Positions 1 to 64,000 of a DNA stretch of 64,000 nucleotides are shown here, one piece after another. The notes beneath the pieces are model-generated. The model was not told the DNA's origin, did no database searches, and was given only the letters and a program-made list of their open reading frames with translations. Both the position numbers and the translations under genes were made by a program. The DNA lies in contig NZ_LMGI01000003.1 in the NCBI RefSeq assembly GCF_001427105.1, positions 536,618-600,617 of the forward strand, written 5' to 3'. Numbering within the stretch: position 1 is the first letter of the stretch; each line of letters starts with the position of its first letter. Origin of the DNA: Sphingopyxis sp. Root154 (GTDB lineage: Bacteria; Pseudomonadota; Alphaproteobacteria; Sphingomonadales; Sphingomonadaceae).

Positions 1-54
1 AAATGGAGCCTCGCGAAGAAAATCCGCCGCGACTGGAAAGCCGGGCGCGCCTGA
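1..54 (+). CDS. C-terminal end of a gene cut by the window edge
   Basis: Frame 1 is open from the first base and ends at TGA 52-54. It encodes 17 residues rich in Lys and Arg (KWSLAKKIRRDWKAGRA). The following 109 bases up to the next start carry no coding signal, so this is plausibly the tail of a co-directional gene. The family cannot be told from so few residues. Confidence 0.4.
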   Translation, partial: KWSLAKKIRRDWKAGRA

Positions 55-96
55 TACGACCATCAGTTGCGGTAGAAAGGCGTAGCGTCAAAGTGC

Positions 97-112
97 TTGA
101 CGTTTACGTCAA
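97..112. promoter_or_regulatory. 16-bp dyad TTGACGTTTACGTCAA, putative operator
   Basis: Two 7-bp arms, TTGACGT and ACGTCAA, are perfectly complementary around a 2-base centre. The dyad lies 52 bases before the first acyl-CoA dehydrogenase start. It resembles the ACGT-half-site dyads known for MerR-family (LiuR-like) regulators of acyl-CoA catabolism, which is family knowledge recalled without a search. No regulator gene is visible nearby, so the cognate protein is unknown. Confidence 0.5.
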
Positions 113-163
113 CGTCCGGTTCACTGGTCGGAACGAGATAATGGGAGAAGGACGGGTGCGCGC

Positions 164-1258
164 ATGACGATCCTCTATGACGAAGGCCAGCAGGCGATCG
201 CGACCGAATCGCGACGCGTATTGGAGGCGCGAGTTGACAAGGACGCGTTGCTGCCGCTTCTCGAAACGGTCGGCGAATATCATCGCCCCTTCTGGGATAC
301 CGCGAAGGAACAGGGCTGGACCGCGCTCGCGCTTCCTGAAGCCGATGGTGGGCTGGGCCTTGGCCTGATCGAGCTGGGATTGATCGCGCATCAGGCGGGG
401 CGCAGCATCAGCGGCGCGCCGTTTCTGACATCAAGTTTCGGCGCGGCGAAAGCGATCGAGCTTTTCGGATCGGACGCGCAAAAGGCGCGCTGGCTACCGG
501 GGCTGGCGAGCGGCGAACTTATCGGTGCAATCGCTTTTGCGGCGGGTCCTGACGCGCTGCCGCGCCAGCCCGACCTGACCTTCGCCGGCGACCGGATCGA
601 AGGCGGGATGCGTGGCGTTCCGGCCGGGCTGGCCGCCGACGTCGCGATCGTCTTTGCGAACGGCCAGGGCATGCCGGTGCTCGCGCTTGTCGATCTGGGC
701 GACGTTCAGCGCTCTGCGGTTCCAAGCTTCGACAACAGCCGTTTGGTCGCCGACCTCAGCTTTTCCGGCGCTCCGGCCGAAATGCTCGCGATCGGTAGCG
801 CGGCGCGCGATGCGGCACTTCGTATCCTGGCATTGCAGTCGGTCGTCACCGCGCACGAGCAGACCGGCGGCGCCGAGGCGCTGATGGAAATTGCGCGCGA
901 CTATGCACTGACGCGTAAGGCGTTCGGCCAGCCGATCGGCGCCTTCCAGTCGGTGAAGCATCGGATCGCCGAACTTTACGGCCTCGTCGAACTGGCGCGC
1001 GCGAACTGCATCCACGCTGCAGCACGCGAAGGCGCCCCCGATTTCATCACTGCCGCCGCCGCCGCGCGCCTGTCGGCGACCGAGGCCTATGACACCGCGG
1101 CGCGCGATTGCATCCAGATCCATGGCGGCATCGGCGTGACATGGGAGATCGGCCTACACCTCCATATGCGCCGCGCACGCAGCCTCGCGATCGAGCAAGG
1201 CAGCGGCTTGTTCTGGGAGGATGTCCTCGTCGACCAGCTTGCGGGAGAAGCGGCATGA
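164..1258 (+). CDS. Acyl-CoA dehydrogenase, smaller subunit-like (FadE family)
   Basis: This 364-residue flavoprotein-family protein would oxidise an acyl-CoA to the trans-2-enoyl-CoA in the cytoplasm. It has the three-part ACAD layout: an N-terminal helical domain (about 1-110), a beta-domain (about 115-205) and a C-terminal helical domain. The C-terminal part carries RKAFGQPIGAFQ at about residues 251-262, followed by QIHGGIGVTWE. The purine-rich GGAGAAGG at 143-150 is the likely ribosome site for ATG 164. The stop overlaps the next ACAD gene (ATGA), which suggests that the two act as a pair, as in the alpha2beta2 FadE complexes of steroid side-chain oxidation. Its substrate cannot be read from sequence. 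Confidence 0.88.
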   Translation: MTILYDEGQQAIATESRRVLEARVDKDALLPLLETVGEYHRPFWDTAKEQGWTALALPEADGGLGLGLIELGLIAHQAGRSISGAPFLTSSFGAAKAIELFGSDAQKARWLPGLASGELIGAIAFAAGPDALPRQPDLTFAGDRIEGGMRGVPAGLAADVAIVFANGQGMPVLALVDLGDVQRSAVPSFDNSRLVADLSFSGAPAEMLAIGSAARDAALRILALQSVVTAHEQTGGAEALMEIARDYALTRKAFGQPIGAFQSVKHRIAELYGLVELARANCIHAAAREGAPDFITAAAAARLSATEAYDTAARDCIQIHGGIGVTWEIGLHLHMRRARSLAIEQGSGLFWEDVLVDQLAGEAA

Positions 1259-2460
1259 GTGATCTCGAAGGCTATCGCGCCAAGGCCGCAGGGTGGCTGG
1301 CCTCGATGGAGCCAACCTTTGGGCGCGACGCGCGCAAGGGCCTGTCGGAAGCCGACGATCTCGCGCTCGGCCGCCGCTATCAGAAGGCGAAGTTCGACGC
1401 GGGTTATGCCGGCATCAATTGGCCGACCGAATATGGCGGCCAGGGCCTCGGCCACCTCGAAAAGGTCACCTTTGATGCCGAGGAAATGAAGCACGGCTTT
1501 CCAAGTTTCTATTTCGGCATTTCGCTCGGCATGCCGGTGCCGGTGCTGATGCAGTTCGGCAGCGACAAGGAGTTCGTCAAGGAACGCGTTCTGAAGGCGC
1601 TGCAGGGCGAGGAAATCTGGTGCCAGCTTTTCTCCGAACCTTCAGGCGGCTCGGACCTTGCGGGGCTGCGCACCAAGGCCGAACCCGACGGCAATGGGTG
1701 GAAGATCAACGGGCAGAAGGTGTGGACGAGCTGGGCGCATTATAGCGATTATGGCGTAATCGTCGTCCGCACTGATCCCAATGTGCCGAAACACAAGGGG
1801 CTCACTTACTTCTGGGTCGATATGAAGGCGCCGGGGGTTACCGTGCGTCCGATCAAGCTCGCGGGTGGCGACAGCCATGTCAACGAGGTGTTCTTCGACG
1901 ATGTGAAGATCACCGACGATCACCGCATGTCGCCTGTCGGCGGCGGTTTTGCCGTTGCGATCGCGACTCTGATGATCGAACGCTATGTCGCGACCGACAG
2001 CGCGGGTTTCGGCCCGCATCTCGACCTGTTCGTCGAACTGGCGAAAGATGTGCAGCTCAACGGCCGCCCCGCGATCGAGGACGGCCGCATCCGGCAGCAG
2101 ATCGCGCGCAACCATGCGATGCGGTCGGGGCTCGATTCGATCAATGTGCGTGCGCGGCTGATGATGCAGGCGGGTATGATGCCGGGACCCGAGGGCTCGC
2201 TCAACAAGCTGGTCGCGGTGCGTTCGAGGCAGAAGCTGTCGGAGCTTGCGATCGACCTGCAAGGCAGCGACGGCTTCCTCTTCGACGAACATGCGTCGCA
2301 GAAGGAGGATTGGGCGTCGAGCTGGATCAACGCCCCCACCGGCCGCATCGCGGGCGGGTCCGACGAGACGTTGCTCAATACCATCGCCGAAAAAGTCCTC
2401 GGGCTGCCGCAGGACCATCGTCCCGACAAGGGCATTCCGTTCAACCAGATTCCGGCCTGA
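1255..2460 (+). CDS. Acyl-CoA dehydrogenase, larger partner subunit-like
   Basis: ATG 1255 sits inside the stop of the previous gene, giving a 401-residue product. The same frame stays open upstream, but that stretch lies under the previous gene. Typical ACAD landmarks follow in order: WPTEYGGQGL near residue 56, CQLFSEPSGGSDLAGLRT for the flavin and acyl-CoA pocket, KVWTSWAHYSDY, and a C-terminal AGGSDETLLNTIAEKVLG. The classical YEGT motif with the C-terminal catalytic Glu is replaced by AGGSDE, as is common in the FadE26/28 type where the base lies elsewhere or on a partner. Translational coupling with the 364-residue ACAD supports a heteromeric enzyme. Confidence 0.9.
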   Translation: MSDLEGYRAKAAGWLASMEPTFGRDARKGLSEADDLALGRRYQKAKFDAGYAGINWPTEYGGQGLGHLEKVTFDAEEMKHGFPSFYFGISLGMPVPVLMQFGSDKEFVKERVLKALQGEEIWCQLFSEPSGGSDLAGLRTKAEPDGNGWKINGQKVWTSWAHYSDYGVIVVRTDPNVPKHKGLTYFWVDMKAPGVTVRPIKLAGGDSHVNEVFFDDVKITDDHRMSPVGGGFAVAIATLMIERYVATDSAGFGPHLDLFVELAKDVQLNGRPAIEDGRIRQQIARNHAMRSGLDSINVRARLMMQAGMMPGPEGSLNKLVAVRSRQKLSELAIDLQGSDGFLFDEHASQKEDWASSWINAPTGRIAGGSDETLLNTIAEKVLGLPQDHRPDKGIPFNQIPA

Positions 2461-2472
2461 GGAGGCGCGCCC

Positions 2473-3255
2473 ATGAAAATCGATTCCACTATTTCGGCAG
2501 TTGTCACCGGCGGCGCATCGGGTCTCGGCCGCGCCACCGCCGAAGCGCTGGCCGCATCGGGCGTGAAGGTCGCGATCTTCGACATCAACGACGCGCTCGG
2601 CGAGGAAGTCGCGACGTCGATCGGCGGGCTGTTCGTGCACGTCGACATCACCGACGAGCAGTCGGTCTTGGATGGCTACGCCAAGGCGCGCGCCGCGCAT
2701 GGGCAGGAACGCGTATGCGTCCATTGCGCGATGACCTCGCGCCGCGGCAAGACGCTCGCTTATGATAAGGAAACGGGCAAGTTCCGCCGCACCCCGACCG
2801 AGGATTACGCGTTCGGCGTCGCGGGTATTTTGACCGCGAGCTATCGCATCGGATCGATCGCCGCCGAAGGTATGGCGAGCCTTCCCGAACTCGACGACGG
2901 TGAGCGCGGCGCGATCATCTTCACCGCATCGGTCGCCGCGCAGGACGCGCAGATCGGGCAGGTCATCTATGGATCGGCCAAGGCCGGGGTGAATGGCCTC
3001 GTCCTGCCGATGGCGCGCGACCTGATGGACGTCGGCATCCGGGTCAATTCGATTATGCCCGGCGTGTTCGGAACCCCGCTACTCGGCAATATGAACCCGA
3101 AGGTGAAAGAGAGTCTCGAAGCCTCGGTCCCCTTCCCCAAGCGCCTCGGCAAGGCAGAGGAATATGCAAGCCTTGCGATGGAGATGGTTCGCAACACCTA
3201 TTTCAACGGCCAGGCGGTGCGCCTCGACGGCGCGATCAGAATGGCCCCTCGTTAA
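2473..3255 (+). CDS. SDR 3-hydroxyacyl-CoA dehydrogenase-like (HSD17B10 type)
   Basis: This 260-residue short-chain dehydrogenase has the cofactor motif TGGASGLG near residue 13. The Asp in FDIND after beta-2 is typical of NAD preference. The catalytic set is Ser153, Tyr166 and Lys170 (YGSAK). Its resemblance to the mitochondrial type-2 3-hydroxyacyl-CoA dehydrogenase family suggests oxidation of 3-hydroxyacyl-CoA. That is the step between the adjacent dehydrogenases and thiolase. It lies 12 bases after the ACAD, behind GAGGCGCGCCC, in the same apparent operon. Confidence 0.85.
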   Translation: MKIDSTISAVVTGGASGLGRATAEALAASGVKVAIFDINDALGEEVATSIGGLFVHVDITDEQSVLDGYAKARAAHGQERVCVHCAMTSRRGKTLAYDKETGKFRRTPTEDYAFGVAGILTASYRIGSIAAEGMASLPELDDGERGAIIFTASVAAQDAQIGQVIYGSAKAGVNGLVLPMARDLMDVGIRVNSIMPGVFGTPLLGNMNPKVKESLEASVPFPKRLGKAEEYASLAMEMVRNTYFNGQAVRLDGAIRMAPR

Positions 3256-3311
3256 AACTCGGGGTGGTCGCATGGCCCCCCGCTAACTCCCCGACCGAAA
3301 GGAATATTCTC

Positions 3312-4562
3312 ATGGCCGAAGCCTATATCATCGACGCCGTCCGCACCCCGCGCGGGATCGGCAAGCCCGGCAAAGGCGCGTTGTCGCACCTTCACCCGCA
3401 GCATCTCGCTGCGACCGTGCTCGCCGCGATCCGCGACCGCAACAATCTCGATACTGCGACCGTCGACGACATCGTCTGGTCGACGTCGAGCCAGAATGGC
3501 AAGCAGGGCGGCGACCTTGGCCGTATGGCGGCGCTGTCGGCGGGCTATGATACGAAGGCATCGGGCACGACGCTCGATCGTTTTTGTGGAGGCGGGATCA
3601 GCTCGGTCAATTTCGCCGCGGCGAGCGTGATGAGCGGTATGGAAGATTGCGTCATCGCAGGCGGCACCGAGATGATGAGCTATACGACCGCCCATGCGGC
3701 CGAGCAGGCCAATGCCGGCCTCCCGCCGCGCCTTATGGGTTCAGGGCATGAAGCGCTCGACGAATTGCATCCGCAGTCGCACCAGGGTGTCTGCGGCGAT
3801 GCCATCGCGACGATCGAAGGGATCAGCCGCGAGGCGCTCGACGCGCTCGCGCTCGTCAGCCAGCAGCGCGCCGACCGCGCGATCAGGGAAGGCCGTTTCG
3901 TTAGGTCGGTGGTGCCGGTTCTCAATACCGATGGCAGCGTCGCGCTCGACCATGAGGAGTTCCCGCGGCCCGAAACGACCGCCGAAGGCCTCGCTTCGCT
4001 GAAGCCCGCTTTCACCGGCCTTGCCGATTTCGACCTCGGCGGCGGTTTCACCTTTCGCAAACAGGTCAACCGGCGCTATCCCGATGTCGAAATCCAGCAT
4101 TTCCATCACGCGGGCAATTCGTCGGGAGTCGTCGACGGCGCCGCGGCGCTGCTGCTGACATCGAAGGACTATGCTGACAAGCACGGCCTGAAACCGCGTG
4201 CGCGCGTTGTCGCCTATGCCAATATCGGCGACGATCCGACGCTGATGCTCAACGCCCCCGTCCCGGCCGCGAAAAAGGTGCTCGAAAAGGCGGGTCTCAA
4301 GAAGGAAGACATCGACGTCTGGGAAATCAACGAGGCCTTCTCGGTCGTTGCCGAGAAGTTCATTCGCGATCTCGATCTCGACCGCGAGAAGGTGAACATC
4401 AACGGTGGCGCGATGGCGCTCGGCCATCCGATCGGCGCCACCGGGTCGATCCTGATCGGCACCGCGCTCGACGAACTCGAACGATCGGGCGGCCGCTATG
4501 GCCTCGTGACGATGTGCGCCGCCGGCGGCATGGCGCCCGCGATCATCATCGAACGTATCTGA
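3312..4562 (+). CDS. Acetyl-CoA C-acyltransferase (thiolase)
   Basis: This 416-residue thiolase would carry out the last beta-oxidation step, cleaving 3-ketoacyl-CoA with CoA. The catalytic residues are all in place: nucleophile Cys92 (DRFCGGG), His372 (ALGHPIGATG) and Cys402 (TMCAAGG). The frame is open further upstream to 3264, but ATG 3312 begins the family-typical MAEAYIIDAVRTPRG and follows GAAAGGAA by a suitable distance. It is co-directional with the SDR and the racemase. Confidence 0.93.
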   Translation: MAEAYIIDAVRTPRGIGKPGKGALSHLHPQHLAATVLAAIRDRNNLDTATVDDIVWSTSSQNGKQGGDLGRMAALSAGYDTKASGTTLDRFCGGGISSVNFAAASVMSGMEDCVIAGGTEMMSYTTAHAAEQANAGLPPRLMGSGHEALDELHPQSHQGVCGDAIATIEGISREALDALALVSQQRADRAIREGRFVRSVVPVLNTDGSVALDHEEFPRPETTAEGLASLKPAFTGLADFDLGGGFTFRKQVNRRYPDVEIQHFHHAGNSSGVVDGAAALLLTSKDYADKHGLKPRARVVAYANIGDDPTLMLNAPVPAAKKVLEKAGLKKEDIDVWEINEAFSVVAEKFIRDLDLDREKVNINGGAMALGHPIGATGSILIGTALDELERSGGRYGLVTMCAAGGMAPAIIIERI

Positions 4563-4578
4563 GCGACAGGAGAATCAT

Positions 4579-5709
4579 ATGACCGGGCCGCTGAAGGGTA
4601 TCAGGATCATCGAGTTTGCGGGCATCGGTCCCGGACCCTTTTGCGGCATGATGCTGGCCGACCATGGCGCCGAGGTGATCCGCATCGATCGCCCCGGCGG
4701 CTTCATGGATCCGCGCGACCCGCTGAGCCGCAATCGCACCTCGATCGTGCTCGACATGAAAAAGCCGGAGGCGGTGCAGATCGCGCGCGATCTTTGCAGA
4801 AGCGCCGACGGGATCATCGAGGGCTATCGGCCGGGGGTGATGGAGCGGCTGGGACTTGGGCCCGAGGTGCTGCTCGCCGACAATACTAAGCTTGTGTACG
4901 GCCGCATGACCGGCTGGGGTCAGTTCGGCCCCTATGCGCAGGCGGCCGGGCACGACATCAATTACATCTCGCTGTCGGGCGTACTCCACGGCATCGGGCG
5001 TGCGGGCGAAAAGCCGGTGCCGCCGGCCAATTATGTCGGCGATTTCGGCGGTGGCGGGATGATGCTGGCCTTCGGCATGTCGAGCGCGCTTGTCCACGCC
5101 GCGCGCACCGGTGAGGGTCAGGTGATCGATTGTGCGATGACCGACGGCTCGGCGCTGCTCGCGGGTATGAGCTGGTGGTTCCATGCGGCCGGGAGGCTGC
5201 AGGATCAGGCCGGGGTCAACATGCTCGACGGCGGCGCGCATTTCTATGACAGCTACGCCTGCGCCGACGGCAAATATATCTCGGTCGGGTCGATCGAACC
5301 GCAATTCTATGCGCTACTGCGCGAGAAGACCGGCCTCACCGACGATGCCGACTTCGATGCGCAAATGGATCCCGCGCAATGGGGTCCGCTGAAGGAAAAA
5401 CTGACCGCGTTGTTCGCAACAAAGACGCGCGACGAATGGTGCGCGATCATGGAAATGACCGACGTCTGCTTCGCGCCGATCCTGTCGCTGAGCGAAGCAC
5501 CCCAGCATCCGCATAATGTCGAGCGCGAAACCTTCCTCACGGTCGGTGGGGCTGTGCAGCCCGCCCCCGCACCGCGTTATTCGGCGAGCGTCAATGACAA
5601 GCCGCGTCCGGCGCCCGCAGTCGGTGCCGATAGCGAAGCGGTGCTCGCGGGTCTTGGCTATGATGCAGGAAAAATCGCCGAGCTACGCGACGGCGGCGCG
5701 GTGCGTTAG
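4579..5709 (+). CDS. CoA-transferase family III protein, alpha-methylacyl-CoA racemase type
   Basis: The 376-residue product matches the CaiB/BaiF fold and looks like alpha-methylacyl-CoA racemase. The enzyme inverts C2 of 2-methylacyl-CoAs so that stereospecific acyl-CoA dehydrogenases can act on them. His125 (GHDINYISLSG) and Asp155 (NYVGDFGGGG) fall almost exactly where the mycobacterial racemase has its catalytic His126 and Asp156. The gene follows the thiolase by 16 bases with GACAGGAG before the start. Its presence implies that the cluster handles methyl-branched chains such as isoprenoid, pristanate or sterol side chains. Confidence 0.88.
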   Translation: MTGPLKGIRIIEFAGIGPGPFCGMMLADHGAEVIRIDRPGGFMDPRDPLSRNRTSIVLDMKKPEAVQIARDLCRSADGIIEGYRPGVMERLGLGPEVLLADNTKLVYGRMTGWGQFGPYAQAAGHDINYISLSGVLHGIGRAGEKPVPPANYVGDFGGGGMMLAFGMSSALVHAARTGEGQVIDCAMTDGSALLAGMSWWFHAAGRLQDQAGVNMLDGGAHFYDSYACADGKYISVGSIEPQFYALLREKTGLTDDADFDAQMDPAQWGPLKEKLTALFATKTRDEWCAIMEMTDVCFAPILSLSEAPQHPHNVERETFLTVGGAVQPAPAPRYSASVNDKPRPAPAVGADSEAVLAGLGYDAGKIAELRDGGAVR

Positions 5710-5712
5710 GGC

Positions 5713-6414
5713 TCAGGCGCCGCGCGCGGTCATCGTTTCCCAGAGACTGCGCCCGCCGAGGTCCGCCACTTGGCGGCCGAGCCGCTGCGCCCAATAAGCG
5801 TCGTTGCCGTGGGCGCCACGCCAGCGCATCAACGGCACGGTGACGCGGTGGAGGTCATATTCCTCGGTGAAGCCGATAGCGCCATGCACTTGGTGTGCGA
5901 TGGCGGTGACAACCCCGACCGCGCGGTTTGCGCGCAACTTCGCCGCCGCGATTTCGAAATCCGCGACGGCTGCATCGAGCTCCAGGGCGTCGAGCCGCGT
6001 CGCGAGCGCCGATGCTGCGGCTTCGACCGCGCGCACTTCGCACGCCATCACGGCGAGCGATTGCTGCACCGCCTGAAACTTACCGAGTGGCCGGCCGAAT
6101 TGTTGGCGGGTGTTCACATGGTCGATCGAGAGCGCAAGCGCCTGCCCCATTGCGCCCGCCATCAGGCTCACGGTCGCTGCGGGTTGCAGGGTTTCAACGG
6201 CGATCAGTTCGGCGACCGGAAGATCGGGAGCCAGCACGCCTGCGATCTGTAACACCGCATTCGCATCGCCCCAGTCGCCGCCAAAACCGCCCTGCTCTTC
6301 CGGCACGAGCAACAGCCCGAATCCCGCCTCCTCGACCGGCGCGATGCCTGCGGTCGCGGCCTCGGCGAAGACCGCGCGCGCGGTGTCGCAGAGCAGGTCG
6401 CGCGCCGCGCTCAT
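5713..6414 (-). CDS. Acyl-CoA dehydrogenase homologue lacking the beta-domain
   Basis: This 233-residue protein has an ACAD N-terminal helical segment (about 1-70, with LLVPEEQGGFGG). It then passes through AVETLQPAATVSL straight into the C-terminal helical domain: TRQQFGRPLGKFQAVQQ near residue 102, then QVHGAIGFTEEYDLH. Roughly 110-130 residues of the usual central beta-domain, which shapes the FAD and acyl pocket, are absent. The start ATG overlaps the stop of the upstream full-length ACAD (ATGA), so the two are probably made together. It may act only as a structural partner in a heterotetramer. I see no frameshift or degenerate stretch suggesting recent decay. Confidence 0.75.
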   Translation of the reverse strand: MSAARDLLCDTARAVFAEAATAGIAPVEEAGFGLLLVPEEQGGFGGDWGDANAVLQIAGVLAPDLPVAELIAVETLQPAATVSLMAGAMGQALALSIDHVNTRQQFGRPLGKFQAVQQSLAVMACEVRAVEAAASALATRLDALELDAAVADFEIAAAKLRANRAVGVVTAIAHQVHGAIGFTEEYDLHRVTVPLMRWRGAHGNDAYWAQRLGRQVADLGGRSLWETMTARGA

Positions 6415-7550
6415 CGCAGGCCCAGTCCGCGTGCGATGATCCCGCGGATCACTTCACGCGTTCCACCACGCAGCGAGAAGCTGGGTGATGCGATGAGGAG
6501 GGCGCGGAGAAGTTTCGCAAGATCATCATCATCGGCCCAAGCGCAGTCGACGATCGCCTGCACGCGGCGCGGCATCTCCTGTTCGAAGGCATTGCCAAGT
6601 TCCTTGACCACCGACGCCTCGACCATCGGGTCCTCGCCCGCCGCGAGCTTGGCCGCGGTCGACATCGACAGTTGGCGCAGCGTCCACATTTCAGCGGTGA
6701 GTTCGCCGATCAAAGTCGCGAGCGCCGGATCGGGGTCGGAGCCCGCGGCATCGATCAGCGCAACGAGGAGCGCGTGACTCGACAGATAGCGTTCGGGACC
6801 CGACCGCTCGAGGCCGAGTTCGGCGGTGACCTGTTTCCACCCCTGCCCCCGCTCGCCGATGAGGGCTCCATGCGGGACGAGGACATCGTCGAAGAAGACC
6901 TCGTTGAAGTCGTGATGACCCGCCATGTCGATGATCGGACGGATCGTGATGCCGGGGGTGTCTAAGTCGATCAGCAATTGGCTGAGCCCGGCGTTCCGCT
7001 CACTACCCTCTTCGGTGCGGACGAGCGCGAGCATAATCTGCGAAAAGTGCGCGCCGGTGGTCCAGATCTTCTGGCCGTTGATCCGCCAACCTTCCGCCGT
7101 TTCACGCGCAGTCGTTCGCACCGCCGCGAGGTCGGAGCCCGCACCCGGTTCAGACAGACCGATGCAGGCGTAAAGCTCCCCCTTCGCGATGCCGGGCAGG
7201 TAGCGCTCGCGCTGCTCTTCGCTGCCATAGCGCAGGATAAGGGGGCCGGTCTGACGGTCGGCGATCCAATGCGCGCCAACCGGGGCGCCGGCCGCGAGCA
7301 ACTCCTCGATCACAACATAACGTTCGAGTGGGTGGTGGTCTCCACCGCCGTAGCGCGCCGGCAAGGTCATACCGACATAGCCGGCAGTGCCGAGCGCGCG
7401 GCTGAAATCGGCATCGAAGCTTGCCCAGCAATTCGCCCGCGCCACCACGTCATCCTGCGGCTGGTTCACCGCAAGCCAAGCCCGCAAATCGGCGCGCAGT
7501 GCGGCAATGTCGCCGGGTGGATCGAACGGATAGAGCGCAAAGCCTTGCAT
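6411..7550 (-). CDS. Acyl-CoA dehydrogenase (full length)
   Basis: ATG 7550 gives a 379-residue ACAD. A TTG at 7568 would add six residues but has less support. Motifs run in the usual order: LPARYGGGDHHPLERYVV near residue 70, CIGLSEPGAGSDLAAVRT, KIWTTGAHFSQ, a middle segment with FNEVFFDDVLVP, and a C-terminal RGGTREVIRGIIARGLG. The last region lacks the YEGT catalytic Glu of medium-chain enzymes, as in many FadE-like steroid and branched-chain enzymes. It is expressed leftward with the shortened ACAD and diverges from the crotonase gene, with about 50 bases between the starts. Confidence 0.88.
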   Translation of the reverse strand: MQGFALYPFDPPGDIAALRADLRAWLAVNQPQDDVVARANCWASFDADFSRALGTAGYVGMTLPARYGGGDHHPLERYVVIEELLAAGAPVGAHWIADRQTGPLILRYGSEEQRERYLPGIAKGELYACIGLSEPGAGSDLAAVRTTARETAEGWRINGQKIWTTGAHFSQIMLALVRTEEGSERNAGLSQLLIDLDTPGITIRPIIDMAGHHDFNEVFFDDVLVPHGALIGERGQGWKQVTAELGLERSGPERYLSSHALLVALIDAAGSDPDPALATLIGELTAEMWTLRQLSMSTAAKLAAGEDPMVEASVVKELGNAFEQEMPRRVQAIVDCAWADDDDLAKLLRALLIASPSFSLRGGTREVIRGIIARGLGLR

Positions 7551-7601
7551 GTCGCACCAGCCATGCAATAGCTTTGGTTAGGCAGCAAAGGATAATTGAA
7601 G

Positions 7602-8405
7602 ATGGGCGAATTTCTGAGTGTCGAGCGGCGGGGCAAGATCGCGATCCTGACGATGATCAAGCCTGAGAGCATGAACGCGATCGGCACGCACGAAGACTGC
7701 CAGGACATCATCGATACGCTCCGTACCCTCGGCGACGACCGTGGCGTCAGCGCGATCATACTGACCGGTAGCGGCAAGGCGTTCAGCGCCGGCGGCAACC
7801 TCAAAGGCATGCAGGATCGCCAGGGCATCGGCGTGCTCGACCAGCCCGATTCCACCCGCGCCAATTACCGCAAGGGCGTGCAGGCGGTGATCCGCGCGCT
7901 TATGGATTGTGAAGTGCCGATGATCGCCGCGGTCAACGGCCATGCGATCGGGCTCGGCTGCGATCTCGCCTGCACCTGCGACATTCGCATCGCGGCGGAG
8001 AGCGCGAAATTCGCGTGCAGCTTTATCAAGGTCGGGATCGTTCCCGGCGACGGCGGGGCATGGCTGCTCCAGAAAGTCCTCGGCTATGCGCGGGCTGCCG
8101 AACTTTTCCTGACGGGCGACCGCTTTGACGCGGCACAGGCAAAGGAATATGGTCTGGTGACCGACGTCGTGCCCGATGCGGAGCTGCTCGACCGTGCAAT
8201 CGCGATCGCCGAGCGGATCGTCTGCAACCCGCCGCGCGCGCTGCGTCTGACGAAGCGTTTGCTGCGCGAAGCGCAGCACAGCCGGATGAGCGATATTTTG
8301 GAATTGAGCGCAGCCTATCAGGCGATCGTCCACGAAACCGCGGATAACCGCGAGGCGATCAATGCCTTCGTCGAAAAGCGTCCCCCGGTGTTTACAGGAG
8401 AATGA
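7602..8405 (+). CDS. Enoyl-CoA hydratase/isomerase (crotonase family)
   Basis: The 267-residue protein has the crotonase oxyanion-hole segment FSAGGNLKGM near residue 66 and AVNGHAIGLGCDLACTCD near 110. It then shows FIKVGIVPGDGGAWLL and a conserved Glu in RAAELFLTG. The first catalytic Glu of classical hydratases (PE in PEI/LLG) is replaced by Phe. An Asp in PGDGG sits one position from the catalytic Asp of PaaG-type isomerases. It may therefore be an isomerase or atypical hydratase rather than a standard one. ATG 7602 is preferred over TTG 7596 because AAAGGA precedes it. Confidence 0.85.
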   Translation: MGEFLSVERRGKIAILTMIKPESMNAIGTHEDCQDIIDTLRTLGDDRGVSAIILTGSGKAFSAGGNLKGMQDRQGIGVLDQPDSTRANYRKGVQAVIRALMDCEVPMIAAVNGHAIGLGCDLACTCDIRIAAESAKFACSFIKVGIVPGDGGAWLLQKVLGYARAAELFLTGDRFDAAQAKEYGLVTDVVPDAELLDRAIAIAERIVCNPPRALRLTKRLLREAQHSRMSDILELSAAYQAIVHETADNREAINAFVEKRPPVFTGE

Positions 8406-8407
8406 TG

Positions 8408-9187
8408 ATGATTGCCGAGCGTGTCCTGTCACTGGCCGGCGTCCACAATTTCCGCGACTATGGTGGTTACGCGGTCGAGGGTGGCGGGCGGTTGCGCGAC
8501 GGGACGCTGTGGCGCTCGGCGCACCACGAGGCGGCGACCGACGATGATCTGGACGCACTCGATGCGCTGGGGCTCGAGACGGTGATCGACCTGCGCGGCG
8601 ACGACGAACGCGAGTTGCATCCGTGCCGCCGCTCCGAGACTTTCTCGGCGCGCGTGCTGTTCGCGGGCGGGATCACCGCCGGGCTCGCACCACATCTGCA
8701 GGCGGCGGGCGGGACGATCGACGTCGAGACGGCACGCGAGCGGATGATCGATACTTATGCCGGCATGCCCTATCGCCCCGCGCTCGTCGCGACGCTGCGG
8801 CTCTATCTGGCCGCGCTCGCCGAATATGACGCACCCAGCCTCGTCCACTGCGTTGCGGGTAAGGACCGCACCGGCTTTGCCGTCGCGATCGTCCACCGGT
8901 TGCTCGGGGTCCATGAAGATGACCTGATGCAGGATTATCTCCTCACCAACACCGCGGGCAAGATCGAGGAACGCATCGCGCAGGGCGCGGCGCATATCCG
9001 CTCGCGTTACGGCGCCGAAATCCACGACGATGCGATCCGCGCCCTGATGTCGGTCAACCCCGCCTACCTCGACGCCGCGCTTGCCACGGTGCGGCGCGAC
9101 CATGGCGATATCCCGACCTATGCCGAGGCCGTGCTGAACTTCACCCCCGAAATGCGCGAGGCGATCATCGACCGGCTGGTGCTGTAG
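8408..9187 (+). CDS. Tyrosine/dual-specificity phosphatase-like protein
   Basis: The protein of about 259 residues carries the cysteine-phosphatase P-loop HCVAGKDRTG, with nucleophile Cys148 and Arg154, and an N-terminal NFRDYGGY typical of the bacterial Y_phosphatase3/LipA-like group. Three consecutive ATGs lie at 8402, 8405 and 8408. AGGAG at 8396-8400 is best spaced for 8408, so the first two may not be used. The reading frame overlaps the end of the crotonase gene or abuts it, implying co-translation. Family members act on phosphotyrosine or phosphoinositides; the substrate here is unknown. Confidence 0.82.
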   Translation: MIAERVLSLAGVHNFRDYGGYAVEGGGRLRDGTLWRSAHHEAATDDDLDALDALGLETVIDLRGDDERELHPCRRSETFSARVLFAGGITAGLAPHLQAAGGTIDVETARERMIDTYAGMPYRPALVATLRLYLAALAEYDAPSLVHCVAGKDRTGFAVAIVHRLLGVHEDDLMQDYLLTNTAGKIEERIAQGAAHIRSRYGAEIHDDAIRALMSVNPAYLDAALATVRRDHGDIPTYAEAVLNFTPEMREAIIDRLVL

Positions 9188-9190
9188 GGG

Positions 9191-10525
9191 CTATTTGCCC
9201 CTGACGAGCACCCCGCCCTTCACCACCGCGTCGACGCTTTCGAGCTGGCGCACGTCGGTCAGCGGATTGCCGTCGACCGCAACGATGTCGGCGTAGCGCC
9301 CTACGGCGATCGCGCCGACATCCTTCTCACGGCCGAGCGCCTCGGCGGCGTTCTTCGTCGCGGCCTGGATCGCCTGCAGCGGCGTCATCCCATATTCGAC
9401 CATGACGCGGAACTGGCCGCCGACCTGCCCGTGCGGCATGACGCCGGCGTCGGAGCCGAACACCATGCGCACGCCGGCCTTCACCGCCTTGCGGAAATTG
9501 TCGCGCTGGATCTGCGCGACTTCGCGGTCCTTGCGGAGGTTATCTTCGAGCACGCCGTTCTTCGCGCCTTCGGCCTGCGTATACTCGGTGTTGTAGATAT
9601 CCATCGAGAACCACACCGGCTGCTTGCGCGCGAGCGCCATGCGGATGCCTTCGTCGTCGACGAGGCTGACATGCTCGATCGTGTCGATACCCGCGGCGAT
9701 CGCGGCGCGGATGCCCGACGCGCCGTGCGCATGCGCCGCGACGCGAAGGCCCCATTGATGCGCTTCGTCGGCGATGGCGGCGAGTTCTTTTTCGGAGACC
9801 TGCAACTGGCCGGGTTCGGTGTTACGCGAAAAGACCCCGCCGGTCGCGCAGACCTTGATCACCTCGGCGCCATATTTGCGCTGGCGGCGAACCTGGAAGC
9901 GCAGTTCCTCGGGCGTGTCGCCGATCCCCTCTTCCTTGCCGTCCTTCTTTTCGAGGCTGGGCGGCAGGAAGGTGCTGTCGCAATGCCCCCCGGTCGCGCC
10001 GAGCGCATAGCCCGCAGGAACGATGCGCGGCCCTGTTGCATAGCCCGCGTCGATCGCCTGCTTGAGCCCGATGTCGTTACGGTTGTCCGACCCGACGTTG
10101 CGCACGGTGGTGAAGCCGGCGCCGAGCATGTCGTTGGCGTTCTTGACCGCGGTCATGCCCCAGAAGCTGTCGGTGAATTCGAGCCCGCGATAGCCGCCGA
10201 TGTCGGCAGGGCCGTCGAGATGGACGTGCATGTCGATAAGGCCCGGGACGAGCGTCTTGTCGCCAAGGTCGATATGTTTGACGTTCGATCCCCAGCGGAC
10301 GGTGCGCGCGTCGGCGATGTTCGTGATCCGGCCGTCGGCGCCGACGAAGATCGCGGGAAACTCGACCGTCTTGCCGGTGAGCACGTCGATATAGCGCGCC
10401 GCGGTGATGACGGTCTGTCCGGCCGTGTCCTGTGCCTTTGCAGGGGCGATTGATGCGGCAAAAAGCGCCGTCGAACCCAAAGCGATTCCCCGCAGAAAAC
10501 TGCCTAACTTCACTCGCGATTGCAT
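9191..10525 (-). CDS. Exported metal-dependent amidohydrolase (imidazolonepropionase-like)
   Basis: The 444-residue product begins with a signal peptide (GIALGSTALFAASIAPAKAQ) and so probably acts in the periplasm. The amidohydrolase metal site is complete: HxH in DMHVHLDG, a likely carboxylated Lys in EVIKVCATGG, His in AAHAHG and TIEHVS, and Asp in FGSDAG. Close relatives in sphingomonads are Xaa-Pro dipeptidase or N-acyl amino-acid hydrolases, so the substrate may be a dipeptide or amide. The open frame extends to 10693, but ATG 10525 places the signal peptide correctly. Confidence 0.85.
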   Translation of the reverse strand: MQSRVKLGSFLRGIALGSTALFAASIAPAKAQDTAGQTVITAARYIDVLTGKTVEFPAIFVGADGRITNIADARTVRWGSNVKHIDLGDKTLVPGLIDMHVHLDGPADIGGYRGLEFTDSFWGMTAVKNANDMLGAGFTTVRNVGSDNRNDIGLKQAIDAGYATGPRIVPAGYALGATGGHCDSTFLPPSLEKKDGKEEGIGDTPEELRFQVRRQRKYGAEVIKVCATGGVFSRNTEPGQLQVSEKELAAIADEAHQWGLRVAAHAHGASGIRAAIAAGIDTIEHVSLVDDEGIRMALARKQPVWFSMDIYNTEYTQAEGAKNGVLEDNLRKDREVAQIQRDNFRKAVKAGVRMVFGSDAGVMPHGQVGGQFRVMVEYGMTPLQAIQAATKNAAEALGREKDVGAIAVGRYADIVAVDGNPLTDVRQLESVDAVVKGGVLVRGK

Positions 10526-10599
10526 GTTTACCCCGCCCGTTGTTGGTGCCCGGCTATCGTGATGGCAAAGCGGTGCGAAATAGGACAGCGGAAAATGCG

Positions 10600-11220
10600 T
10601 CAGGCGGCCGCCCTGTGCCTTGCCACCCACCAGGCGCCAAGCAGCGCGAAGGCGGTGCCGAGCATCGTGCCGCCGGCGATGTCGCTCGCCCAATGGACGC
10701 CGAGCATGATGCGCGAGAAGCCGTTGAGGATGATCATCGCCGCCGCGAGCGTCCAGGCGTAGGGGCGCCAGCGCGGCGGCGCGAGCCAGGCGAGGAGCAG
10801 ATAGACGGCCGCGGCGCTCGTCGCGTGGCCGCTGGGGTAGGAATAGCTTGTCTGATGGTCGAGATGATCGATCAGGTCGGGACGCGCCCGGCCGAAGCCG
10901 AGTTTCATAAGGCTAGACGCGAGATTCGAGAGCAGCGACGCACCGCCGAGCGCGACGGCGCAGCGCGGGCCGCACCAGCGCCAGACGAGCCCGCAGAGCA
11001 GGATCACGATGATCCAGCGCGGCGTGCCGCCCCCGATCCAGCTTGCCCATTGCATGAAAGCGATGAAGGCGGGGGCGCTTTCATCGACGCGGAGTGCCAG
11101 CGCGTGCGAGACCTGCCAATCGGCCGCCTGCGTCCAGCCTGCACCGACCGCAAAGCCCAACAGGATCGTCGCGGCGATCAACGCCGCTGATGCCGCCAGT
11201 GGCCGAGACGTACCCGTCAT
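10600..11220 (-). CDS. Membrane PAP2-family phosphatase
   Basis: This 206-residue integral membrane protein has all three PAP2 signature pieces: KLGFGRARPDL (KX6RP), SYPSGH, and SRIMLGVHWASD (SRX5HX3D). About five to six hydrophobic helices are visible. Family members dephosphorylate undecaprenyl pyrophosphate, phosphatidic acid or lipid A intermediates, and the choice cannot be made from sequence. ATG 11220 overlaps the stop of the upstream gene (ATGA), marking it as the last gene of the pdhC-lpdA transcript or a close follower. Confidence 0.85.
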   Translation of the reverse strand: MTGTSRPLAASAALIAATILLGFAVGAGWTQAADWQVSHALALRVDESAPAFIAFMQWASWIGGGTPRWIIVILLCGLVWRWCGPRCAVALGGASLLSNLASSLMKLGFGRARPDLIDHLDHQTSYSYPSGHATSAAAVYLLLAWLAPPRWRPYAWTLAAAMIILNGFSRIMLGVHWASDIAGGTMLGTAFALLGAWWVARHRAAA

Positions 11221-11813
11221 CCTTCGGCCGCTTCCGGTGTGCGCCGCGATTGGCGCCAGGCATCGAGGTGGGCCGCAAAGTGACGTAGCTGTTCCGTCCC
11301 GCCGTCGATATCGTTGTCGATCAGCCTGAGTTCGCGGGTCACGCCACCGGCGCGATAGCGAAGATAGAGACCATGCCGCAGCCGGGCGCCGAGTTTTGCC
11401 GATCCGGAGGCGTCCCCCGGCAAACGGTCGGCGCGATCGAATATGGCGTCGATGATCGCCTCGACGGGCAACGGGTCGGCCTTCGCTCCGTAGCTCGAAT
11501 GGAGATGGAGGCGGCCGCCTTCGATCCTTGCCGCCACCTCGCGGGTTACCGCTCGCAAGCCATGCCGGCCGGCGTAGAAAAGGCACACGCCCCCCGCGAC
11601 GATCAGCAAGGGAATCTTGAACGGCGCCAGCGGGTCGCGGTGCGGTGCGGGTGCAGGCAGTTCCATGCCGGAGAGGTGCAGGCTTTGCGGTGGCGCCTCG
11701 CGCTCGACGTGCATCAGGCCAGCGACCACAAGGGCGATCGCCGCCACCCCCAGAAAGAACAGCATCTTGAGGATGCTGCCCGTCCGGGAGAAATGAAGGA
11801 TCGACGGATTCAA
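11217..11813 (-). CDS. Two-helix membrane protein of unknown function
   Basis: This 198-residue protein has two hydrophobic segments (about 16-34 and 67-85) with a short periplasmic loop. A soluble C-terminal domain of about 110 residues follows and contains alternating beta-like stretches, for example GRLHLHSSYG and RELRLIDNDIDGG. The layout recalls small bacterial PH-like membrane proteins, but I do not recognise a family. It lies 21 bases after lpdA and overlaps the PAP2 gene. Confidence 0.65.
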   Translation of the reverse strand: MNPSILHFSRTGSILKMLFFLGVAAIALVVAGLMHVEREAPPQSLHLSGMELPAPAPHRDPLAPFKIPLLIVAGGVCLFYAGRHGLRAVTREVAARIEGGRLHLHSSYGAKADPLPVEAIIDAIFDRADRLPGDASGSAKLGARLRHGLYLRYRAGGVTRELRLIDNDIDGGTEQLRHFAAHLDAWRQSRRTPEAAEG

Positions 11814-11834
11814 GCGGTGATGCCTCGTCCGGCC

Positions 11835-13232
11835 CTAGATGTGGAGTGGACGCCCGAATGCCGCCAGCACACCCTCATGCATCGTTTCGCTGAGCGTCGG
11901 ATGCGGGAAGACGGTGCCGATGAAATCATCCTCGACCAGCTCGGCGGTCTTGCCGATCGTATAGCCCTGGATCAGTTCGGTGACCTCGGCGCCGATCATG
12001 TGTGCGCCGAGCAGTTCGCCGGTCTTCGCGTCGAACACCGTCTTGGTGAAACCCTCGGACTCGCCGAGCGCAATCGCCTTGCCGTTGCCGATGAACGGGA
12101 AGGTGCCGGCCTTGACCTCGTAGCCGAGTTCCTTCGCCTTCGCCTCGGTCAGCCCGACGCTGGCGATCTGCGGGCGGCAATAGGTGCAGCCGGGGATGTT
12201 GCGTGGGTCCATCGCGTGCGGATGGTTGCCCGCGATCGCCTCGACCGAAATCACCGATTCGTGCATCGCCTTGTGCGCGAGCCACGGCGGCGCGGTGACG
12301 TCGCCGATCGCCCAGATGCCGGGGACATTGGTGCGGCACATCGCGTCGGTGTCGATATGGCCCTTGGTTGTCTTCACGCCGAGCGCTTCGAGCCCGATAT
12401 TCTCGGTGTTCGGGACGATGCCGATCGCGACGATCGCGTGGCTGAACTCGGCGCTTTCGGTCTTGCCTTCCTTGGTCTTGATCTTCGCGGTGACGCCTGT
12501 AGCAGTCGCTTTCAGTTCCTCGACGCCGGCGCCGGTGAAGATCGTCATACCCTGCTTCTTGAGCGCCTTTTCAAGGAAAGCCGACACATCGGCGTCCTCG
12601 ACGGGGACGAGGCGGTCGAGCATTTCGACGACGGTGACGTCGACGCCCATGTCGCTGTAGAAGCTCGCGAACTCGATCCCGATCGCGCCCGATCCGATGA
12701 CAAGCAGCTTTTTGGGCATTTCGGGCGGGACGAGCGCGTGGCGATAGGTCCAGATGCGCTTGCCGTCGGCCGGGGCGAACGGCAGGTCGCGGGCGCGGGC
12801 GCCGGTGGCGACGATGATATTCTTGGCGGTGAGGGTCTCGGTGCCCTTCTCGCCCTTGACCTCGAGCTTGCCCGGCGCGGTCAGCTTGCCCTCGCCCATA
12901 TGGACGGTGATCTTGTGCTTCTTCATCAGGAAGGCGACGCCCTGGCTCAGCTGCTTCGCAACGCCGCGGCTACGTTTCACCACCGCGTCGATATCGGCGC
13001 TGATCTGTGCCGCCACGAGGCCGTAATCGCCCGCATGCTGCATATAGTGATAGATTTCGGCCGAGCGCAGCAGCGCCTTGGTCGGGATGCAGCCCCAGTT
13101 GAGGCAGATGCCGCCAAGATTCTCGCGCTCGACGATCGCGGTTTTCTGGCCCAGTTGAGCGGCGCGGATCGCCGCGACATAGCCGCCGGGCCCCGAGCCG
13201 AGGACGATGAGGTCGTAATTGATGTCAGCCAT
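11835..13232 (-). CDS. lpdA: Dihydrolipoyl dehydrogenase (E3)
   Basis: This 465-residue flavoprotein reoxidises dihydrolipoyl groups of 2-oxoacid dehydrogenase complexes with NAD. The FAD motif GSGPGGYVAA is near residue 12, the redox-active disulphide is Cys43-Cys48 (GGICLNWGC), a second nucleotide motif VIGSGAIGIEF appears mid-protein, and the catalytic His-Glu pair lies in FPHPTLSETMHEG. ATG 13232 is one base beyond the pdhC stop, so E2 and E3 are translated together. This E3 therefore probably serves pyruvate dehydrogenase, although one E3 often serves several complexes. Confidence 0.95.
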   Translation of the reverse strand: MADINYDLIVLGSGPGGYVAAIRAAQLGQKTAIVERENLGGICLNWGCIPTKALLRSAEIYHYMQHAGDYGLVAAQISADIDAVVKRSRGVAKQLSQGVAFLMKKHKITVHMGEGKLTAPGKLEVKGEKGTETLTAKNIIVATGARARDLPFAPADGKRIWTYRHALVPPEMPKKLLVIGSGAIGIEFASFYSDMGVDVTVVEMLDRLVPVEDADVSAFLEKALKKQGMTIFTGAGVEELKATATGVTAKIKTKEGKTESAEFSHAIVAIGIVPNTENIGLEALGVKTTKGHIDTDAMCRTNVPGIWAIGDVTAPPWLAHKAMHESVISVEAIAGNHPHAMDPRNIPGCTYCRPQIASVGLTEAKAKELGYEVKAGTFPFIGNGKAIALGESEGFTKTVFDAKTGELLGAHMIGAEVTELIQGYTIGKTAELVEDDFIGTVFPHPTLSETMHEGVLAAFGRPLHI

Positions 13233-13233
13233 C

Positions 13234-14541
13234 TTACGCCACCAGTCCCAGCGGGCTTTCGACAAGCTCCTTGAAGGTCTTCATCAAGAGCGCGCCGTCG
13301 GCGCCGTCGATCGCGCGGTGGTCAAAGCTGCCGGTCGCCGACATGACGGTTGCGATCGCGAGCGCGTCGTCGACAATATACGGCCGCTTTTCGCCCGCGC
13401 CGATCGCCATGATCATGCCCTGCGGCGGGTTGATTACCGCGGTGAACTGCTTGATCCCCATCATGCCCATGTTCGAGATCGAGGCGGTGCCGCCCTGATA
13501 TTCATTGGGCTGGAGCTTGCCTTCCTTCGCTTTCGCCGCGAGTTCGGACATTTCGGTCGAGATTTTCGACATCGACTTGCCGCCGGCATCGACGATGATC
13601 GGGGTGATCAGGCCGCCGGGGATGCTGACCGCGACCGAGATGTCGGCGCGCTTGTACTGGCGCATCACATCGCCGCCGAAGCTGACGTTGCATGCGGGCA
13701 CGCGTTCGAGCGCGACCGCGAGCGCCTTGATCAGCATGTCGTTAACGCTGAGCTTGACGCCGCGGCTTTCGAGGCTGGCGTTGAGCTCGCCGCGCAGCTT
13801 GAGCAGCGCGTCGAGGCGGATGTCGACGGTCAGGTAGATGTGCGGCGATTGCTGCATCGATTCCGTCAGGCGGCGCGCGATCGTCTTGCGCATGCCGCTG
13901 AGCTTCTCATCCTCGTGCGGGATGCCGAAATCGGGGATGGAACCAGCAGTCCCCGGTGCAGGAGTTGCCGCCGGAGCAGCGGCGGCGGGGGCCGGCGCGG
14001 CGGTTGCGGCAGATGCCGTGGTGCCAGCGGGCGCGCCTTCAAGGTCGGCCTTGACTATGCGGCCGCCCGGGCCGGTGCCGGTCAGGCTCTTGAGGTCGAT
14101 GCCCTGTTCGGCGGCGAGGCGCTTGGCAAGCGGGCTTGCCTTGATGCGGTCGCCCGACGCGGCGGGGGCGGCTGCCGGAGCCGCCGCGGGCGTCGGCGCA
14201 GGCGCAGCGACGGGCGCTTCGGCCTTCGGTTCAGCGGCAGGAGTCGCCGCCGGGGCCGGCGCGGGAGCCGGAGCAGCCTTCGCGCTTCCGGCATCTTCGC
14301 CCTCGCCCGCGATCACTGCGATAACGGTGCCGACCTTCACATTGTCGGTGCCTTCGGGCACCAATATCTGGCTGACGATGCCTTCGTCGATCGCTTCGAA
14401 TTCCATCGTCGCCTTGTCGGTTTCGATCTCGGCGAGCAGGTCGCCCGATTTGACCGTGTCGCCTTCCTTGACCAGCCATTTGGCAAGGGTGCCTTCCTCC
14501 ATCGTCGGCGAGAGGGCGGGCATTTTGAGTTCGATTGGCAT
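13234..14541 (-). CDS. pdhC: Pyruvate dehydrogenase complex E2, dihydrolipoyl acetyltransferase
   Basis: The 435-residue protein has a single lipoyl domain (1-77, lipoyl Lys43 in [11 protein letters not shown]) followed by a long Ala/Pro-rich hinge. A subunit-binding domain of the type [18 protein letters not shown] comes next, then a second Ala/Pro linker and the acetyltransferase domain ending in [16 protein letters not shown] with the catalytic Hxxx[16 protein letters not shown] is typical of pyruvate rather than 2-oxoglutarate E2. The frame is open upstream, but the lipoyl domain fixes ATG 14541. The E1 genes are not in this window. Confidence 0.95.
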
Positions 14542-14714
14542 GGTTAGGCGTGTCCCTCTTGAACCTTGGGCGTCAGTCTCGCAGGCGTCGCCTGCCGCTA
14601 CGGTTTGTTCCTCGCCATAAGCCTTGCGTCGGTCAAGGTCTAGCGGGCCAACTTGCGTTTCATACGAATGTGACGCACTCTTTACCCCAAGCAAAAACAC
14701 GAGGGGTCGGGGTG

Positions 14715-15170
14715 ATGCGGACATATCTGGTAGTGATCGACGACAGTCCGGAGGCGACACTGGCGCTGCGTTTTGCCGCGCGGCGTGCGGCGCGGACGGG
14801 GGGCGGCGTCATCGTACTGGCTATCATCCCGCCGCAGGATTTCGTCGCGTTCGGTGGTGTCCAGGCGACGATCGAAGCCGAAGCGCGCGAGCATGCCGAG
14901 GAACTGGTGGCCGCTGCCGCCGATGCGGTGGTGCAGGAAGCGGGCGTCACCCCGCAGATCATGGTGAAGTCGGGCAAACCCGCCGAGGTGGTGCGCGAAG
15001 TAATCGGCGCGAGCGACGAGATCGCGGCGCTGGTGCTCGCGACGGCAGCGAGCGGCGCGCCGGGGCCGCTGGTTGCGCATTTCACCGGACAGGATGCGGG
15101 GACGCTTCCCTGTCCGGTGATGCTGGTGCCGGGCGGGATCGATATCGCCCGGCTCGATGCATTGAGTTAG
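14715..15170 (+). CDS. Universal stress protein (UspA family)
   Basis: This 151-residue single-domain Usp begins [18 protein letters not shown], the characteristic first strand with an Asp that contacts nucleotide. It ends with [12 protein letters not shown]. The usual ATP-binding G2xG9GS/T is modified to [18 protein letters not shown], so nucleotide binding may be altered. GAGGGGTCGGGG just upstream supports ATG 14715 although the frame is open to 14535. It diverges from pdhC across about 170 bases and converges with the next gene, overlapping it by four bases. Confidence 0.85.
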
Positions 15171-15556
15171 ACGACCAGGCTGCGCGGCGAGCCCGCGTCT
15201 TTCCATTCGAGAATAGCAAAGCCGAGAACGCCGAAGGCTTGCGCCATGACGACCGCGATGCCGAGGCCGGTCATCTGCCCGGCAAAGGTCGCGACGACCG
15301 CGGAACTTGCCGCGACCCAGCCGAGGTTGCCGATTGCGATCAGCTTGACCAGCGCCGGATTCGGCACCGCCTGCCGCGCGGCGACGATCATCAGCAGCGC
15401 GGCGGCGAGGCAGATCCAGCCACCGATCGCGACGATATTTTCGGGCAGCCCGAGCAGCGCGCCGACGGGTGCGGCGGCGAACAGGCCGATGGCAAAAACG
15501 CCTCCGCAGGTGATGGCGTCGGCGACGAGGATGTTCTTCAGGTTGAGGATCGACAT
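15167..15556 (-). CDS. Small four-helix membrane protein
   Basis: The 129-residue protein consists almost entirely of four hydrophobic helices (about 12-32, 40-60, 70-92 and 98-116) and ends in a short cytoplasmic tail. I recognise no catalytic motif. ATG 15556 follows AGGAGAACCCAT on its strand. It diverges from the XRE-type regulator at 15674, an arrangement in which the regulator often controls its neighbour. That control is inferred only. Confidence 0.65.
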   Translation of the reverse strand: MSILNLKNILVADAITCGGVFAIGLFAAAPVGALLGLPENIVAIGGWICLAAALLMIVAARQAVPNPALVKLIAIGNLGWVAASSAVVATFAGQMTGLGIAVVMAQAFGVLGFAILEWKDAGSPRSLVV

Positions 15557-15673
15557 ATGGGTTCTCCTTTCGACCTCCTCAAACTGGACTCGAAAGTGAA
15601 TGGCGTCGATTACGCCGGAGGTAATGGAAAACAGGAAGGCGGAGGTATAGCTCTCCGGATGAAGGAGACGATC

Positions 15674-16456
15674 ATGCAAGTCGCGACGCTGGGCGAGCAA
15701 TTGCGCGAATGGCGCACCCGCCGCCGGATGAGCCAGATGGACCTCGCGCTCGATACCGAGATTTCGACGCGCCACCTGAGCTTTATCGAAACAGGGCGGT
15801 CGAAGCCAAGCGCGGCGATGTTGCAGCGAATCGCCGACTGCCTCGAGGTGCCGCACCGCGCGCGCAACGCGATGCTGCTCGCGGCGGGCTATGCTCCCGA
15901 CTATCAGGAACGGCCGCTCGATAGCGCCGAAATGGCCGGGATGCGCGCGATCGTCGAGCATGTGCTGAAGGGGCACGAGCCCTACCCCGCGCTCGCGGTC
16001 GACCGGCATTGGAATATGGTCGCGGCGAACAGCGCCGTCGCAATCCTCGCGGGGCTTGCCGCGCCGCACCTGTTCGAACCGCCTGTCAACGTGCTTCGCA
16101 TTGCGCTCCACCCGGAGGGGCTCGCGCCGCATATCGTCAATCAGGGCGAATGGCGCGCGCATCTTCTCGAACGGCTCGATCACCAGATCGATGCGAGCGC
16201 CGACGCCGGGCTGATCGCGCTGCGCGAGGAACTTGCGGGCTATCCCGCCGTGGAAGACGAGCATCAACGAAGCGCGGCGAATGGTATTGCGGTGCCGCTA
16301 ATTCTCGACACGCCGATGGGTCAAATTCGCTTTGTGTCGACGGTGACCATTTTCGGAACGCCGGTGGATATCACGTTGTCCGAACTGGCGATCGAGGCGT
16401 TTTTCCCGGCGGATGCGGAGAGCGCGGTATTGTTGCAGACGCTGGCAAACAAATAG
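15674..16456 (+). CDS. XRE-family regulator with MmyB-like ligand domain
   Basis: The 260-residue protein has an N-terminal helix-turn-helix (about 5-60; LREWRTRRRMSQMDLAL then STRHLSFIETGRSKPS). A PAS-like MmyB domain follows (AVDRHWNMVAANSAV near residue 115, then HPEGLAPHI and ELAIEAFFPAD). In MmyB-type regulators this domain binds a fatty-acid-like ligand. The ribosome site GAAGGAG at 15661-15667 selects ATG 15674 over an in-frame ATG at 15659. It probably regulates the divergent membrane gene or itself. Confidence 0.85.
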   Translation: MQVATLGEQLREWRTRRRMSQMDLALDTEISTRHLSFIETGRSKPSAAMLQRIADCLEVPHRARNAMLLAAGYAPDYQERPLDSAEMAGMRAIVEHVLKGHEPYPALAVDRHWNMVAANSAVAILAGLAAPHLFEPPVNVLRIALHPEGLAPHIVNQGEWRAHLLERLDHQIDASADAGLIALREELAGYPAVEDEHQRSAANGIAVPLILDTPMGQIRFVSTVTIFGTPVDITLSELAIEAFFPADAESAVLLQTLANK

Positions 16457-16460
16457 CTGG

Positions 16461-16525
16461 TCATTCCCGCGAAAGCGGGAACCCAGTCTGGCGTTGCTGC
16501 TGGGTTCCCGCTTTCGCGGGAATGA
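16461..16525. repeat. Nested palindrome, intergenic repeat (copy A)
   Basis: Two 26-base arms (16461-16486 and 16500-16525) are perfect reverse complements around a 13-base centre. Each arm contains its own hairpin, CCCGCGAAAGCGGG. A near copy lies at 51433-51497. It sits between the convergent XRE regulator and rnr, so it may also terminate transcription. No T-run follows on either strand. Confidence 0.85.
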
Positions 16526-16537
16526 CGAAGGGATGCA

Positions 16538-18856
16538 TTAGCGCCGCTTGCCCTTGTGTTTGATATTCGCCGGCCGCCCGCGCTTGCCGACCATATGCTT
16601 GCCGGCTCCGTCTTTCCCGGTCCCCTTCCCTTTCACCCCGTCGCGTCGCGGCGGGCGGTTGCGGAAGCCGCCCTCGGGCGCATCGGGAAGTTCGAAACGC
16701 AAGGCGCCGCTGATCGGGTTGGCGTCCATCAGCCGGAGGTCGAGTCGCTGGCCGGTCGTGAAGCTGACGCGGCCATGTTCGCTATCGAGGCTGCGCGCGG
16801 CTTCGTCGTAGAAGAAGCGTTCGTTGCCGAGCGTCGAGACCGGCACCAGCCCGTCGCCGCCCAGCCCGTCGACCGTCGCGAAGAAGCCGAAGGGCTGCAC
16901 CCCGGTGATGCGCGCCTGAACGATCTCGCCCTTCTTGGTCGACAGATAGGCCGCGACATAGCGGTCGACGGTTTCGCGTTCGGCCTCCATCGCGCGGCGT
17001 TCGAGCGCGCTGATCGTCTCGCCGATGCGCGACAGACCCTTGGCGTCGGCCTCGCCCAGCCCGGTGCGCGCGGGCAGGCCCGTGGGCTTGCCCGGCACTT
17101 CGAGTTTGTAGCTGTCGACGAGCGCGCGGTGGACGACCAGGTCGGCGTAGCGGCGGATCGGCGACGTGAAATGCGCGTAACTGCCGAGCGCGAGCCCGAA
17201 ATGGCCGGCGTTGGCGGGGCCGTAATATGCCTGCGTCTGGCTGCGCAGGATTGCCTGCATGATCTCGGGCAACCGGTCGTCTTCGGAAAACCCGTCGATG
17301 AGGCGGTTGAAGACTGCTGGCGTGATCACCTGCCCGAGCGCGAAGCTCCGTTCGAAGGTTTCGAGATAGTCCTTGAGGCTGACGAGCTTTTCGCGGCTAG
17401 GTGGCTCGTGGATGCGGTACATCACGGGCGATTTCTTCGCCTCGAGCGCCTTCGCCGCCGCGACGTTCGCCGCGATCATATAATCCTCGATCAGCCGCAT
17501 CGAATCGAGCCTGTCGCGAACGCGGATCTCGGCGATGCCGCCCTGCTCGTCGAGGATGACCTGGCGTTCGGGCAGATCGAGATCGAGCGGCGCGCGGGCC
17601 GCTCGCGCCTTGGCAAGCAGCGCCCAGCAGGCCCACAGATTCTTGAGCATCGGGAGCACATCGACATCCCATTCGTCGCGGGGCGCATCGGCATCATAGG
17701 CCGCCTGCGCATGTTCATAGGCGATGTTGGCGCGAAGCCGGACGAGCGCGCGTGTGAATCTCCAAGACGTCACCTTGCCATGCTTGTCGATGACGAGATG
17801 GCAGGCCATCGCGGCGCGGTCCTGCCCCGCCTTCAGCGAGCAGACGCCTGCCGATAATGTTTCAGGGAGCATCGGGACGACCTGGTCGGGGAAATAGACG
17901 CTGTTGCCGCGCCGCCGCGCTTCGCGGTCGAGATCGCTGTCGGGGCGGACATAATAGCTGACATCGGCAATCGCGACGATCGCTCGGAAACCGCCCTTGT
18001 TTAGCCCCTCCGTGTCGGGTTCGGCCCAGACCGCATCGTCATGGTCGCGGGCGTCGATCGGGTCGATCGCGACGATCGGCAGTTCGCGCAAATCCTCGCG
18101 GCCCTCGGGAGTGAGCGGCAGGTTGGCTGCCTTCTCGGCCTCGGCCAGCGTTTCGGCGCCGAAGACATGCGGGATTTCGTGGCGTGCGATCGCAATCATG
18201 CTCAGCGCGCGCGGCGCGAAGGGATCGCCGAGTCGCTCGACGACTTTGGCCTTGATCGCGGGGCCGCGCCCGGTCAGTTCGGCGCGGACGAGATCGCCGA
18301 CATTGGCATCGCCCTTGTCCGCAACCGCGAAGTCGTAGCGCGCGCGCTTGTCGGCGGGGCGCAGCCACAGGATCGGCTTGCCGCCGGGCCCCATATCCTC
18401 GACGAGCACGCCGATCACCGTCTCTCCGCCCGCTTCAAGCCGCTTCATCGGGTGCGCGACATGGCCGGTGCCGCGTTCCTCGGTGCGCGCGAGGATGCGG
18501 TCGCCGACGCCGAGCGCGCCTTTGCGACCCTGCTCGATCACGCGGAGGCGCGGTGCCGGTGTGGCGGCTTCCCAGCGCTCGGGCACCGCCCAGACATTGC
18601 TGCCCTCGATCGCCGCGACGCGCAGCACTGTGACGCGCGGCAGTCCACCATGTTTGTGGAACGCGCGTCCGGGCGCGAGATCGACGAGCCCCTCGTCGGT
18701 CATGTCCTTGAGCAGCGCCTTCAGTGCGATCTTGTCGTTGCCGTGGAGCGCGAAATGCTTCGCGATCTCGCGCTTGCCGACGGCGTCCTTGCTCTCTTCG
18801 ATGAAGCGAAGGATCTGCTCGGGCGTCGGCAGTCCGTGATATTGTTTGCGGGCCAT
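16538..18856 (-). CDS. rnr: Ribonuclease R, 3'-5' exoribonuclease
   Basis: The 772-residue enzyme degrades structured RNA. It shows an N-terminal winged-helix and cold-shock region (1-240), and an RNB catalytic domain with the acidic cluster DPIDARDHDDAVWAEPD near residue 270 and RRYADLVVHRAL. An S1 domain follows near residue 650, then a basic Lys/Arg/Gly tail. Length and order match RNase R rather than RNase II. The open frame continues upstream to 19075, but MARKQYHGLPTPEQI at 18856 is the family start. It is not next to topA here. Confidence 0.94.
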   Translation of the reverse strand: MARKQYHGLPTPEQILRFIEESKDAVGKREIAKHFALHGNDKIALKALLKDMTDEGLVDLAPGRAFHKHGGLPRVTVLRVAAIEGSNVWAVPERWEAATPAPRLRVIEQGRKGALGVGDRILARTEERGTGHVAHPMKRLEAGGETVIGVLVEDMGPGGKPILWLRPADKRARYDFAVADKGDANVGDLVRAELTGRGPAIKAKVVERLGDPFAPRALSMIAIARHEIPHVFGAETLAEAEKAANLPLTPEGREDLRELPIVAIDPIDARDHDDAVWAEPDTEGLNKGGFRAIVAIADVSYYVRPDSDLDREARRRGNSVYFPDQVVPMLPETLSAGVCSLKAGQDRAAMACHLVIDKHGKVTSWRFTRALVRLRANIAYEHAQAAYDADAPRDEWDVDVLPMLKNLWACWALLAKARAARAPLDLDLPERQVILDEQGGIAEIRVRDRLDSMRLIEDYMIAANVAAAKALEAKKSPVMYRIHEPPSREKLVSLKDYLETFERSFALGQVITPAVFNRLIDGFSEDDRLPEIMQAILRSQTQAYYGPANAGHFGLALGSYAHFTSPIRRYADLVVHRALVDSYKLEVPGKPTGLPARTGLGEADAKGLSRIGETISALERRAMEAERETVDRYVAAYLSTKKGEIVQARITGVQPFGFFATVDGLGGDGLVPVSTLGNERFFYDEAARSLDSEHGRVSFTTGQRLDLRLMDANPISGALRFELPDAPEGGFRNRPPRRDGVKGKGTGKDGAGKHMVGKRGRPANIKHKGKRR

Positions 18857-18903
18857 TGTCTGCGGATAGGGGGTAACGATCGGTCCGTCACCCCCAACGC
18901 GGA

Positions 18904-19638
18904 TCAATAGGGCGAAATGTCGATGACCTGGCCGTTCGACGAAGCCGTGCAGGTCGAACGATAATGGCCGGTCGCCATCGTGAAGACATAGTTGCCGCCG
19001 CGGCCGCTGCGCTGGCTGACCGCGACGCTGCTGCCGCCGGGCGCGTTCTGATATTGATCGGCGCGGCGTTCGCACGCGGTTCGGGCCGCGTCGGGGCCGC
19101 CGCGCGCATAGCTGCGGTTCGCGGCGCGACGATTGGACGCTTCGGCCTCGCCGGCCATGAAACCGTCGTGATAGCCTTCGCTGTCGTTGCGGTCATACTG
19201 ACCGCCATATAGACCGTCATTATAGCCCCGCGAATATTCGCCGTCGTGATTGGCGTCGCCATGATCGCCATGCTTTTTCTTGTGACTGGCGAGCGCCGCG
19301 ATCAGGCCGATCGCCGCCACGCCCGCAATCGCCGCCCCGGCACCCGAGCCTCCGCCGCCATGGCCGCAGTTGCCGGAATCGGTCTTGTCGACGTTGGCGT
19401 AGCGTCCGTTGGAGACGATGACGCTGACGCAAGTCTTCGTCCCGCTGTTCCACCAATATTGCGCGCCGCCGCTGGTCTTCGTCATCTCATATCCGCGCGA
19501 TTCCATCGCGGTTTCCGCGCCGGCGGCGCGCGAACCGGGCAGGTCGGATATGTCCGAGGGTGGTTCCGCCGCGGCCGGCGCGATGCTACCAAGCAGCATC
19601 GCCGCGATGATCGTCGATCCGGCAATCTGTCTTTTCAT
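18904..19638 (-). CDS. Secreted Gly-rich protein of unknown function
   Basis: The 244-residue protein begins with a signal peptide (residues 1-25, ending in PAAAEP) and has a mature N-terminal domain with two cysteines. A hydrophobic Gly/Ala segment (GGGGSGAGAAIAGVAAIG, about 102-120) and HKKKHGDHGDANHDGEY follow, then a series of Tyr-Gly-Asp turns such as GYNDGLYGG and GYHDGF. It ends in a cysteine-containing domain (RTACERRADQY). The mid segment may be an outer-membrane-directed glycine-zipper. Function unknown. GGGGAAAAGG supports ATG 19638. Confidence 0.65.
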   Translation of the reverse strand: MKRQIAGSTIIAAMLLGSIAPAAAEPPSDISDLPGSRAAGAETAMESRGYEMTKTSGGAQYWWNSGTKTCVSVIVSNGRYANVDKTDSGNCGHGGGGSGAGAAIAGVAAIGLIAALASHKKKHGDHGDANHDGEYSRGYNDGLYGGQYDRNDSEGYHDGFMAGEAEASNRRAANRSYARGGPDAARTACERRADQYQNAPGGSSVAVSQRSGRGGNYVFTMATGHYRSTCTASSNGQVIDISPY

Positions 19639-19790
19639 GACCTTTTCCCCTGTCAAACGTCCGATGGGATGCGCCCGCCGCAGGCCGGGTTCATCCCCCG
19701 ATCTTGCCGCCGCATCCTACCAGATTTATGACAGGCGCCGAACCGTTTTCACGGCCGTGGCGCGCGATCGCTCAGCAGGTCCGCCCTATG

Positions 19791-20276
19791 TCAGCTATAG
19801 GCGATCCAGCGGCCCGACGCTCCCGCCGCGAGCCACAGGAACAGCGAGGCCGCGGCCATGGCGCGGGCTGCGGCGGGTGCCGTACCTGCCGATTCCGACA
19901 GCTGCGCGCGCCATATCAGCCGGAAGGCGGCGGCGTTCGACAGCGCGACCGCGATGATGATCAGCTTCCGTTCGAATATCGCCGACCGTGCCAGCGCAGC
20001 GCCGTCGGCGGCGAACAAGATCACGCCGCTGGCCACCATCAGGATCAGCCCGGCGACGGCAACCGGCGTCAGCGCGCGCGACAGTTCCGCCACCGGCAGC
20101 CTGTGCCATAAACCCACGATCCGCAGGTCGACGACGCCGATTCCGCCGACGAGCATGACAAGGCCCAAGAGGTGCAGCGTGTTGGCAATGGGATAGGCCA
20201 GCGCCGATCCGCGCGACCACGGCCCGATGCCGGCCATGTCGAGCCACGCCGCGGCGGCGGTCAGGATGGGCTCCAT
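19791..20276 (-). CDS. Four-helix membrane protein (DUF6644-like)
   Basis: This 161-residue integral membrane protein has hydrophobic helices near 28-50, 70-90, 100-118 and 137-156, with conserved-looking GSALAYPIANTLHLLGL. From memory it resembles DUF6644 proteins that commonly neighbour DUF6152 proteins, as is the case here. No function is assigned. It starts ten bases after the DUF6152-like gene on the same strand. Confidence 0.65.
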   Translation of the reverse strand: MEPILTAAAAWLDMAGIGPWSRGSALAYPIANTLHLLGLVMLVGGIGVVDLRIVGLWHRLPVAELSRALTPVAVAGLILMVASGVILFAADGAALARSAIFERKLIIIAVALSNAAAFRLIWRAQLSESAGTAPAAARAMAAASLFLWLAAGASGRWIAYS

Positions 20277-20286
20277 GCGGCCCCGC

Positions 20287-20637
20287 TCAGCGCAGCTCGA
20301 CTGTCTTCTTGCCGACCATCACGCGCTCGACCCGCATTTCGGCGGTGCCGTCGCGCCGAAGATAGCCGATCAGGCGAACGCGTTTGCCGGGCTCGATCTC
20401 CGCGCGCGTCAGCCCGCGCGCTTCCATGCGGCCGACCGGCGCCAATATGACGTCCCAGACCTTGCCCTGCCAGCGCATCTTCGCGCTGCCATGCGGGTTT
20501 CCCCACGACAATTCGGAGAAAGACGCGGTCAGGGTGACCGGTTTGGTCTCGTCATAGGACGACCAGCCATGGTGGGCCGCAGCGGGAGGCGCGGCGAAGG
20601 CAAGCGTCGCCGCCGCGATCAACATGGAAAAGCGCAT
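20287..20637 (-). CDS. Small exported protein (DUF6152-like)
   Basis: The 116-residue protein has a signal peptide ending in PPAAAHHGWSSYD; cleavage would expose an N-terminal His-His. A compact beta-rich domain follows (VTLTASFSELSWGNPHG, KVWDVILAPVGRME, GKRVRLIGYLRRDG) that looks like an OB-type fold. The exposed His pair hints at metal binding, an inference only. It is paired with the downstream membrane gene. Confidence 0.65.
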   Translation of the reverse strand: MRFSMLIAAATLAFAAPPAAAHHGWSSYDETKPVTLTASFSELSWGNPHGSAKMRWQGKVWDVILAPVGRMEARGLTRAEIEPGKRVRLIGYLRRDGTAEMRVERVMVGKKTVELR

Positions 20638-20708
20638 CGACAGTCTCCTTCGAGCCCCTCGGCGCGAAGGTTAAAGGCGCGGCGCCCTTGGTGCAAGGGC
20701 GGCCTGGC

Positions 20709-22235
20709 TCAGTAGGTCCGCCCGATCAGCACGCGCTCGACCGCAGGCTGGCCGGTGAAGAAGCAGGCGCCGTCGGCGGGCGCGGCGTCGAGCGGGGTGT
20801 TGCGCATCGTCAGCTTGAGCGATTTCAGCTGCTCGACGATCTTGTCGAGCGCCGCACCGGTCGGGCGCGACCATTGCACCTCGACCCAGCCGACGAATTT
20901 GTCGTCACCGGCGAAATGCGCCTTCAGGTCGATGACGTCGCGGCGAATGTTCGCATGCAGCCGCTCTTTCGCCTCGGCATGGAGGCCCGACTGGATATTC
21001 TCCAGCGTCGCCACAGCCTCGGCCACGAAGTCGCCCTTGGCGACGAACGCCGAATTGAGCTTGCCGTCGTCCTTGTACAGCCGGTCGCGGCGGATCACCG
21101 CGACATTGCCGCCGGCGACGTCGCGCGGCCCGATTTCGACGATGATCGGCGCGCCCTTCTTGACCCAGCCCCAGCGCTTGGTCTGCGCCTTGTTAGCGCC
21201 AGCGTCGAGATGGACGCGCAGGGGTTCGCGAAATACGTCGAGCGCCTTGAGGTCAGCCTGCAACGCGGCGCAATAGTCGAGGATCGCCTGATCCTCGTCA
21301 TTGTCGCGGAGCATCGGCACGATGACGATCTGGTGCGGCGCGATGCGCGGCGGACAGCGCAGGCCGTCGTCGTCGCCATGCGTCATGATGACGCCGCCGA
21401 TCATCCGTGTCGTCGTACCCCAGCTCGTCGTGTGGCACAGGCTGTGGCCACCATCCTTGTCCTGATAACGGATGCCCGCCGCCTCGGCGAAGCCGGTGCC
21501 GAGATAGTGCGACGTGCCGGCCTGCAGGGCCTTGCCGTCCTGCATCATCGCCTCGATCGAATAGGTCGCGACCGCGCCCGGAAAACGCTCATGCTCGGGC
21601 TTTTCGCCCGCCATCACGGGCATGGCGAGAACATCTTCGGCAAAGCTGCGATACATTTCGAGCGCGCGGAGCGTTTCCTTCATCGCGTCGTCGCGGTCGG
21701 CATGCGCGGTATGGCCTTCCTGCCACAGGAACTCGGTGGTGCGCAGGAACATGCGCGTGCGCATTTCCCAGCGGACGACATTGGCCCACTGATTGACCTT
21801 CAGCGGCAGGTCGCGCCAGCTCTGCACCCAGCGGCTCATCGCGGCGCCGATGATGGTCTCCGAAGTCGGGCGGACGATCAGCGGCTCCTCGAGCTTTGCC
21901 TCGGGATCGGGGATCAGCTTGCCCTTGCCGTCGGCGATCAGGCGGTGGTGCGTGACGACCGCCATTTCCTTTGCGAAACCATCAACATGGTCGGCTTCCT
22001 TTTCAAAGAAGCTCAAGGGAATGAAGAGCGGAAAATAGCAGTTCTGGACCCCGGCATCCTTGATCGCGGCGTCCATCACCGTCTGGATGCGTTCCCAGAT
22101 GCCATAACCCCACGGCTTGATGACCATGCAGCCGCGAACGCCCGATTCCTCGGCAAGATCGCCTTCGGCAATGACATCCTGATACCAGGCCGCGAAGTCG
22201 GCCTGCCGGGTTACGCTGAGCGCATGTTTGGCCAT
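20709..22235 (-). CDS. proS: Prolyl-tRNA synthetase, archaeal/eukaryotic-like short form
   Basis: The 508-residue class II synthetase charges tRNA-Pro. RPTSETIIGAAMSRWV, VVRWEMRTRMFLRTTEFLWQEGHTAH and GGVIMTHGDDDGLRCPPRIAP mark the catalytic motifs. There is no INS editing insertion between motifs 2 and 3, and the protein ends in Tyr after a C-terminal domain (ACFFTGQPAVERVLIGRTY). These are features of the archaeal/eukaryotic-like (type 3) ProRS rather than the E. coli type. MAKHALSVTRQADF at 22235 is the natural start. Confidence 0.93.
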   Translation of the reverse strand: MAKHALSVTRQADFAAWYQDVIAEGDLAEESGVRGCMVIKPWGYGIWERIQTVMDAAIKDAGVQNCYFPLFIPLSFFEKEADHVDGFAKEMAVVTHHRLIADGKGKLIPDPEAKLEEPLIVRPTSETIIGAAMSRWVQSWRDLPLKVNQWANVVRWEMRTRMFLRTTEFLWQEGHTAHADRDDAMKETLRALEMYRSFAEDVLAMPVMAGEKPEHERFPGAVATYSIEAMMQDGKALQAGTSHYLGTGFAEAAGIRYQDKDGGHSLCHTTSWGTTTRMIGGVIMTHGDDDGLRCPPRIAPHQIVIVPMLRDNDEDQAILDYCAALQADLKALDVFREPLRVHLDAGANKAQTKRWGWVKKGAPIIVEIGPRDVAGGNVAVIRRDRLYKDDGKLNSAFVAKGDFVAEAVATLENIQSGLHAEAKERLHANIRRDVIDLKAHFAGDDKFVGWVEVQWSRPTGAALDKIVEQLKSLKLTMRNTPLDAAPADGACFFTGQPAVERVLIGRTY

Positions 22236-22278
22236 GATATTTCGTATTTTCCGTAGCTGGGGCGCCGTGGCGGCCCGA

Positions 22279-22821
22279 TTAATTCTTCTTGGCGAGTGCC
22301 GCCTTGAGTTCGGCGACTTCGGCCTTGAGCGCGGCGATCTCGGCATCCTTGGCCTTGGTGCCGCCGGCGCCAGGGATGAACGCCCCCGCCGCCTGCTGGA
22401 ACATTTCCATGTTCCGGCGCGTCAGCTCGGCGAGCGGGTTCGAGCCCAAGGCGCCTTCGAGCGCCGAGCGGACGTCCTGCTGGTTCTTGCGGAAGGCGGT
22501 CATCGACGCTTCGAGATATTGCGGCACCATCGACTGCATCTTGTCGCCGTACATGCCAATCAGGTGGCGCAGGAAGTTGACCGGCAGAAGCGTTTCGCCG
22601 CGCGTTTCCTCGTCCATGATAATTTGCGTCAGGACATTGTGCGTGATGTCGTCGCCGCTCTTGGCATCGACGACGCGGAAATCGCGGCCGTCGCGGACCA
22701 TGGCGCCCAGATCCTCCAGCGTGATGTAGCAGCTGCGCTCGGTATCATAGAGCCGCCGGTTGGCGTATTTCTTGATCGTGACGACGTCATCTTCCGTCGC
22801 CCCCGCCCTGGACTTCGCCAT
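22279..22821 (-). CDS. phaR: Polyhydroxyalkanoate synthesis repressor PhaR
   Basis: The 180-residue protein has the PHB-accumulation regulator DNA-binding domain at its N terminus (VTIKKYANRRLYDTERSCYI near residue 14, then DITHNVLTQIIMDEE). A PHB-binding region follows, and a C-terminal helix (KDAEIAALKAEVAELKAAL) forms a short coiled coil. PhaR senses polyhydroxybutyrate and represses phasin and its own gene. No pha biosynthetic gene is in the window. It lies 43 bases upstream of proS on the same strand. Confidence 0.92.
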   Translation of the reverse strand: MAKSRAGATEDDVVTIKKYANRRLYDTERSCYITLEDLGAMVRDGRDFRVVDAKSGDDITHNVLTQIIMDEETRGETLLPVNFLRHLIGMYGDKMQSMVPQYLEASMTAFRKNQQDVRSALEGALGSNPLAELTRRNMEMFQQAAGAFIPGAGGTKAKDAEIAALKAEVAELKAALAKKN

Positions 22822-23313
22822 CTTGACCTGCGCTCCTTATATTCCGGTGCAATGGCGACCGCGCCATCCGGTCTTCCAGAATCCTGCATTAGCATCAAAA
22901 TATGACGCATCGCAACATGGCTCCCGGGGCCTCACGAACCGGGCCGATTCGGCAACTATGCGACGCGAGATAGACTGGCATCCACTTGCTGACCGACCCA
23001 ATTGGCCGAACCGGCTCGATCCCGCCACCCGCTTCGCGGAATGGCAAAAACAATTTAGTTTCTTATGAAACCGACTCATTGATATATTCGGATCGCCTTA
23101 ACCCTTTTCGCCGGCAAATCATTTCATGTCGCGACAAGCTTGTTATTCTCGGCGATGCGCCCGGCTGTTGCAAAAATGGCACAATGTCTTGCCGATACTA
23201 CAAAGCTGTCAAAAAAAATTCACCTAAGTCTTGTGCGCTCAACGATTTCCGTCTTCTTATGGAAGTAAGTCGTTCAATCATATCGATTGAGCGGCCAACC
23301 GGGGAACATCATC
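22822..23313. other. Long gene-free region before the TonB receptor
   Basis: This 490-base gap separates divergent phaR and the receptor. The last 250 bases are visibly richer in A/T than the surroundings, including CAAAGCTGTCAAAAAAAATT near 23200. I find no convincing short gene, tRNA or well-spaced -35/-10 pair. It probably holds the receptor's promoter and a long leader. GGGGAACATC at 23301-23310 is the ribosome site. Confidence 0.4.
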
Positions 23314-26300
23314 ATGAAGAAAACCAGCCTTTTGGTGCGGGGTTCCGCACTGACGCTTGCTTTGTTCAGCGCCATGCCGGCGTTTGCGCAGAGCGAAGTC
23401 GCTCCCGCCGACGATGCGGCAGAAACCGCCGAAGCAGGGACCATCGTCGTGACGGGATCGCGTATCCGTCGTCCGAACGTCGAGTCGAATCTGCCCGTCA
23501 CATCTCTGGGTGGAGAAGAGTTCTTCCAGCAGGGCCAGACGAACATCGGCGACACGCTGAACGAACTGCCCCAGCTGCGCAGCACCTTCGCGCAGCAGAA
23601 CCCGGGCGCCGGCGTCGGTATCGCCGGGCTTAACTTGCTCGACCTTCGCGGTCTGGGCACGGTTCGCACCCTCGTGTTGGTCAATGGCCGCCGTCACGTT
23701 CCGGCCGACATCCTGAACAATGCGGCGTCGCCTGACGTCAACACCATTCCGAACGACCTGATCGAGCGCGTGGAAATCGTGACCGGCGGCAATTCTGCCG
23801 TTTACGGTTCGGACGCTATCGCGGGCGTGGTCAACTTCATCCTTCGTCGCGATTTCGACGGTGTCCAGCTTCGCGGCAGCGCGGGGATTTCGGCCGCCGG
23901 TTACGGCGCGAACCAATATGCCTCGGCCATGGTCGGCAAGAATTTCGCCGATGACCGCGGTAACATTACGGCTCACGTCGAATACGCTCGCCAAGAGCGT
24001 ATTTATGCGTCGGACATTCCGTTCCTTCGTCAGAACAATGCCTTCGCAACGGTGGACGTTGATAGCGCGGGCACGCCGAACGCAAGTGATGGCTTTCCTG
24101 ACGCGGTATTCGTCCGCGATATTCGTAGCGCCTCGATCCACCGCTTCGGCATGGTGGCAATTCCGCAGTCGCAGACCGGATCGCGTCCTTGCGGGCAAGG
24201 CACGCTTTCCAACAACGGCCCGGCGAATACCAACGGTACTGCTTTCCACTGCAACTATATTTTCACCGAAGGTGGACGCCTCACTCCCCAGACAGGAACG
24301 CGTTTCGGTTCCGGTCCGGGCGGCACGTTCGTGGGAGGTAACGGCCAGACGTCGCGCGAAGGCACCCAGCTTGCCATCCTCCCCTATATGAAGCGCTACA
24401 ACGGCAACCTGCTTGCGCATTTCACGGTCAGCGACGCGCTCGAACTGTTCGGTGAAGCCAAGTTCACGCGCATCGACACGGTCGGCAACCAGCTTGGCCC
24501 GACGTTCCTGAACAACACGACGGCATCGCTGGGCAACGATTCCCGCATCGCCCCGCGGCTTGACAATCCGTTCCTGAATCCTGCGGATCGTTCGACGATT
24601 GCTAACGCCATTCTGGCATCTGGTTGTGGATACGCCTTGGGTACGTCGCTAGCGACCGTCACCTGCCGTCCGCTCACCGCGGCTGAAACCACCAATATCA
24701 GCAACGGCTCGTATCGCTTCCTTTTCTCGCGCAACCTGACCGACGCTGCGGATCGTGACGAATTCTTCCGTCGCGACACCTTCCGGGTCGTTGGTGGTGC
24801 CCGCGGCACCTTCAACGACGACTGGAATTACGAGCTTTCGGTCAATTACGGCAAAATGAAGGAACGGGCCGATATGGCCGGTTTCGTCAATCGTCAGCGC
24901 TTCCTGCTGTCGCTTGATGCCGCCATCGATCCGGCGAACCCGGGCGCCGGCATTCAGTGCCGGTCGAAATTTGACCCCGCAGCACGTGTCGGCGCGCCTG
25001 GCTACGCCAATTCGGCTGCCACGCTGGCGGGCGATGTCGCGGCCTGCGTTCCCTACAACCTGTTTGGTGCGGGCGATAATCGCGCGGCGGTCGATTATTT
25101 CAGCCTGGCGATCCGTAACCGGTCGTCGATCGAACAGCTGAATCTTCAGGGCTTCGTCTCGGGCGATCTCAGCCAGTTGTTCGAACTGCCCGGCGGTCCG
25201 GTCAGCTTTGTTCTCGGTGGTGAATATCGTCGCGAGAAGGCATTCAACGACAGCGATGACGCCGCTGACAACGGCATTTCCAATGCCGTGTTCCTTGGCG
25301 ATGTCGATGCGGATCCGGTGAAAGTGAAGGAAGCTTTCGGCGAAATCCGGATTCCCTTGCTCAAGGACATGCCCTTCGCTCACGAGTTGACCGTTAGCGG
25401 CGCAGGTCGGGTTTCGGACTACAACACCATCGGTACGGCCTGGGCCTATAATGCTGGTGTTGAATATGCTCCGATCCAGGATATCCGGTTCCGTGCCAAC
25501 TTCGGTCGCGCGGTGCGCGCGCCGAACGTTACGGAAACCAGCTTCCCGTCGGTTGAAAACTTCGCCAACAATTTCATCGATCCCTGTAACGTCAATGCAA
25601 TCGGCGCAAACGCGATTCGTACCGCAAACTGCACCGGACAGCTGACGCCTGCGCAGTTGGCGAACCTGGCTCCGGGTGGGTATTCGCTGGGCATCATTTC
25701 GGGAAGCAACCCGAACCTGAGCGCGGAAAAGGCCGACACCTACACGATCGGCGCGGTCATCCAGCCGCGCTGGGTTCCGGGCCTGTCGCTCACGATCGAT
25801 TACTTCAATATCAAAGTGAAGGACGTGATCGTTTCGCTGTCTGCACAGACCATTCTGAACTCGTGTTACGACTCGCCCGGTCTCAGCAGCCCGGTCTGCT
25901 CGCTGTTCCAGCGTAACCTCGGAAGCGGCAACGGATTGGGAGGCGAACTGCCGGGTCAAATCCTGAACTATTCGACGGTTTCGGGTCCGAACAACTTTGC
26001 AAAGCGTGTCCGCGAAGGCATCGATATCGAAGCTGCCTATCGCACCAACATCACGGACGACGTCAAGCTGAGCACCCGCTTCATCTACACCCACCAGCTG
26101 AAGAACAGCAATTTTGAGAACCCCACCTTCCCGAATCTCGAAAACCGCATCCTCAGCGAATTGGGCGATCCGCAGGATGAATTCCGCTGGAACATGGACC
26201 TGACCTTCGACCGGTTCACCTTCGGATATGAAATGCGTTACATCGGTCCGCAGCTGACCTCGACCTACGAAAATTTCTATCCGCTGGATTCGGCTTGCTC

Positions 26301-26553
26301 GGGCACTCCGCCTGTGTGTCCGCCGCTCAACGCCGACGCCTTCGAAATCTACAAGTATCCGGCGGTCTTCTATCATGACATCCGGGCCGATTTCCGGATT
26401 GGCGAAGAAGATAGTGGTCTGAACTTCTACATCGGCATGGACAACGTGCTCAACACCAAGCCGCCGCTCGGTTCGACGGCCACGGGTGTCGGCAGCGCGA
26501 TCTACAGCATCCGCGGACGCAACATGTACGCTGGCTTCCGCGCCCGCTTCTGA
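23314..26553 (+). CDS. TonB-dependent outer-membrane receptor
   Basis: The 1079-residue protein has a signal peptide (MKKTSLLVRGSALTLALF to AFAQ) and a TonB-box-like segment AGTIVVTGSRIRRPN near residue 47. A plug domain follows (LNELPQLRSTFAQ, LDLRGLGTVRTLVLVNGRR, ERVEIVTGGNSAVYGSDAIA), then a large 22-strand-type barrel ending in the aromatic signature NMYAGFRARF. It would import a large substrate through the outer membrane with TonB energy. No transport partner or degradative gene adjoins it, so the ligand is unknown. Downstream lies a strong terminator. Confidence 0.92.
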   Translation: MKKTSLLVRGSALTLALFSAMPAFAQSEVAPADDAAETAEAGTIVVTGSRIRRPNVESNLPVTSLGGEEFFQQGQTNIGDTLNELPQLRSTFAQQNPGAGVGIAGLNLLDLRGLGTVRTLVLVNGRRHVPADILNNAASPDVNTIPNDLIERVEIVTGGNSAVYGSDAIAGVVNFILRRDFDGVQLRGSAGISAAGYGANQYASAMVGKNFADDRGNITAHVEYARQERIYASDIPFLRQNNAFATVDVDSAGTPNASDGFPDAVFVRDIRSASIHRFGMVAIPQSQTGSRPCGQGTLSNNGPANTNGTAFHCNYIFTEGGRLTPQTGTRFGSGPGGTFVGGNGQTSREGTQLAILPYMKRYNGNLLAHFTVSDALELFGEAKFTRIDTVGNQLGPTFLNNTTASLGNDSRIAPRLDNPFLNPADRSTIANAILASGCGYALGTSLATVTCRPLTAAETTNISNGSYRFLFSRNLTDAADRDEFFRRDTFRVVGGARGTFNDDWNYELSVNYGKMKERADMAGFVNRQRFLLSLDAAIDPANPGAGIQCRSKFDPAARVGAPGYANSAATLAGDVAACVPYNLFGAGDNRAAVDYFSLAIRNRSSIEQLNLQGFVSGDLSQLFELPGGPVSFVLGGEYRREKAFNDSDDAADNGISNAVFLGDVDADPVKVKEAFGEIRIPLLKDMPFAHELTVSGAGRVSDYNTIGTAWAYNAGVEYAPIQDIRFRANFGRAVRAPNVTETSFPSVENFANNFIDPCNVNAIGANAIRTANCTGQLTPAQLANLAPGGYSLGIISGSNPNLSAEKADTYTIGAVIQPRWVPGLSLTIDYFNIKVKDVIVSLSAQTILNSCYDSPGLSSPVCSLFQRNLGSGNGLGGELPGQILNYSTVSGPNNFAKRVREGIDIEAAYRTNITDDVKLSTRFIYTHQLKNSNFENPTFPNLENRILSELGDPQDEFRWNMDLTFDRFTFGYEMRYIGPQLTSTYENFYPLDSACSGTPPVCPPLNADAFEIYKYPAVFYHDIRADFRIGEEDSGLNFYIGMDNVLNTKPPLGSTATGVGSAIYSIRGRNMYAGFRARF

Positions 26554-26576
26554 TTCGCGGAACATTTGCGGAATTC

Positions 26577-26609
26577 GGGGGACGAGAGCTTGCTCTCGTC
26601 CCCCTTTTT
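26577..26609 (+). terminator. Rho-independent terminator of the TonB receptor gene
   Basis: GGGGGACGAGAG pairs perfectly with CTCTCGTCCCCC around a CTTG loop and is followed by TTTTT. It starts 24 bases after the receptor stop and lies between convergent genes. Confidence 0.93.
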
Positions 26610-26720
26610 CTTTGCCGGATCAGGGCGACGACCGGCGCACGGCACGGTGCATCGGTCAGCCAGATTCAGGAAGTTTCTGGAAATTTGGCACCAGCCGGCG
26701 CTGAGCGGGAGAGCCCGGGG

Positions 26721-27770
26721 CTAAATCCAGATGCGCTCGAACCGCGCGCCCAGCCCGGTCAGCAATTCATATTGCGACAATCCGCTACGCACAGCGGTCC
26801 GCGGCAAATCATAGTCGAGCGCTAGCCAGTCGCCCTCGTCGATCGCACCGGCGTCACTGGCATCGAACGCAATCAGGTCCATCGAGACGCGTCCGATCAG
26901 CGGCAGCGCACGCCCCTGCCAGCTTGCGCCCGCATCCGCCGCGGCATGGCAGCGCAGAAACCCGTCGGCGTAGCCGAGGTTCGCGACGGCGATCCGGGAA
27001 TTTCGCGGGGCCGTCCAGGTTGCACCATAACCGACGCTCTCGCCCGCGACGACCTCCCGCACCTGCAACACGCGCGTTTCGGGATAGACGACCTGGCGGA
27101 TATGCCCCGCCGCCTCGTCGCGCGGCGTGCCGCCATAGAGGGCAATGCCGGGGCGCGTCAGGTCGAAGGCAAAATCCCGGCCCAGGCAAATGCCGGCGCT
27201 GTTCGCGAGGCTGTAGCGCCGGGCGGGAACCGCTTCGCGAACAGCCCGAAAGGCCGCGAGTTGCGCGGCATTCTGATCGCTATCCTCATCGGCCGAGGCA
27301 AGATGGCTCAGCAATGCTTCAATGCGAAGGCCATTGAGCGTGCCGCCCAAGGCTTCTTCGACGCGCAGGCCGAGGCGGTTCATCCCGGTATCGATCATCA
27401 CATCGCACGGGCGCCCCTCGCCCGCTTCGCGCCAGCGCGCGACCTGTTCGAGGCTGTTCAGCACGGGGCGTACCGGGAGGGTGCGCGCGGCAATCATGTC
27501 GCTCGCGCCGACGCCGTGCAGGACCGACAGCGATACGCCTTCGGGCAAGGGCATCAACGCCGCCGCTTCGCCCCAGGTCGCGACGAAAAAGTCGCGGCAT
27601 CCGACGGCGGTGAGGCGCCGCATGACGCTGCGCGCACCAAGACTGTAGCCGTCGGCCTTGATCGCGGCGCCGCACGCCGCGCTGCCGCTCCGGGCGGCCA
27701 GCCAGCGCCAATTGGCGATGAGGGCATTGCTGTCGAGACGGAGGCGGAGCGGCGACGGGACTTGGATCAT
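26721..27770 (-). CDS. alr: Alanine racemase
   Basis: The 349-residue PLP enzyme interconverts L- and D-alanine for peptidoglycan. The PLP Lys is Lys38 (GAAIKADGYSLGA). The second catalytic base is expected in the Tyr of SVGYGATW, and the C-terminal segment (GRVSMDLIAFD) matches the family's GRVCMD motif. Length is near the usual 350-370. It converges with the TonB receptor and is transcribed leftward, starting 43 bases after the MHS transporter stop. Confidence 0.93.
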   Translation of the reverse strand: MIQVPSPLRLRLDSNALIANWRWLAARSGSAACGAAIKADGYSLGARSVMRRLTAVGCRDFFVATWGEAAALMPLPEGVSLSVLHGVGASDMIAARTLPVRPVLNSLEQVARWREAGEGRPCDVMIDTGMNRLGLRVEEALGGTLNGLRIEALLSHLASADEDSDQNAAQLAAFRAVREAVPARRYSLANSAGICLGRDFAFDLTRPGIALYGGTPRDEAAGHIRQVVYPETRVLQVREVVAGESVGYGATWTAPRNSRIAVANLGYADGFLRCHAAADAGASWQGRALPLIGRVSMDLIAFDASDAGAIDEGDWLALDYDLPRTAVRSGLSQYELLTGLGARFERIWI

Positions 27771-27813
27771 GCCCTGCCCCTATACAGCTTCGTTGGCTCC
27801 GCCAATGGGGTGA

Positions 27814-29439
27814 TCAGCCGGCCGCCGGCTTGTCCCACTGCCCTTCGACCGGGTCCTTGAGCATGAACGCCGTCACGAGGAAAGCGACGAGCACCACGCC
27901 CCAGGTGTACCAGAGGCCCGAATAGGCATTGCCGGTCTTCGCTATGATGAAGCTTGCGATCAGTGGCAGAAAGCCGCCGAAATAGCCGGTGCCGAGGTGA
28001 TAGGGGATCGACAGCGACGAATAGCGGACGTGCGGCGGGAACATTTCGGAGAGCAGCGCCGCGACGGGGCCGTAGGTGAAGCCCGACAGCGCGCTGAGGC
28101 CGAGCAAGGCGAGGAAGATCACGGCAATGCTTCCGACGCTCGGGATCTGCTTGGCGAAATCATAACCCATCGCTTCGAGCGCGGGCTGCAGCAGCGCGGG
28201 ATCTTCGCTGGCAACCTCGCGATTGCCGATACGGATCTTGACGCTGTCGAAACCGCTATCGGTTTGCGCGACGGTATAGGGGACACCGAGTTTCGTCAGT
28301 TCGCCCAGCGTGCGGCCGCATGCGGTTCCCTGTTTCTGCGCGAACGGGTCGAAGCTGCACTGCGATCCGGTGACGGTCACCGGTGCGCGCCCGGCGGCGG
28401 CGGACAGCGCGGGGTTGGCGACGCTGCCCATCAGCCAAAAGAGCGGGAAAAGCAGCACCAGCGTAACGCCATAACCCCAGACGATCGGCTTCTTGCGCCC
28501 GATTCGATCCGAGAGACGCCCCGCCCAGATGAAGAAGCCCATGCCGACCGCGGCGGCACATCCGACGATGATTTCGGCGGGGGTGTCTTCGACTTTCATT
28601 GGCCCCTTGAGGAACGACAGGCCCGAGAACATCGCGGTGTACCAGATGACCGTGAGACCCGCTGCGATGCCGAACAGCGCGATGAAGATGCGGCGCGGGT
28701 TGCCGGGATAAGTGAAGCTTTCCTTCAGTGGATTCTTCGCGAGTTCACCCTGTTGCTTCATCGCCTGGAACACGGGGCTTTCGGACAGCTTGAGGCGCAT
28801 CCACAGCGAAATGGCGAGCAGGATGATCGAGAGCAGGAAGGGCACGCGCCAGCCCCAGCTTTCCCAGATCGCGTCTGACATCAATGCCTTGCAGCCGAGC
28901 ACGACGATCAGGCTCAATACGAAACCGCCTACGACGCTTGCCTGGATGAAGCTGGTGTAGAAACCGCGCTTTCCGGGCGGCGAATGTTCGGCAACATAGA
29001 CCGCCGCCCCGCCATATTCGCCGCCGAGCGCCAGCCCTTGGAGCACGCGCAGCAGGATGACGATGATCGGTGCGGCGATACCGATAGTGGCGGCCGAAGG
29101 GATCATGCCGACGCCTGCCGTGGCAATGCCCATCAGCGTGACGGTGACGAGGAAGGTATATTTGCGCCCCAAGCGGTCGCCGAGGAAGCCGAAGAGCACC
29201 GCGCCCAACGGCCGGAAACCGAAGCCGACCGCAAAGCCCGCCCAGACAAGAAGGGTTTCGAGCGTCGCATTGTCGCTGGGAAAGAAAGCCTTGCCGATGA
29301 TCGCCGCGAGCGTGCCGTAGATGAAGAAGTCGTACCATTCGAACACGGTGCCCGCCGACGAGGCGGCGATGACCATGCGGATGTCTTTCGCGGTGGGTTC
29401 ATAAACGGCGCCCGGTCCGGCGGCGGCACTTTCGGTCAT
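27814..29439 (-). CDS. MFS transporter, metabolite:H+ symporter type, with enlarged loop
   Basis: This 541-residue inner-membrane protein has the MHS-family N-terminal pattern SSAGTVFEWYDFFIYGTLA. MFS loop motifs LFGFLGDRLGRK and AGRLSDRIGRKK follow, and ALGGEYGGAAVYVAEHSPP is typical of sugar/metabolite symporters such as ProP and ShiA. Between helices 9 and 10, about residues 337-430 form a hydrophilic insertion with two cysteines (GSQCSFDPF, GTACGRTLG), absent from most homologues I know. ATG 29439 follows GGGGGAGAG. The substrate cannot be told from sequence. Confidence 0.85.
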   Translation of the reverse strand: MTESAAAGPGAVYEPTAKDIRMVIAASSAGTVFEWYDFFIYGTLAAIIGKAFFPSDNATLETLLVWAGFAVGFGFRPLGAVLFGFLGDRLGRKYTFLVTVTLMGIATAGVGMIPSAATIGIAAPIIVILLRVLQGLALGGEYGGAAVYVAEHSPPGKRGFYTSFIQASVVGGFVLSLIVVLGCKALMSDAIWESWGWRVPFLLSIILLAISLWMRLKLSESPVFQAMKQQGELAKNPLKESFTYPGNPRRIFIALFGIAAGLTVIWYTAMFSGLSFLKGPMKVEDTPAEIIVGCAAAVGMGFFIWAGRLSDRIGRKKPIVWGYGVTLVLLFPLFWLMGSVANPALSAAAGRAPVTVTGSQCSFDPFAQKQGTACGRTLGELTKLGVPYTVAQTDSGFDSVKIRIGNREVASEDPALLQPALEAMGYDFAKQIPSVGSIAVIFLALLGLSALSGFTYGPVAALLSEMFPPHVRYSSLSIPYHLGTGYFGGFLPLIASFIIAKTGNAYSGLWYTWGVVLVAFLVTAFMLKDPVEGQWDKPAAG

Positions 29440-29453
29440 CAAGCTCTCCCCCA

Positions 29454-29468
29454 CCCCATTGCATGGGG
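29454..29468. promoter_or_regulatory. Dyad CCCCAT-TGC-ATGGGG between divergent genes
   Basis: Perfect 6-bp arms with a 3-base centre lie 15 bases before the transporter start, in the shared upstream region of the transporter and the cyclase-family gene. It could be an operator or an mRNA hairpin. Confidence 0.35.
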
Positions 29469-29547
29469 CTTTCGCCCTTCTCTACCCGGCAAGCGCCGCC
29501 GCGCAAGCCTTCTTGGCGTAGCGTCATTCCGGTGGCAGGACACCGCC

Positions 29548-30312
29548 ATGCAGTTCATCGACCTTTCGATCCCGATCACCAACGACGTCGTGTCCGACCC
29601 GCCGGTGATGCGCCCGAACATCACCTATATGACCCACGAAAATACGTGGGAGCAGATCGCGATGTTCTTTCCCGGGCTGACAAAGGAGGATCTGCCCGAC
29701 GGCGAAGGCTGGGCGGTCGAGATGCTGTCGCTGAGCACGCACAACGGCACGCATATGGATGCGCCCTGGCATTATCATTCGACCACCGACAGCGGCGCCT
29801 CGTCTGCCCCGTCAATCGACGAAGCGCCGCTCGACCTTTTCTTCCGTCCCGGGGTGAAGCTCGACTTTTCGGATCGCCCGCACGGCCATGTCGTGAGTGG
29901 CGGCGAGGTCGAAGCCGAGCTGGCACGCATCGGGCATGAGCTCCAGCCGCTCGACATCGTGCTCGTGCAGTCGGGCGCGATCTATGGCACCGACAATTTC
30001 ACCGATCAGGGTTGCGGCATGGGCGCCGAGGCGACGCTGTACCTGACGGAGCGCGGCGTACAGGTCGTCGGCACCGACGCGTGGAGCTGGGACGCGCCGT
30101 TCAGCCACACCGCGAAGCGCTGGGCCGAAACGCGCGACCCGTCGATCATCTGGGAAGGCCATAAGGCAGGCCGCATCCGCCCCTATTATCAGATCGAGAA
30201 GCTCACCAATTTGGCCGCGATCCCGGCGACGGGTTTCACCTTCAGCTGCTTTCCAGTGAAGATCGAGCGCGCGAGCGCGGGATGGATCCGCGCGGTGGCG
30301 CTGATCGACTAA
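29548..30312 (+). CDS. Cyclase-family metal-dependent hydrolase
   Basis: The 254-residue protein has the cyclase/kynurenine-formamidase metal motif HNGTHMDAPWHYH near residue 67. C-terminal WDAPF and GFTFSCFPVKIERASAGWIR motifs follow. Such enzymes hydrolyse amides, lactones or cyclic intermediates. MQFIDLSIPITNDV at 29548, preceded by GGCAGGA, is the family start, although the frame is open much further upstream under the divergent gene. It may act on the compound imported by the neighbouring transporter. Its stop overlaps the next, convergent gene. Confidence 0.85.
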   Translation: MQFIDLSIPITNDVVSDPPVMRPNITYMTHENTWEQIAMFFPGLTKEDLPDGEGWAVEMLSLSTHNGTHMDAPWHYHSTTDSGASSAPSIDEAPLDLFFRPGVKLDFSDRPHGHVVSGGEVEAELARIGHELQPLDIVLVQSGAIYGTDNFTDQGCGMGAEATLYLTERGVQVVGTDAWSWDAPFSHTAKRWAETRDPSIIWEGHKAGRIRPYYQIEKLTNLAAIPATGFTFSCFPVKIERASAGWIRAVALID

Positions 30313-30716
30313 AGGTTCGTCGTCGCCAGTATCCACAACGTCCAGAGGCCAAGTATGAGCAATGTGCCAAAGGTCGCAGCGACGCCGACCTGGCGCCCCA
30401 GCGGCGCCTTCCCCGGCTCGGACGGCGTATAGAGCCCGATCACATGCGCAACGCGGCCGACGAGGAAAATCGCGCCGATGACCATAAGCGCGATATGATT
30501 GGCGCGCGCCGTCTCCAGCAAGCCAAGCAGGATGATGGTGATCGGCGCATATTCGGCCAGATTGCCGTGGCTGCGGCTGGCGCTGATGAGCTTCGCGTCG
30601 CCGTGATCGCCGAACGCAGCCTTCAAGCGCAGCCGCTGGCGCACCGTATCGATCGCAGTTGCGAGCAGCAGCAGCGCGCAAATGGCGGCCACAAACGCGG
30701 TTACCGGTAAAGTCAT
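30309..30716 (-). CDS. MAPEG-family membrane protein
   Basis: The 135-residue protein has four hydrophobic helices and the MAPEG pattern: a first helix, then RQRLRLKAAFGDHG, SRSHGNLAEYAPITIILLGLLE, and GRVAHVIGLYTPSE. The family includes glutathione-using membrane enzymes; bacterial roles are poorly known. It starts from ATG 30716 after GGGAGAGGG and ends within the stop of the convergent cyclase-family gene. Confidence 0.85.
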   Translation of the reverse strand: MTLPVTAFVAAICALLLLATAIDTVRQRLRLKAAFGDHGDAKLISASRSHGNLAEYAPITIILLGLLETARANHIALMVIGAIFLVGRVAHVIGLYTPSEPGKAPLGRQVGVAATFGTLLILGLWTLWILATTNL

Positions 30717-30769
30717 GATCCCTCTCCCCTGCTTCCCGCGCCCAGCCTAGCCGGTCGTTAGCCGGTTGG

Positions 30770-31780
30770 CTATTCGCGTGGCTTGTTGCCCAGCTTAGCC
30801 TCCAGAAACACGAGGATGCGCGTCTCCACCGGCGTGCGGCTGACGTCGCTGCCCAGGCTGACCGCGCCCATCGGATAGAAATGGCCGAAGCCCGGCACCC
30901 ACGCGGTCTCGGCGGCGATGCCCTTATCGGTCAGTGCCTTGACGATGAACCGCGTTCCCGCCTGGATGCCTTCCAGGTCGTTCTGGCCGACGAAGAAAAG
31001 CGCCGGCGGCATGCCGGGCTCGACGGTTTGCGACGGGTTATAACCGCCAACCGCGCCGGACAGGGCGAAGACCGCCTTGACCGGCGTGCCGATGCCATAA
31101 GCCGCGTTAAGCGCGGTGATCGCGCCCGCCGAAAAGCCGCCCAGCGCGATTCGCTCGGCATCGACGCCGAACTTGCCCGAGTGGCTGCGGACGAACTCCG
31201 TCGCCATCGCCATATCCTCGGCCGCGCCAAGTATGCTGCGCCAATATTGGTCGCGCGTCCTATCGTCGAGTGGCGGCAGCCCCATGCGCTGGCGCACGAT
31301 TTCGACGCGCGCGGTGGCGGCGGGTGACAGGTTAACCGACTTCGGAACCAGCTTCTTTTCCTCGACCGGTTTCACGAGACCGGGGTCCTCCTGCGCCAGC
31401 CGATAGTCGATCGAGAAGCAGACATAGCCATCGCGCGCGAAGCGGCGGCAATAGTCGGCCATCGAATTGTCCTGCGCGCCATCTTCGGTAAAGCGCTCCT
31501 CGCCCTTACTGCCGCGATGGAAGGCGCCGCCGAACGCCATGATGACCGCGGGACGGTTCGCGAGTGGCTTGCCGTCGGCTACGGGGCGATAGACGTCGAG
31601 CAGCAGGTCGCGCTCCTGTGGCCGATTCCCCGTGGCGTTGATTGGCGCGCGGCCATAAACAAGATCGCGGGTCAGTTGGACGTCATAGTAGTTGTGCCCA
31701 AGCTCCGTCTCGGCCGCAGCCGATACGGGCAGCAGCATCGCGCAGGCAGCCGCCGCGAAGGCGGCTTTCAGCAAGGTCAT
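30770..31780 (-). CDS. Exported alpha/beta-hydrolase (carboxylesterase-like)
   Basis: The 336-residue protein has a signal peptide (KAAFAAAACAMLLPVSAAAE). An alpha/beta-hydrolase domain follows with an oxyanion segment MAFGGAFHRGS near residue 82, the nucleophile elbow GGFSAGA near 216 (Ser), Asp in FVGQNDLEG, and His in GFGHFYPMG. It resembles feruloyl-esterase or carboxylesterase-like BD-FAE domains. The substrate is unknown. It lies 68 bases downstream of csaA and may be read from the same transcript or its own promoter. Confidence 0.83.
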   Translation of the reverse strand: MTLLKAAFAAAACAMLLPVSAAAETELGHNYYDVQLTRDLVYGRAPINATGNRPQERDLLLDVYRPVADGKPLANRPAVIMAFGGAFHRGSKGEERFTEDGAQDNSMADYCRRFARDGYVCFSIDYRLAQEDPGLVKPVEEKKLVPKSVNLSPAATARVEIVRQRMGLPPLDDRTRDQYWRSILGAAEDMAMATEFVRSHSGKFGVDAERIALGGFSAGAITALNAAYGIGTPVKAVFALSGAVGGYNPSQTVEPGMPPALFFVGQNDLEGIQAGTRFIVKALTDKGIAAETAWVPGFGHFYPMGAVSLGSDVSRTPVETRILVFLEAKLGNKPRE

Positions 31781-31848
31781 CGCCCCTCTCCCTCTCTTCT
31801 TTGCGCCAGCCTAGCGGCGAAAGGAGCGAGAGCAACAGCGGACGAAAA

Positions 31849-32220
31849 TCAGAAGAGGCGCGATCCGTTCGGAACCGGATGATCAGGCGCGAAGAGTATC
31901 ACCGCGCCCGCCTCGTCGGCAAAGCCCAGTGTCAGTACCTCGGACATGAACTTGCCGATCTGGCGCGGCGGGAAGTTGACGACAGCGGCGACCTGCCGCC
32001 CCGCAAGCTCTTCCAGCGCATAGCGGTCGACGATTTGCGCGCTGCTCTTCTTCACGCCGATCGCCGGGCCGAAGTCGATCTTCAGCTTGAACGCGGGCTT
32101 GCGCGCCTCGGGAAAAGGCTCGGCCTCGACGATTGTGCCGATGCGGATGTCGACGCGGAGAAAATCGTCGAAGCCGATCGCCTCCGCCGCATGGGCATCC
32201 TGGTCGTGGTTGACGTGCAT
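31849..32220 (-). CDS. csaA: CsaA-type tRNA-binding-domain protein
   Basis: The 123-residue protein is a single tRNA-binding OB fold: FDDFLRVDIRIGTIVEAEPF near residue 17, then KLKIDFG, AAVVNFPPRQIGKFMSEVLTLG, and a C-terminal PVPNGSRLF. CsaA proteins have chaperone-like activity linked to protein export. It begins four bases after the pccA stop, at the end of the propionyl-CoA operon. Confidence 0.9.
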   Translation of the reverse strand: MHVNHDQDAHAAEAIGFDDFLRVDIRIGTIVEAEPFPEARKPAFKLKIDFGPAIGVKKSSAQIVDRYALEELAGRQVAAVVNFPPRQIGKFMSEVLTLGFADEAGAVILFAPDHPVPNGSRLF

Positions 32221-32224
32221 CGCG

Positions 32225-34231
32225 TCATTCCATCTCGAGGATCACCGCATCGACGGCAAGGCTGTCGCCTTGCGCGGCGTTGACGCTCTTCACCGTTCCC
32301 GATTTTTCGGCGCGAAGGATGTTCTCCATCTTCATCGCCTCGACCGTCGCGAGCGGCTGGCCCGCCTCGACCTTGTCACCCTCGCCAACGTGCAGCGTGA
32401 CGAGCAGGCCGGGCATCGGGCAGATGAGGAATTTCGACAGGTCGGGCGGGATCTTTTCGATCATGTGCGCGGTCAGTGGCGCGATGTGCCATGGCAGCAC
32501 TTGGACGTCATGGATATGCCCGCGCGTCGTCATCTTCCAGCCGGTGCGCGTCTTCGCGACCTTTACCGCGAGCTCGGTCTCGTCGATCTCGGCGATCACG
32601 AGACGGTCGCCCGGCGTATACTCGAGCGCGATGTCGATCCGGTCGCCCTCGACCTTGATATGCTTCTCTCCGATCTTGACCTTGTATGAGGTGCCGTCGA
32701 TCGAAACCTGCCATTTCGCGGGCGGTTCGAGCCGGTCGCCGAGCTGGCCGTCGGTGCGCCGCGCACGGTCGGCCTCGGCGCTCGCCATGAAGCCCGCGAT
32801 TGCCGCAAGCGCGCGCGTGACCGCCGCGTCGGTCGGTGCGCCGTGGAAGCCTTCGGGATATTCCTCGGCGATGAAACCCGTCGTCAGTTCGCCCGAGCGG
32901 AAGCGCGGGTGCTGCATGATCGCCGAGACGAAATCGATATTGTGGCCGAGTCCCTCGATCTCGAAACGGTCGAGCGCCGCGATTTGCAGATCAGCGGCCT
33001 CGTCGCGCGTTTCGCCCCACGTCACCAGCTTGGCGATCATCGGATCGTAGAAGATCGACACTTCGCCGCCCTCCTCGACGCCAGCATCGACGCGTACGCC
33101 GTCGACACCGCGCTCATCACCTTCCCATGCCGGAACGGGGGTGCGGTAGCGCACGAGGCGTCCGGTCGAAGGCAGGAATCCACGGTACGGGTCCTCGGCG
33201 TAGACACGGTTTTCGATCGCCCAGCCGTCGATCTTGATGTCGTCCTGCGTCATCTCGAGCTTTTCGCCCGCGGCGACGCGGATCATCTGTTCGACGAGGT
33301 CGATACCGGTGATCGCCTCGGTCACGGGATGCTCGACCTGAAGCCGCGTGTTCATTTCGAGGAAGTAGAAGCTCTCGCCCGTCGGGTCGGCGCCCGAGAC
33401 GATCAGTTCGACCGTACCCGCGCTATAATAGCCGACGGCCTTCGACAGCGCGACGCACTGTTCGCCCATCGCCTTGCGCATCTTTTCGGTGACGAAGGGC
33501 GACGGCGCCTCTTCGACGACCTTCTGATGGCGGCGCTGGATGCTGCATTCGCGCTCGTTGAGATAGAGGACGTTGCCGTGCTGGTCGCCAAGGATCTGGA
33601 TCTCGATGTGGCGCGGGTTGAGGATGAACTTCTCGATGAAGACGCGGTCGTCGCCGAAGCTGTTGAGCCCTTCGCGCTTGGTCGCCTCGAAGCCTTCGCG
33701 GACGTCCTTTTCGTCATAGGCGAGGCGCATGCCCTTGCCGCCGCCGCCGGCGGACGCCTTCATCATCACCGGATAGCCGATCTCGTTCGAAATCTCGACC
33801 GCATGCTCGGTATCGCGGATCTCGCCGACGAAGCCGGGGACGACGTTGACGCCCGCTTCCTTGGCGAGCTTCTTCGACTCGATCTTGTCGCCCATCGCGG
33901 CGATCGCGTTCACCGGCGGGCCGATGAAGGCGATATTTTCCTTCGCCAGTGCCTCGGCGAAGCTGGTGCGTTCGGAGAGGAAGCCATAGCCCGGATGCAC
34001 CGCCTCAGCGCCCGTCGACTTGCACGCGGCGATGATCTTGTCGGCGATCAGATAGGATTCGGATGCGGGCGAAGCGCCGATATGCACCGCCTCGTCAGCC
34101 ATCTGCACGAAGGGCGCGCGCGCGTCGGCGTCCGAATAGACGGCGACGGTCGCGATGCCCATGCGGCGGGCGGTCTTGATGACGCGGCAGGCGATTTCGC
34201 CGCGATTGGCGATCAGGATTTTCTTGAACAT
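32225..34231 (-). CDS. pccA: Propionyl-CoA carboxylase alpha subunit (biotin carboxylase + BCCP)
   Basis: The 668-residue protein carboxylates its own biotin with ATP and bicarbonate. MFKKILIANRGEIACRVI opens the biotin carboxylase domain, with an ATP-grasp loop ASAGGGGKGMR near 160 and MNTRLQVEHPVTE near 286. A BT linker region follows, and a C-terminal biotinyl domain has the biotinylated Lys634 in VEAMKMEN. This length fits PccA or a similar acyl-CoA carboxylase. Clustering with pccB, mce and scpA supports propionyl-CoA as substrate. ATG 34231 begins the conserved domain although the frame is open upstream. Confidence 0.93.
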   Translation of the reverse strand: MFKKILIANRGEIACRVIKTARRMGIATVAVYSDADARAPFVQMADEAVHIGASPASESYLIADKIIAACKSTGAEAVHPGYGFLSERTSFAEALAKENIAFIGPPVNAIAAMGDKIESKKLAKEAGVNVVPGFVGEIRDTEHAVEISNEIGYPVMMKASAGGGGKGMRLAYDEKDVREGFEATKREGLNSFGDDRVFIEKFILNPRHIEIQILGDQHGNVLYLNERECSIQRRHQKVVEEAPSPFVTEKMRKAMGEQCVALSKAVGYYSAGTVELIVSGADPTGESFYFLEMNTRLQVEHPVTEAITGIDLVEQMIRVAAGEKLEMTQDDIKIDGWAIENRVYAEDPYRGFLPSTGRLVRYRTPVPAWEGDERGVDGVRVDAGVEEGGEVSIFYDPMIAKLVTWGETRDEAADLQIAALDRFEIEGLGHNIDFVSAIMQHPRFRSGELTTGFIAEEYPEGFHGAPTDAAVTRALAAIAGFMASAEADRARRTDGQLGDRLEPPAKWQVSIDGTSYKVKIGEKHIKVEGDRIDIALEYTPGDRLVIAEIDETELAVKVAKTRTGWKMTTRGHIHDVQVLPWHIAPLTAHMIEKIPPDLSKFLICPMPGLLVTLHVGEGDKVEAGQPLATVEAMKMENILRAEKSGTVKSVNAAQGDSLAVDAVILEME

Positions 34232-34236
34232 GGCCC

Positions 34237-34629
34237 TCAATATTCCTCGATCAAATCTTTGAGTTGTTTGGTGCGTGCATCGGTGAGTTGCGTCTGGCAT
34301 CCGCTGATCACCATCGGTTCGGCTGAGCCGCCGCGCATCGTGTAGCCCTCGCTCGCGCATTGCTTGTCGCGATAGGTCAGCCATGCCCGCTGCGCGGCCA
34401 GCAGTGTGTCGAAATAGCCGGGGCGGTTGTCCTGGGTACGGTCGAAGTCGGCGTCGATGGCCTTCATACGCGCCGCCGTCACCTTCCACTGCGCGTTCAT
34501 CGCGGCGTCGGCGCGCTCAAATTCCTTGTAGGCGCAGGCGTTGAGCTCGAATTGCGCCATCGCGTTGTCGCAGTCGATCTCGGGATCCTGCGCGGCGGCG
34601 GCCAACGCCAGGAGGGCGGAAAGGATCAT
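34237..34629 (-). CDS. Exported LprI/DUF1311-family protein
   Basis: The 130-residue protein has a short signal peptide ([11 protein letters not shown]). The LprI-type domain follows: [22 protein letters not shown] near residue 19, then [19 protein letters not shown], and a late cysteine (SGCQTQ), giving four cysteines that could pair. Some relatives inhibit lysozyme. ATG 34629 overlaps the bioB stop (ATGA) and its stop lies five bases before pccA, so it is firmly inside the operon, for no obvious metabolic reason. Confidence 0.8.
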
Positions 34630-35657
34630 TCCGCGGCTTCCATCTGCGCGCGCATCGGCTCTTCGCTCACCATCGGGACGATACCCAGCTTCGCGAACAG
34701 CGCCGCGTCGGCATTGTCGCCGCGGTTGCCGGTGGTGAGCAGCTTGTCGCCTGTGAAGATGCTGTTCGCACCCGCGATGAAGCAGAGCGCCTGCGTTGCC
34801 TCGGACATGCTTTCGCGGCCAGCCGACAGGCGAACCATCGATTTCGGCATGGTGATACGCGCGACCGCGATCGTGCGGACAAATTCGATATCGTCGATCT
34901 TCGCGAGCGGGGTGTCCGCGAGCATGTCGCCGAGCACGGTGCCCTTCACCGGGACGAGTGCGTTGACCGGAACGCTTTCGGGGTGACGTTCGAGCGTCGC
35001 GAGCGCGTGGATGAAGCCGACGCGATCCTGCCGGTTCTCGCCCAGCCCGACGATGCCGCCCGAGCAGACGTTGATCCCGGCGTTGCGTACCTCTTCCAGC
35101 GTGTCGAGCCGGTCCTGGAAGGTACGGGTCGAGATGATATTCTCGTAATTCTCGGGGCTCGTGTCGATATTATGGTTGTAATAATCGAGCCCCGCGACCG
35201 CGAGCGTCTGCGCCTGTTCCCTGGTCAGCATGCCGAGCGTCATGCAGGTTTCCATGCCCATCTGGCGCACCCCCTCGATCATCTCGACGATCGCGGGCAT
35301 GTCGCGATCCTTGGGGTTGCGCCAGGCGGCGCCCATGCAGAAACGCTTCGAGCCCGAATCCTTCGCCTGTGCCGCGGATTGCAGCACAGCGCGCACATCC
35401 ATCAGCTTGGTCGCCTTCAATCCGCTGTCGGCGCTCTTCGACTGCGAGCAATAGCCGCAATCCTCGACGCAGCCGCCGGTCTTGATGCTGAGCAGGGTGC
35501 AAAGCTGGACTTCACCGCGCGCATGATGGCGACGGTGGACGCCCTGCGCCTCCCACATCAGTTCGTCGAACGGCAGGTCGAACAGCTCGGCGATCTCTTC
35601 GCGCGTCCAGTCGGTGCGCGGCAGATCTTCTTGCGGGGCAGTTTGGGAGAGGTTCAT
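34626..35657 (-). CDS. bioB: Biotin synthase
   Basis: The 343-residue radical-SAM enzyme inserts sulphur into dethiobiotin. The [4Fe-4S] motif CVEDCGYC gives Cys63, Cys67 and Cys70. [13 protein letters not shown] (near 155) and the conserved [17 protein letters not shown] segment (Arg ligand for the [2Fe-2S] cluster) are present. [17 protein letters not shown] at 35657 follows AAGAAGG. It sits between two enzymes of the propionyl-CoA pathway and directly upstream of biotin-requiring pccA. The other bio genes are not here. Confidence 0.95.
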
Positions 35658-35679
35658 GGATTGTCGACCTTCTTTGATG

Positions 35680-36117
35680 TTATTTGCAAAAGCGCTCGAG
35701 CGCGGCGCCGTAAAATTTGATTGTCGGCGTTTCGCCGAACATTTGCTGATAATTGCCGTCGGCCCATGGTCTGCGGTCGCCATAGCTGATCGTTATCTGC
35801 CGCGCGGTTTCGGCATCACCATATTCGCCGACGCCGTAGAGCGTGAAGTCGATATCGGCTTCGGGATCGTCGCAGTTGAGACGGACCAGCCCCTTGTTCA
35901 CATATTTGTCGCTCGTCTCGAAATAGATGTCGCGCCAAGGGCCGTCGCTCTTTTCGACACGGCCGTACCAGTCGGTGAAATAGACGTCGTCGATCTGTTG
36001 CCGGTAGATCCACTCGACCGCGACATTTTTGCGGAACTCGCTCGGACGGCTCGCGGGTTCGGCACGCGCCGAAGCGACCGAAAAGGCAGCGAGCATCAGA
36101 CCGAGCGAACCGATCAC
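35680..36117 (-). CDS. Small exported protein of unknown function
   Basis: The 145-residue product starts at GTG 36117, overlapping the scpA stop (GTGA). It has a signal peptide ([15 protein letters not shown]) and a single mature domain with two cysteines ([13 protein letters not shown] at the C terminus). I do not recognise the family. Its stop is only 22 bases from the bioB start, so it belongs to the operon. Confidence 0.65.
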
Positions 36118-38261
36118 GCGGCGTCCTCCAGCGGCGGCATATTATGGCCGAGCAGGCGCAGCACGTCTGCGGCGCATTCGACCACATTGCTGCCGGGCCC
36201 ATAGATGCCCTGCACCCCCGCGTCGCGGAGATATTGATAGTCCTGCGGCGGGATGACGCCGCCCGCAATGACCTTGATGTCGCCGCGCCCCGCCTCTTTC
36301 AGCCTGTGGATAAGTTCGGGGATAAGTGTCTTGTGCCCCGCCGCGAGACTCGACGCGCCGACGACATCGACGCCGCTGTCGAGCGCGAGCACGACCGTCT
36401 CGTCAGGGGTCTGGAACAGCGGCCCCGAAACCACGTCGAAGCCCATGTCGCCGAACGCCGATGCGATGACGTTGGCGCCGCGGTCGTGGCCGTCCTGCCC
36501 CATCTTGGCGACGAGCAATTTGGGTTTGCGCCCCATGCGGCGTTCGACCGCCTTCACCCCGTCGAGCACCTGCTGCCAGCGGTTGTCGCCTTCGTACGGC
36601 GCGGCATAGACGCCCTTCACCGGGGTCGGCTGGGTGCCGTAACGATCGAAGCTTTCCTCCATCGCCGAAGAGATTTCGCCGAGCGTCGCGCGCGCACGCG
36701 CGGCCTCGACGGCGAGCGCGAGCAGGTTGTTCTCGATGCTCGAAGGCTGCGCCGCGCCGTCGCGGAGCGCCTTGAGCGCGGCGGCACACGCCGCTTCGTC
36801 GCGGCTCGCCTTGATCCTGTTGATCCGCGCGATCTGCCCTTCGCGCACCTTGGCGTTATCGACCTCGAGCGTTTCGAGCAGATCCTCGTCCTTGAGGCGA
36901 TATTTGTTCACCCCGACGATGACATCGTCGCCGCGGTCGACGCGCGCCTGCCGCGCCGCAGCGGCGGTCTCGATCATCGCCTTCGGCCAGCCCGCGGCGA
37001 CGGCTTTCGCCATCCCGCCTTCCTTCTCGACGCGCTCGATGATCGCCCACGCCTTGTCGACCAGCTCCTGCGTCAGCGCCTCGACATAGTAAGAGCCGCC
37101 GAGCGGATCGACGACCTTGGTCATCCCGGTCTCTTCCTGGATGACGATCTGTGTGTTGCGCGCGATGCGCGCGGAGAAATCGGTCGGCAGCGCGATCGCC
37201 TCGTCGAGCGCGTTGGTGTGCAGGCTCTGCGTCCCGCCGAGCATCGCTGCCATCGCTTCGATCGTCGTGCGCATGACGTTGTTGTAGGGGTCCTGCTCGG
37301 TGAGCGAGACGCCCGACGTCTGACAGTGGGTTCGGAGCATCTTCGAGCGCTCGTCCTTGGCGCCAAGGTTAGTCATTACGCGGTGCCACAGCACGCGCGC
37401 GGCGCGCAGTTTCGCGATTTCCATGAAGAAGTTCATGCCGATCGCGAAGAAGAAGGACAGGCGCCCGGCGAACTTGTCAATGTCGAGGCCGCTCGCGACG
37501 CCGTAGCGTACATATTCGGCGCCGTCGGCGATGGTGAAGGCCAGCTCCTGCACCTGCGTCGCGCCGGCTTCCTGCATATGATAGCCGGAGATCGAGATGC
37601 TGTTGAACTTCGGCATCTCGCGGCTGGTATAGCCGAAGATGTCCGAGATGATCCGCATCGAGGGTTCGGGCGGGTAGATATAGGTGTTGCGGACCATGAA
37701 CTCCTTCAGGATGTCGTTCTGGATCGTGCCGTCGAGCAATTTGCGATCGACCCCCTGCTCTTCGCCCGCAACGATGAAGAAGGCGAGGATCGGGATTACC
37801 GCGCCGTTCATCGTCATCGAAACCGACATCTGGTCTAGCGGGATGCCGTCGAAGAGGATCTTCATATCCTCGACGCTGTCGATCGCGACCCCCGCCTTGC
37901 CGACGTCGCCGACGACGCGCGGATGGTCGCTGTCATAGCCGCGGTGCGTCGCGAGATCGAAGGCGACGCTCAGCCCCTTTTGTCCCGCGGCAAGGTTGCG
38001 GCGATAGAAAGCGTTAGATTCCTCGGCGGTCGAGAAGCCCGCGTACTGCCGGATCGTCCACGGCCGCCCCGCATACATCGATGCGCGCACGCCGCGCGTG
38101 AAAGGGGCGAAGCCGGGCAGGCCGGGGTCGGTCTGGACGTCTTCGGCGGTATAGAGCGGCTTGACGTCGATTCCCTCGGGCGTTGCCCAGGTCAGGTCCT
38201 TGCCCTTCACTTCCTTGTCGGCGGCGGCCGCCCATTGGTCCAGCGTTGGCTTGTCGGTCAT
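36114..38261 (-). CDS. scpA: Methylmalonyl-CoA mutase
   Basis: The 715-residue adenosylcobalamin enzyme rearranges (R)-methylmalonyl-CoA to succinyl-CoA. The substrate-binding TIM barrel carries [20 protein letters not shown] near residue 75 and [13 protein letters not shown]. The cobalamin-binding domain has DGHDRG near 590-595, with the axial His, and [11 protein letters not shown] near the end. It is a single-chain homodimeric type, not split. An in-frame TTG lies at 38276, but ATG 38261 is preferred. It is transcribed after mce, separated by a palindromic spacer of 187 bases. Confidence 0.95.
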
Positions 38262-38280
38262 AGTCTCAATTCCCAATCTC

Positions 38281-38441
38281 CCTCTCCCCTTGCGGGAGAG
38301 GGATGCGAAGACTTGCCAGCTTGCTGGCTAGTCGAAGCTGGGAGAGGGGTCGCGAGCCTCGGGCACGCAATCAACCCTTCTCCAAGTTCCGGTAAGGGAC
38401 AGGTCCCCGACCTTCACTTTCCTCTCCCGCAAGGGGAGAGG
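38281..38441. repeat. Inverted palindromic repeat inside the mce-scpA gap
   Basis: Two 21-base elements, at 38281-38301 and 38421-38441, are exact reverse complements. Each is itself a hairpin with CCTCTCCC/GGGAGAGG arms. The 119 bases between them contain a further hairpin near 38313-38331 (GCCAGC/GCTGGC). It lies between two co-transcribed genes and may affect mRNA stability. It is related in style to the element at 42929-43047. Confidence 0.8.
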
Positions 38442-38448
38442 AGAAAAA

Positions 38449-38886
38449 TCAATGCGCCGCTTTCGGCGTCTCCATAATCTCGGTCAGCACCCCGCCCATA
38501 TCCTTGGGATGGAGGAAGAAGATCAACGTCCCATGCGCCCCGATCCGCGGTTCGCCGAGCACGCGCTTCCCCTTCGCCTCGAACTCGGCCTTGGCGGCGT
38601 GGATGTCGGGCACTTCGTAGCACAGATGATGCTGCCCCCCTGCGGGGTTCTTTTGCAGGAAAGTCGCGATCGATGCATTGCCCGGCAATGGTTCGATCAG
38701 CTCGATTTGTGTGCCGTTGAGGCCGCTTTGGGTCGGCGTATCCACAAAGCACACCTTGACCCCCTGTTCGGGCAGGTCGAACGGCTCATGGATCTGTGTC
38801 GCCCCCATCACATCGCGATAAAAGACGATGCTGTCGGCGATCGATGGCGTCGCGACGCCGATATGATTGAGGCGACCCAGTTTCAT
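38449..38886 (-). CDS. mce: Methylmalonyl-CoA epimerase
   Basis: The 145-residue VOC-fold enzyme converts (S)- to (R)-methylmalonyl-CoA, the step between the carboxylase and the mutase. Metal ligands are visible in the two repeats: His in LNHIGVA (near residue 8), Glu in IELIEPL, His in GQHHLCYEV, and Glu in LTEIMETP. Length matches the family. It begins ten bases after the upstream exported-protein gene's stop. Confidence 0.93.
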   Translation of the reverse strand: MKLGRLNHIGVATPSIADSIVFYRDVMGATQIHEPFDLPEQGVKVCFVDTPTQSGLNGTQIELIEPLPGNASIATFLQKNPAGGQHHLCYEVPDIHAAKAEFEAKGKRVLGEPRIGAHGTLIFFLHPKDMGGVLTEIMETPKAAH

Positions 38887-38896
38887 GACATTCTCC

Positions 38897-39646
38897 TCAG
38901 CAGCCCGGAATCTGGTCCTTGCCGACTAGCTCATACTTGCCGTTCTTCAATAGGTATTGCTGCTTGATCGCGCGCGTGCCGGTGTAGGTCACGGTAAAGC
39001 TTTTGTCGGGAACGGCCGCGGTGATCTGGCCGTCGAAGCCCTGCTCCTTCTGGTTCAGACCGGCACCCGAGCTCATGCTATCGGTGAAGCTCGCGCGATC
39101 GACCGGTCCATTGGGCGCCAGCTCGGTCAGCGTCGCGCTGCTGATCGCGCAGCCCTGCCATACCCCGCCGCCCGACGTGACGAGATAGGCGTTCTTGCCC
39201 AGCGCGTTGCTGAACCCCCACGCGGTCGCCGCATTGCCGACCGAGCCGACCGAACCGAGGTTCAGCCACTCCCCCTTGCGCTGCCAGCCCGACGGACCGC
39301 CCTGTAGATAATGGATCGCGTTGATCCCGCCTTCGCTGTGCCCCGCTTCTTCGAGGCTGCCGAGGCTCAGCAGTACGCCGACGTTGTTCGACAGCAGGTG
39401 GATCGTGGCGGGACGGAATGTGTAGGTGCGTCCGTCGATCTCACGAGTTGCCGTTGCTTCGGCGCCCTTCGGAAGCCCGAAAGCCGTCCGGAATGCAAGG
39501 CCGATCGTGGTGTTCTCTTCGCTGTCCAGCGTCACTGGAAAAGCGGGTTTCGGCTCGGCGACAGGGGTATCGGGGTCGAACGCGAACGCCGCCGGCGACG
39601 CCAGCAGGGCGGGAACAATCAGAGCACCAAGAAGGAATTTACGCAT
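38897..39646 (-). CDS. Exported protein of unknown function in the pcc operon
   Basis: The 249-residue protein has a signal peptide (LLGALIVPALLASPAAFAF) and a mature domain with two cysteines (WQGCAIS, PGC at the C terminus). A Gly-rich core follows (LNLGSVGSVGNAATAWGFSNALG). The C-terminal part (FTVTYTGTRAIKQQYLLKNGKYELV) looks like a beta-hairpin unit. I recognise no family. ATG 39646 follows AAAGAGG by seven bases and is chosen over a TTG at 39652. It lies between pccB and mce. Confidence 0.65.
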   Translation of the reverse strand: MRKFLLGALIVPALLASPAAFAFDPDTPVAEPKPAFPVTLDSEENTTIGLAFRTAFGLPKGAEATATREIDGRTYTFRPATIHLLSNNVGVLLSLGSLEEAGHSEGGINAIHYLQGGPSGWQRKGEWLNLGSVGSVGNAATAWGFSNALGKNAYLVTSGGGVWQGCAISSATLTELAPNGPVDRASFTDSMSSGAGLNQKEQGFDGQITAAVPDKSFTVTYTGTRAIKQQYLLKNGKYELVGKDQIPGC

Positions 39647-39770
39647 CTTCAAACCTCTTTCGGAATCAAGGACATGGCGGCCATGTTCTAACCGCCTCCC
39701 GTCCTTGCCTCCAGTCCGGTGTTTCTTATGTGCCGGGCATCACACACACGAATAATATCCGTGCTCGCAA

Positions 39771-41306
39771 TCAGAGCGGAATATTATCGTGCTTCTTCCA
39801 CGGATTTTCGAGTTGCTTATTCCTGAGCTTGCGCAGCCCCAGTGCGATCCGCTTGCGCGTGTTGTGCGGGTGGATGACCTCGTCGATATAGCCGCGCGAC
39901 GCCGCGACGAACGGGTTCGCGAAGCGGTCCTCATATTCCTTCGTGCGCTGTGCAATCTTTTCGGGATCGCCGATGTCGCTGCGGAAGATGATTTCGACCG
40001 CGCCCTTCGCGCCCATCACCGCGATCTCGGCGGTCGGCCAGGCATAGTTGAGGTCGCCGCGCAGATGCTTCGACGCCATCACGTCATAGGCGCCGCCATA
40101 GGCTTTTTTGCGCGTGATCACCGTGATCTTGGGCACCGTGGCCTCGGCATAAGCAAAGAGCAGCTTCGCGCCATGCTTGATGATGCCGTTATATTCCTGC
40201 GCGGTGCCGGGCAGGAAGCCTGGGACGTCGACGAAGGTGATGATTGGGATTTCGAAGGCGTCGCAGAAGCGCACGAAGCGCGCGGCTTTCTTGGACGAGT
40301 TGATGTCGAGCACGCCCGCGAGCACCAGCGGCTGATTCGCGACGATGCCGATCGTGCGCCCTTCGATACGCCCGAAGCCGCAGATGATGTTCGCCGCGTG
40401 CGTGGTCTGCACCTCGAAGAAATCGCCCTCGTCGACGGTCTTCCGGATCAGCTCGTGCATGTCATACGGTTGGTTCGCATTGGGCGGGATCAGCGTATCG
40501 AGGCTCGGCTCGGCGCGGTCGAAGGGGTCACTCGTCGGGCGCACCGGAACGCCGCTGCGGTTGTTTTCGGGCAGGTAATCGAAGAAATCGCGCGCCGCGA
40601 GCAGCGCCTCGATGTCATTTTCAAATGCCAGATCGGCGACCGAGCTTTTCGTCGTGTGCGTGATCGCGCCGCCGAGTTCTTCCTGCGTCACGACCTCGTT
40701 GGTCACGGTCTTCACGACATCGGGGCCGGTGACGAACATGTAGCTGCTGTCCTTCACCATGAAGATGAAGTCGGTCATCGCGGGCGAATAGACCGCACCG
40801 CCCGCGCACGGGCCCATGATGAGGCTGATCTGCGGCACGACACCCGATGCGAGCACGTTGCGCTGGAACACCTCGGCATAACCGCCGAGCGATGCCACGC
40901 CCTCCTGGATCCGCGCGCCGCCGCTGTCGTTGAGGCCGATGACCGGCGCGCCGACCTTCATCGCATTGTCCATCACCTTCATGATCTTTTCGGCATGGCG
41001 CTCCGACAGCGAGCCGCCGAAGACAGTGAAGTCCTGGCTGAAGACATAGACGAGGCGGCCGTTGATCGTGCCCGAACCGGTAACGACGCCGTCACCCGGG
41101 ACGATCTGGTCCTGCATGCCAAAATCGGTGCAATTATGCTCCACATAAGTGTCGAGCTCCTCGAACGAACCTTCGTCGAGCAGCACGTCGAGTCGCTCGC
41201 GCGCGGTCAGCTTGCCCTTGCTGTGCTGTGCATCGATGCGCTTTTGCCCGCCACCCAGAGCGGCGGCGGCGCGACGGCGTTCCATTTCGGCGATATTGGC
41301 GGACAA
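39771..41306 (-). CDS. pccB: Propionyl-CoA carboxylase beta subunit (carboxyltransferase)
   Basis: The 511-residue carboxyltransferase moves the carboxyl group from biotin to propionyl-CoA. Markers are [21 protein letters not shown] near residue 30, the acyl-CoA oxyanion [17 protein letters not shown] near 145, and the second [15 protein letters not shown] near 420. The start is taken as TTG 41306 because GGAGAG lies seven bases upstream; an internal ATG at 41285 would remove seven residues. It is the first gene of the leftward operon and diverges from the regulator at 41510. Confidence 0.93.
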
Positions 41307-41372
41307 AGCGACTCTCCACTGGATTTGGAAGAGCGTCGTCTGCGCTGATTGCGTCCCCCACGCAAATGTGAA

Positions 41373-41403
41373 TTTGCAAAGTTGTAAATTGATACTTTGC
41401 AAA
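41373..41403. promoter_or_regulatory. Inverted repeat TTTGCAAAGT-N11-ACTTTGCAAA, putative operator
   Basis: Two perfect 10-bp arms have centres 21 bases apart, two helical turns, between pccB and the divergent PrpR/RamB-type regulator. The half-site contains ACTTTGCAAA, which matches the RamB motif known from Corynebacterium as I recall it. The neighbouring regulator belongs to that family, so autoregulation and control of pccB are likely. Confidence 0.75.
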
Positions 41404-41509
41404 CAGCCGTATATTGTCGGCTCATTCGTTTTAAGGTTGTCGAGGCGTCGCAATACCCCTCCCTAAACCCCCGCGACGGCTCGACACCATCGCAATGGAG
41501 CCCATTTGG

Positions 41510-42919
41510 ATGGCACGGCAGCGCATTTTTGCTGGAGCAAAGCTCCGGGAACTCCGAATTGCTCGAGGAGCCAAGCAGGCCGATTTCGCGGGCGGGCTTG
41601 GCATTTCCATTTCCTACCTTAGCCAGATCGAGCATGATGACCGCCCACTCACGCCCGCTCTGCTCGACAGGTTGCAAAAGCTGTTTCCGCTGGAATGGGA
41701 AGAAGTCGCGGCGGATGCCGGCGACCGTCGCGCGGGAGCGCTTCGCGAAGCGGCGGCAGACCCGCTTTTCGCTGCCTTGCCCCTCACCCCCGAACAGCTC
41801 GAACGTGCCGCGCTGCAGCAGCCGCAGCTCGCCGACCAGTTCGTCGCGCTCCACGCCGCCTATCGCCGCGCGGGGCAGCGGCTCCAGATCATCGACGAAG
41901 CGCTGACGGGCGGCACCGCCGAGGGCAGCCGCCTGCCGTGGGAAGAGGTGCGTGACTGGTTCCACGACGCGGGCAATTATGTCGACAGCATCGACCGCGC
42001 GGCAGAGGCGCTGGCGGGACAGCTGCGCGGGCGAGACCCCTCCCCCGCTATCGAGGCGATCGAGCGACGGCTGCGCGATGCGCTCGGCATTTCGATCGTC
42101 TACAGCAAGACGCAAGCGCTGCGAGATTTCGATGCGACGATGCGACATCTGGTGATCGATCCGTCGCTGCCTGCCGAAAGCAGGCGCTTCCAGCTCGCGC
42201 ACCAGCTCGCCGCGCTCGCGCTCGCGGACGAGATTGCAGCGGTCGTCGAGGCGTCGCCGCTGCGTACGGCGGCGGCGCGACAGTTGCTCCATGTCGGCCT
42301 TGCCAATTATGCCGCCGGCGCGGTGCTGATGCCCTATGCGCCCTTCCGCGCCAGCGCGCGCGCAGTGCGGCACGATATCGACCGGCTGCGGATGCAATAT
42401 GGGGTGAGCTTCGAACAGGCGTGCCACCGTCTTTCAACGCTCCAGCGCCCCGGCGCACGCGGCATCCCGATGTTCTTCTGCCGCGTCGACATGGCGGGCA
42501 ATATCACCAAGCGGCATTCGGCGACACGGCTGCAGTTCGCGCGCTTCGGGGGCGCGTGTCCGCTGTGGATCGTCCACGAAGCCGCCGCGATCCCCGACCG
42601 CATCCTGTTCCAACTCGCCGAGACGCCTGACGGGCTGCGCTATGTGTCGATGGCGAAGGGTCTGGTGAAGCCGTCGGGCAGCTATGCGCGCTCGCCCCGC
42701 CGCTACGCCGTCGCGCTGGGGTGCGAGGCGCAATATGCGGGCGATTTCGTCTATGCCGACGGGGTCGATGTCGCCGCGCCGCAGGCGGCGACGCGCATCG
42801 GCTTGTCGTGCCGTATCTGCCCGCGCGACGATTGCGACCAGCGTGCCTTCCCGCCGAGCGACCGTCCGATTTTGGTCGATCCGGATCGGCGCGACGTGGT
42901 GCCGTACCGGATTGGGTGA
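41510..42919 (+). CDS. Short-chain fatty acyl-CoA regulator (PrpR/RamB family)
   Basis: The 469-residue regulator has an N-terminal XRE helix-turn-helix (about 6-65, LRELRIARGAKQADFAGG, YLSQIEHDDRPL) and a middle ImmA/IrrE-like region (about 150-300). The C-terminal domain contains the cysteine cluster Cys434-X2-Cys437-X4-Cys442 (SCRICPRDDC). In mycobacterial PrpR this domain binds acyl-CoA and a 4Fe-4S cluster, so metabolite and redox sensing is likely here. GGAG at 41497-41500 favours ATG 41510 over ATG 41495. It diverges from pccB across the TTTGCAAA repeats. Confidence 0.88.
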   Translation: MARQRIFAGAKLRELRIARGAKQADFAGGLGISISYLSQIEHDDRPLTPALLDRLQKLFPLEWEEVAADAGDRRAGALREAAADPLFAALPLTPEQLERAALQQPQLADQFVALHAAYRRAGQRLQIIDEALTGGTAEGSRLPWEEVRDWFHDAGNYVDSIDRAAEALAGQLRGRDPSPAIEAIERRLRDALGISIVYSKTQALRDFDATMRHLVIDPSLPAESRRFQLAHQLAALALADEIAAVVEASPLRTAAARQLLHVGLANYAAGAVLMPYAPFRASARAVRHDIDRLRMQYGVSFEQACHRLSTLQRPGARGIPMFFCRVDMAGNITKRHSATRLQFARFGGACPLWIVHEAAAIPDRILFQLAETPDGLRYVSMAKGLVKPSGSYARSPRRYAVALGCEAQYAGDFVYADGVDVAAPQAATRIGLSCRICPRDDCDQRAFPPSDRPILVDPDRRDVVPYRIG

Positions 42920-42928
42920 CCTTCTCCG

Positions 42929-43047
42929 CTCCCGCTTGCGGGAGGGGTGGGGGTGGGCAACAACGACACGGCCATGCCCACCCCCACCCCGCTGCGACTA
43001 ACGAGCAAGCTCGTAAGCCTCGCGGCCCCTCCCGCATGCGGGAGGGG
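42929..43047. repeat. Complex nested palindrome between convergent genes
   Basis: CTCCCGCTTGCGGGAG (42929-42944) and a 22-base perfect palindrome (43026-43047) form the outer units. Between them lies a 16-base perfect inverted repeat of G/C runs (42944-42959 with 42975-42990). Three hairpins therefore stack within 119 bases. It separates the convergent regulator and SDR genes and may act as a bidirectional terminator. Confidence 0.8.
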
Positions 43048-43050
43048 AAA

Positions 43051-44067
43051 TCAGACTTTCACGATCCCGCGCTCGATCAGACTATGCGCCGTCGCCAATA
43101 TCGCCTCCTCAGGCGTGCGCATCGTCCAGCCCAATGACTGCATCGCATGGCTGCTATCGCCGCCGCGGACATTGCCGAGTTCGGCGACGAGCTGCTTGAG
43201 CTCGGGACGCACCAGCGCGAGCAGCTTGAGCAGCCAGTCGGGCATCTTCCGCTTCGGCACTTTCCGCGCTTGCTCGCCAAGGTTCGCGCGCAGCAGGTTC
43301 GCGACATCGATCATCTTCAGGAACGGCCCGGAGCAGACATAGCGTTCATCGTGAACGCCGGGCGTCGTCAGTGCGCGATAGTGAAGGTCGGCGACGTCGC
43401 GGACGTCGATGATCCCGAAACCGATATCGGGGCACATCGGCACCTTGCCCTCGAGCAACTGTTTCACCAGCTCGATCGAGGTCGAGAGGTCGTCCGACAG
43501 CAACGGCCCGAACACCGCGGCGGGATTGACCGAGGCGAACTCCATGCCGCCGCCCTCGGCTCGCACCCAGTCGCGCGCCGCACGCTCGGCGACGGTCTTC
43601 GAGCGCGGATAGGGCATGACCTCGGGGTTATCGAGATTGGTCCAGTCGGCTTCGTTATAGATGTCGCGGCCCTTGCCATGCCCATAAGCGATCGCCGCCA
43701 TCGACGAGGTCAGGACGAACCGCTTGACCCCTGCCGCTTTGGCGAAACGTAAGGCACGCAATGCGCCTTCGCGCGCCGGGACGACCAGTTCGTCGGCATG
43801 CTTCGGCACGTCGAGCGGAAAGGGCGACGCGACATGCGCAACATGGCTGCATCCCGCCATCGCCTCGGCCCAGCCGGCGTCATTTTCGAGATCGGCGGCG
43901 AAGAAGCCGAGCCTGTCGTTGTCGACGTTCAGCCAGCCGCGGACCTCTGCCTCGCGTTTCAGGCTGCGGACGGTCGTGTGGATGGTCCAGCCATTGTCGA
44001 TCAGCTGCCGGATCAGGAAGCCCGCGATATAGCCGCTGCCCCCGGTGATCAATGCCGTGCCCGTCAT
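43051..44067 (-). CDS. Extended SDR, dihydroflavonol-4-reductase-like
   Basis: The 338-residue protein has the extended SDR nucleotide motif TGGSGYIAGFLIRQL near residue 8, a catalytic YPRSK (Tyr and Lys) near 160, and NPAAVFGPLLSDDLSTS. The pattern suits NADP-dependent ketone/aldehyde reductases of the cinnamyl/dihydroflavonol group. The substrate in bacteria is unknown. It stands alone, converging with the PrpR-type regulator. Confidence 0.83.
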   Translation of the reverse strand: MTGTALITGGSGYIAGFLIRQLIDNGWTIHTTVRSLKREAEVRGWLNVDNDRLGFFAADLENDAGWAEAMAGCSHVAHVASPFPLDVPKHADELVVPAREGALRALRFAKAAGVKRFVLTSSMAAIAYGHGKGRDIYNEADWTNLDNPEVMPYPRSKTVAERAARDWVRAEGGGMEFASVNPAAVFGPLLSDDLSTSIELVKQLLEGKVPMCPDIGFGIIDVRDVADLHYRALTTPGVHDERYVCSGPFLKMIDVANLLRANLGEQARKVPKRKMPDWLLKLLALVRPELKQLVAELGNVRGGDSSHAMQSLGWTMRTPEEAILATAHSLIERGIVKV

Positions 44068-44136
44068 GCGACCCTCCCCTCGCTAACTTTAGCGGAGGAT
44101 AACAGATGCGTTGTGTTTTGGAACCAATCCCTCATT

Positions 44137-44214
44137 CGTCATCCCGGCGAAGGCCGGGATCTCACCGCCGAGTTTGAGCGCGAGGGCGAGACCCCGGCCT
44201 TCGCCGGGGTGACG
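44137..44214. repeat. Inverted repeat between genes (GGCGAAGGCC type)
   Basis: Two 27-base arms (44137-44163 and 44188-44214) are near-perfect reverse complements, each containing its own short hairpin (CCCGGCGAAGGCCGGG and CCCCGGCCTTCGCCGGGG). It has the same nested architecture as the 16461 and 51433 copies but a different core sequence. It lies between the SDR and gor genes. Confidence 0.8.
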
Positions 44215-44224
44215 ATGATTATAG

Positions 44225-45571
44225 CTACTTCAGCAGCACGAGTTCCTCGGCCATGCTGGGGTGCAGCGCAACGGTGTTATCGAAGTCGGCCTTGGTCAGC
44301 CCCGCCTTTACCGCGATCGCCGCCGCTTGCAGGATCTCCGGCGCATCGGGGCCGATCATGTGCAGGCCGACGACCTGGTCGGTCGCGGCGTTGACGATCA
44401 TCTTGTACAGCGCGCGCTCGTTGCGGCCCGCGAGCACATTCTTCATCGCGCGGAAGTCGCTGGTATAGACGCGGATCGAGCCGAGCTTGTTACGCGCCTC
44501 GGCCTCGGTCATCCCGACCGCGCCGATCGGCGGATGGCTGAACACCGCGCTCGGGACATTGGCATAGTCGACGACTGTCGGCTTGCCGCCGAACACCGAG
44601 TCCGCAAACGCCTGCCCTTCGCGGATCGCGACAGGCGTGAGCTGGATGCGGTTGGTGACGTCGCCGACCGCATAGATGCTCGGCACCGACGACTGGTTCG
44701 TCTCGTCGACCTTGATCGCGCCGTCCTTGTCGAGCTCGACGCCGATCTCTTCGAGGCCGAGCCCCTTGCTGTTCGGCACGCGGCCTGCGGCGACAAGCAC
44801 CGCATCGGCATGGATCGGATCGCTATTCTCGAGATGGACCGTCAGCGACCCATCGTCATTCTTCTCGATCGACTGGAACGGCGCGTTGAACTTGAACTCG
44901 ATGCCCTTGGTCATCGAAATCTGGAGCAGCCGGTCGCGGATCTGCTCGTCATAGCCGCGCAGGATCGTGTCGCCGCGGTTGACGATCGTCACCTTGCTGC
45001 CGAATTCGTTGAAGATGCCGGCGAATTCATTGGCGATATAGCCGCCGCCCGCGATCACGACACGCTTCGGCAGCGTTTCGAGGTGGAAGACCTCGTTCGA
45101 CGTGATCGCATGCTCGCTGCCCGGAAATTCGGGGACGTGCGGCCAGCCGCCGGTCGCGATCAAAATGCGCTCGGCGCTGATTTCCTGCCCGTCGGCGAGG
45201 TGCACCTTCTGCGGGCCGATAACGGTCGCGCGGGTCTTGAACAGCGTGACCTTGTGATTGTCGAGAGTCTGGCCATAGAGGCCCTCGAGCCGGTCGACCT
45301 CGGCGAGGACATTGTCGCGGAGGCGGTTCCAGTCGAACTTGCAGTCGGGGACGTCCCAGCCGAATTTGCGCGCGTCCTTCAGATCCTCGGCGAAATGCGC
45401 GCCGTAAACGAGGAGCTTCTTGGGGACGCAGCCGCGGATGACGCAGGTGCCGCCGACGCGATACTCCTCCGCCAGCGCGACACGCGCGCCGTGCGAAGCG
45501 GCGATGCGCGAGGCGCGAACCCCGCCCGACCCGGCGCCGATGACAAACAGGTCGTAATCAAACTCGCTCAT
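44225..45571 (-). CDS. gor: Glutathione-disulphide reductase
   Basis: The 448-residue flavoprotein reduces glutathione disulphide with NADPH. FAD motif IGAGSGGVRASR near 11, redox disulphide Cys43-Cys48 (GGTCVIRGCVPKKLL), a second nucleotide fold AGGGYIANEFAGIF near 175, and NRGDTIL following it are present. The active-site His-Glu lies in VALHPSMAEE near the C terminus. VPKKLLVY and the length fit glutathione reductase, not dihydrolipoyl dehydrogenase. Confidence 0.93.
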   Translation of the reverse strand: MSEFDYDLFVIGAGSGGVRASRIAASHGARVALAEEYRVGGTCVIRGCVPKKLLVYGAHFAEDLKDARKFGWDVPDCKFDWNRLRDNVLAEVDRLEGLYGQTLDNHKVTLFKTRATVIGPQKVHLADGQEISAERILIATGGWPHVPEFPGSEHAITSNEVFHLETLPKRVVIAGGGYIANEFAGIFNEFGSKVTIVNRGDTILRGYDEQIRDRLLQISMTKGIEFKFNAPFQSIEKNDDGSLTVHLENSDPIHADAVLVAAGRVPNSKGLGLEEIGVELDKDGAIKVDETNQSSVPSIYAVGDVTNRIQLTPVAIREGQAFADSVFGGKPTVVDYANVPSAVFSHPPIGAVGMTEAEARNKLGSIRVYTSDFRAMKNVLAGRNERALYKMIVNAATDQVVGLHMIGPDAPEILQAAAIAVKAGLTKADFDNTVALHPSMAEELVLLK

Positions 45572-45680
45572 TCAAAACCCCTGATCTTATGGTCGCGTGT
45601 AGTTCGCGTCGGCGGCCTATGTGGTTACGCAGGCCTGCGATGCCAATCGAATTTTGCGGTTACAGTGATGGACCGAAGGG

Positions 45681-47186
45681 CTATTCGCCGAGCGCGGCCT
45701 TCATCAGCGCTTGCGTCGCTGCGTCGAATTCCACCGTTCCTTCGGCAAGGCCCTTCGCCATTTCCTTTCCCAGTTCGACCCCGAACTGGTCGAACGGGTT
45801 GATGCCGAGCAGCACGGCGTTGGCGAACACGCGATGCTCGTAAAAGGCGATCAGCGCGCCGAGGCTGCGCGGCGTGACCTGGTCGAGCAGGATCGTCGTC
45901 GACGGACGATCGCCCGGGTAGTTGCGCGCGCCGTCGGCGCTGGCGCGTCCCGTCATCAACGCCGCGCCCTGCGCGATGCAGTTCGCGACGAGCGTTTCGT
46001 GATGCGCATCGTCGAGCAGATGGTCGGGCTCGCGCGCGACGACGAACTCGACCGGGGTCAGGTGCGTGCCCTGATGCAGCAGCTGGAACACCGCATGCTG
46101 CGCGTCGGTGCCGACGCCGCCCCAGGTGATCGGTGCGCTCTCGCGGCCGACCGGCTGACCATCGAGGGTGACCGACTTGCCGTTCGATTCCATTTCGAGC
46201 TGCTGCAGATAATCGGGAAGCAGCCGCAGCCGCTCGTCATAGGCGAAGACCGCGCGCGTCTGGCAACCAAGGCGGTTCGCATAGATCTGGTCGGCGAACG
46301 CCGCGAGCAGGCAGATATTGTCGGCGCCGTCGGCGAGGCGGAAATGGCGGTCCATCTCGGCCGCGCCCTCAAGCAAATCGGCAAAGGCGTCCCAGCCGAG
46401 CGCGAGCGCGGCGGGAAAGCCGATCGACGACCAGAGCGAATAGCGCCCGCCGACGCTTTCGTTGAATGGCAGGATGCGCGTTTCGTCGATGCCCCATTCG
46501 ATCGCGCGTTCGGGCTTCGCGGTCAGCGCGATGAAGCGGCCGAGCGGATCGGCGACCCCGGCCTCTTCGAGCCAGAGCAGCGCCGAATTGGCGTTGAGCA
46601 AGGTTTCAGTCGTGGTGAAAGTCTTCGATGCGACCGCGACCAGCGTATGTTCGGGGCTGAATTTGGCGAAGACCTCGTCGAGAGCGGCGCCGTCGACGTT
46701 CGACACCACCGCGACGTCATAGCGGTCGCTGTGGCGGCCGAGCGCGTCGATGAGCAGATCGGGGCCGAGCGCCGATCCGCCGATGCCGATGTGGAGCAGG
46801 TGGCGGATCTCGCCGAATGCGCCCGCCTCGATCGCATCGATCATCATCCGCATCCGCTGGTGCAGCGCCTGTGCGGCGTGGACCGACTCGGGCGCACCGT
46901 CGCCGCGTTCGGCGCTATGCTCGGCGGCGCGGTCTTCGGTCGGATTGGCGATGCCGCCCGAGAAGAGCGTCTTGCGCCGGCCCGCGAAATCCTGCGCATC
47001 GGCAAGGCCAGATAGAATCTTGACAGCCGCCGTGTCGAGATGCGTCTTGGCAAAGTCGAAGCGGATGTCGGCGACGCTCCGCACCAGCGCCTGCAAGCGC
47101 GTTTCGGGGTCGGTGGCGACCAGATCGGTCAGCTTCTGCGGCTGCCACTTCGAAAGGGCCTGCCAGGCGTCGGATGCGGTTGTCAT
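45681..47186 (-). CDS. pgi: Glucose-6-phosphate isomerase
   Basis: The 501-residue enzyme interconverts glucose-6-phosphate and fructose-6-phosphate. Family signatures are present: HIGIGGSALGPDLLIDA near 134, SKTFTTTETLLNA, PFNESVGGRYSLWSSIGFP near 250, and a late DQFGVELGKEMAKG with the catalytic Lys. It is shorter than the E. coli enzyme, mainly at the ends, as in other sphingomonads. It diverges from lepB across about 110 bases. Confidence 0.95.
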   Translation of the reverse strand: MTTASDAWQALSKWQPQKLTDLVATDPETRLQALVRSVADIRFDFAKTHLDTAAVKILSGLADAQDFAGRRKTLFSGGIANPTEDRAAEHSAERGDGAPESVHAAQALHQRMRMMIDAIEAGAFGEIRHLLHIGIGGSALGPDLLIDALGRHSDRYDVAVVSNVDGAALDEVFAKFSPEHTLVAVASKTFTTTETLLNANSALLWLEEAGVADPLGRFIALTAKPERAIEWGIDETRILPFNESVGGRYSLWSSIGFPAALALGWDAFADLLEGAAEMDRHFRLADGADNICLLAAFADQIYANRLGCQTRAVFAYDERLRLLPDYLQQLEMESNGKSVTLDGQPVGRESAPITWGGVGTDAQHAVFQLLHQGTHLTPVEFVVAREPDHLLDDAHHETLVANCIAQGAALMTGRASADGARNYPGDRPSTTILLDQVTPRSLGALIAFYEHRVFANAVLLGINPFDQFGVELGKEMAKGLAEGTVEFDAATQALMKAALGE

Positions 47187-47299
47187 CGTCTATTGTCCTC
47201 GAAAGGGAGTGAATCGCGGACTTTCTCTAAGCCCGGCCTCCCCCGCGCGCCAGTGTCGTCGACCGATATTTGCTTGACGTGGCAACCTATTCATCGCCA

Positions 47300-48202
47300 A
47301 TGCGCGGCATGACCAATGCCAGCTTTACCGCCGATGTGACGCCCCCGACCGGACCCGCGCCGTCGTCCCCGACCCCGGCACCCGTGTCCGCCAAGGAAGA
47401 GGCCGTCGACACCGTCCGCTTCCTCGCGCTGCTCGCGATCGCGGTGCTGATTTTCCGCAGCTTTTTCCTGTCACCGTTCAACATTCCGTCGGAATCGATG
47501 CAGCCGCGACTGCTCATCGGCGACTATCTGCTCGTCAACAAGATGGCCTATGGCTATTCGAAATACAGCCTGCCGTTCAGCGCGCCGCTGATTCCGGGCC
47601 GAATTTTCGCGCGCACCCCCGAACGCGGCGACGTCGTCGTGTTCAAGGCGCCGCCGGTTGCCGACAATGATTATATCAAGCGCGTCATCGGTCTGCCTGG
47701 CGACAGCGTGCAGGTGAAGGACGGCATCGTCTGGCTGAACGGCAAGCCGCTAAAGCGCGAAACCATCGCCGATTTCGTGATCCCGGTGACGCCGAATATG
47801 GTCGAAGCCTCGCGCATGACGGGCACCCTGCCCTGCTATTCGCCCGAGTTCGAAGAAGTCACCGCCGACGGCCAGCGCCAGTGCCGGTACAAGCAGTTCA
47901 AGGAAACGCTGCCGAGCGGCAAAAGCTATAACATCCTCGACATCACGACGATCCCCGAAGACAACACGCCGCTCGTCGTCGTGCCTGCGGGACATCTGTT
48001 CCTGATGGGCGACAACCGCGACCGCAGCGCCGACAGCCGCTTCCCCGCGATGGAAAACCAGGGCATCGGCCTCGTCCCCGAGGAAAATCTGGTCGGCCAC
48101 GCGCTCGTCGGCATGTTCTCGACCGACGGATCGGCGAGCTGGATCAACCCGATCAGCTGGTTCACCGCGGCGCGCTGGGGCCGCATCGGGGAAGGTTTTT
48201 GA
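47300..48202 (+). CDS. lepB: Signal peptidase I
   Basis: The product of about 300 residues removes signal peptides at the inner membrane. A Pro-rich cytoplasmic N-terminus is followed by one hydrophobic anchor (about 41-58) and the catalytic Ser66 (NIPSESMQP). The catalytic Lys region [13 protein letters not shown] and [17 protein letters not shown] also match family boxes C-E. Start choice is uncertain: ATG 47300 and ATG 47309 both lack a good ribosome site, and a TTG lies at 47270. It heads the lepB-rnc-era operon. Confidence 0.92.
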
Positions 48203-48879
48203 ACGATCCCCTCGACACCGGGGCGCTCGCCGAAATCATCGGCTGCACCCCGGACGACCCGGCGCTCTACGATCTGGCGCTGACGCATGGGAGCACGGGG
48301 CGCGCCGACTATCAGCGGCTGGAGTTTCTCGGCGACCGCGTGCTTGGTCTCGTCATCGCCTCTGAACTCTACACGCGCTTTCCCACCGCGAGCGAAGGCG
48401 AGATGTCGTCGCGGTTGCACGTGCTCGCGTCGGGCGCGACCTGCGCCGTGATCGCGCAGCGGCTGAAGCTCACTGACCTCGTCCGTTTCGGCGCGCAGGC
48501 GCGGAGCGACGGCGGGCGTTACAGCGACAATATCGCCGCCGACGCGATCGAGGCGTTGATTGGCGCGCTGTACCTCGATCAGGGCGCCGACGCTGCGCGC
48601 CGATTTATCCTGACTCATTGGGGCGAAATGATCGACGGGCAGCAGGCGGCGCCGAAACATCCGAAGGCGGCGCTGCAGGAATGGGCGCTTGCGCGCAAAC
48701 GCCGTCCGCCCGAATATGAGATCATCGCGCGCGAAGGCCCCGACCATGCGCCGCGTTTCCGCATCGCGGTCAGTATCGGCAAGCTTGCGCGTGCCGAAGC
48801 CGAAGGCGCATCAAAACAGGCGGCCGAGAAGGCCGCGGCGGCAGCCCTGCTCGCCGAACTCGAAGGAATGAAGCTATGA
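48199..48879 (+). CDS. rnc: Ribonuclease III
   Basis: The 226-residue enzyme cleaves double-stranded RNA for rRNA and mRNA processing. The RNase III signature appears as [18 protein letters not shown] near residue 34, with downstream acidic ligands in [16 protein letters not shown] double-stranded RNA-binding domain occupies the last 75 residues ([19 protein letters not shown] to [10 protein letters not shown]). The start is TTG 48199, overlapping the lepB stop and preceded by GGGGAAGG. Confidence 0.93.
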
Positions 48880-49769
48880 CCCATCGTTGCGGATTTGTCG
48901 CCGTTGTCGGCGCGCCCAACGCGGGCAAATCGACCATCGTCAACGCGCTCGTCGGCCAGAAGGTCGCGATCGTCAGCCCGAAGGCGCAGACGACGCGCAC
49001 ACGGTTGATGGGCGTCGCGATGGACGGCGAAACGCAGATCGTACTGATCGACACACCGGGCATCTTCGCCCCTACCCGCCGGCTCGACCGCGCAATGGTC
49101 GCCGCGGCGTGGAACAGTCTCGATCAGGCTGAAGCGATCCTTGTGATGATCGATGCCGCGGCGAAGCTCGGCGAGCGCGCCGAGCGTGTGCTGCAGGGGA
49201 TCGAGGGACGGCCCGAGAAGAAGTTTCTTGTGCTGAACAAGGTCGATCTGACCAAGAAAGACAAATTGCTGACGATCGCGACGCAACTCAACGAGCGGGT
49301 CAAATTCGACGAGACCTTCTTTATCTCGGCGAGCACCGGCGACGGCGTTCCCGAACTCAAGGCGACGCTGGCGGCGCTGATGCCCGAAGGCCATTGGCAT
49401 TTCCCCGAGGACGAGGTCAGCGACGCTCCCGAACGCATGCTCGCCGCCGAAATCACGCGCGAACAGCTCTATCGCCAACTCCACGAGGAGCTGCCGTACC
49501 AGTCGACCGTCGAGACCGAGAAATTCACCACGCGCCCCGACGGCAGCGCCGAAATCCACCAGCAGATCCTCGTCGCGCGCGACAACCAGCGCGCGATCAT
49601 CCTCGGTCACAAGGGCGAACGGATCAAGGAAATCGGCAGCAAGTCGCGTGCCGAACTGACCGAGCTGTTGGGGCGCAAGGTTCACCTGTTCCTGCATGTG
49701 AAGGTCAAGGCGAACTGGGACGAGGATCGAGGCGTGTACCGCGACATGGGGCTCGACTGGGTCGACTAA
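48876..49769 (+). CDS. era: GTPase Era
   Basis: The 297-residue ribosome-assembly GTPase binds the 3' end of 16S rRNA. G1 GAPNAGKST near residue 12, G3 DTPG near 58, G4 NKVD near 120 and a C-terminal KH domain ([28 protein letters not shown]) are visible. ATG 48876 overlaps the rnc stop, forming the usual rnc-era coupling. Confidence 0.95.
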
Positions 49770-49780
49770 GGGGGAAGAGG

Positions 49781-50218
49781 TTGAAGCCAACATCTGTCGT
49801 CGCTTTCGAACGCCTGTTCTGGATTTCGATGGTCGTCGGCTTTGCCAGCACCTACTTTGCTTGGGGTGAAATGACGACGGCGCTTGAGCGTGAAAGCCCC
49901 CGTCTCGCCACCTCAACCGGCATGGCCGCAGTCATCATCATGCTGGCCTTCTTCGCTTCGATATCGATCGCATTCTGGTATGCGATTGCAAGACGGGCGA
50001 GCACGATCGCCAAATGGATTTATGTCGTATGGATGGGTTTCGGCTCGATTTCGACGCTGATGTCGTTGAATGATCCAGCCGGTTTCAAGGGCGCGGCGTT
50101 GGTCGCGTCGCTCGTGTCGACGGCTTTGACGATTGCATCGATGATCTGCCTTTTTCGGCCAGATGCGGTGGCTTGGTTTGCTCGCAAGGGGCGCTCAGAG
50201 TCGAGCGTTTTCGACTAG
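49781..50218 (+). CDS. Four-helix membrane protein of unknown function
   Basis: The 145-residue product starts at TTG 49781, 11 bases after era, with GGGGGA five bases upstream. It contains four hydrophobic helices (about 9-27, 47-66, 75-95 and 105-125) and no recognised motif. It probably shares the lepB-rnc-era transcript. An ATG around residue 17 could be a shorter start. Confidence 0.6.
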   Translation: MKPTSVVAFERLFWISMVVGFASTYFAWGEMTTALERESPRLATSTGMAAVIIMLAFFASISIAFWYAIARRASTIAKWIYVVWMGFGSISTLMSLNDPAGFKGAALVASLVSTALTIASMICLFRPDAVAWFARKGRSESSVFD

Positions 50219-50227
50219 CATCAATCG

Positions 50228-51352
50228 CTAAATCCGCCGGCAGTCGTTCGGCGGTGGATTGCCGTCGAAGCGCGAGGTGATCCAGCCGATTGTTTCCTGC
50301 GAGCTTTCGCGCGCGCTGGCGCCGTGATCGCCCGTCATGTCGATCCAGCGCAGCGGCGTTCCGCGCCGGCACACCGCCTTAGCGAATTTGCGTGTGACCG
50401 CAGGCGCGACGATCGTGTCGTTGCGGCTCTGCGCAATCAGCAGCGGCCCCGGCACACGCGACGCATCGACGCTGTTGGTGCGCGCAAAGGAGCCGAAGGG
50501 TTCGATCTGCGCGATGTCCTTGTTCTTCGTTGCGCGGACGATGGTGAGGATACCGAGGATCGTGCCGAGCTTCGGCTTCTTGTCGAAGCTCACGCAGTTA
50601 TTCTCGGCGAGCCGATGAATGATGCCCTGGTTTGTGCGGTTGGCGATGGTATCGAGCGAAAAGCCGTAGAGCGTCGACCAGCTATGCAGCGTGAAGGACA
50701 GGAGCAGCGCGCGCGCATTCTTGTCGCTGCCTTCGCGCAAATTGGCGGCGAGATCGGTCGGCGGGGCCGCCGCCGCGGTCGCTACTAGCCGTAAATCGGG
50801 GGCATAGGACCGGGCGGCGATTGCGGTCCAGAGCGCCGCATGGCCCCCCTGCGATTCACCCCAGACCGCAAAGTCGCCGCCCGCCGCGGCGCCGGGAATT
50901 TCGCGCGCCGCACGCACGCCGTCGAGGACCGACTGCGCGGTGTCGGGGCCGACGAGAAACGGATGCATCGTCGGGTTGGCAAGCCCGATATAATCGGGCG
51001 CGACGACGACATAACCGCTCCGCACCGCATCGATCCCCGCGGTCGCGGCGAAGAAATTCGGGCTGAGCGACGGCGCGCATTTCTCGGCGACGCCCCAGGC
51101 GCCGTGAGTCCAAGCGATCACGCGGCGCGGACGCGGCGGGATCGCCTCCATCGGAGCGGCGACAATGCCAGTGACCGCGAAGCGCGTCCCGTTTCCGTTG
51201 GTGGTCCAATATTGCACGCGCCACGCCTGCACGCCGGGCGGCGTGTCAGCCATCGGCTGGGCCGAGATCAGGTATCGCGATGGCTGTGCCGCGGCGGGCA
51301 ATGAAAATATGGAGAGGATGGTGAGCAGGACGGCGGCAAGCAGGTGGCGCAT
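50228..51352 (-). CDS. Secreted lipase-like alpha/beta-hydrolase
   Basis: The 374-residue protein has a signal peptide (AVLLTILSIFSLPAAAQ). A secretory-lipase-type alpha/beta-hydrolase domain follows: RRVIAWTHGAWG near 82, APDYIGL, the nucleophile elbow GESQGGHAAL near 174, Asp in SRNDTIVAP, and His in TGDHGAS. Four cysteines may form disulphides. Family members hydrolyse triacylglycerol or esters; the substrate is unknown. It stands alone behind the repeat at 51433. Confidence 0.83.
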   Translation of the reverse strand: MRHLLAAVLLTILSIFSLPAAAQPSRYLISAQPMADTPPGVQAWRVQYWTTNGNGTRFAVTGIVAAPMEAIPPRPRRVIAWTHGAWGVAEKCAPSLSPNFFAATAGIDAVRSGYVVVAPDYIGLANPTMHPFLVGPDTAQSVLDGVRAAREIPGAAAGGDFAVWGESQGGHAALWTAIAARSYAPDLRLVATAAAAPPTDLAANLREGSDKNARALLLSFTLHSWSTLYGFSLDTIANRTNQGIIHRLAENNCVSFDKKPKLGTILGILTIVRATKNKDIAQIEPFGSFARTNSVDASRVPGPLLIAQSRNDTIVAPAVTRKFAKAVCRRGTPLRWIDMTGDHGASARESSQETIGWITSRFDGNPPPNDCRRI

Positions 51353-51432
51353 GGACAGTCTCCCGGATACGCCATCCCTATCATGGGTTTGCGGCGTCGC
51401 AAACGCCGCGCTTCAAGCTTCTCCAAACTTCC

Positions 51433-51497
51433 TCATTCCCGCGAAAGCGGGAACCCAGCCTGATGTTGCTGCCGGGCTCCCGCTTTCGCGGGACTGA
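51433..51497. repeat. Nested palindrome, intergenic repeat (copy B)
   Basis: The left arm (51433-51458) is identical to the left arm of the copy at 16461. The right arm (51472-51497) differs at three positions. It lies between the topA stop and the lipase-like gene. Confidence 0.85.
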
Positions 51498-51516
51498 CGA
51501 ATAGAAAGATTCGCTG

Positions 51517-54081
51517 CTACTCGGTCGCGGTCGTTTTCTTCGCCGGAGCCTTCTTTGCAGGCGCTTTCTTGGCCGGCACCTTCTTCGCTGCGGCCTTCTT
51601 CGGCGCCGCTTTCTTCTTGCCCTTTGCCGGCCCCTTCGCCGCGCGCGCGTCGATCAGCGCGATCGCCTCTTCGAGCGTGAGCGTCGCCGGATCGGCGCTC
51701 TTGGGCAGTGTCGCATTGGTCGTGCCGTCGCTGACGTACGGGCCGAAACGCCCTTCCATCAGCTTCATCTCGCCGCCGCTCGTCGGATGCGGGCCGAAGG
51801 TGTTGAGCGGCTCGGCCTTGGTACGACCGCGCCCGCCGCCCGCAGCGGCTTCGGCGATGCGGACGACCGCGGCGTTCATGCCGATGTCGAAGATTTCGGC
51901 GGTGCCGGTCAGCTTCGCATATTTGCCGTCGTGGAGCAGATAGGGGCCATAGCGTCCCAGCCCTGCCATGATGACATTGCCGCTTTCGGGGTGCACCCCG
52001 ACCTCGCGCGGCAGGCTCAGTAGCCGCAGCGCATAATCGAGGTCGAAATCCTCACCCGCAATATCCTTCGGGATCGACGAGCGTTTCGCCTCCTTGCCGT
52101 CGCCGAGCTGGATGTACGGACCGAAACGCCCGCTGCGCTTCGTGACTTCCAGCCCGCTATCGGGGTCGGTGCCCATCGTTTCGGGCCCGGTGTCGGCCCC
52201 GTCGCTGCCGCCCGGCTGCGCGAATTTCCGCGTGAATTTGCAGTCGGGGTAATTGCTGCACGCGATGAACGGTCCGAACTTGCCGCCGCGCAGCGCCAGC
52301 TTGCCGGTGCCGCAATTGGGGCAGATGCGCGGATCGCTGCCGTCGCCCTTGTCGGGAAAGAGATAGGGGCCGAGGAACTCGTCGAGCGCCGCGGTGATCT
52401 CCGACGGCTTCTGCTCCATCACCTCGCCGGTGCGCGGCTTGAAGTCGCGCCAGAAACGTTCAAGCACCGCTTGCCACTGGGCGCGGCCGCCCGACACGTC
52501 ATCGAGTTCTTCTTCGAGTCCGGCGGTGAAATCATAGCCGACATAACGTTCGAAGAAGCGTTCGAGGAACGCCGTCAGCAAGCGCCCGCTCTCCTCGGGA
52601 ATGAAGCGGTTCTTTTCGACCGTCACATAGGCACGGTCCTTCAGCACCTGCAGGATCGACGCATAGGTCGACGGGCGCCCGATGCCGAGCTCTTCCATCT
52701 TCTTGACGAGGCTCGCTTCCGAATAGCGCGGCGGCGGCTGAGTCTCGTGCTTCTCGACCTCGATGCCCGTTTTGGCGGGCGCATCGCCTTTGGCCATCGC
52801 GGGCAGCAGGCGCGCATCTTCGTCTTCGCTGTCGTCGCGGCCTTCGTCATACAGCGCAAGGAAGCCGGGGAATTTGATCACCTGCCCCGTCGCGCGCAGC
52901 ATCGTTTTGCCGGTGCCGTCGGTCAGGTCGATGCTCGTGCGCTCGAGGCGCGCCGACGCCATCTGGCTCGCCATCGCGCGCTTCCAGATCAACTCGTACA
53001 GCCGCGCGTGATCGCCGCCGCCGGCCTTGTCCTTCGAAAAATCGGTCGGCCGGATTGCTTCATGCGCTTCCTGCGCATTCTTTGCCTTGGTCTGATACTG
53101 GCGCGGTTGGTCGGGGACATAGCCGCCGTCGTAGCGCGTCGCGATCGCCTTGCGCGCCGCGCTGATCGCGCTGCCGTCCATCTGGACGCCATCGGTTCGC
53201 ATGTAGGTGATCGCGCCATCCTCGTAGAGGCCCTGCGCGATCCGCATCGTGTGGCTGGCGGAGAAGCCGAGCTTGCGCGCGGCTTCCTGCTGCAAGGTCG
53301 ACGTTGTGAACGGCGGCGGCGGGTTACGCGTCAACGGCTTGGTTTCGACGAGGTCGACGGTGAAATGACCCGCCTTCACATCGGCCTCGGCCGCGCGCGC
53401 GTCGGCTTCGCTGGTGATCGACAGTCGCTCGATCTTGTCGCCGCGCCAGCGTGCTAGACGCGCCTTGAACGGCGTGCCCGACATCTCGAACAGCCCGGTG
53501 ACCGACCAATATTGTTGCGCAACAAAAGCCTCGATCTCGCGCTCACGTTCGACGATCATGCGCAACGTAACCGACTGCACGCGCCCCGCCGATTTGGCGC
53601 CCGGCAGCTTGCGCCACAGCACCGGCGAGAGGGTGAAGCCGACAAGATAATCGAGCGCGCGGCGAGCGCGATAGGCGTCGATCAAATCTTCGTCGAGCGC
53701 GCGCGGACTCGCCATCGCGGTCAGCACCGCATCCTTGGTGATCGCGTTGAAGGTGACGCGGTCGACCTCGGCGGGCAGCGCCTTTTTGCTGCGCAACAAT
53801 TCCTGCACGTGCCAGCTGATCGCCTCGCCCTCGCGGTCAGGGTCGGTCGCGAGGATCAATCGATCGGCGCCCTTCGCCGCGTCCTGGATTTCCTTCATCC
53901 GCTTCGTCTTGTCGGGATACAGCTGCCACTGCATCGCAAAGCCGTCGTCGGGATCGACCGACCCATCCTTGGGCGGCAGGTCGCGGACATGGCCATAGGA
54001 CGCCAGCACCTTGAAGTCGCGCCCCAGATATTTCTCGATCGTCTTCGCCTTTGCGGGCGATTCCACAATTACCAATTGCAT
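51517..54081 (-). CDS. topA: DNA topoisomerase I
   Basis: The 854-residue type IA enzyme relaxes negative supercoils. The Toprim motif DPDREGEAI near 119 and the catalytic Tyr in GAITYMRTDG near 293 are present. A Cys4 zinc finger (CPNCGTGKLALRGGKFGPFI, CSNYPDCKF) lies near 590, and two or three further topo-C repeats (GRFGPYIQLGDG, LGRYGPYLLHDGKYAKL, EGRFGPYVSDG) follow. The tail of about 45 residues is a Lys/Ala/Pro low-complexity run that is common in this family. It follows the membrane gene at 54149 on the same strand. Confidence 0.95.
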   Translation of the reverse strand: MQLVIVESPAKAKTIEKYLGRDFKVLASYGHVRDLPPKDGSVDPDDGFAMQWQLYPDKTKRMKEIQDAAKGADRLILATDPDREGEAISWHVQELLRSKKALPAEVDRVTFNAITKDAVLTAMASPRALDEDLIDAYRARRALDYLVGFTLSPVLWRKLPGAKSAGRVQSVTLRMIVEREREIEAFVAQQYWSVTGLFEMSGTPFKARLARWRGDKIERLSITSEADARAAEADVKAGHFTVDLVETKPLTRNPPPPFTTSTLQQEAARKLGFSASHTMRIAQGLYEDGAITYMRTDGVQMDGSAISAARKAIATRYDGGYVPDQPRQYQTKAKNAQEAHEAIRPTDFSKDKAGGGDHARLYELIWKRAMASQMASARLERTSIDLTDGTGKTMLRATGQVIKFPGFLALYDEGRDDSEDEDARLLPAMAKGDAPAKTGIEVEKHETQPPPRYSEASLVKKMEELGIGRPSTYASILQVLKDRAYVTVEKNRFIPEESGRLLTAFLERFFERYVGYDFTAGLEEELDDVSGGRAQWQAVLERFWRDFKPRTGEVMEQKPSEITAALDEFLGPYLFPDKGDGSDPRICPNCGTGKLALRGGKFGPFIACSNYPDCKFTRKFAQPGGSDGADTGPETMGTDPDSGLEVTKRSGRFGPYIQLGDGKEAKRSSIPKDIAGEDFDLDYALRLLSLPREVGVHPESGNVIMAGLGRYGPYLLHDGKYAKLTGTAEIFDIGMNAAVVRIAEAAAGGGRGRTKAEPLNTFGPHPTSGGEMKLMEGRFGPYVSDGTTNATLPKSADPATLTLEEAIALIDARAAKGPAKGKKKAAPKKAAAKKVPAKKAPAKKAPAKKTTATE

Positions 54082-54148
54082 GAAAAACCTTTAGTCCTAG
54101 CTGTCCCTTACGTACGTACGCGTGAGGGTGGCGTCGACGGCCGCCGCG

Positions 54149-54817
54149 TCAACCGAAAATTTCCTGTAATGTCGATGCCGGTTGCTCGATGTTCAATAGC
54201 AGCGCCACCGCGGCAAGATATGCGCCGACAATGCCGAGTGCAGAAACAAGGTTCGTCGCGACCAGCCATCCGAAACCGAATTCGGCGGCCAGCGAGGGCG
54301 CGATGAACTCGAGCGCCAGAGGGGCGACCGACAGCAGAAAAAGGATCAGCCCAACGCCAAGCGCTGCGGGCCAATGCACCGCAAGCATCTCCCAGCTGCG
54401 TCGCATCGCGGCCCGGCGCCCGCCTTGGTCGCGGATCAACAGCGCGGCCGCCAGATACCAGCGCGCGAAGATATAAAGCCCCGGCAGGATGAGAAGGATC
54501 AGGCCCAGCGCGATGCCAAGTCCGGTGAGGATGCCCTGCAAATAGACGCTCAGCGAATTTGCCACCAGCATGGCGGGCTCGACCCCCGAACGCCGGAAGG
54601 CTTCACGCGTGATCCAGACCTGGACGAAGGTGATGGCGATGCCATATGCGATCAGGATCCCGCTTCCGGTTCCCCCGCTCCGCTCGATCGCGGCGTCTGA
54701 AGCCACGCCGGCGGCCATTGTGGCAAGCCACGCGATCACGAAGACGCCCGGCATTGCGATCGCCAGATTCCACGCCCGCCGAAAGGTTGGGACGAGCAAG
54801 CTCGCGTCATATTGCAT
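54149..54817 (-). CDS. Multi-pass membrane protein of unknown function
   Basis: The 222-residue protein has five to six hydrophobic helices (about 18-38, 50-70, 85-125, 145-168 and 185-210) with the basic loop RDQGGRRAAMRRSWE. It resembles the membrane domains of glycerophosphodiesterase-like or YciC-like proteins but lacks decisive motifs. It lies between dprA and topA on the same strand. Confidence 0.65.
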   Translation of the reverse strand: MQYDASLLVPTFRRAWNLAIAMPGVFVIAWLATMAAGVASDAAIERSGGTGSGILIAYGIAITFVQVWITREAFRRSGVEPAMLVANSLSVYLQGILTGLGIALGLILLILPGLYIFARWYLAAALLIRDQGGRRAAMRRSWEMLAVHWPAALGVGLILFLLSVAPLALEFIAPSLAAEFGFGWLVATNLVSALGIVGAYLAAVALLLNIEQPASTLQEIFG

Positions 54818-54959
54818 TTACGATATTCCCCTTCGCCCGCTAGGCGCGAAAGTGGCGGGTACCGCCATATCCCGTCAAGAGGGATTGGAGCGCGAAGATT
54901 TCCGTTTGGCGGGCCGACGTGGGATTAGATTGTCGAGGATTGGCCGGCTGCGCGGGCGG

Positions 54960-56045
54960 TTACATGAGCGAAATCTTCGCTCCGGCATGGCGCTCGACGC
55001 GCCCGGCAAGCTCGAGTTCGAGCAGGACGAGTTGCACTGTCGCAGCGTCCTGCCCGGATTGTCGCACCAATTCATCGACCGCGACTGGCGTCGGGCCGAG
55101 CAGGTCGATCAGCGACCGCCGTTCGCCCTCGCCCGCGTCCACCGGCGCGGGAGCGGCGGCATAGCGTTGCAACGGTTCACGCACCATTCGCGTATCGATC
55201 GGTCCGACCGCTTCGAGCACGTCGTCGACCGTCTGGATCAGCGTCGCCCCTTCACGGATCAGCAGGTTGCAACCCTGCGCGCGCGGGTCGAGCGGCGAGC
55301 CCGGCACTGCCATCACCTCGCGGCCATAATCGCCGGCGCGCCGTGCGGTGATTAGCGATCCCGATTAGGGCGCCGCCTCGATCGCCACCGTCCCGTGCGC
55401 GATCCCGGCGATGATGCGGTTGCGCGACGGGAAGTGGGGGGCGAGCGGCTCGGTTCCCGGCGGTTGTTCTGCGATCAGCAACTGGTTGCTCGCGATCTTT
55501 TCCTGCAGCGCGGCGTTTTCGGGCGGAAAGGCGATGTCGATCCCGCTCGCGATCACCCCGGCGGTCGATCCGCCAAGCGCGCCGATATGCGCCGCGGTGT
55601 CGACCCCGCGCGCGAGCCCGCTGACCACCGTCACATCGCGTGCCGCCAGATCGGCCGCGAGCTGGCGCGCGAAACGGCACGCGATCGCCGAGGCATTGCG
55701 CGCGCCGACGATCGCGACGCACGGGCGCCGCAGCATCGCGGTATCGACCCGCACGACAACAACGGGCGGCGCGCCCTCGACCTCGCGCAGCATCGGCGAA
55801 TAATCATCCTCGTCGCTGAAGATATGGCGGGCGCCCAATTGAGCCACGCGCTCGATCTCACGCTCGGCGACCTCGACCGGCGCGATGCGCGCCTTCCCCG
55901 CCCCGCCGCGCAGCACGAGGTCGGGCAACGCATCAAGCGCCGCTTCGCCTGACCCGAAGCGCAGCATGAGCTGGTGCCAGCTCACCGGGCCGACATGCGG
56001 CGTGCGGATCAGCCGTAGCCGCGCCAGCCGCTCTGCGTCGGTCAC
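54960..56045 (-). pseudogene. dprA: DprA DNA-processing protein, interrupted by in-frame TAA
   Basis: Read through one stop, this is a 361-codon dprA starting at GTG 56045 (overlapping the plsY stop). The Rossmann-like core is intact up to codon 226: AIVGARNASAIACRFARQ, VVSGLARGVDTAAHIGAL, GSTAGVIASGIDIAFPPEN and FPSRNRIIAGIAHGTVAIEAA. Codon 227 is TAA (55365-55367) where relatives have Lys or Arg, and the same frame continues with [23 protein letters not shown] and a winged-helix C-terminus. No frame change occurs. A point mutation or a sequencing error would explain it. DprA loads RecA on incoming DNA in transformation. Confidence 0.85.
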
Positions 56046-56662
56046 GCTCCGCCGGCTCCTTTTGGGCCGTCTTTCTTTCCGCCGACCCGCGGCTCGGACC
56101 CGGCGCGCAACCGCGCGATATTCTCGCGGTGCCGCCACAGCACGATCACCGCGAGACCCGCAAGGCCGATGGCATAGACCTGATGGCCGAATGCGAGCGC
56201 GGCCAGCGGCGCCGAAACCGCACCAAGCATCCCGCCGAGCGACGAGATGCGCAGCAACAGGACGGTGCCAAGCCACACGATGGCGAACACAAGGCCGATC
56301 GGCCAGGCGAGCGCGAGCGCAAGGCCCAGCAACGTCGCAACGCCCTTGCCGCCGCGGAACTTCAGCCACACCGGATAGCAATGGCCGATCATCGCTGCAG
56401 CGCCCGCAATCATCGCGGCATGGTCGCCGAATTCGGGAACGAAATGCCGCGCGAGCAGCACCGCCACCGCGCCTTTTGCGCCGTCGAGGATCAGCGTCGC
56501 CGCCGCCAGCCCCTTCCGCCCGGTGCGCAGCACATTGGTCGCGCCGATATTGCCCGACCCGATCTGGCGCAGATCGCCGGCACCGAACATCCGCGTGAGG
56601 ATCACGCCGAACGGGATCGACCCCAACAGATACCCCGCGGCAATAAGCAAATATAAAGTCAT
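56042..56662 (-). CDS. plsY: Glycerol-3-phosphate acyltransferase PlsY
   Basis: The 206-residue inner-membrane enzyme transfers an acyl group from acyl-phosphate to glycerol-3-phosphate. The three conserved boxes are present: GSIPFGVIL near 14, GSGNIGATNVLRTGRKG near 36, and WLKFRGGKGVATLLG near 100. Five or six membrane helices are visible. A Lys/Gly-rich C-terminal tail overlaps the start of dprA. Confidence 0.94.
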   Translation of the reverse strand: MTLYLLIAAGYLLGSIPFGVILTRMFGAGDLRQIGSGNIGATNVLRTGRKGLAAATLILDGAKGAVAVLLARHFVPEFGDHAAMIAGAAAMIGHCYPVWLKFRGGKGVATLLGLALALAWPIGLVFAIVWLGTVLLLRISSLGGMLGAVSAPLAALAFGHQVYAIGLAGLAVIVLWRHRENIARLRAGSEPRVGGKKDGPKGAGGA

Positions 56663-56809
56663 GGCGCTCCCCGCTCGCTTTGGATCAATGTGGCGCCGTT
56701 ACCCGAATCAATCAATGGATTCGGCAAGAGTGGCAACCAAATTGGACGAACTCGGCGCCCATTCGGCGCCCCATTGAGTGCCCCTCGGGTCGCTGCTAGG
56801 CGAAACCCC

Positions 56810-57616
56810 ATGAACGCTCCCGCGCCCGACGCCCCCATTCTCTTCTTCGACAGCGGCCTTGGCGGGCTCACCGTTCTGGGCCCAACGCGCGCGTTGCTGC
56901 CGACCGCGCCGATCGTCTACGCCGCCGATTATGCCGGATTGCCCTATGGCAAGAAGAGCAACGAGGAACTAGCCGCGCGGGTCCCCGCGCTCCTCGGCCG
57001 CCTCGTCGAACGCTACCAGCCGCGGCTCGCGGTCATCGCGTGCAACACCGCCTCGACGATCGCGCTCGCCCATGTTCGCGCTGCGCTCGACCTGCCGATC
57101 GTCGGAACCGTGCCGGCTATCAAACCCGCCGCCGAGCTGACCAAAAGCGGCGTCATCGGCGTGCTCGGCACCGAGGCGACGGTGCGCCAGCCCTATGTCG
57201 ACGACCTCAGCGCAAAATTCGCTGCCGGCAAGACCGTGCTGCGCCACGGCAGTCCCGGCCTCGTCACCGGCGCCGAAGCAAAGCTGCGCGGCGAGGCGGT
57301 CGATCCCGACACGATCGCGCGGGCGATCGCAGGGCTGCGCGATCAGCCCGGGGGCGACCGGATCGACGTGATCGTCCTCGCCTGCACCCATTTTCCGCTG
57401 TTGCAGGACGAATTGCAGGCTGCAGCGGGGCTTGGGGTGATGCTGATCGACGGCGCCGCGGGCATCGCGCGGCGCATCGCCCATCTGACCGAAGGCCAGA
57501 GCTGGCCCGCCGCGGCCGCGCCCGGCATCGCGGTCTTCACGCGTAGCGACCATCGCCCGCCGCCGCCGCTCGCCGCACTGGCGCCCTATGGCATCGGGTT
57601 GATCGAGACGATCTGA
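56810..57616 (+). CDS. murI: Glutamate racemase
   Basis: The 268-residue cofactor-independent enzyme makes D-glutamate for peptidoglycan. The catalytic pair Cys78 (IACNTAST) and Cys192 (LACTHFPLL) is present, with FDSGLGGLTVL near 14 and YGKKSNEEL near 47. The frame is open upstream to 56690, but ATG 56810 starts the conserved fold. It diverges from plsY. Confidence 0.94.
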   Translation: MNAPAPDAPILFFDSGLGGLTVLGPTRALLPTAPIVYAADYAGLPYGKKSNEELAARVPALLGRLVERYQPRLAVIACNTASTIALAHVRAALDLPIVGTVPAIKPAAELTKSGVIGVLGTEATVRQPYVDDLSAKFAAGKTVLRHGSPGLVTGAEAKLRGEAVDPDTIARAIAGLRDQPGGDRIDVIVLACTHFPLLQDELQAAAGLGVMLIDGAAGIARRIAHLTEGQSWPAAAAPGIAVFTRSDHRPPPPLAALAPYGIGLIETI

Positions 57617-57618
57617 TA

Positions 57619-57653
57619 GGACAATTTGTCCCATAAGTTGCGAATCGTTCGCA
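57619..57653. promoter_or_regulatory. Two adjacent dyads upstream of hemA
   Basis: GGACAATTTGTCC (57619-57631) and TGCGAATCGTTCGCA (57639-57653) are each perfect inverted repeats, with centres 21 bases apart. They lie about 100-135 bases before the hemA start and just after the murI stop. They could form a composite operator; no known haem, iron or oxygen box (Fnr, Irr, Fur) is matched. Confidence 0.45.
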
Positions 57654-57753
57654 CTGGATTTCAGCCAGATTCGGCGTTATTGGCCCGCCTGTTAACAGCC
57701 GCCGGAGGGAGCGGCTCAACAGCTGCATTAGCACCTGACTGCGGGGCTGGAAC

Positions 57754-58974
57754 GTGAACTATAACGATATTTTCGCTCGGGCAATCGACCGGCTGCATGA
57801 AGAAGGGCGTTACCGCGTCTTCATCGACATCCTGCGCAATCGCGGCGCTTTTCCGAACGCGCGCTGCTTTGCCGGCCACAACGGGCCGAAGCCGATCACC
57901 GTCTGGTGCTCGAACGACTATCTCGCGATGGGCCAGCATCCCAAGGTGATCGAGGCGATGGAAGGCGCGCTGCACGACGTCGGCGCGGGTTCGGGCGGCA
58001 CGCGCAATATCGGCGGCAACACCCATTATCATATCGATCTTGAGCATGAACTCGCCGACCTGCACGGCAAGGACGGGGCGCTGCTCTTCACCTCGGGCTA
58101 TATCTCGAACGAAGCGACGCTCGGTACGCTCGGCAAGCTGCTCCCGAACTGCATCATCTATTCGGACGAACTCAACCACGCGTCGATGATCGCCGGCATC
58201 CGCAACTCGGGCTGCGAAAAGCGCGTGTGGCGCCACAACGACCTCGAACATCTCGAGGAACTGCTCGCCGCCGACGATCCTGAGGCGGCGAAGCTGATCG
58301 CGTTCGAGAGCGTCTATTCGATGGACGGCGACGTCGCTCCGCTCCACGCGATCTGCGACCTTGCCGAAAAATACAACGCGCTCACCTATTGCGACGAAGT
58401 CCATGCCGTCGGCATGTACGGCCCGCGCGGCGGCGGTATCAGCGATCGCGACGAAGCAGCGAGCCGTATCACCATCATCGAAGGCACGCTGGGCAAGGCG
58501 TTCGGCGTGATGGGCGGCTATATCGCGGCCGACAAGAATATCATCGACGTGATCCGCAGCTATGCGCCGGGCTTCATCTTCACGACCAGCCTGTCGCCGG
58601 TGCTCGTCGCGGGCGTGCTCGCCAGCGTGCGCCACCTCAAGGCGTCGAGCGTCGAGCGCGACGCGCAGCAGGAAGCCGCCGCTTACCTGAAACAGTGCTT
58701 CCGCGACGCCGGCCTGCCGGTGATGGATTCGACGACGCATATCGTCCCGCTGATGGTCGGCGACCCGGTGCGCGCGAAGAAGATCAGCGATATCCTCCTC
58801 GCCGAATATGGCGTCTATGTGCAGCCGATCAATTTCCCGACCGTGCCGCGCGGCACCGAACGCCTGCGCTTCACGCCAGGCCCGGCGCATGACGAGGCGA
58901 TGATGCGCGAGCTGACGAGCGCGCTGGTCGAGATCTGGGACCGGCTCGAACTGCAGCTTCAGAAGGCGGCGTGA
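57754..58974 (+). CDS. hemA: 5-aminolevulinate synthase
   Basis: The 406-residue PLP enzyme condenses glycine and succinyl-CoA, the first step of haem synthesis by the C4 route. PLP-binding Lys248 ([14 protein letters not shown]) falls at the same number as in the Rhodobacter enzyme, and [12 protein letters not shown] gives the Asp ligand near 213. [15 protein letters not shown] near 84 lines the substrate site. The start GTG 57754 follows GGGGCTGG. It uses succinyl-CoA, which the scpA pathway can supply. Confidence 0.95.
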
Positions 58975-59660
58975 CGGGCGCACCCGGTTTCGATGACGTC
59001 GTCGTCGGACGCCGCTCGATCCGCGGCTTTCTAGACAAGCCCGTTCCGAAAGCGCTGATCGCCGAAATCCTCGAGGTCGCGATGCGCGCGCCCTCGTCGT
59101 TCAACAACCAGTGCTGGAATTTCTCGGTCGTCACGGGTGCGCCGCTCGCGGCGATCCGGCAAGGCAACACCGACGGCATCCTCGCGGGACAGCCCGACAG
59201 CCGCGAATTTCGCCGCTTCGACGGCATCGCCGACGACCACCGCGCCCGCCAGATCGAGATCGCGAAGCAACTCTTCGGCGCGATGGGCATTCAGCGCGAT
59301 GACAAGGATGGACGGCAAGACTGGGTGCTCCGCGGTTTCCGCCAGTTCGACGCGCCGGTCAGCGTCGTCGTCACTTATGACCGCGTGTTGCTGGGCAGCG
59401 ACATCGCACCGTTCGATTGCGGCGCAGTCACCAATGCGCTCGTCAACGCCGCGTGGTCGCGCGGGCTCGGATGCGTGATCAACAGCCAGGGTATCATGCA
59501 AAGCCCCGTCGTGCGCGAACATGCACGCATCCCCGACGATCAGGTCATCATGATCTGCGTCGCGATGGGTTGGCCCGACGCCGATTTCCCGGCCAATGCG
59601 GTGGTGTCGAACCGCAAGAGCGTCAATGACGCGGTGCGCTTCGTCGGTTTCGACGATTAG
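58971..59660 (+). CDS. Nitroreductase-family flavoprotein
   Basis: The 229-residue protein has the nitroreductase FMN motifs [13 protein letters not shown] near 13, [15 protein letters not shown] near 40 and [10 protein letters not shown] near 165, and a C-terminal [16 protein letters not shown]. Family members reduce nitro compounds, quinones or flavins with NAD(P)H. The start GTG overlaps the hemA stop (GTGA), so it is translationally coupled. No known role links it to haem synthesis. Confidence 0.85.
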
Positions 59661-59734
59661 CGCACCCTTCGACAAGGTCGGCATGACGCGATAGGGTGGA
59701 GGCCGAATCCCCCGCCCGGTCGCGAAAGATTGTC

Positions 59735-60988
59735 ATGCCGACACAGCGTTATAGCCACACCGCCATCACGCTTCACTGGCTCATCGCGCTGCTGCTGGCC
59801 TTCCAGATCGCGCTCGGCTGGGCGCTTGAGGGGAACAACAGTCCCGAATTGTTCGCGCGCTTCCAGCTGCACAAATCGGTTGGCATCACGATCCTGCTGC
59901 TCAGCCTCGCCCGCCTTGCCGCTCGCCTGTTCACACCGCGTCCGCCCGCGTCCGACGGCCCGGCATGGACGCGCGCGCTCGCCGGCACGGTGCACGGGCT
60001 ATTCTATCTGGTAATGATCCTTGCCCCCATCACGGGATGGCTGCTCGTTTCAACCGGGCGCGTTCAGGTCCCGACTTTGCTCTATGGCCTAATCCCCTGG
60101 CCGCACCTGCCCGTCGGCCGCAGCTGGCACGAGCCCGCGGAATCGATCCACGGCGCGATGGCGTGGCTCGCGATCGGGCTGTTCGCGCTCCATATCGCAG
60201 GCGCGCTACGTCACCAGTGGCTGCTCGGTAAGCCCGAACTCCAGCGGATGATTCCCTTTGCGCGCGGCAAGGCGGCGGGGGTCGCGATCGGCGCGCTGGC
60301 GCTCGTCGGCGGCGCCTTTGTCGCCGGCCAGGCGATCTATCCCGAACGGCCCCGGCCCGCTGCCGAAAAAGCATCGCCGCCGCCCGTCGACACGCCGACC
60401 ACGCCGGCCATCGCTCCCGTGGCGAAGGATGACGAAACAACCGCGATCGAGGCGACCGAGGAAGTACCCGAAGACGCAAGCCAGCCGCTCGCTGACTGGA
60501 CGGTCGCGTCGGGCGGACGGCTCGGCTTTACGGCGCGCTGGAACGGCGAGGCGGTCGATGGCCGGTTCGATCGCTGGCGCGCCGCGATCCGCTTCAGCCC
60601 CGACGAACTCGCCAAATCGGCCATTCGCGTCACGGTCGACCTCGCTTCGGCCGACACCGGCGACGGCCAGCGCGACGATTCGCTGAAGAGCAGCGATTTC
60701 TTCGATGTCGGCGCGCACCCGAGCGCGGTCTTTACCGCGCGCGACATCCGCCACCTTGGCGGGGATAAATATGAGGCGCGCGGCACGCTCGACCTGCGCG
60801 GCGCCAGCAAGCCAGCGACGCTACGCTTCACGCTGCGCATCGATGGCGACCGCGCACGCGTTGCCGGAACCGCGCGCATCGACCGCACCGCCTTCGGTGT
60901 CGGCCAGGGCGAATGGGCCGCAACCGACGCGATCGCCGCCGGGGTGGATATCGCCTTTTCCTTCAACGCGACGCGCCCGGCGTCGTGA
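59735..60988 (+). CDS. Cytochrome b561-YceI fusion protein
   Basis: The 417-residue protein joins two domains. Residues 1-185 form a four-helix di-haem cytochrome b561 with His14, His46, His139 and His153 as probable haem ligands (TLHWL, LHKSVG, SIHGAM, LHIAG). After a short helix and an acidic/Pro-rich linker (about 200-255), residues 241-417 form a YceI lipocalin-like domain (SADTGDGQRDDSLKSSDFFD, GTLDLRGASKPATLRF). YceI domains bind isoprenoid quinones or similar lipids in the periplasm, so electron exchange between quinone and haem is plausible. Confidence 0.88.
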   Translation: MPTQRYSHTAITLHWLIALLLAFQIALGWALEGNNSPELFARFQLHKSVGITILLLSLARLAARLFTPRPPASDGPAWTRALAGTVHGLFYLVMILAPITGWLLVSTGRVQVPTLLYGLIPWPHLPVGRSWHEPAESIHGAMAWLAIGLFALHIAGALRHQWLLGKPELQRMIPFARGKAAGVAIGALALVGGAFVAGQAIYPERPRPAAEKASPPPVDTPTTPAIAPVAKDDETTAIEATEEVPEDASQPLADWTVASGGRLGFTARWNGEAVDGRFDRWRAAIRFSPDELAKSAIRVTVDLASADTGDGQRDDSLKSSDFFDVGAHPSAVFTARDIRHLGGDKYEARGTLDLRGASKPATLRFTLRIDGDRARVAGTARIDRTAFGVGQGEWAATDAIAAGVDIAFSFNATRPAS

Positions 60989-60992
60989 CCGA

Positions 60993-61583
60993 TCAGGATG
61001 ACGGGCGCATCATGCCCCAGAAATGCGGGCCGCCGGGGACGTCCCACTCCACTTGCGTGATGAAGCCCAGCCGCTCGTAGAGAGGTACATTTTCGGGCGT
61101 CGCGGTCTCCAGCCAACAGGGCAGACCTTCGGCATCCGCAACAGCGGTCTGCGCGCGGATAATCCGCCCGCCATGCCCCTTGCCCTGATGCCCGGGGCGG
61201 ACGCCGACATAATGGAGATACCAGAAGCGCCCCTTGGGCCGGTGGGCATCGATGCCGCCCTGCACCTTCAGCCCGCGCGGCAACGCGGTGCCGAAGGTCG
61301 CGACGAGCGGGATGACGGTGCGCAGGAATTCGACTGGACCGCTATGCGCCTGTCCCGGTGTGCGCCAGAGCGCCGCCGCCTCGTTGCCCGGCGAGCGCAG
61401 CGCGATCCCGGCACGGACGTCGGCAGGAACGAGGGTCCGAAACAGGCTGCGAAGCGCGCGGGCGCGATGATCGGGGTCAGGCAAGATCCACGACAGCGCC
61501 GGATCGCTCTGGAACGCCTGCGCCAGTGTTTCGGCTACTGACGTCAGTTCGGTCGGCCCTGCCGGCAAGATCATATCGGTCAT
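60993..61583 (-). CDS. GNAT-family N-acetyltransferase
   Basis: The 196-residue protein has the GNAT acetyl-CoA site LHYVGVRPGHQGKGHGGRII near 130 (V-X-P-X3-G-X-G) and the late TATPENVPLYERLGF that is typical of the family. The acceptor is unknown. The start is ATG 61583; ATG 61574 is also possible. It is transcribed after btaB, with a 47-base gap, in the same direction. Confidence 0.8.
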   Translation of the reverse strand: MTDMILPAGPTELTSVAETLAQAFQSDPALSWILPDPDHRARALRSLFRTLVPADVRAGIALRSPGNEAAALWRTPGQAHSGPVEFLRTVIPLVATFGTALPRGLKVQGGIDAHRPKGRFWYLHYVGVRPGHQGKGHGGRIIRAQTAVADAEGLPCWLETATPENVPLYERLGFITQVEWDVPGGPHFWGMMRPSS

Positions 61584-61630
61584 CGCGCCTCCCGCCGCGA
61601 GAGGAGCAGTTGTCGCGCCGCTTGGCAAGG

Positions 61631-62290
61631 CTAGCGCGGGCGTTTTTCGAGCCGCAGCGCCCAGGCATAGCCGCGATAAAGGCGCGTCACCGCGAGCCGC
61701 GCGCCGGAGTCGTTCGCGGCTTCGCGGGCGGCTTCGATCAAGAGCGCGCGCGGTTCGACATGAAAGCGCGCGAGCCACGCGAACAGCGCGCCGCGAAACC
61801 AGTCGGGCATATCCTCCTGCTGCCCGAAATCGACGATATGCAGCGATCCATAGGTCGACAGGTGGCGCATGGCTTCGCGGATCGCGCCTTGCCAGTCGGG
61901 GATCATCGACAGCGTATAGCTTTGAAAGACGCGGTCGAAACTGGCGGTGCGGAATAGCGCGTTCGGGTCGAAACCCGTCGCGTCGGCCTGCGCCACGCTT
62001 ACCCTCCGGGTCAGCCCCGCGTGGGCGATCGCAGTGCGAGCGGTCTTCAGCATCTCTTCGGAAATATCGATGCCGTGGAATTTCGCGCCGGGCCAGCAGC
62101 GCGCCGCCGCGATCAGGTTGCGCCCGGTGCCGCAGCCGATCTCCAGCACATGCCCGCCGACCGGCGGCGTCAACTCGTCGATCAGCCGGTCGCGTCCCAG
62201 CAGATAATATTTGCGCGTCAGATCGTAGATATGACGCTGACCGCGATAAACGCCGTCCATGCGCGCTGCGTGCCCCTCCCCCACAGTCAT
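61631..62290 (-). CDS. btaB: BtaB-like S-adenosylmethionine methyltransferase
   Basis: The 219-residue class I methyltransferase has the SAM motif LEIGCGTGRNL near 50 and a second acidic motif HGIDISEEM. QSYTLSMIPDWQGAIREA near 120 and HIVDFGQQEDMPDWFRGAL near 150 match BtaB-type enzymes. BtaB methylates diacylglycerylhomoserine three times to the betaine lipid DGTS. It starts two bases after the btaA stop, which supports the assignment. Confidence 0.85.
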   Translation of the reverse strand: MTVGEGHAARMDGVYRGQRHIYDLTRKYYLLGRDRLIDELTPPVGGHVLEIGCGTGRNLIAAARCWPGAKFHGIDISEEMLKTARTAIAHAGLTRRVSVAQADATGFDPNALFRTASFDRVFQSYTLSMIPDWQGAIREAMRHLSTYGSLHIVDFGQQEDMPDWFRGALFAWLARFHVEPRALLIEAAREAANDSGARLAVTRLYRGYAWALRLEKRPR

Positions 62291-62292
62291 GC

Positions 62293-63510
62293 TCAGTCTC
62301 GCAGGATGTAGAGATGGACCCCGCCATAAATGGCCGAGCGGTCGCGCCGCGTATAATCGATTGATTCCGCAGCGCGATAATCCCACCGTCGCAGCAAATC
62401 GTCGGGAAGCCGCCCGGGGAGCAGGGTCGGTTCGGCGGCGGTGCGGAAGAGTACGCGTGCGCCGGGCCGAGCGGTGCGCGTGACCTCGCTCCACAGCGCG
62501 GTCAATTGCGCGTCGCTCATCCAGTCCTGCGCGTCGAGGAAGATATAGCGGTCGAAGCTCGCCGCATCGGCGGCCGCCAGCATGTCGGTCATGTTCGCGT
62601 GGAGCATCGTCACCCGCTCGGCGCGCGCGCGGACAGCGGCATAATGCGCCGCCTGCAAATAGGGCGGCAGCGAGGCCGTCGCACCCTTTCCATAGCCGCG
62701 GCCAAATGCCTGCCAGGCGAAGTAATTTTCCTTGAGCGGGAAGTCGCAGGTCAGTTTTTCGAGGCGTCCGCGCAGGACATCGGCCATCGGCTTCCCGTCC
62801 GCCAGCGCGTCATATTGGGCCGGCGGAATGCCGAGCCCGAAGAGCGACGATCGCTGGTCGGTGACCCAGCGAATGAATTTGCGGTCGAAGAAAGGCGCAA
62901 ATTTCGTCTCGAAAATCGCACGCTGTTCCTCGATTGTCCTGGCTTCGAGGAACTGGCGCGGATCGACGCGGTGCATCCGGGCGACCAGGTGGGCAAGCCC
63001 GATGAAGCCGCCGAGCAGTCCGCGCTTGTAAAGCCCGTGCGCGAAGCCGTTGATCCGGCGCCGCCCGACGAGATCGCGGCCCTCCCAATAGCGCCGGCTC
63101 AGTTCGTCGAGATGCGGACGGACGAACGCGCGATAGTCGGCGATATTCCCGCTGCTGTCGGCGTCGGCGAAGAAGCGGCGAAGGCTGGCGTGATCGGGCA
63201 GCCGCTGGATCGCGACGCGTTTCAGATTGTTGAGGGCAACATGCGCGGTGTTGAGGTCGACCGCGACGATCTCCGCCGGGTCGGCGGTCAGATAGGAGAA
63301 GGCGTTGCAGCCGCCGCTCGCGATCGTCGCGATCCGGTTGCCCGGCGCAATCGCCAGCGCCTCCATGTCGACGACCGGATCTTCCCATATCTGGGCATAG
63401 ACGAGGCCCTTGAAGGCCAGCGCAAAAGCGCGGTCGAGCAGGCGTTGTTTCTGCTCGCCATCTTCACGAACGACGGCGGCGGCGATCTTGCGATTGGGTT
63501 GGCTGGCCAT
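62293..63510 (-). CDS. btaA: BtaA, SAM:diacylglycerol 3-amino-3-carboxypropyltransferase
   Basis: The 405-residue protein (DUF3419 family) adds the aminocarboxypropyl group from SAM to diacylglycerol, the first step of betaine-lipid synthesis. YAQIWEDPVVDMEAL near 41 and TIASGGCNAFSYL near 62 form its distinctive SAM site. YIFLDAQDWMSD near 325 is also family-typical. ATG 63510 follows GGGGGAACCC. It is the first gene of a btaA-btaB pair. Confidence 0.88.
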   Translation of the reverse strand: MASQPNRKIAAAVVREDGEQKQRLLDRAFALAFKGLVYAQIWEDPVVDMEALAIAPGNRIATIASGGCNAFSYLTADPAEIVAVDLNTAHVALNNLKRVAIQRLPDHASLRRFFADADSSGNIADYRAFVRPHLDELSRRYWEGRDLVGRRRINGFAHGLYKRGLLGGFIGLAHLVARMHRVDPRQFLEARTIEEQRAIFETKFAPFFDRKFIRWVTDQRSSLFGLGIPPAQYDALADGKPMADVLRGRLEKLTCDFPLKENYFAWQAFGRGYGKGATASLPPYLQAAHYAAVRARAERVTMLHANMTDMLAAADAASFDRYIFLDAQDWMSDAQLTALWSEVTRTARPGARVLFRTAAEPTLLPGRLPDDLLRRWDYRAAESIDYTRRDRSAIYGGVHLYILRD

Positions 63511-63585
63511 GCGAATGGGTTCCCCCGACAATGTTGATCCGGGGCTGCGCATGGCAGGCTTTCATGCGATTTCCGTGCCGGTTCG

Positions 63586-63603
63586 ATGACAATCCGGCGA
63601 CAG
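63586..63603 (-). promoter_or_regulatory. Pho box upstream of btaA
   Basis: On the minus strand the sequence is CTGTCGCCGGATTGTCAT, matching 11 of the 14 fixed bases of CTGTCAT-N4-CTGTCAT, with the correct 11-base period. It ends 75 bases before the btaA start. PhoB controls btaA in Sinorhizobium, so phosphate control is expected. Confidence 0.7.
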
Positions 63604-63634
63604 CATCAAAAAAAGATACGCCGCCGGATCGGGG

Positions 63635-64000
63635 TCAATCGCGGCAATAACCCTCGCCGGTCTTGACGATCAGGCATTCCTTCTTGCCGGCGAGATATTT
63701 GAGGCCGGTTTCGTCGCCATTGCCGCGGCGCAAGCTTAGTTCCTCGGCGCCGCGCTTGAACTTGATGCCATGCTCGCTGTCCTCGCCGTCATAGGTCCCC
63801 TTTGTGTCGAGGTCCGACTGCATTTCCAGCTTATACTTGCCCGGTGCGGCGGGGGTGATCGTGGCGTACATGCCCTCGACCCCGGTCCATTTGCCCGCCC
63901 AGCTCGCGAAGCGATGCGGCGCGGTCGCGGGATCGGTGGCTTCTGCGCCCTCAGGCGGCATGGTTTCGACCGGAACCTCGGTCGTCGTCGCATCGGTCGG
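63635..64000 (-). CDS. Partial protein of unknown function, start outside the window
   Basis: At least 121 residues are visible before the stop at 63635. The frame is open to the right edge (PTDATTTEVPVETMPPEG...), so the true start lies beyond 64000. A Thr/Glu/Pro-rich segment is followed by a compact domain (FASWAGKWTGVEGMYATI, GKYKLEMQSDLDTKGTYDG) with two late cysteines (KKECLIV, YCRD). The style suggests an exported or lipoprotein domain, but no family is recognised. It converges on nothing and lies upstream of the btaA promoter. Confidence 0.6.
   Translation of the reverse strand, partial: PTDATTTEVPVETMPPEGAEATDPATAPHRFASWAGKWTGVEGMYATITPAAPGKYKLEMQSDLDTKGTYDGEDSEHGIKFKRGAEELSLRRGNGDETGLKYLAGKKECLIVKTGEGYCRD

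Follow-up and report, generated by a model that had tools for sequence, protein, structure and literature searches.

A repeat between pccB and a divergent regulator gene in Sphingopyxis is almost certainly the docking site of a PccR-type propionyl-CoA switch

What is the purpose of the repeat TTTGCAAAGTTGTAAATTGATACTTTGCAAA that lies at 41373-41403, between a pccB gene and a divergent gene for an ScfR-family regulator, in a 64,000-nt stretch of the Sphingopyxis sp. Root154 genome (the window, meaning the whole stretch of DNA analysed here)? It can be written as TTTGCAAA-N15-TTTGCAAA, and the initial annotation had taken it for an operator of the neighbouring regulator at the pccB promoter, built from two perfect 10-bp arms whose centres stand two helical turns apart. 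Comparison of sequences across relatives indicates that a known type of propionyl-CoA-sensing switch (PccR) almost certainly docks on the DNA at this repeat in a sphingomonad. The role of operator for the adjacent regulator is supported by conservation, synteny, polarity and co-occurrence with the regulator; the geometry requires a different description.

The repeat is present exactly as first described, and chance is excluded as its origin (0 of 100 shuffles, a single pair in the genome). With up to three mismatches to TTTGCAAAGTTGTAAATTGATACTTTGCAAA allowed, the window holds this one match, and none of the 100 shuffled versions holds any. Two copies of TTTGCAAA with 4 to 30 bp between them occur at one place in the 4,726,935-bp genome, again 41373-41403, against none for the reversed-pattern control. 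The box 1-2-3 pattern described below, at up to three mismatches, likewise has its single genome match here, leaving this genome without a second site. The 10-bp half-site TTTGCAAAGT has three copies genome-wide, two of them in the repeat; the third, at 25994-26003, was ruled out as a site because it lies inside a TonB-receptor-like coding sequence.

The neighbours are those first named: a PF01039 carboxyltransferase on the minus strand, and on the plus strand a regulator with PF09856, PF06114 and HTH domains. The carboxyltransferase gene is pccB, for the propionyl-CoA carboxylase beta subunit (39771-41306; PF01039, 2.5e-200), with a TTG start inferred from the sequence and GGAGAG before it. 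On the same strand lie an ORF of 251 aa (38897-39652; 249 aa searched) within the putative operon, which has a signal-peptide-like start by eye and matched no Pfam or NCBIfam family; mce, for methylmalonyl-CoA epimerase (38449-38886; TIGR03081, 4e-38); a methylmalonyl-CoA mutase gene (36114-38276; NF006944, score 1219.5); a bioB-like biotin synthase gene (34626-35783; PF06968 and PF04055), placed between mutase and pccA and apparently in the same operon; and pccA, for the alpha subunit (32225-34489; PF18140 PCC_BT plus biotin carboxylase domains). A biotin synthase is also described among the pcc genes of a Novosphingobium cluster, and Novosphingobium tardaugens is reported to induce the same gene set on testosterone, a propionyl-CoA source (PMC6895838). 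More generally, propionyl-CoA is said to arise in sphingomonad steroid and ibuprofen breakdown (PMC6895838, PMC9195938), and PMC9195938 names a hypothetical pccR next to the pcc genes of Rhizorhabdus wittichii, a sphingomonad.

The regulator gene, pccR, runs from 41510 to 42919 on the plus strand; its ATG at 41510 is preferred over 41495, as the alignments of 53 of 80 relatives (our own count) begin at residue 6, corresponding to 41510. Its protein carries HTH_3 (33.5 bits), PF06114 (70.5 bits) and PF09856 (215.3 bits, 5e-64), all above cut-off, which is the HTH, IrrE/M78-like and ScfR C-terminal arrangement of the short-chain fatty acyl-CoA regulators (ScfR, also IsaR). The nearest relatives among the best 80 are Sphingopyxis proteins, 97-98% identical, and the nearest solved relative is M. 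tuberculosis PrpR (PDB 6CZ6, 6CYY; residues 98-471 of the 474-aa reading, E 1.5e-79). Four PDB relatives are aligned no earlier than residue 98, beyond the HTH, and therefore show nothing of how the boxes are read. In the alignment with PrpR, C355, C439, C442 and C447 match the [4Fe4S] cysteines C363, C447, C450 and C455 of PrpR (C-x2-C-x4-C plus a distal Cys), and F232 and H311 with F240 and H319, which stack on the CoA adenine. At the position of PrpR Phe155 stands W149 (474-aa numbering). Phe155 is argued to select the ligand in PrpR, a Trp there is reported to keep the propionate response, and R. sphaeroides PccR is given a Trp at this position (PMC6765138).

Location points the same way, pccR adjoining pccB in divergent orientation, with a pccB start found upstream in 89 of 96 loci. 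Judged by its pccB neighbour and its ligand-position Trp, the regulator is a PccR-like member of ScfR. The initial annotation had thus guessed the family correctly, but the protein is neither RamB nor, by its neighbours, a methylcitrate PrpR: methylcitrate-cycle genes are absent from either side, with pccB on one and an epimerase/dehydratase-like ORF (43051-44067) on the other. Corynebacterium RamB, which has a ACTTTGCAAA-like half-site, differs in serving acetate metabolism, and on the RamB equivalog model NF038139 our regulator reaches 402.7 bits, below the curated cut-off of 700. A second ScfR paralogue is present in the genome (L002, G000:C3:292768-293238), 35% identical and with a gap at the Trp position; it adjoins a gene that by eye resembles an HD-GYP protein, and its upstream region has no box pair (best, 7 mismatches).

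Both the class of regulator and the kind of site (PccR/ScfR) are already known, so that a site common to Actinobacteria and Alphaproteobacteria, as the initial annotation had proposed, offers no new hint. The half-site of R. sphaeroides PccR is TTTGCAAA, and its motif is reportedly TTTGCAAA-X4-TTTGCAAA; in contrast to that X4 motif, centres here are 8, 15 and 23 bp apart and a conserved AATGYGAA block is added. The PccR of Rhodobacter (Cereibacter) sphaeroides is likewise an ScfR regulator, described as controlling pccB (PMC12632250), and shares the Trp at the Phe155 position. M. tuberculosis PrpR is reported to protect 25 bp with TTTGCAAA-N-TTTGCgAA and to activate prpDC (PMC3420887); it is like our regulator in its half-site TTTGCAAA and in F240, H319, C363 and C447-x2-C-x4-C455, all kept here, and unlike it in serving the methylcitrate cycle, in boxes 1 bp apart (centres 9 bp) and in having Phe rather than Trp. 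Class 2 RamB of Paracoccus denitrificans is described as an ScfR activator with a two-box operator upstream of the operon beside its own gene, both boxes being needed for activation; it differs in its 18-bp spacer, its glyoxylate-cycle target and its other CoA ligands (PMC10370305).

What evolution has kept of the repeat is seen best in its relatives. A protein search over genome contigs found 317 relatives of the regulator among the candidate stretches, of which the best 80 were used. Boxes 1 and 3, the outer pair with its 23-bp spacing, are present in all 80 of these protein-fetched loci (80 of the best 80 of 317), with no more than one mismatch across the two, and are perfect in 55; the repeat is thus kept at the pccR/pccB locus in relatives. 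Adding our own locus and 15 fetched by pattern gives a set of 96, in which the pair with at most one mismatch occurs 96 times, although 16 of these (our own and the pattern-fetched) were selected for the pair, and the set includes identical sites (L085/L098, L069/L096 and L034/L114). Over the 96 loci a spacing of 23 bp between boxes occurs in 96, 15 bp in 55 and 8 bp in 43, any other in five or fewer; the 15- and 8-bp spacings are frequent because of a third box, box 2. With 41373 as position 0, the conserved columns are -11 to +17, +21, +23 to +30 and +32 to +33, and the flanks drift, with little conserved except some pccB-side columns in Sphingopyxis loci.

The conserved element reads AATGYGAA / TTTGCRAA / RTTGCRAA / N7 / TTTGCAAA, with centre spacings of 8, 8 and 15 bp, and it is polar, with its AATGYGAA end (box 0) toward pccB. 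Box 0 (AATGTGAA, 41365-41372, plus strand) is a degenerate copy of the box that abuts box 1 on the pccB side; AATGYGAA is matched without mismatch in 85 of the 96 loci, with one in nine and with two in two. Box 1 (TTTGCAAA, 41373-41380) is the left arm of the initial annotation minus its GT, and box 3 (TTTGCAAA, 41396-41403; centre 23 bp from that of box 1) is the right arm minus its AC. Between them lies box 2 (GTTGTAAA, 41381-41388), at centre-to-centre distances of 8 bp to box 1 and 15 bp to box 3. The window's own copy of box 2 is degenerate, one mismatch from RTTGCRAA; across the 96 loci this consensus is matched perfectly in 81, with one mismatch in nine and with three or more in six, these last all in one genus and among the loci selected for the box pair.

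The two perfect 10-bp arms are therefore present in the window, but their ends are not conserved. The arms add G8 and T9 on the left and A21 and C22 on the right; the left-arm GT belongs to the abutting box 2, position 22 is free in relatives, and the pair 8-22 is complementary in just 32% of distinct sites. Column comparison over the relatives thus rules out the 'GT...AC' arm ends as conserved bases, and the perfect 10-bp inverted repeat is a local accident laid over two palindromic boxes. The spacing changes with it: the centres of the 10-bp arms are indeed 21 bp apart, whereas those of the conserved 8-bp palindromes are 23 bp apart, about 2.2 turns. Moreover TTTGCAAA is its own reverse complement, so direct and inverted arrangements are not separable from two boxes alone. 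As the alignment has it, the conserved unit is a polar array of 8-bp boxes and not a 10-bp inverted repeat two turns apart.

Scans of 298 genomes of the family tie this array to the regulator. The box pair alone, with a spacer of 4-30 bp, occurs 38 times across 34 genomes, 20 times with the 15-bp spacer (own count), and its reversed control in 11 of the 298 (own count); 17 of the 20 spacer-15 places are upstream of pccR. L099 (a TonB receptor/MFS gene pair) and L108 (a hairpin-like palindrome) were rejected as PccR sites, by eye having neither block nor box 2. The full composite, at up to three mismatches, was found at 64 places in 56 of the 298 genomes, with the reversed control in 0 of 298. 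PccR (E at most 1e-100) was detected in 102 of the 298, four of which (G017, G056, G201 and G212) have 41-44% matches only and may hold another ScfR. All 56 composite-bearing genomes are among the 102, an association that is weaker than it looks given shared ancestry; the chance figure of 1e-32 ignores kinship and is not taken as a probability here. By place, 55 of the 64 lie upstream of pccR in the same orientation, and a 56th, in G254, is flanked by pccB on one side and on the other by a pccR whose start is truncated at the end of the contig.

The composite at up to three mismatches is absent from 46 of the 102 PccR genomes. In the 39 of these that we examined (six further genomes being seen as L090-L095, and G166 standing outside the count), 17 keep two boxes 23 bp apart, neither with more than one mismatch, and 11 have a pair at 15 bp whose mismatches total one at most. 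Since genomes without the composite keep such degenerate pairs, array geometry drifts within the family. Across the class, TTTGCAAA pairs with spacers of 0 to 30 bp were found in 78 of 387 genomes (reversed control, 18; own count), with no dominant spacing among the matches listed and many in small genomes, for which reasons we take the 23-bp geometry as a family-level trait. A class-wide ScfR search gave matches in 60 of 241 genomes; of the 29 loci taken (L147-L175), eight lack any box at one mismatch or fewer over the stretch searched, and the remainder are arranged in other ways. L147, from the same family as the window's genome, can be read by eye as a degenerate version of the array. At G395:C14:18490-18521, in another alphaproteobacterial family, three TTTGCAAA boxes follow one another with 4 bp between neighbours.

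Eight of the 64 composite places are away from pccR, and seven of these eight precede an ETF-domain gene, read as etfB, in the same polarity (genomes G114, G174, G220, G257, G289, G156 and G028, of three genera; loci L200-L203, L209, L211 and L212). In each of the seven, box 0 is the end turned toward etfB, and the distance to the ATG of its 249-aa reading is 71-124 bp. The block at these sites is AATG(C/T)GAA in six and ACTGCGAA in one; at six of the seven it is partly selected, because AATGYGAA is within the search pattern. The G289 site (L107) was found by the box pair alone and still carries the box-0 block, which makes it probable, in our reading, that AATGYGAA belongs to the operator and not to the pccB promoter alone. 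On these sites etfB is a candidate second target of PccR; literature joining ETF with PccR or ScfR was not found among the matches listed. The eighth place (L210:1579-1617 in G028) is a one-mismatch composite facing a TonB-receptor-like gene.

How would PccR act from this array? A consensus scan predicts a pccR promoter, TTGATA-17-TATTGT, at 41389-41417 on the plus strand (one found, 0.1 expected in shuffles), with box 3 in its spacer and a leader of roughly 85-90 bp after it. Because the array overlaps this predicted promoter, auto-regulation of pccR is likely. A terminator-like hairpin, AGCCGTATATTGTCGGCT (41405-41422, plus strand; one found, 0.3 expected), followed by T-rich sequence, also overlaps the promoter. 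In many relatives TAnnnT stands at +32 to +37, after box 3. The aligned pccR start comes 12-15 bp after box 3 in 25 of the 96 loci, and in these T+32 and A+33 are invariant and T+37 is present in 16, the corresponding counts in the other 71 loci being 53, 46 and 22. The pattern of the 25 loci, whose sequences are related and not independent, fits a -10 element with the transcript starting at the ATG, that is, a leaderless pccR mRNA. On the pccB strand the sigma-70 consensus scan gave no match; a weak pccB promoter may be placed at 41337-41366 (minus strand), with a -35-like TTTGCG (41366-41361) beside box 0 and a -10 region at about 41337-41343, and Sphingopyxis loci have conserved columns at about the distance expected of a -10.

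From this geometry and from what is known of relatives, the most likely signs of regulation are activation of pccB and autorepression of pccR. A PccR oligomer loaded with propionyl-CoA would bind the array and contact RNA polymerase at the weak pccB promoter just past the box-0 end, a contact that would turn on the methylmalonyl-CoA operon (pccB, mce, mutase, bioB, pccA). The same bound PccR would cover the pccR promoter, with box 3 in its spacer and, in most relatives, box 2 on its -35, and so lower the production of PccR; an additional copy of the array would probably bring etfB under the same control in some sphingomonads. We consider it highly probable that 41365-41403 serves the adjacent PccR-type regulator as its operator, for activation of the pccB operon and damping of pccR, with a second copy at etfB in some sphingomonads.

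The opposite sign, in which PccR represses pccB and propionyl-CoA relieves the repression, we consider unlikely. It has a precedent in M. tuberculosis RamB, a family member reported to repress icl1 (PMC3420887, PMC6765138), and occlusion of a promoter would select a fixed spacing just as activation would. Against it, the boxes stand upstream of what is predicted to be the pccB -35; PrpR (PMC3420887) and class 2 RamB (PMC10370305) are described as activators of their targets; and deletion of pccR in R. capsulatus is reported to have impaired growth on propionate (PMC10370305). One report counts against a general role of PccR: in Paracoccus denitrificans, deletion of Pden_4472, which clusters with PccR and is not beside pcc genes, is reported to have had no effect in the strains tested (PMC10370305).

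A little less probable again is that the array serves pccR alone, as an autoregulatory repressor operator, while pccB has an independent promoter and is affected only passively. The overlap of box 3 with the predicted pccR promoter would suit this, as would the invariant TA at +32/+33 in all 25 loci with a start codon 12-15 bp past box 3. Spacing speaks against it: the array keeps a tight distance to pccB (54-77 bp in 82 of 89 loci), whereas pccR lies anywhere from 2 to 177 bp away across the 96. The seven etfB copies, with their target on the box-0 side, speak against it too; moreover the gene beyond the etfB site in the three copies tested (L107, L209 and L212) resembles sucC and shares the orientation of etfB, so it is not a divergent regulator. 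That the repeat has no regulatory role, being a chance pair of palindromes or a terminator-like structure, is hardly credible, for although palindromic pairs exist within hairpin-like sequence elsewhere (L108), this pair is kept in 80 of 80 protein-fetched relatives and the reversed control of the composite matches in 0 of 298 genomes.

Returning to activation of pccB with autorepression of pccR, we put forward a more specific model tentatively, rating it a little below even: in the polar four-box array (8, 8, 15) direction would set the sign, genes beyond box 0 (pccB, joined by etfB in several genera) being activated and the promoter at box 3 (pccR, often leaderless) shut, so that one propionyl-CoA sensor would couple carboxylation capacity to the electron-transfer flavoprotein. 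In the open-licence literature, judged by title and the start of the abstract, we found no description of the array among the matches listed for the motif or for PccR in Sphingopyxis; the polar multi-box geometry, the overlap with the promoter of a pccR that in many species is probably leaderless, and the copies at etfB were not found in print.

The operator is now defined precisely enough for prediction of targets across the family, and it points to etfB as a second target in three genera. The several natural spacings within one family would make these sites a tractable case for learning how a tetrameric Fe-S regulator of the ScfR family reads repeated 8-bp boxes.
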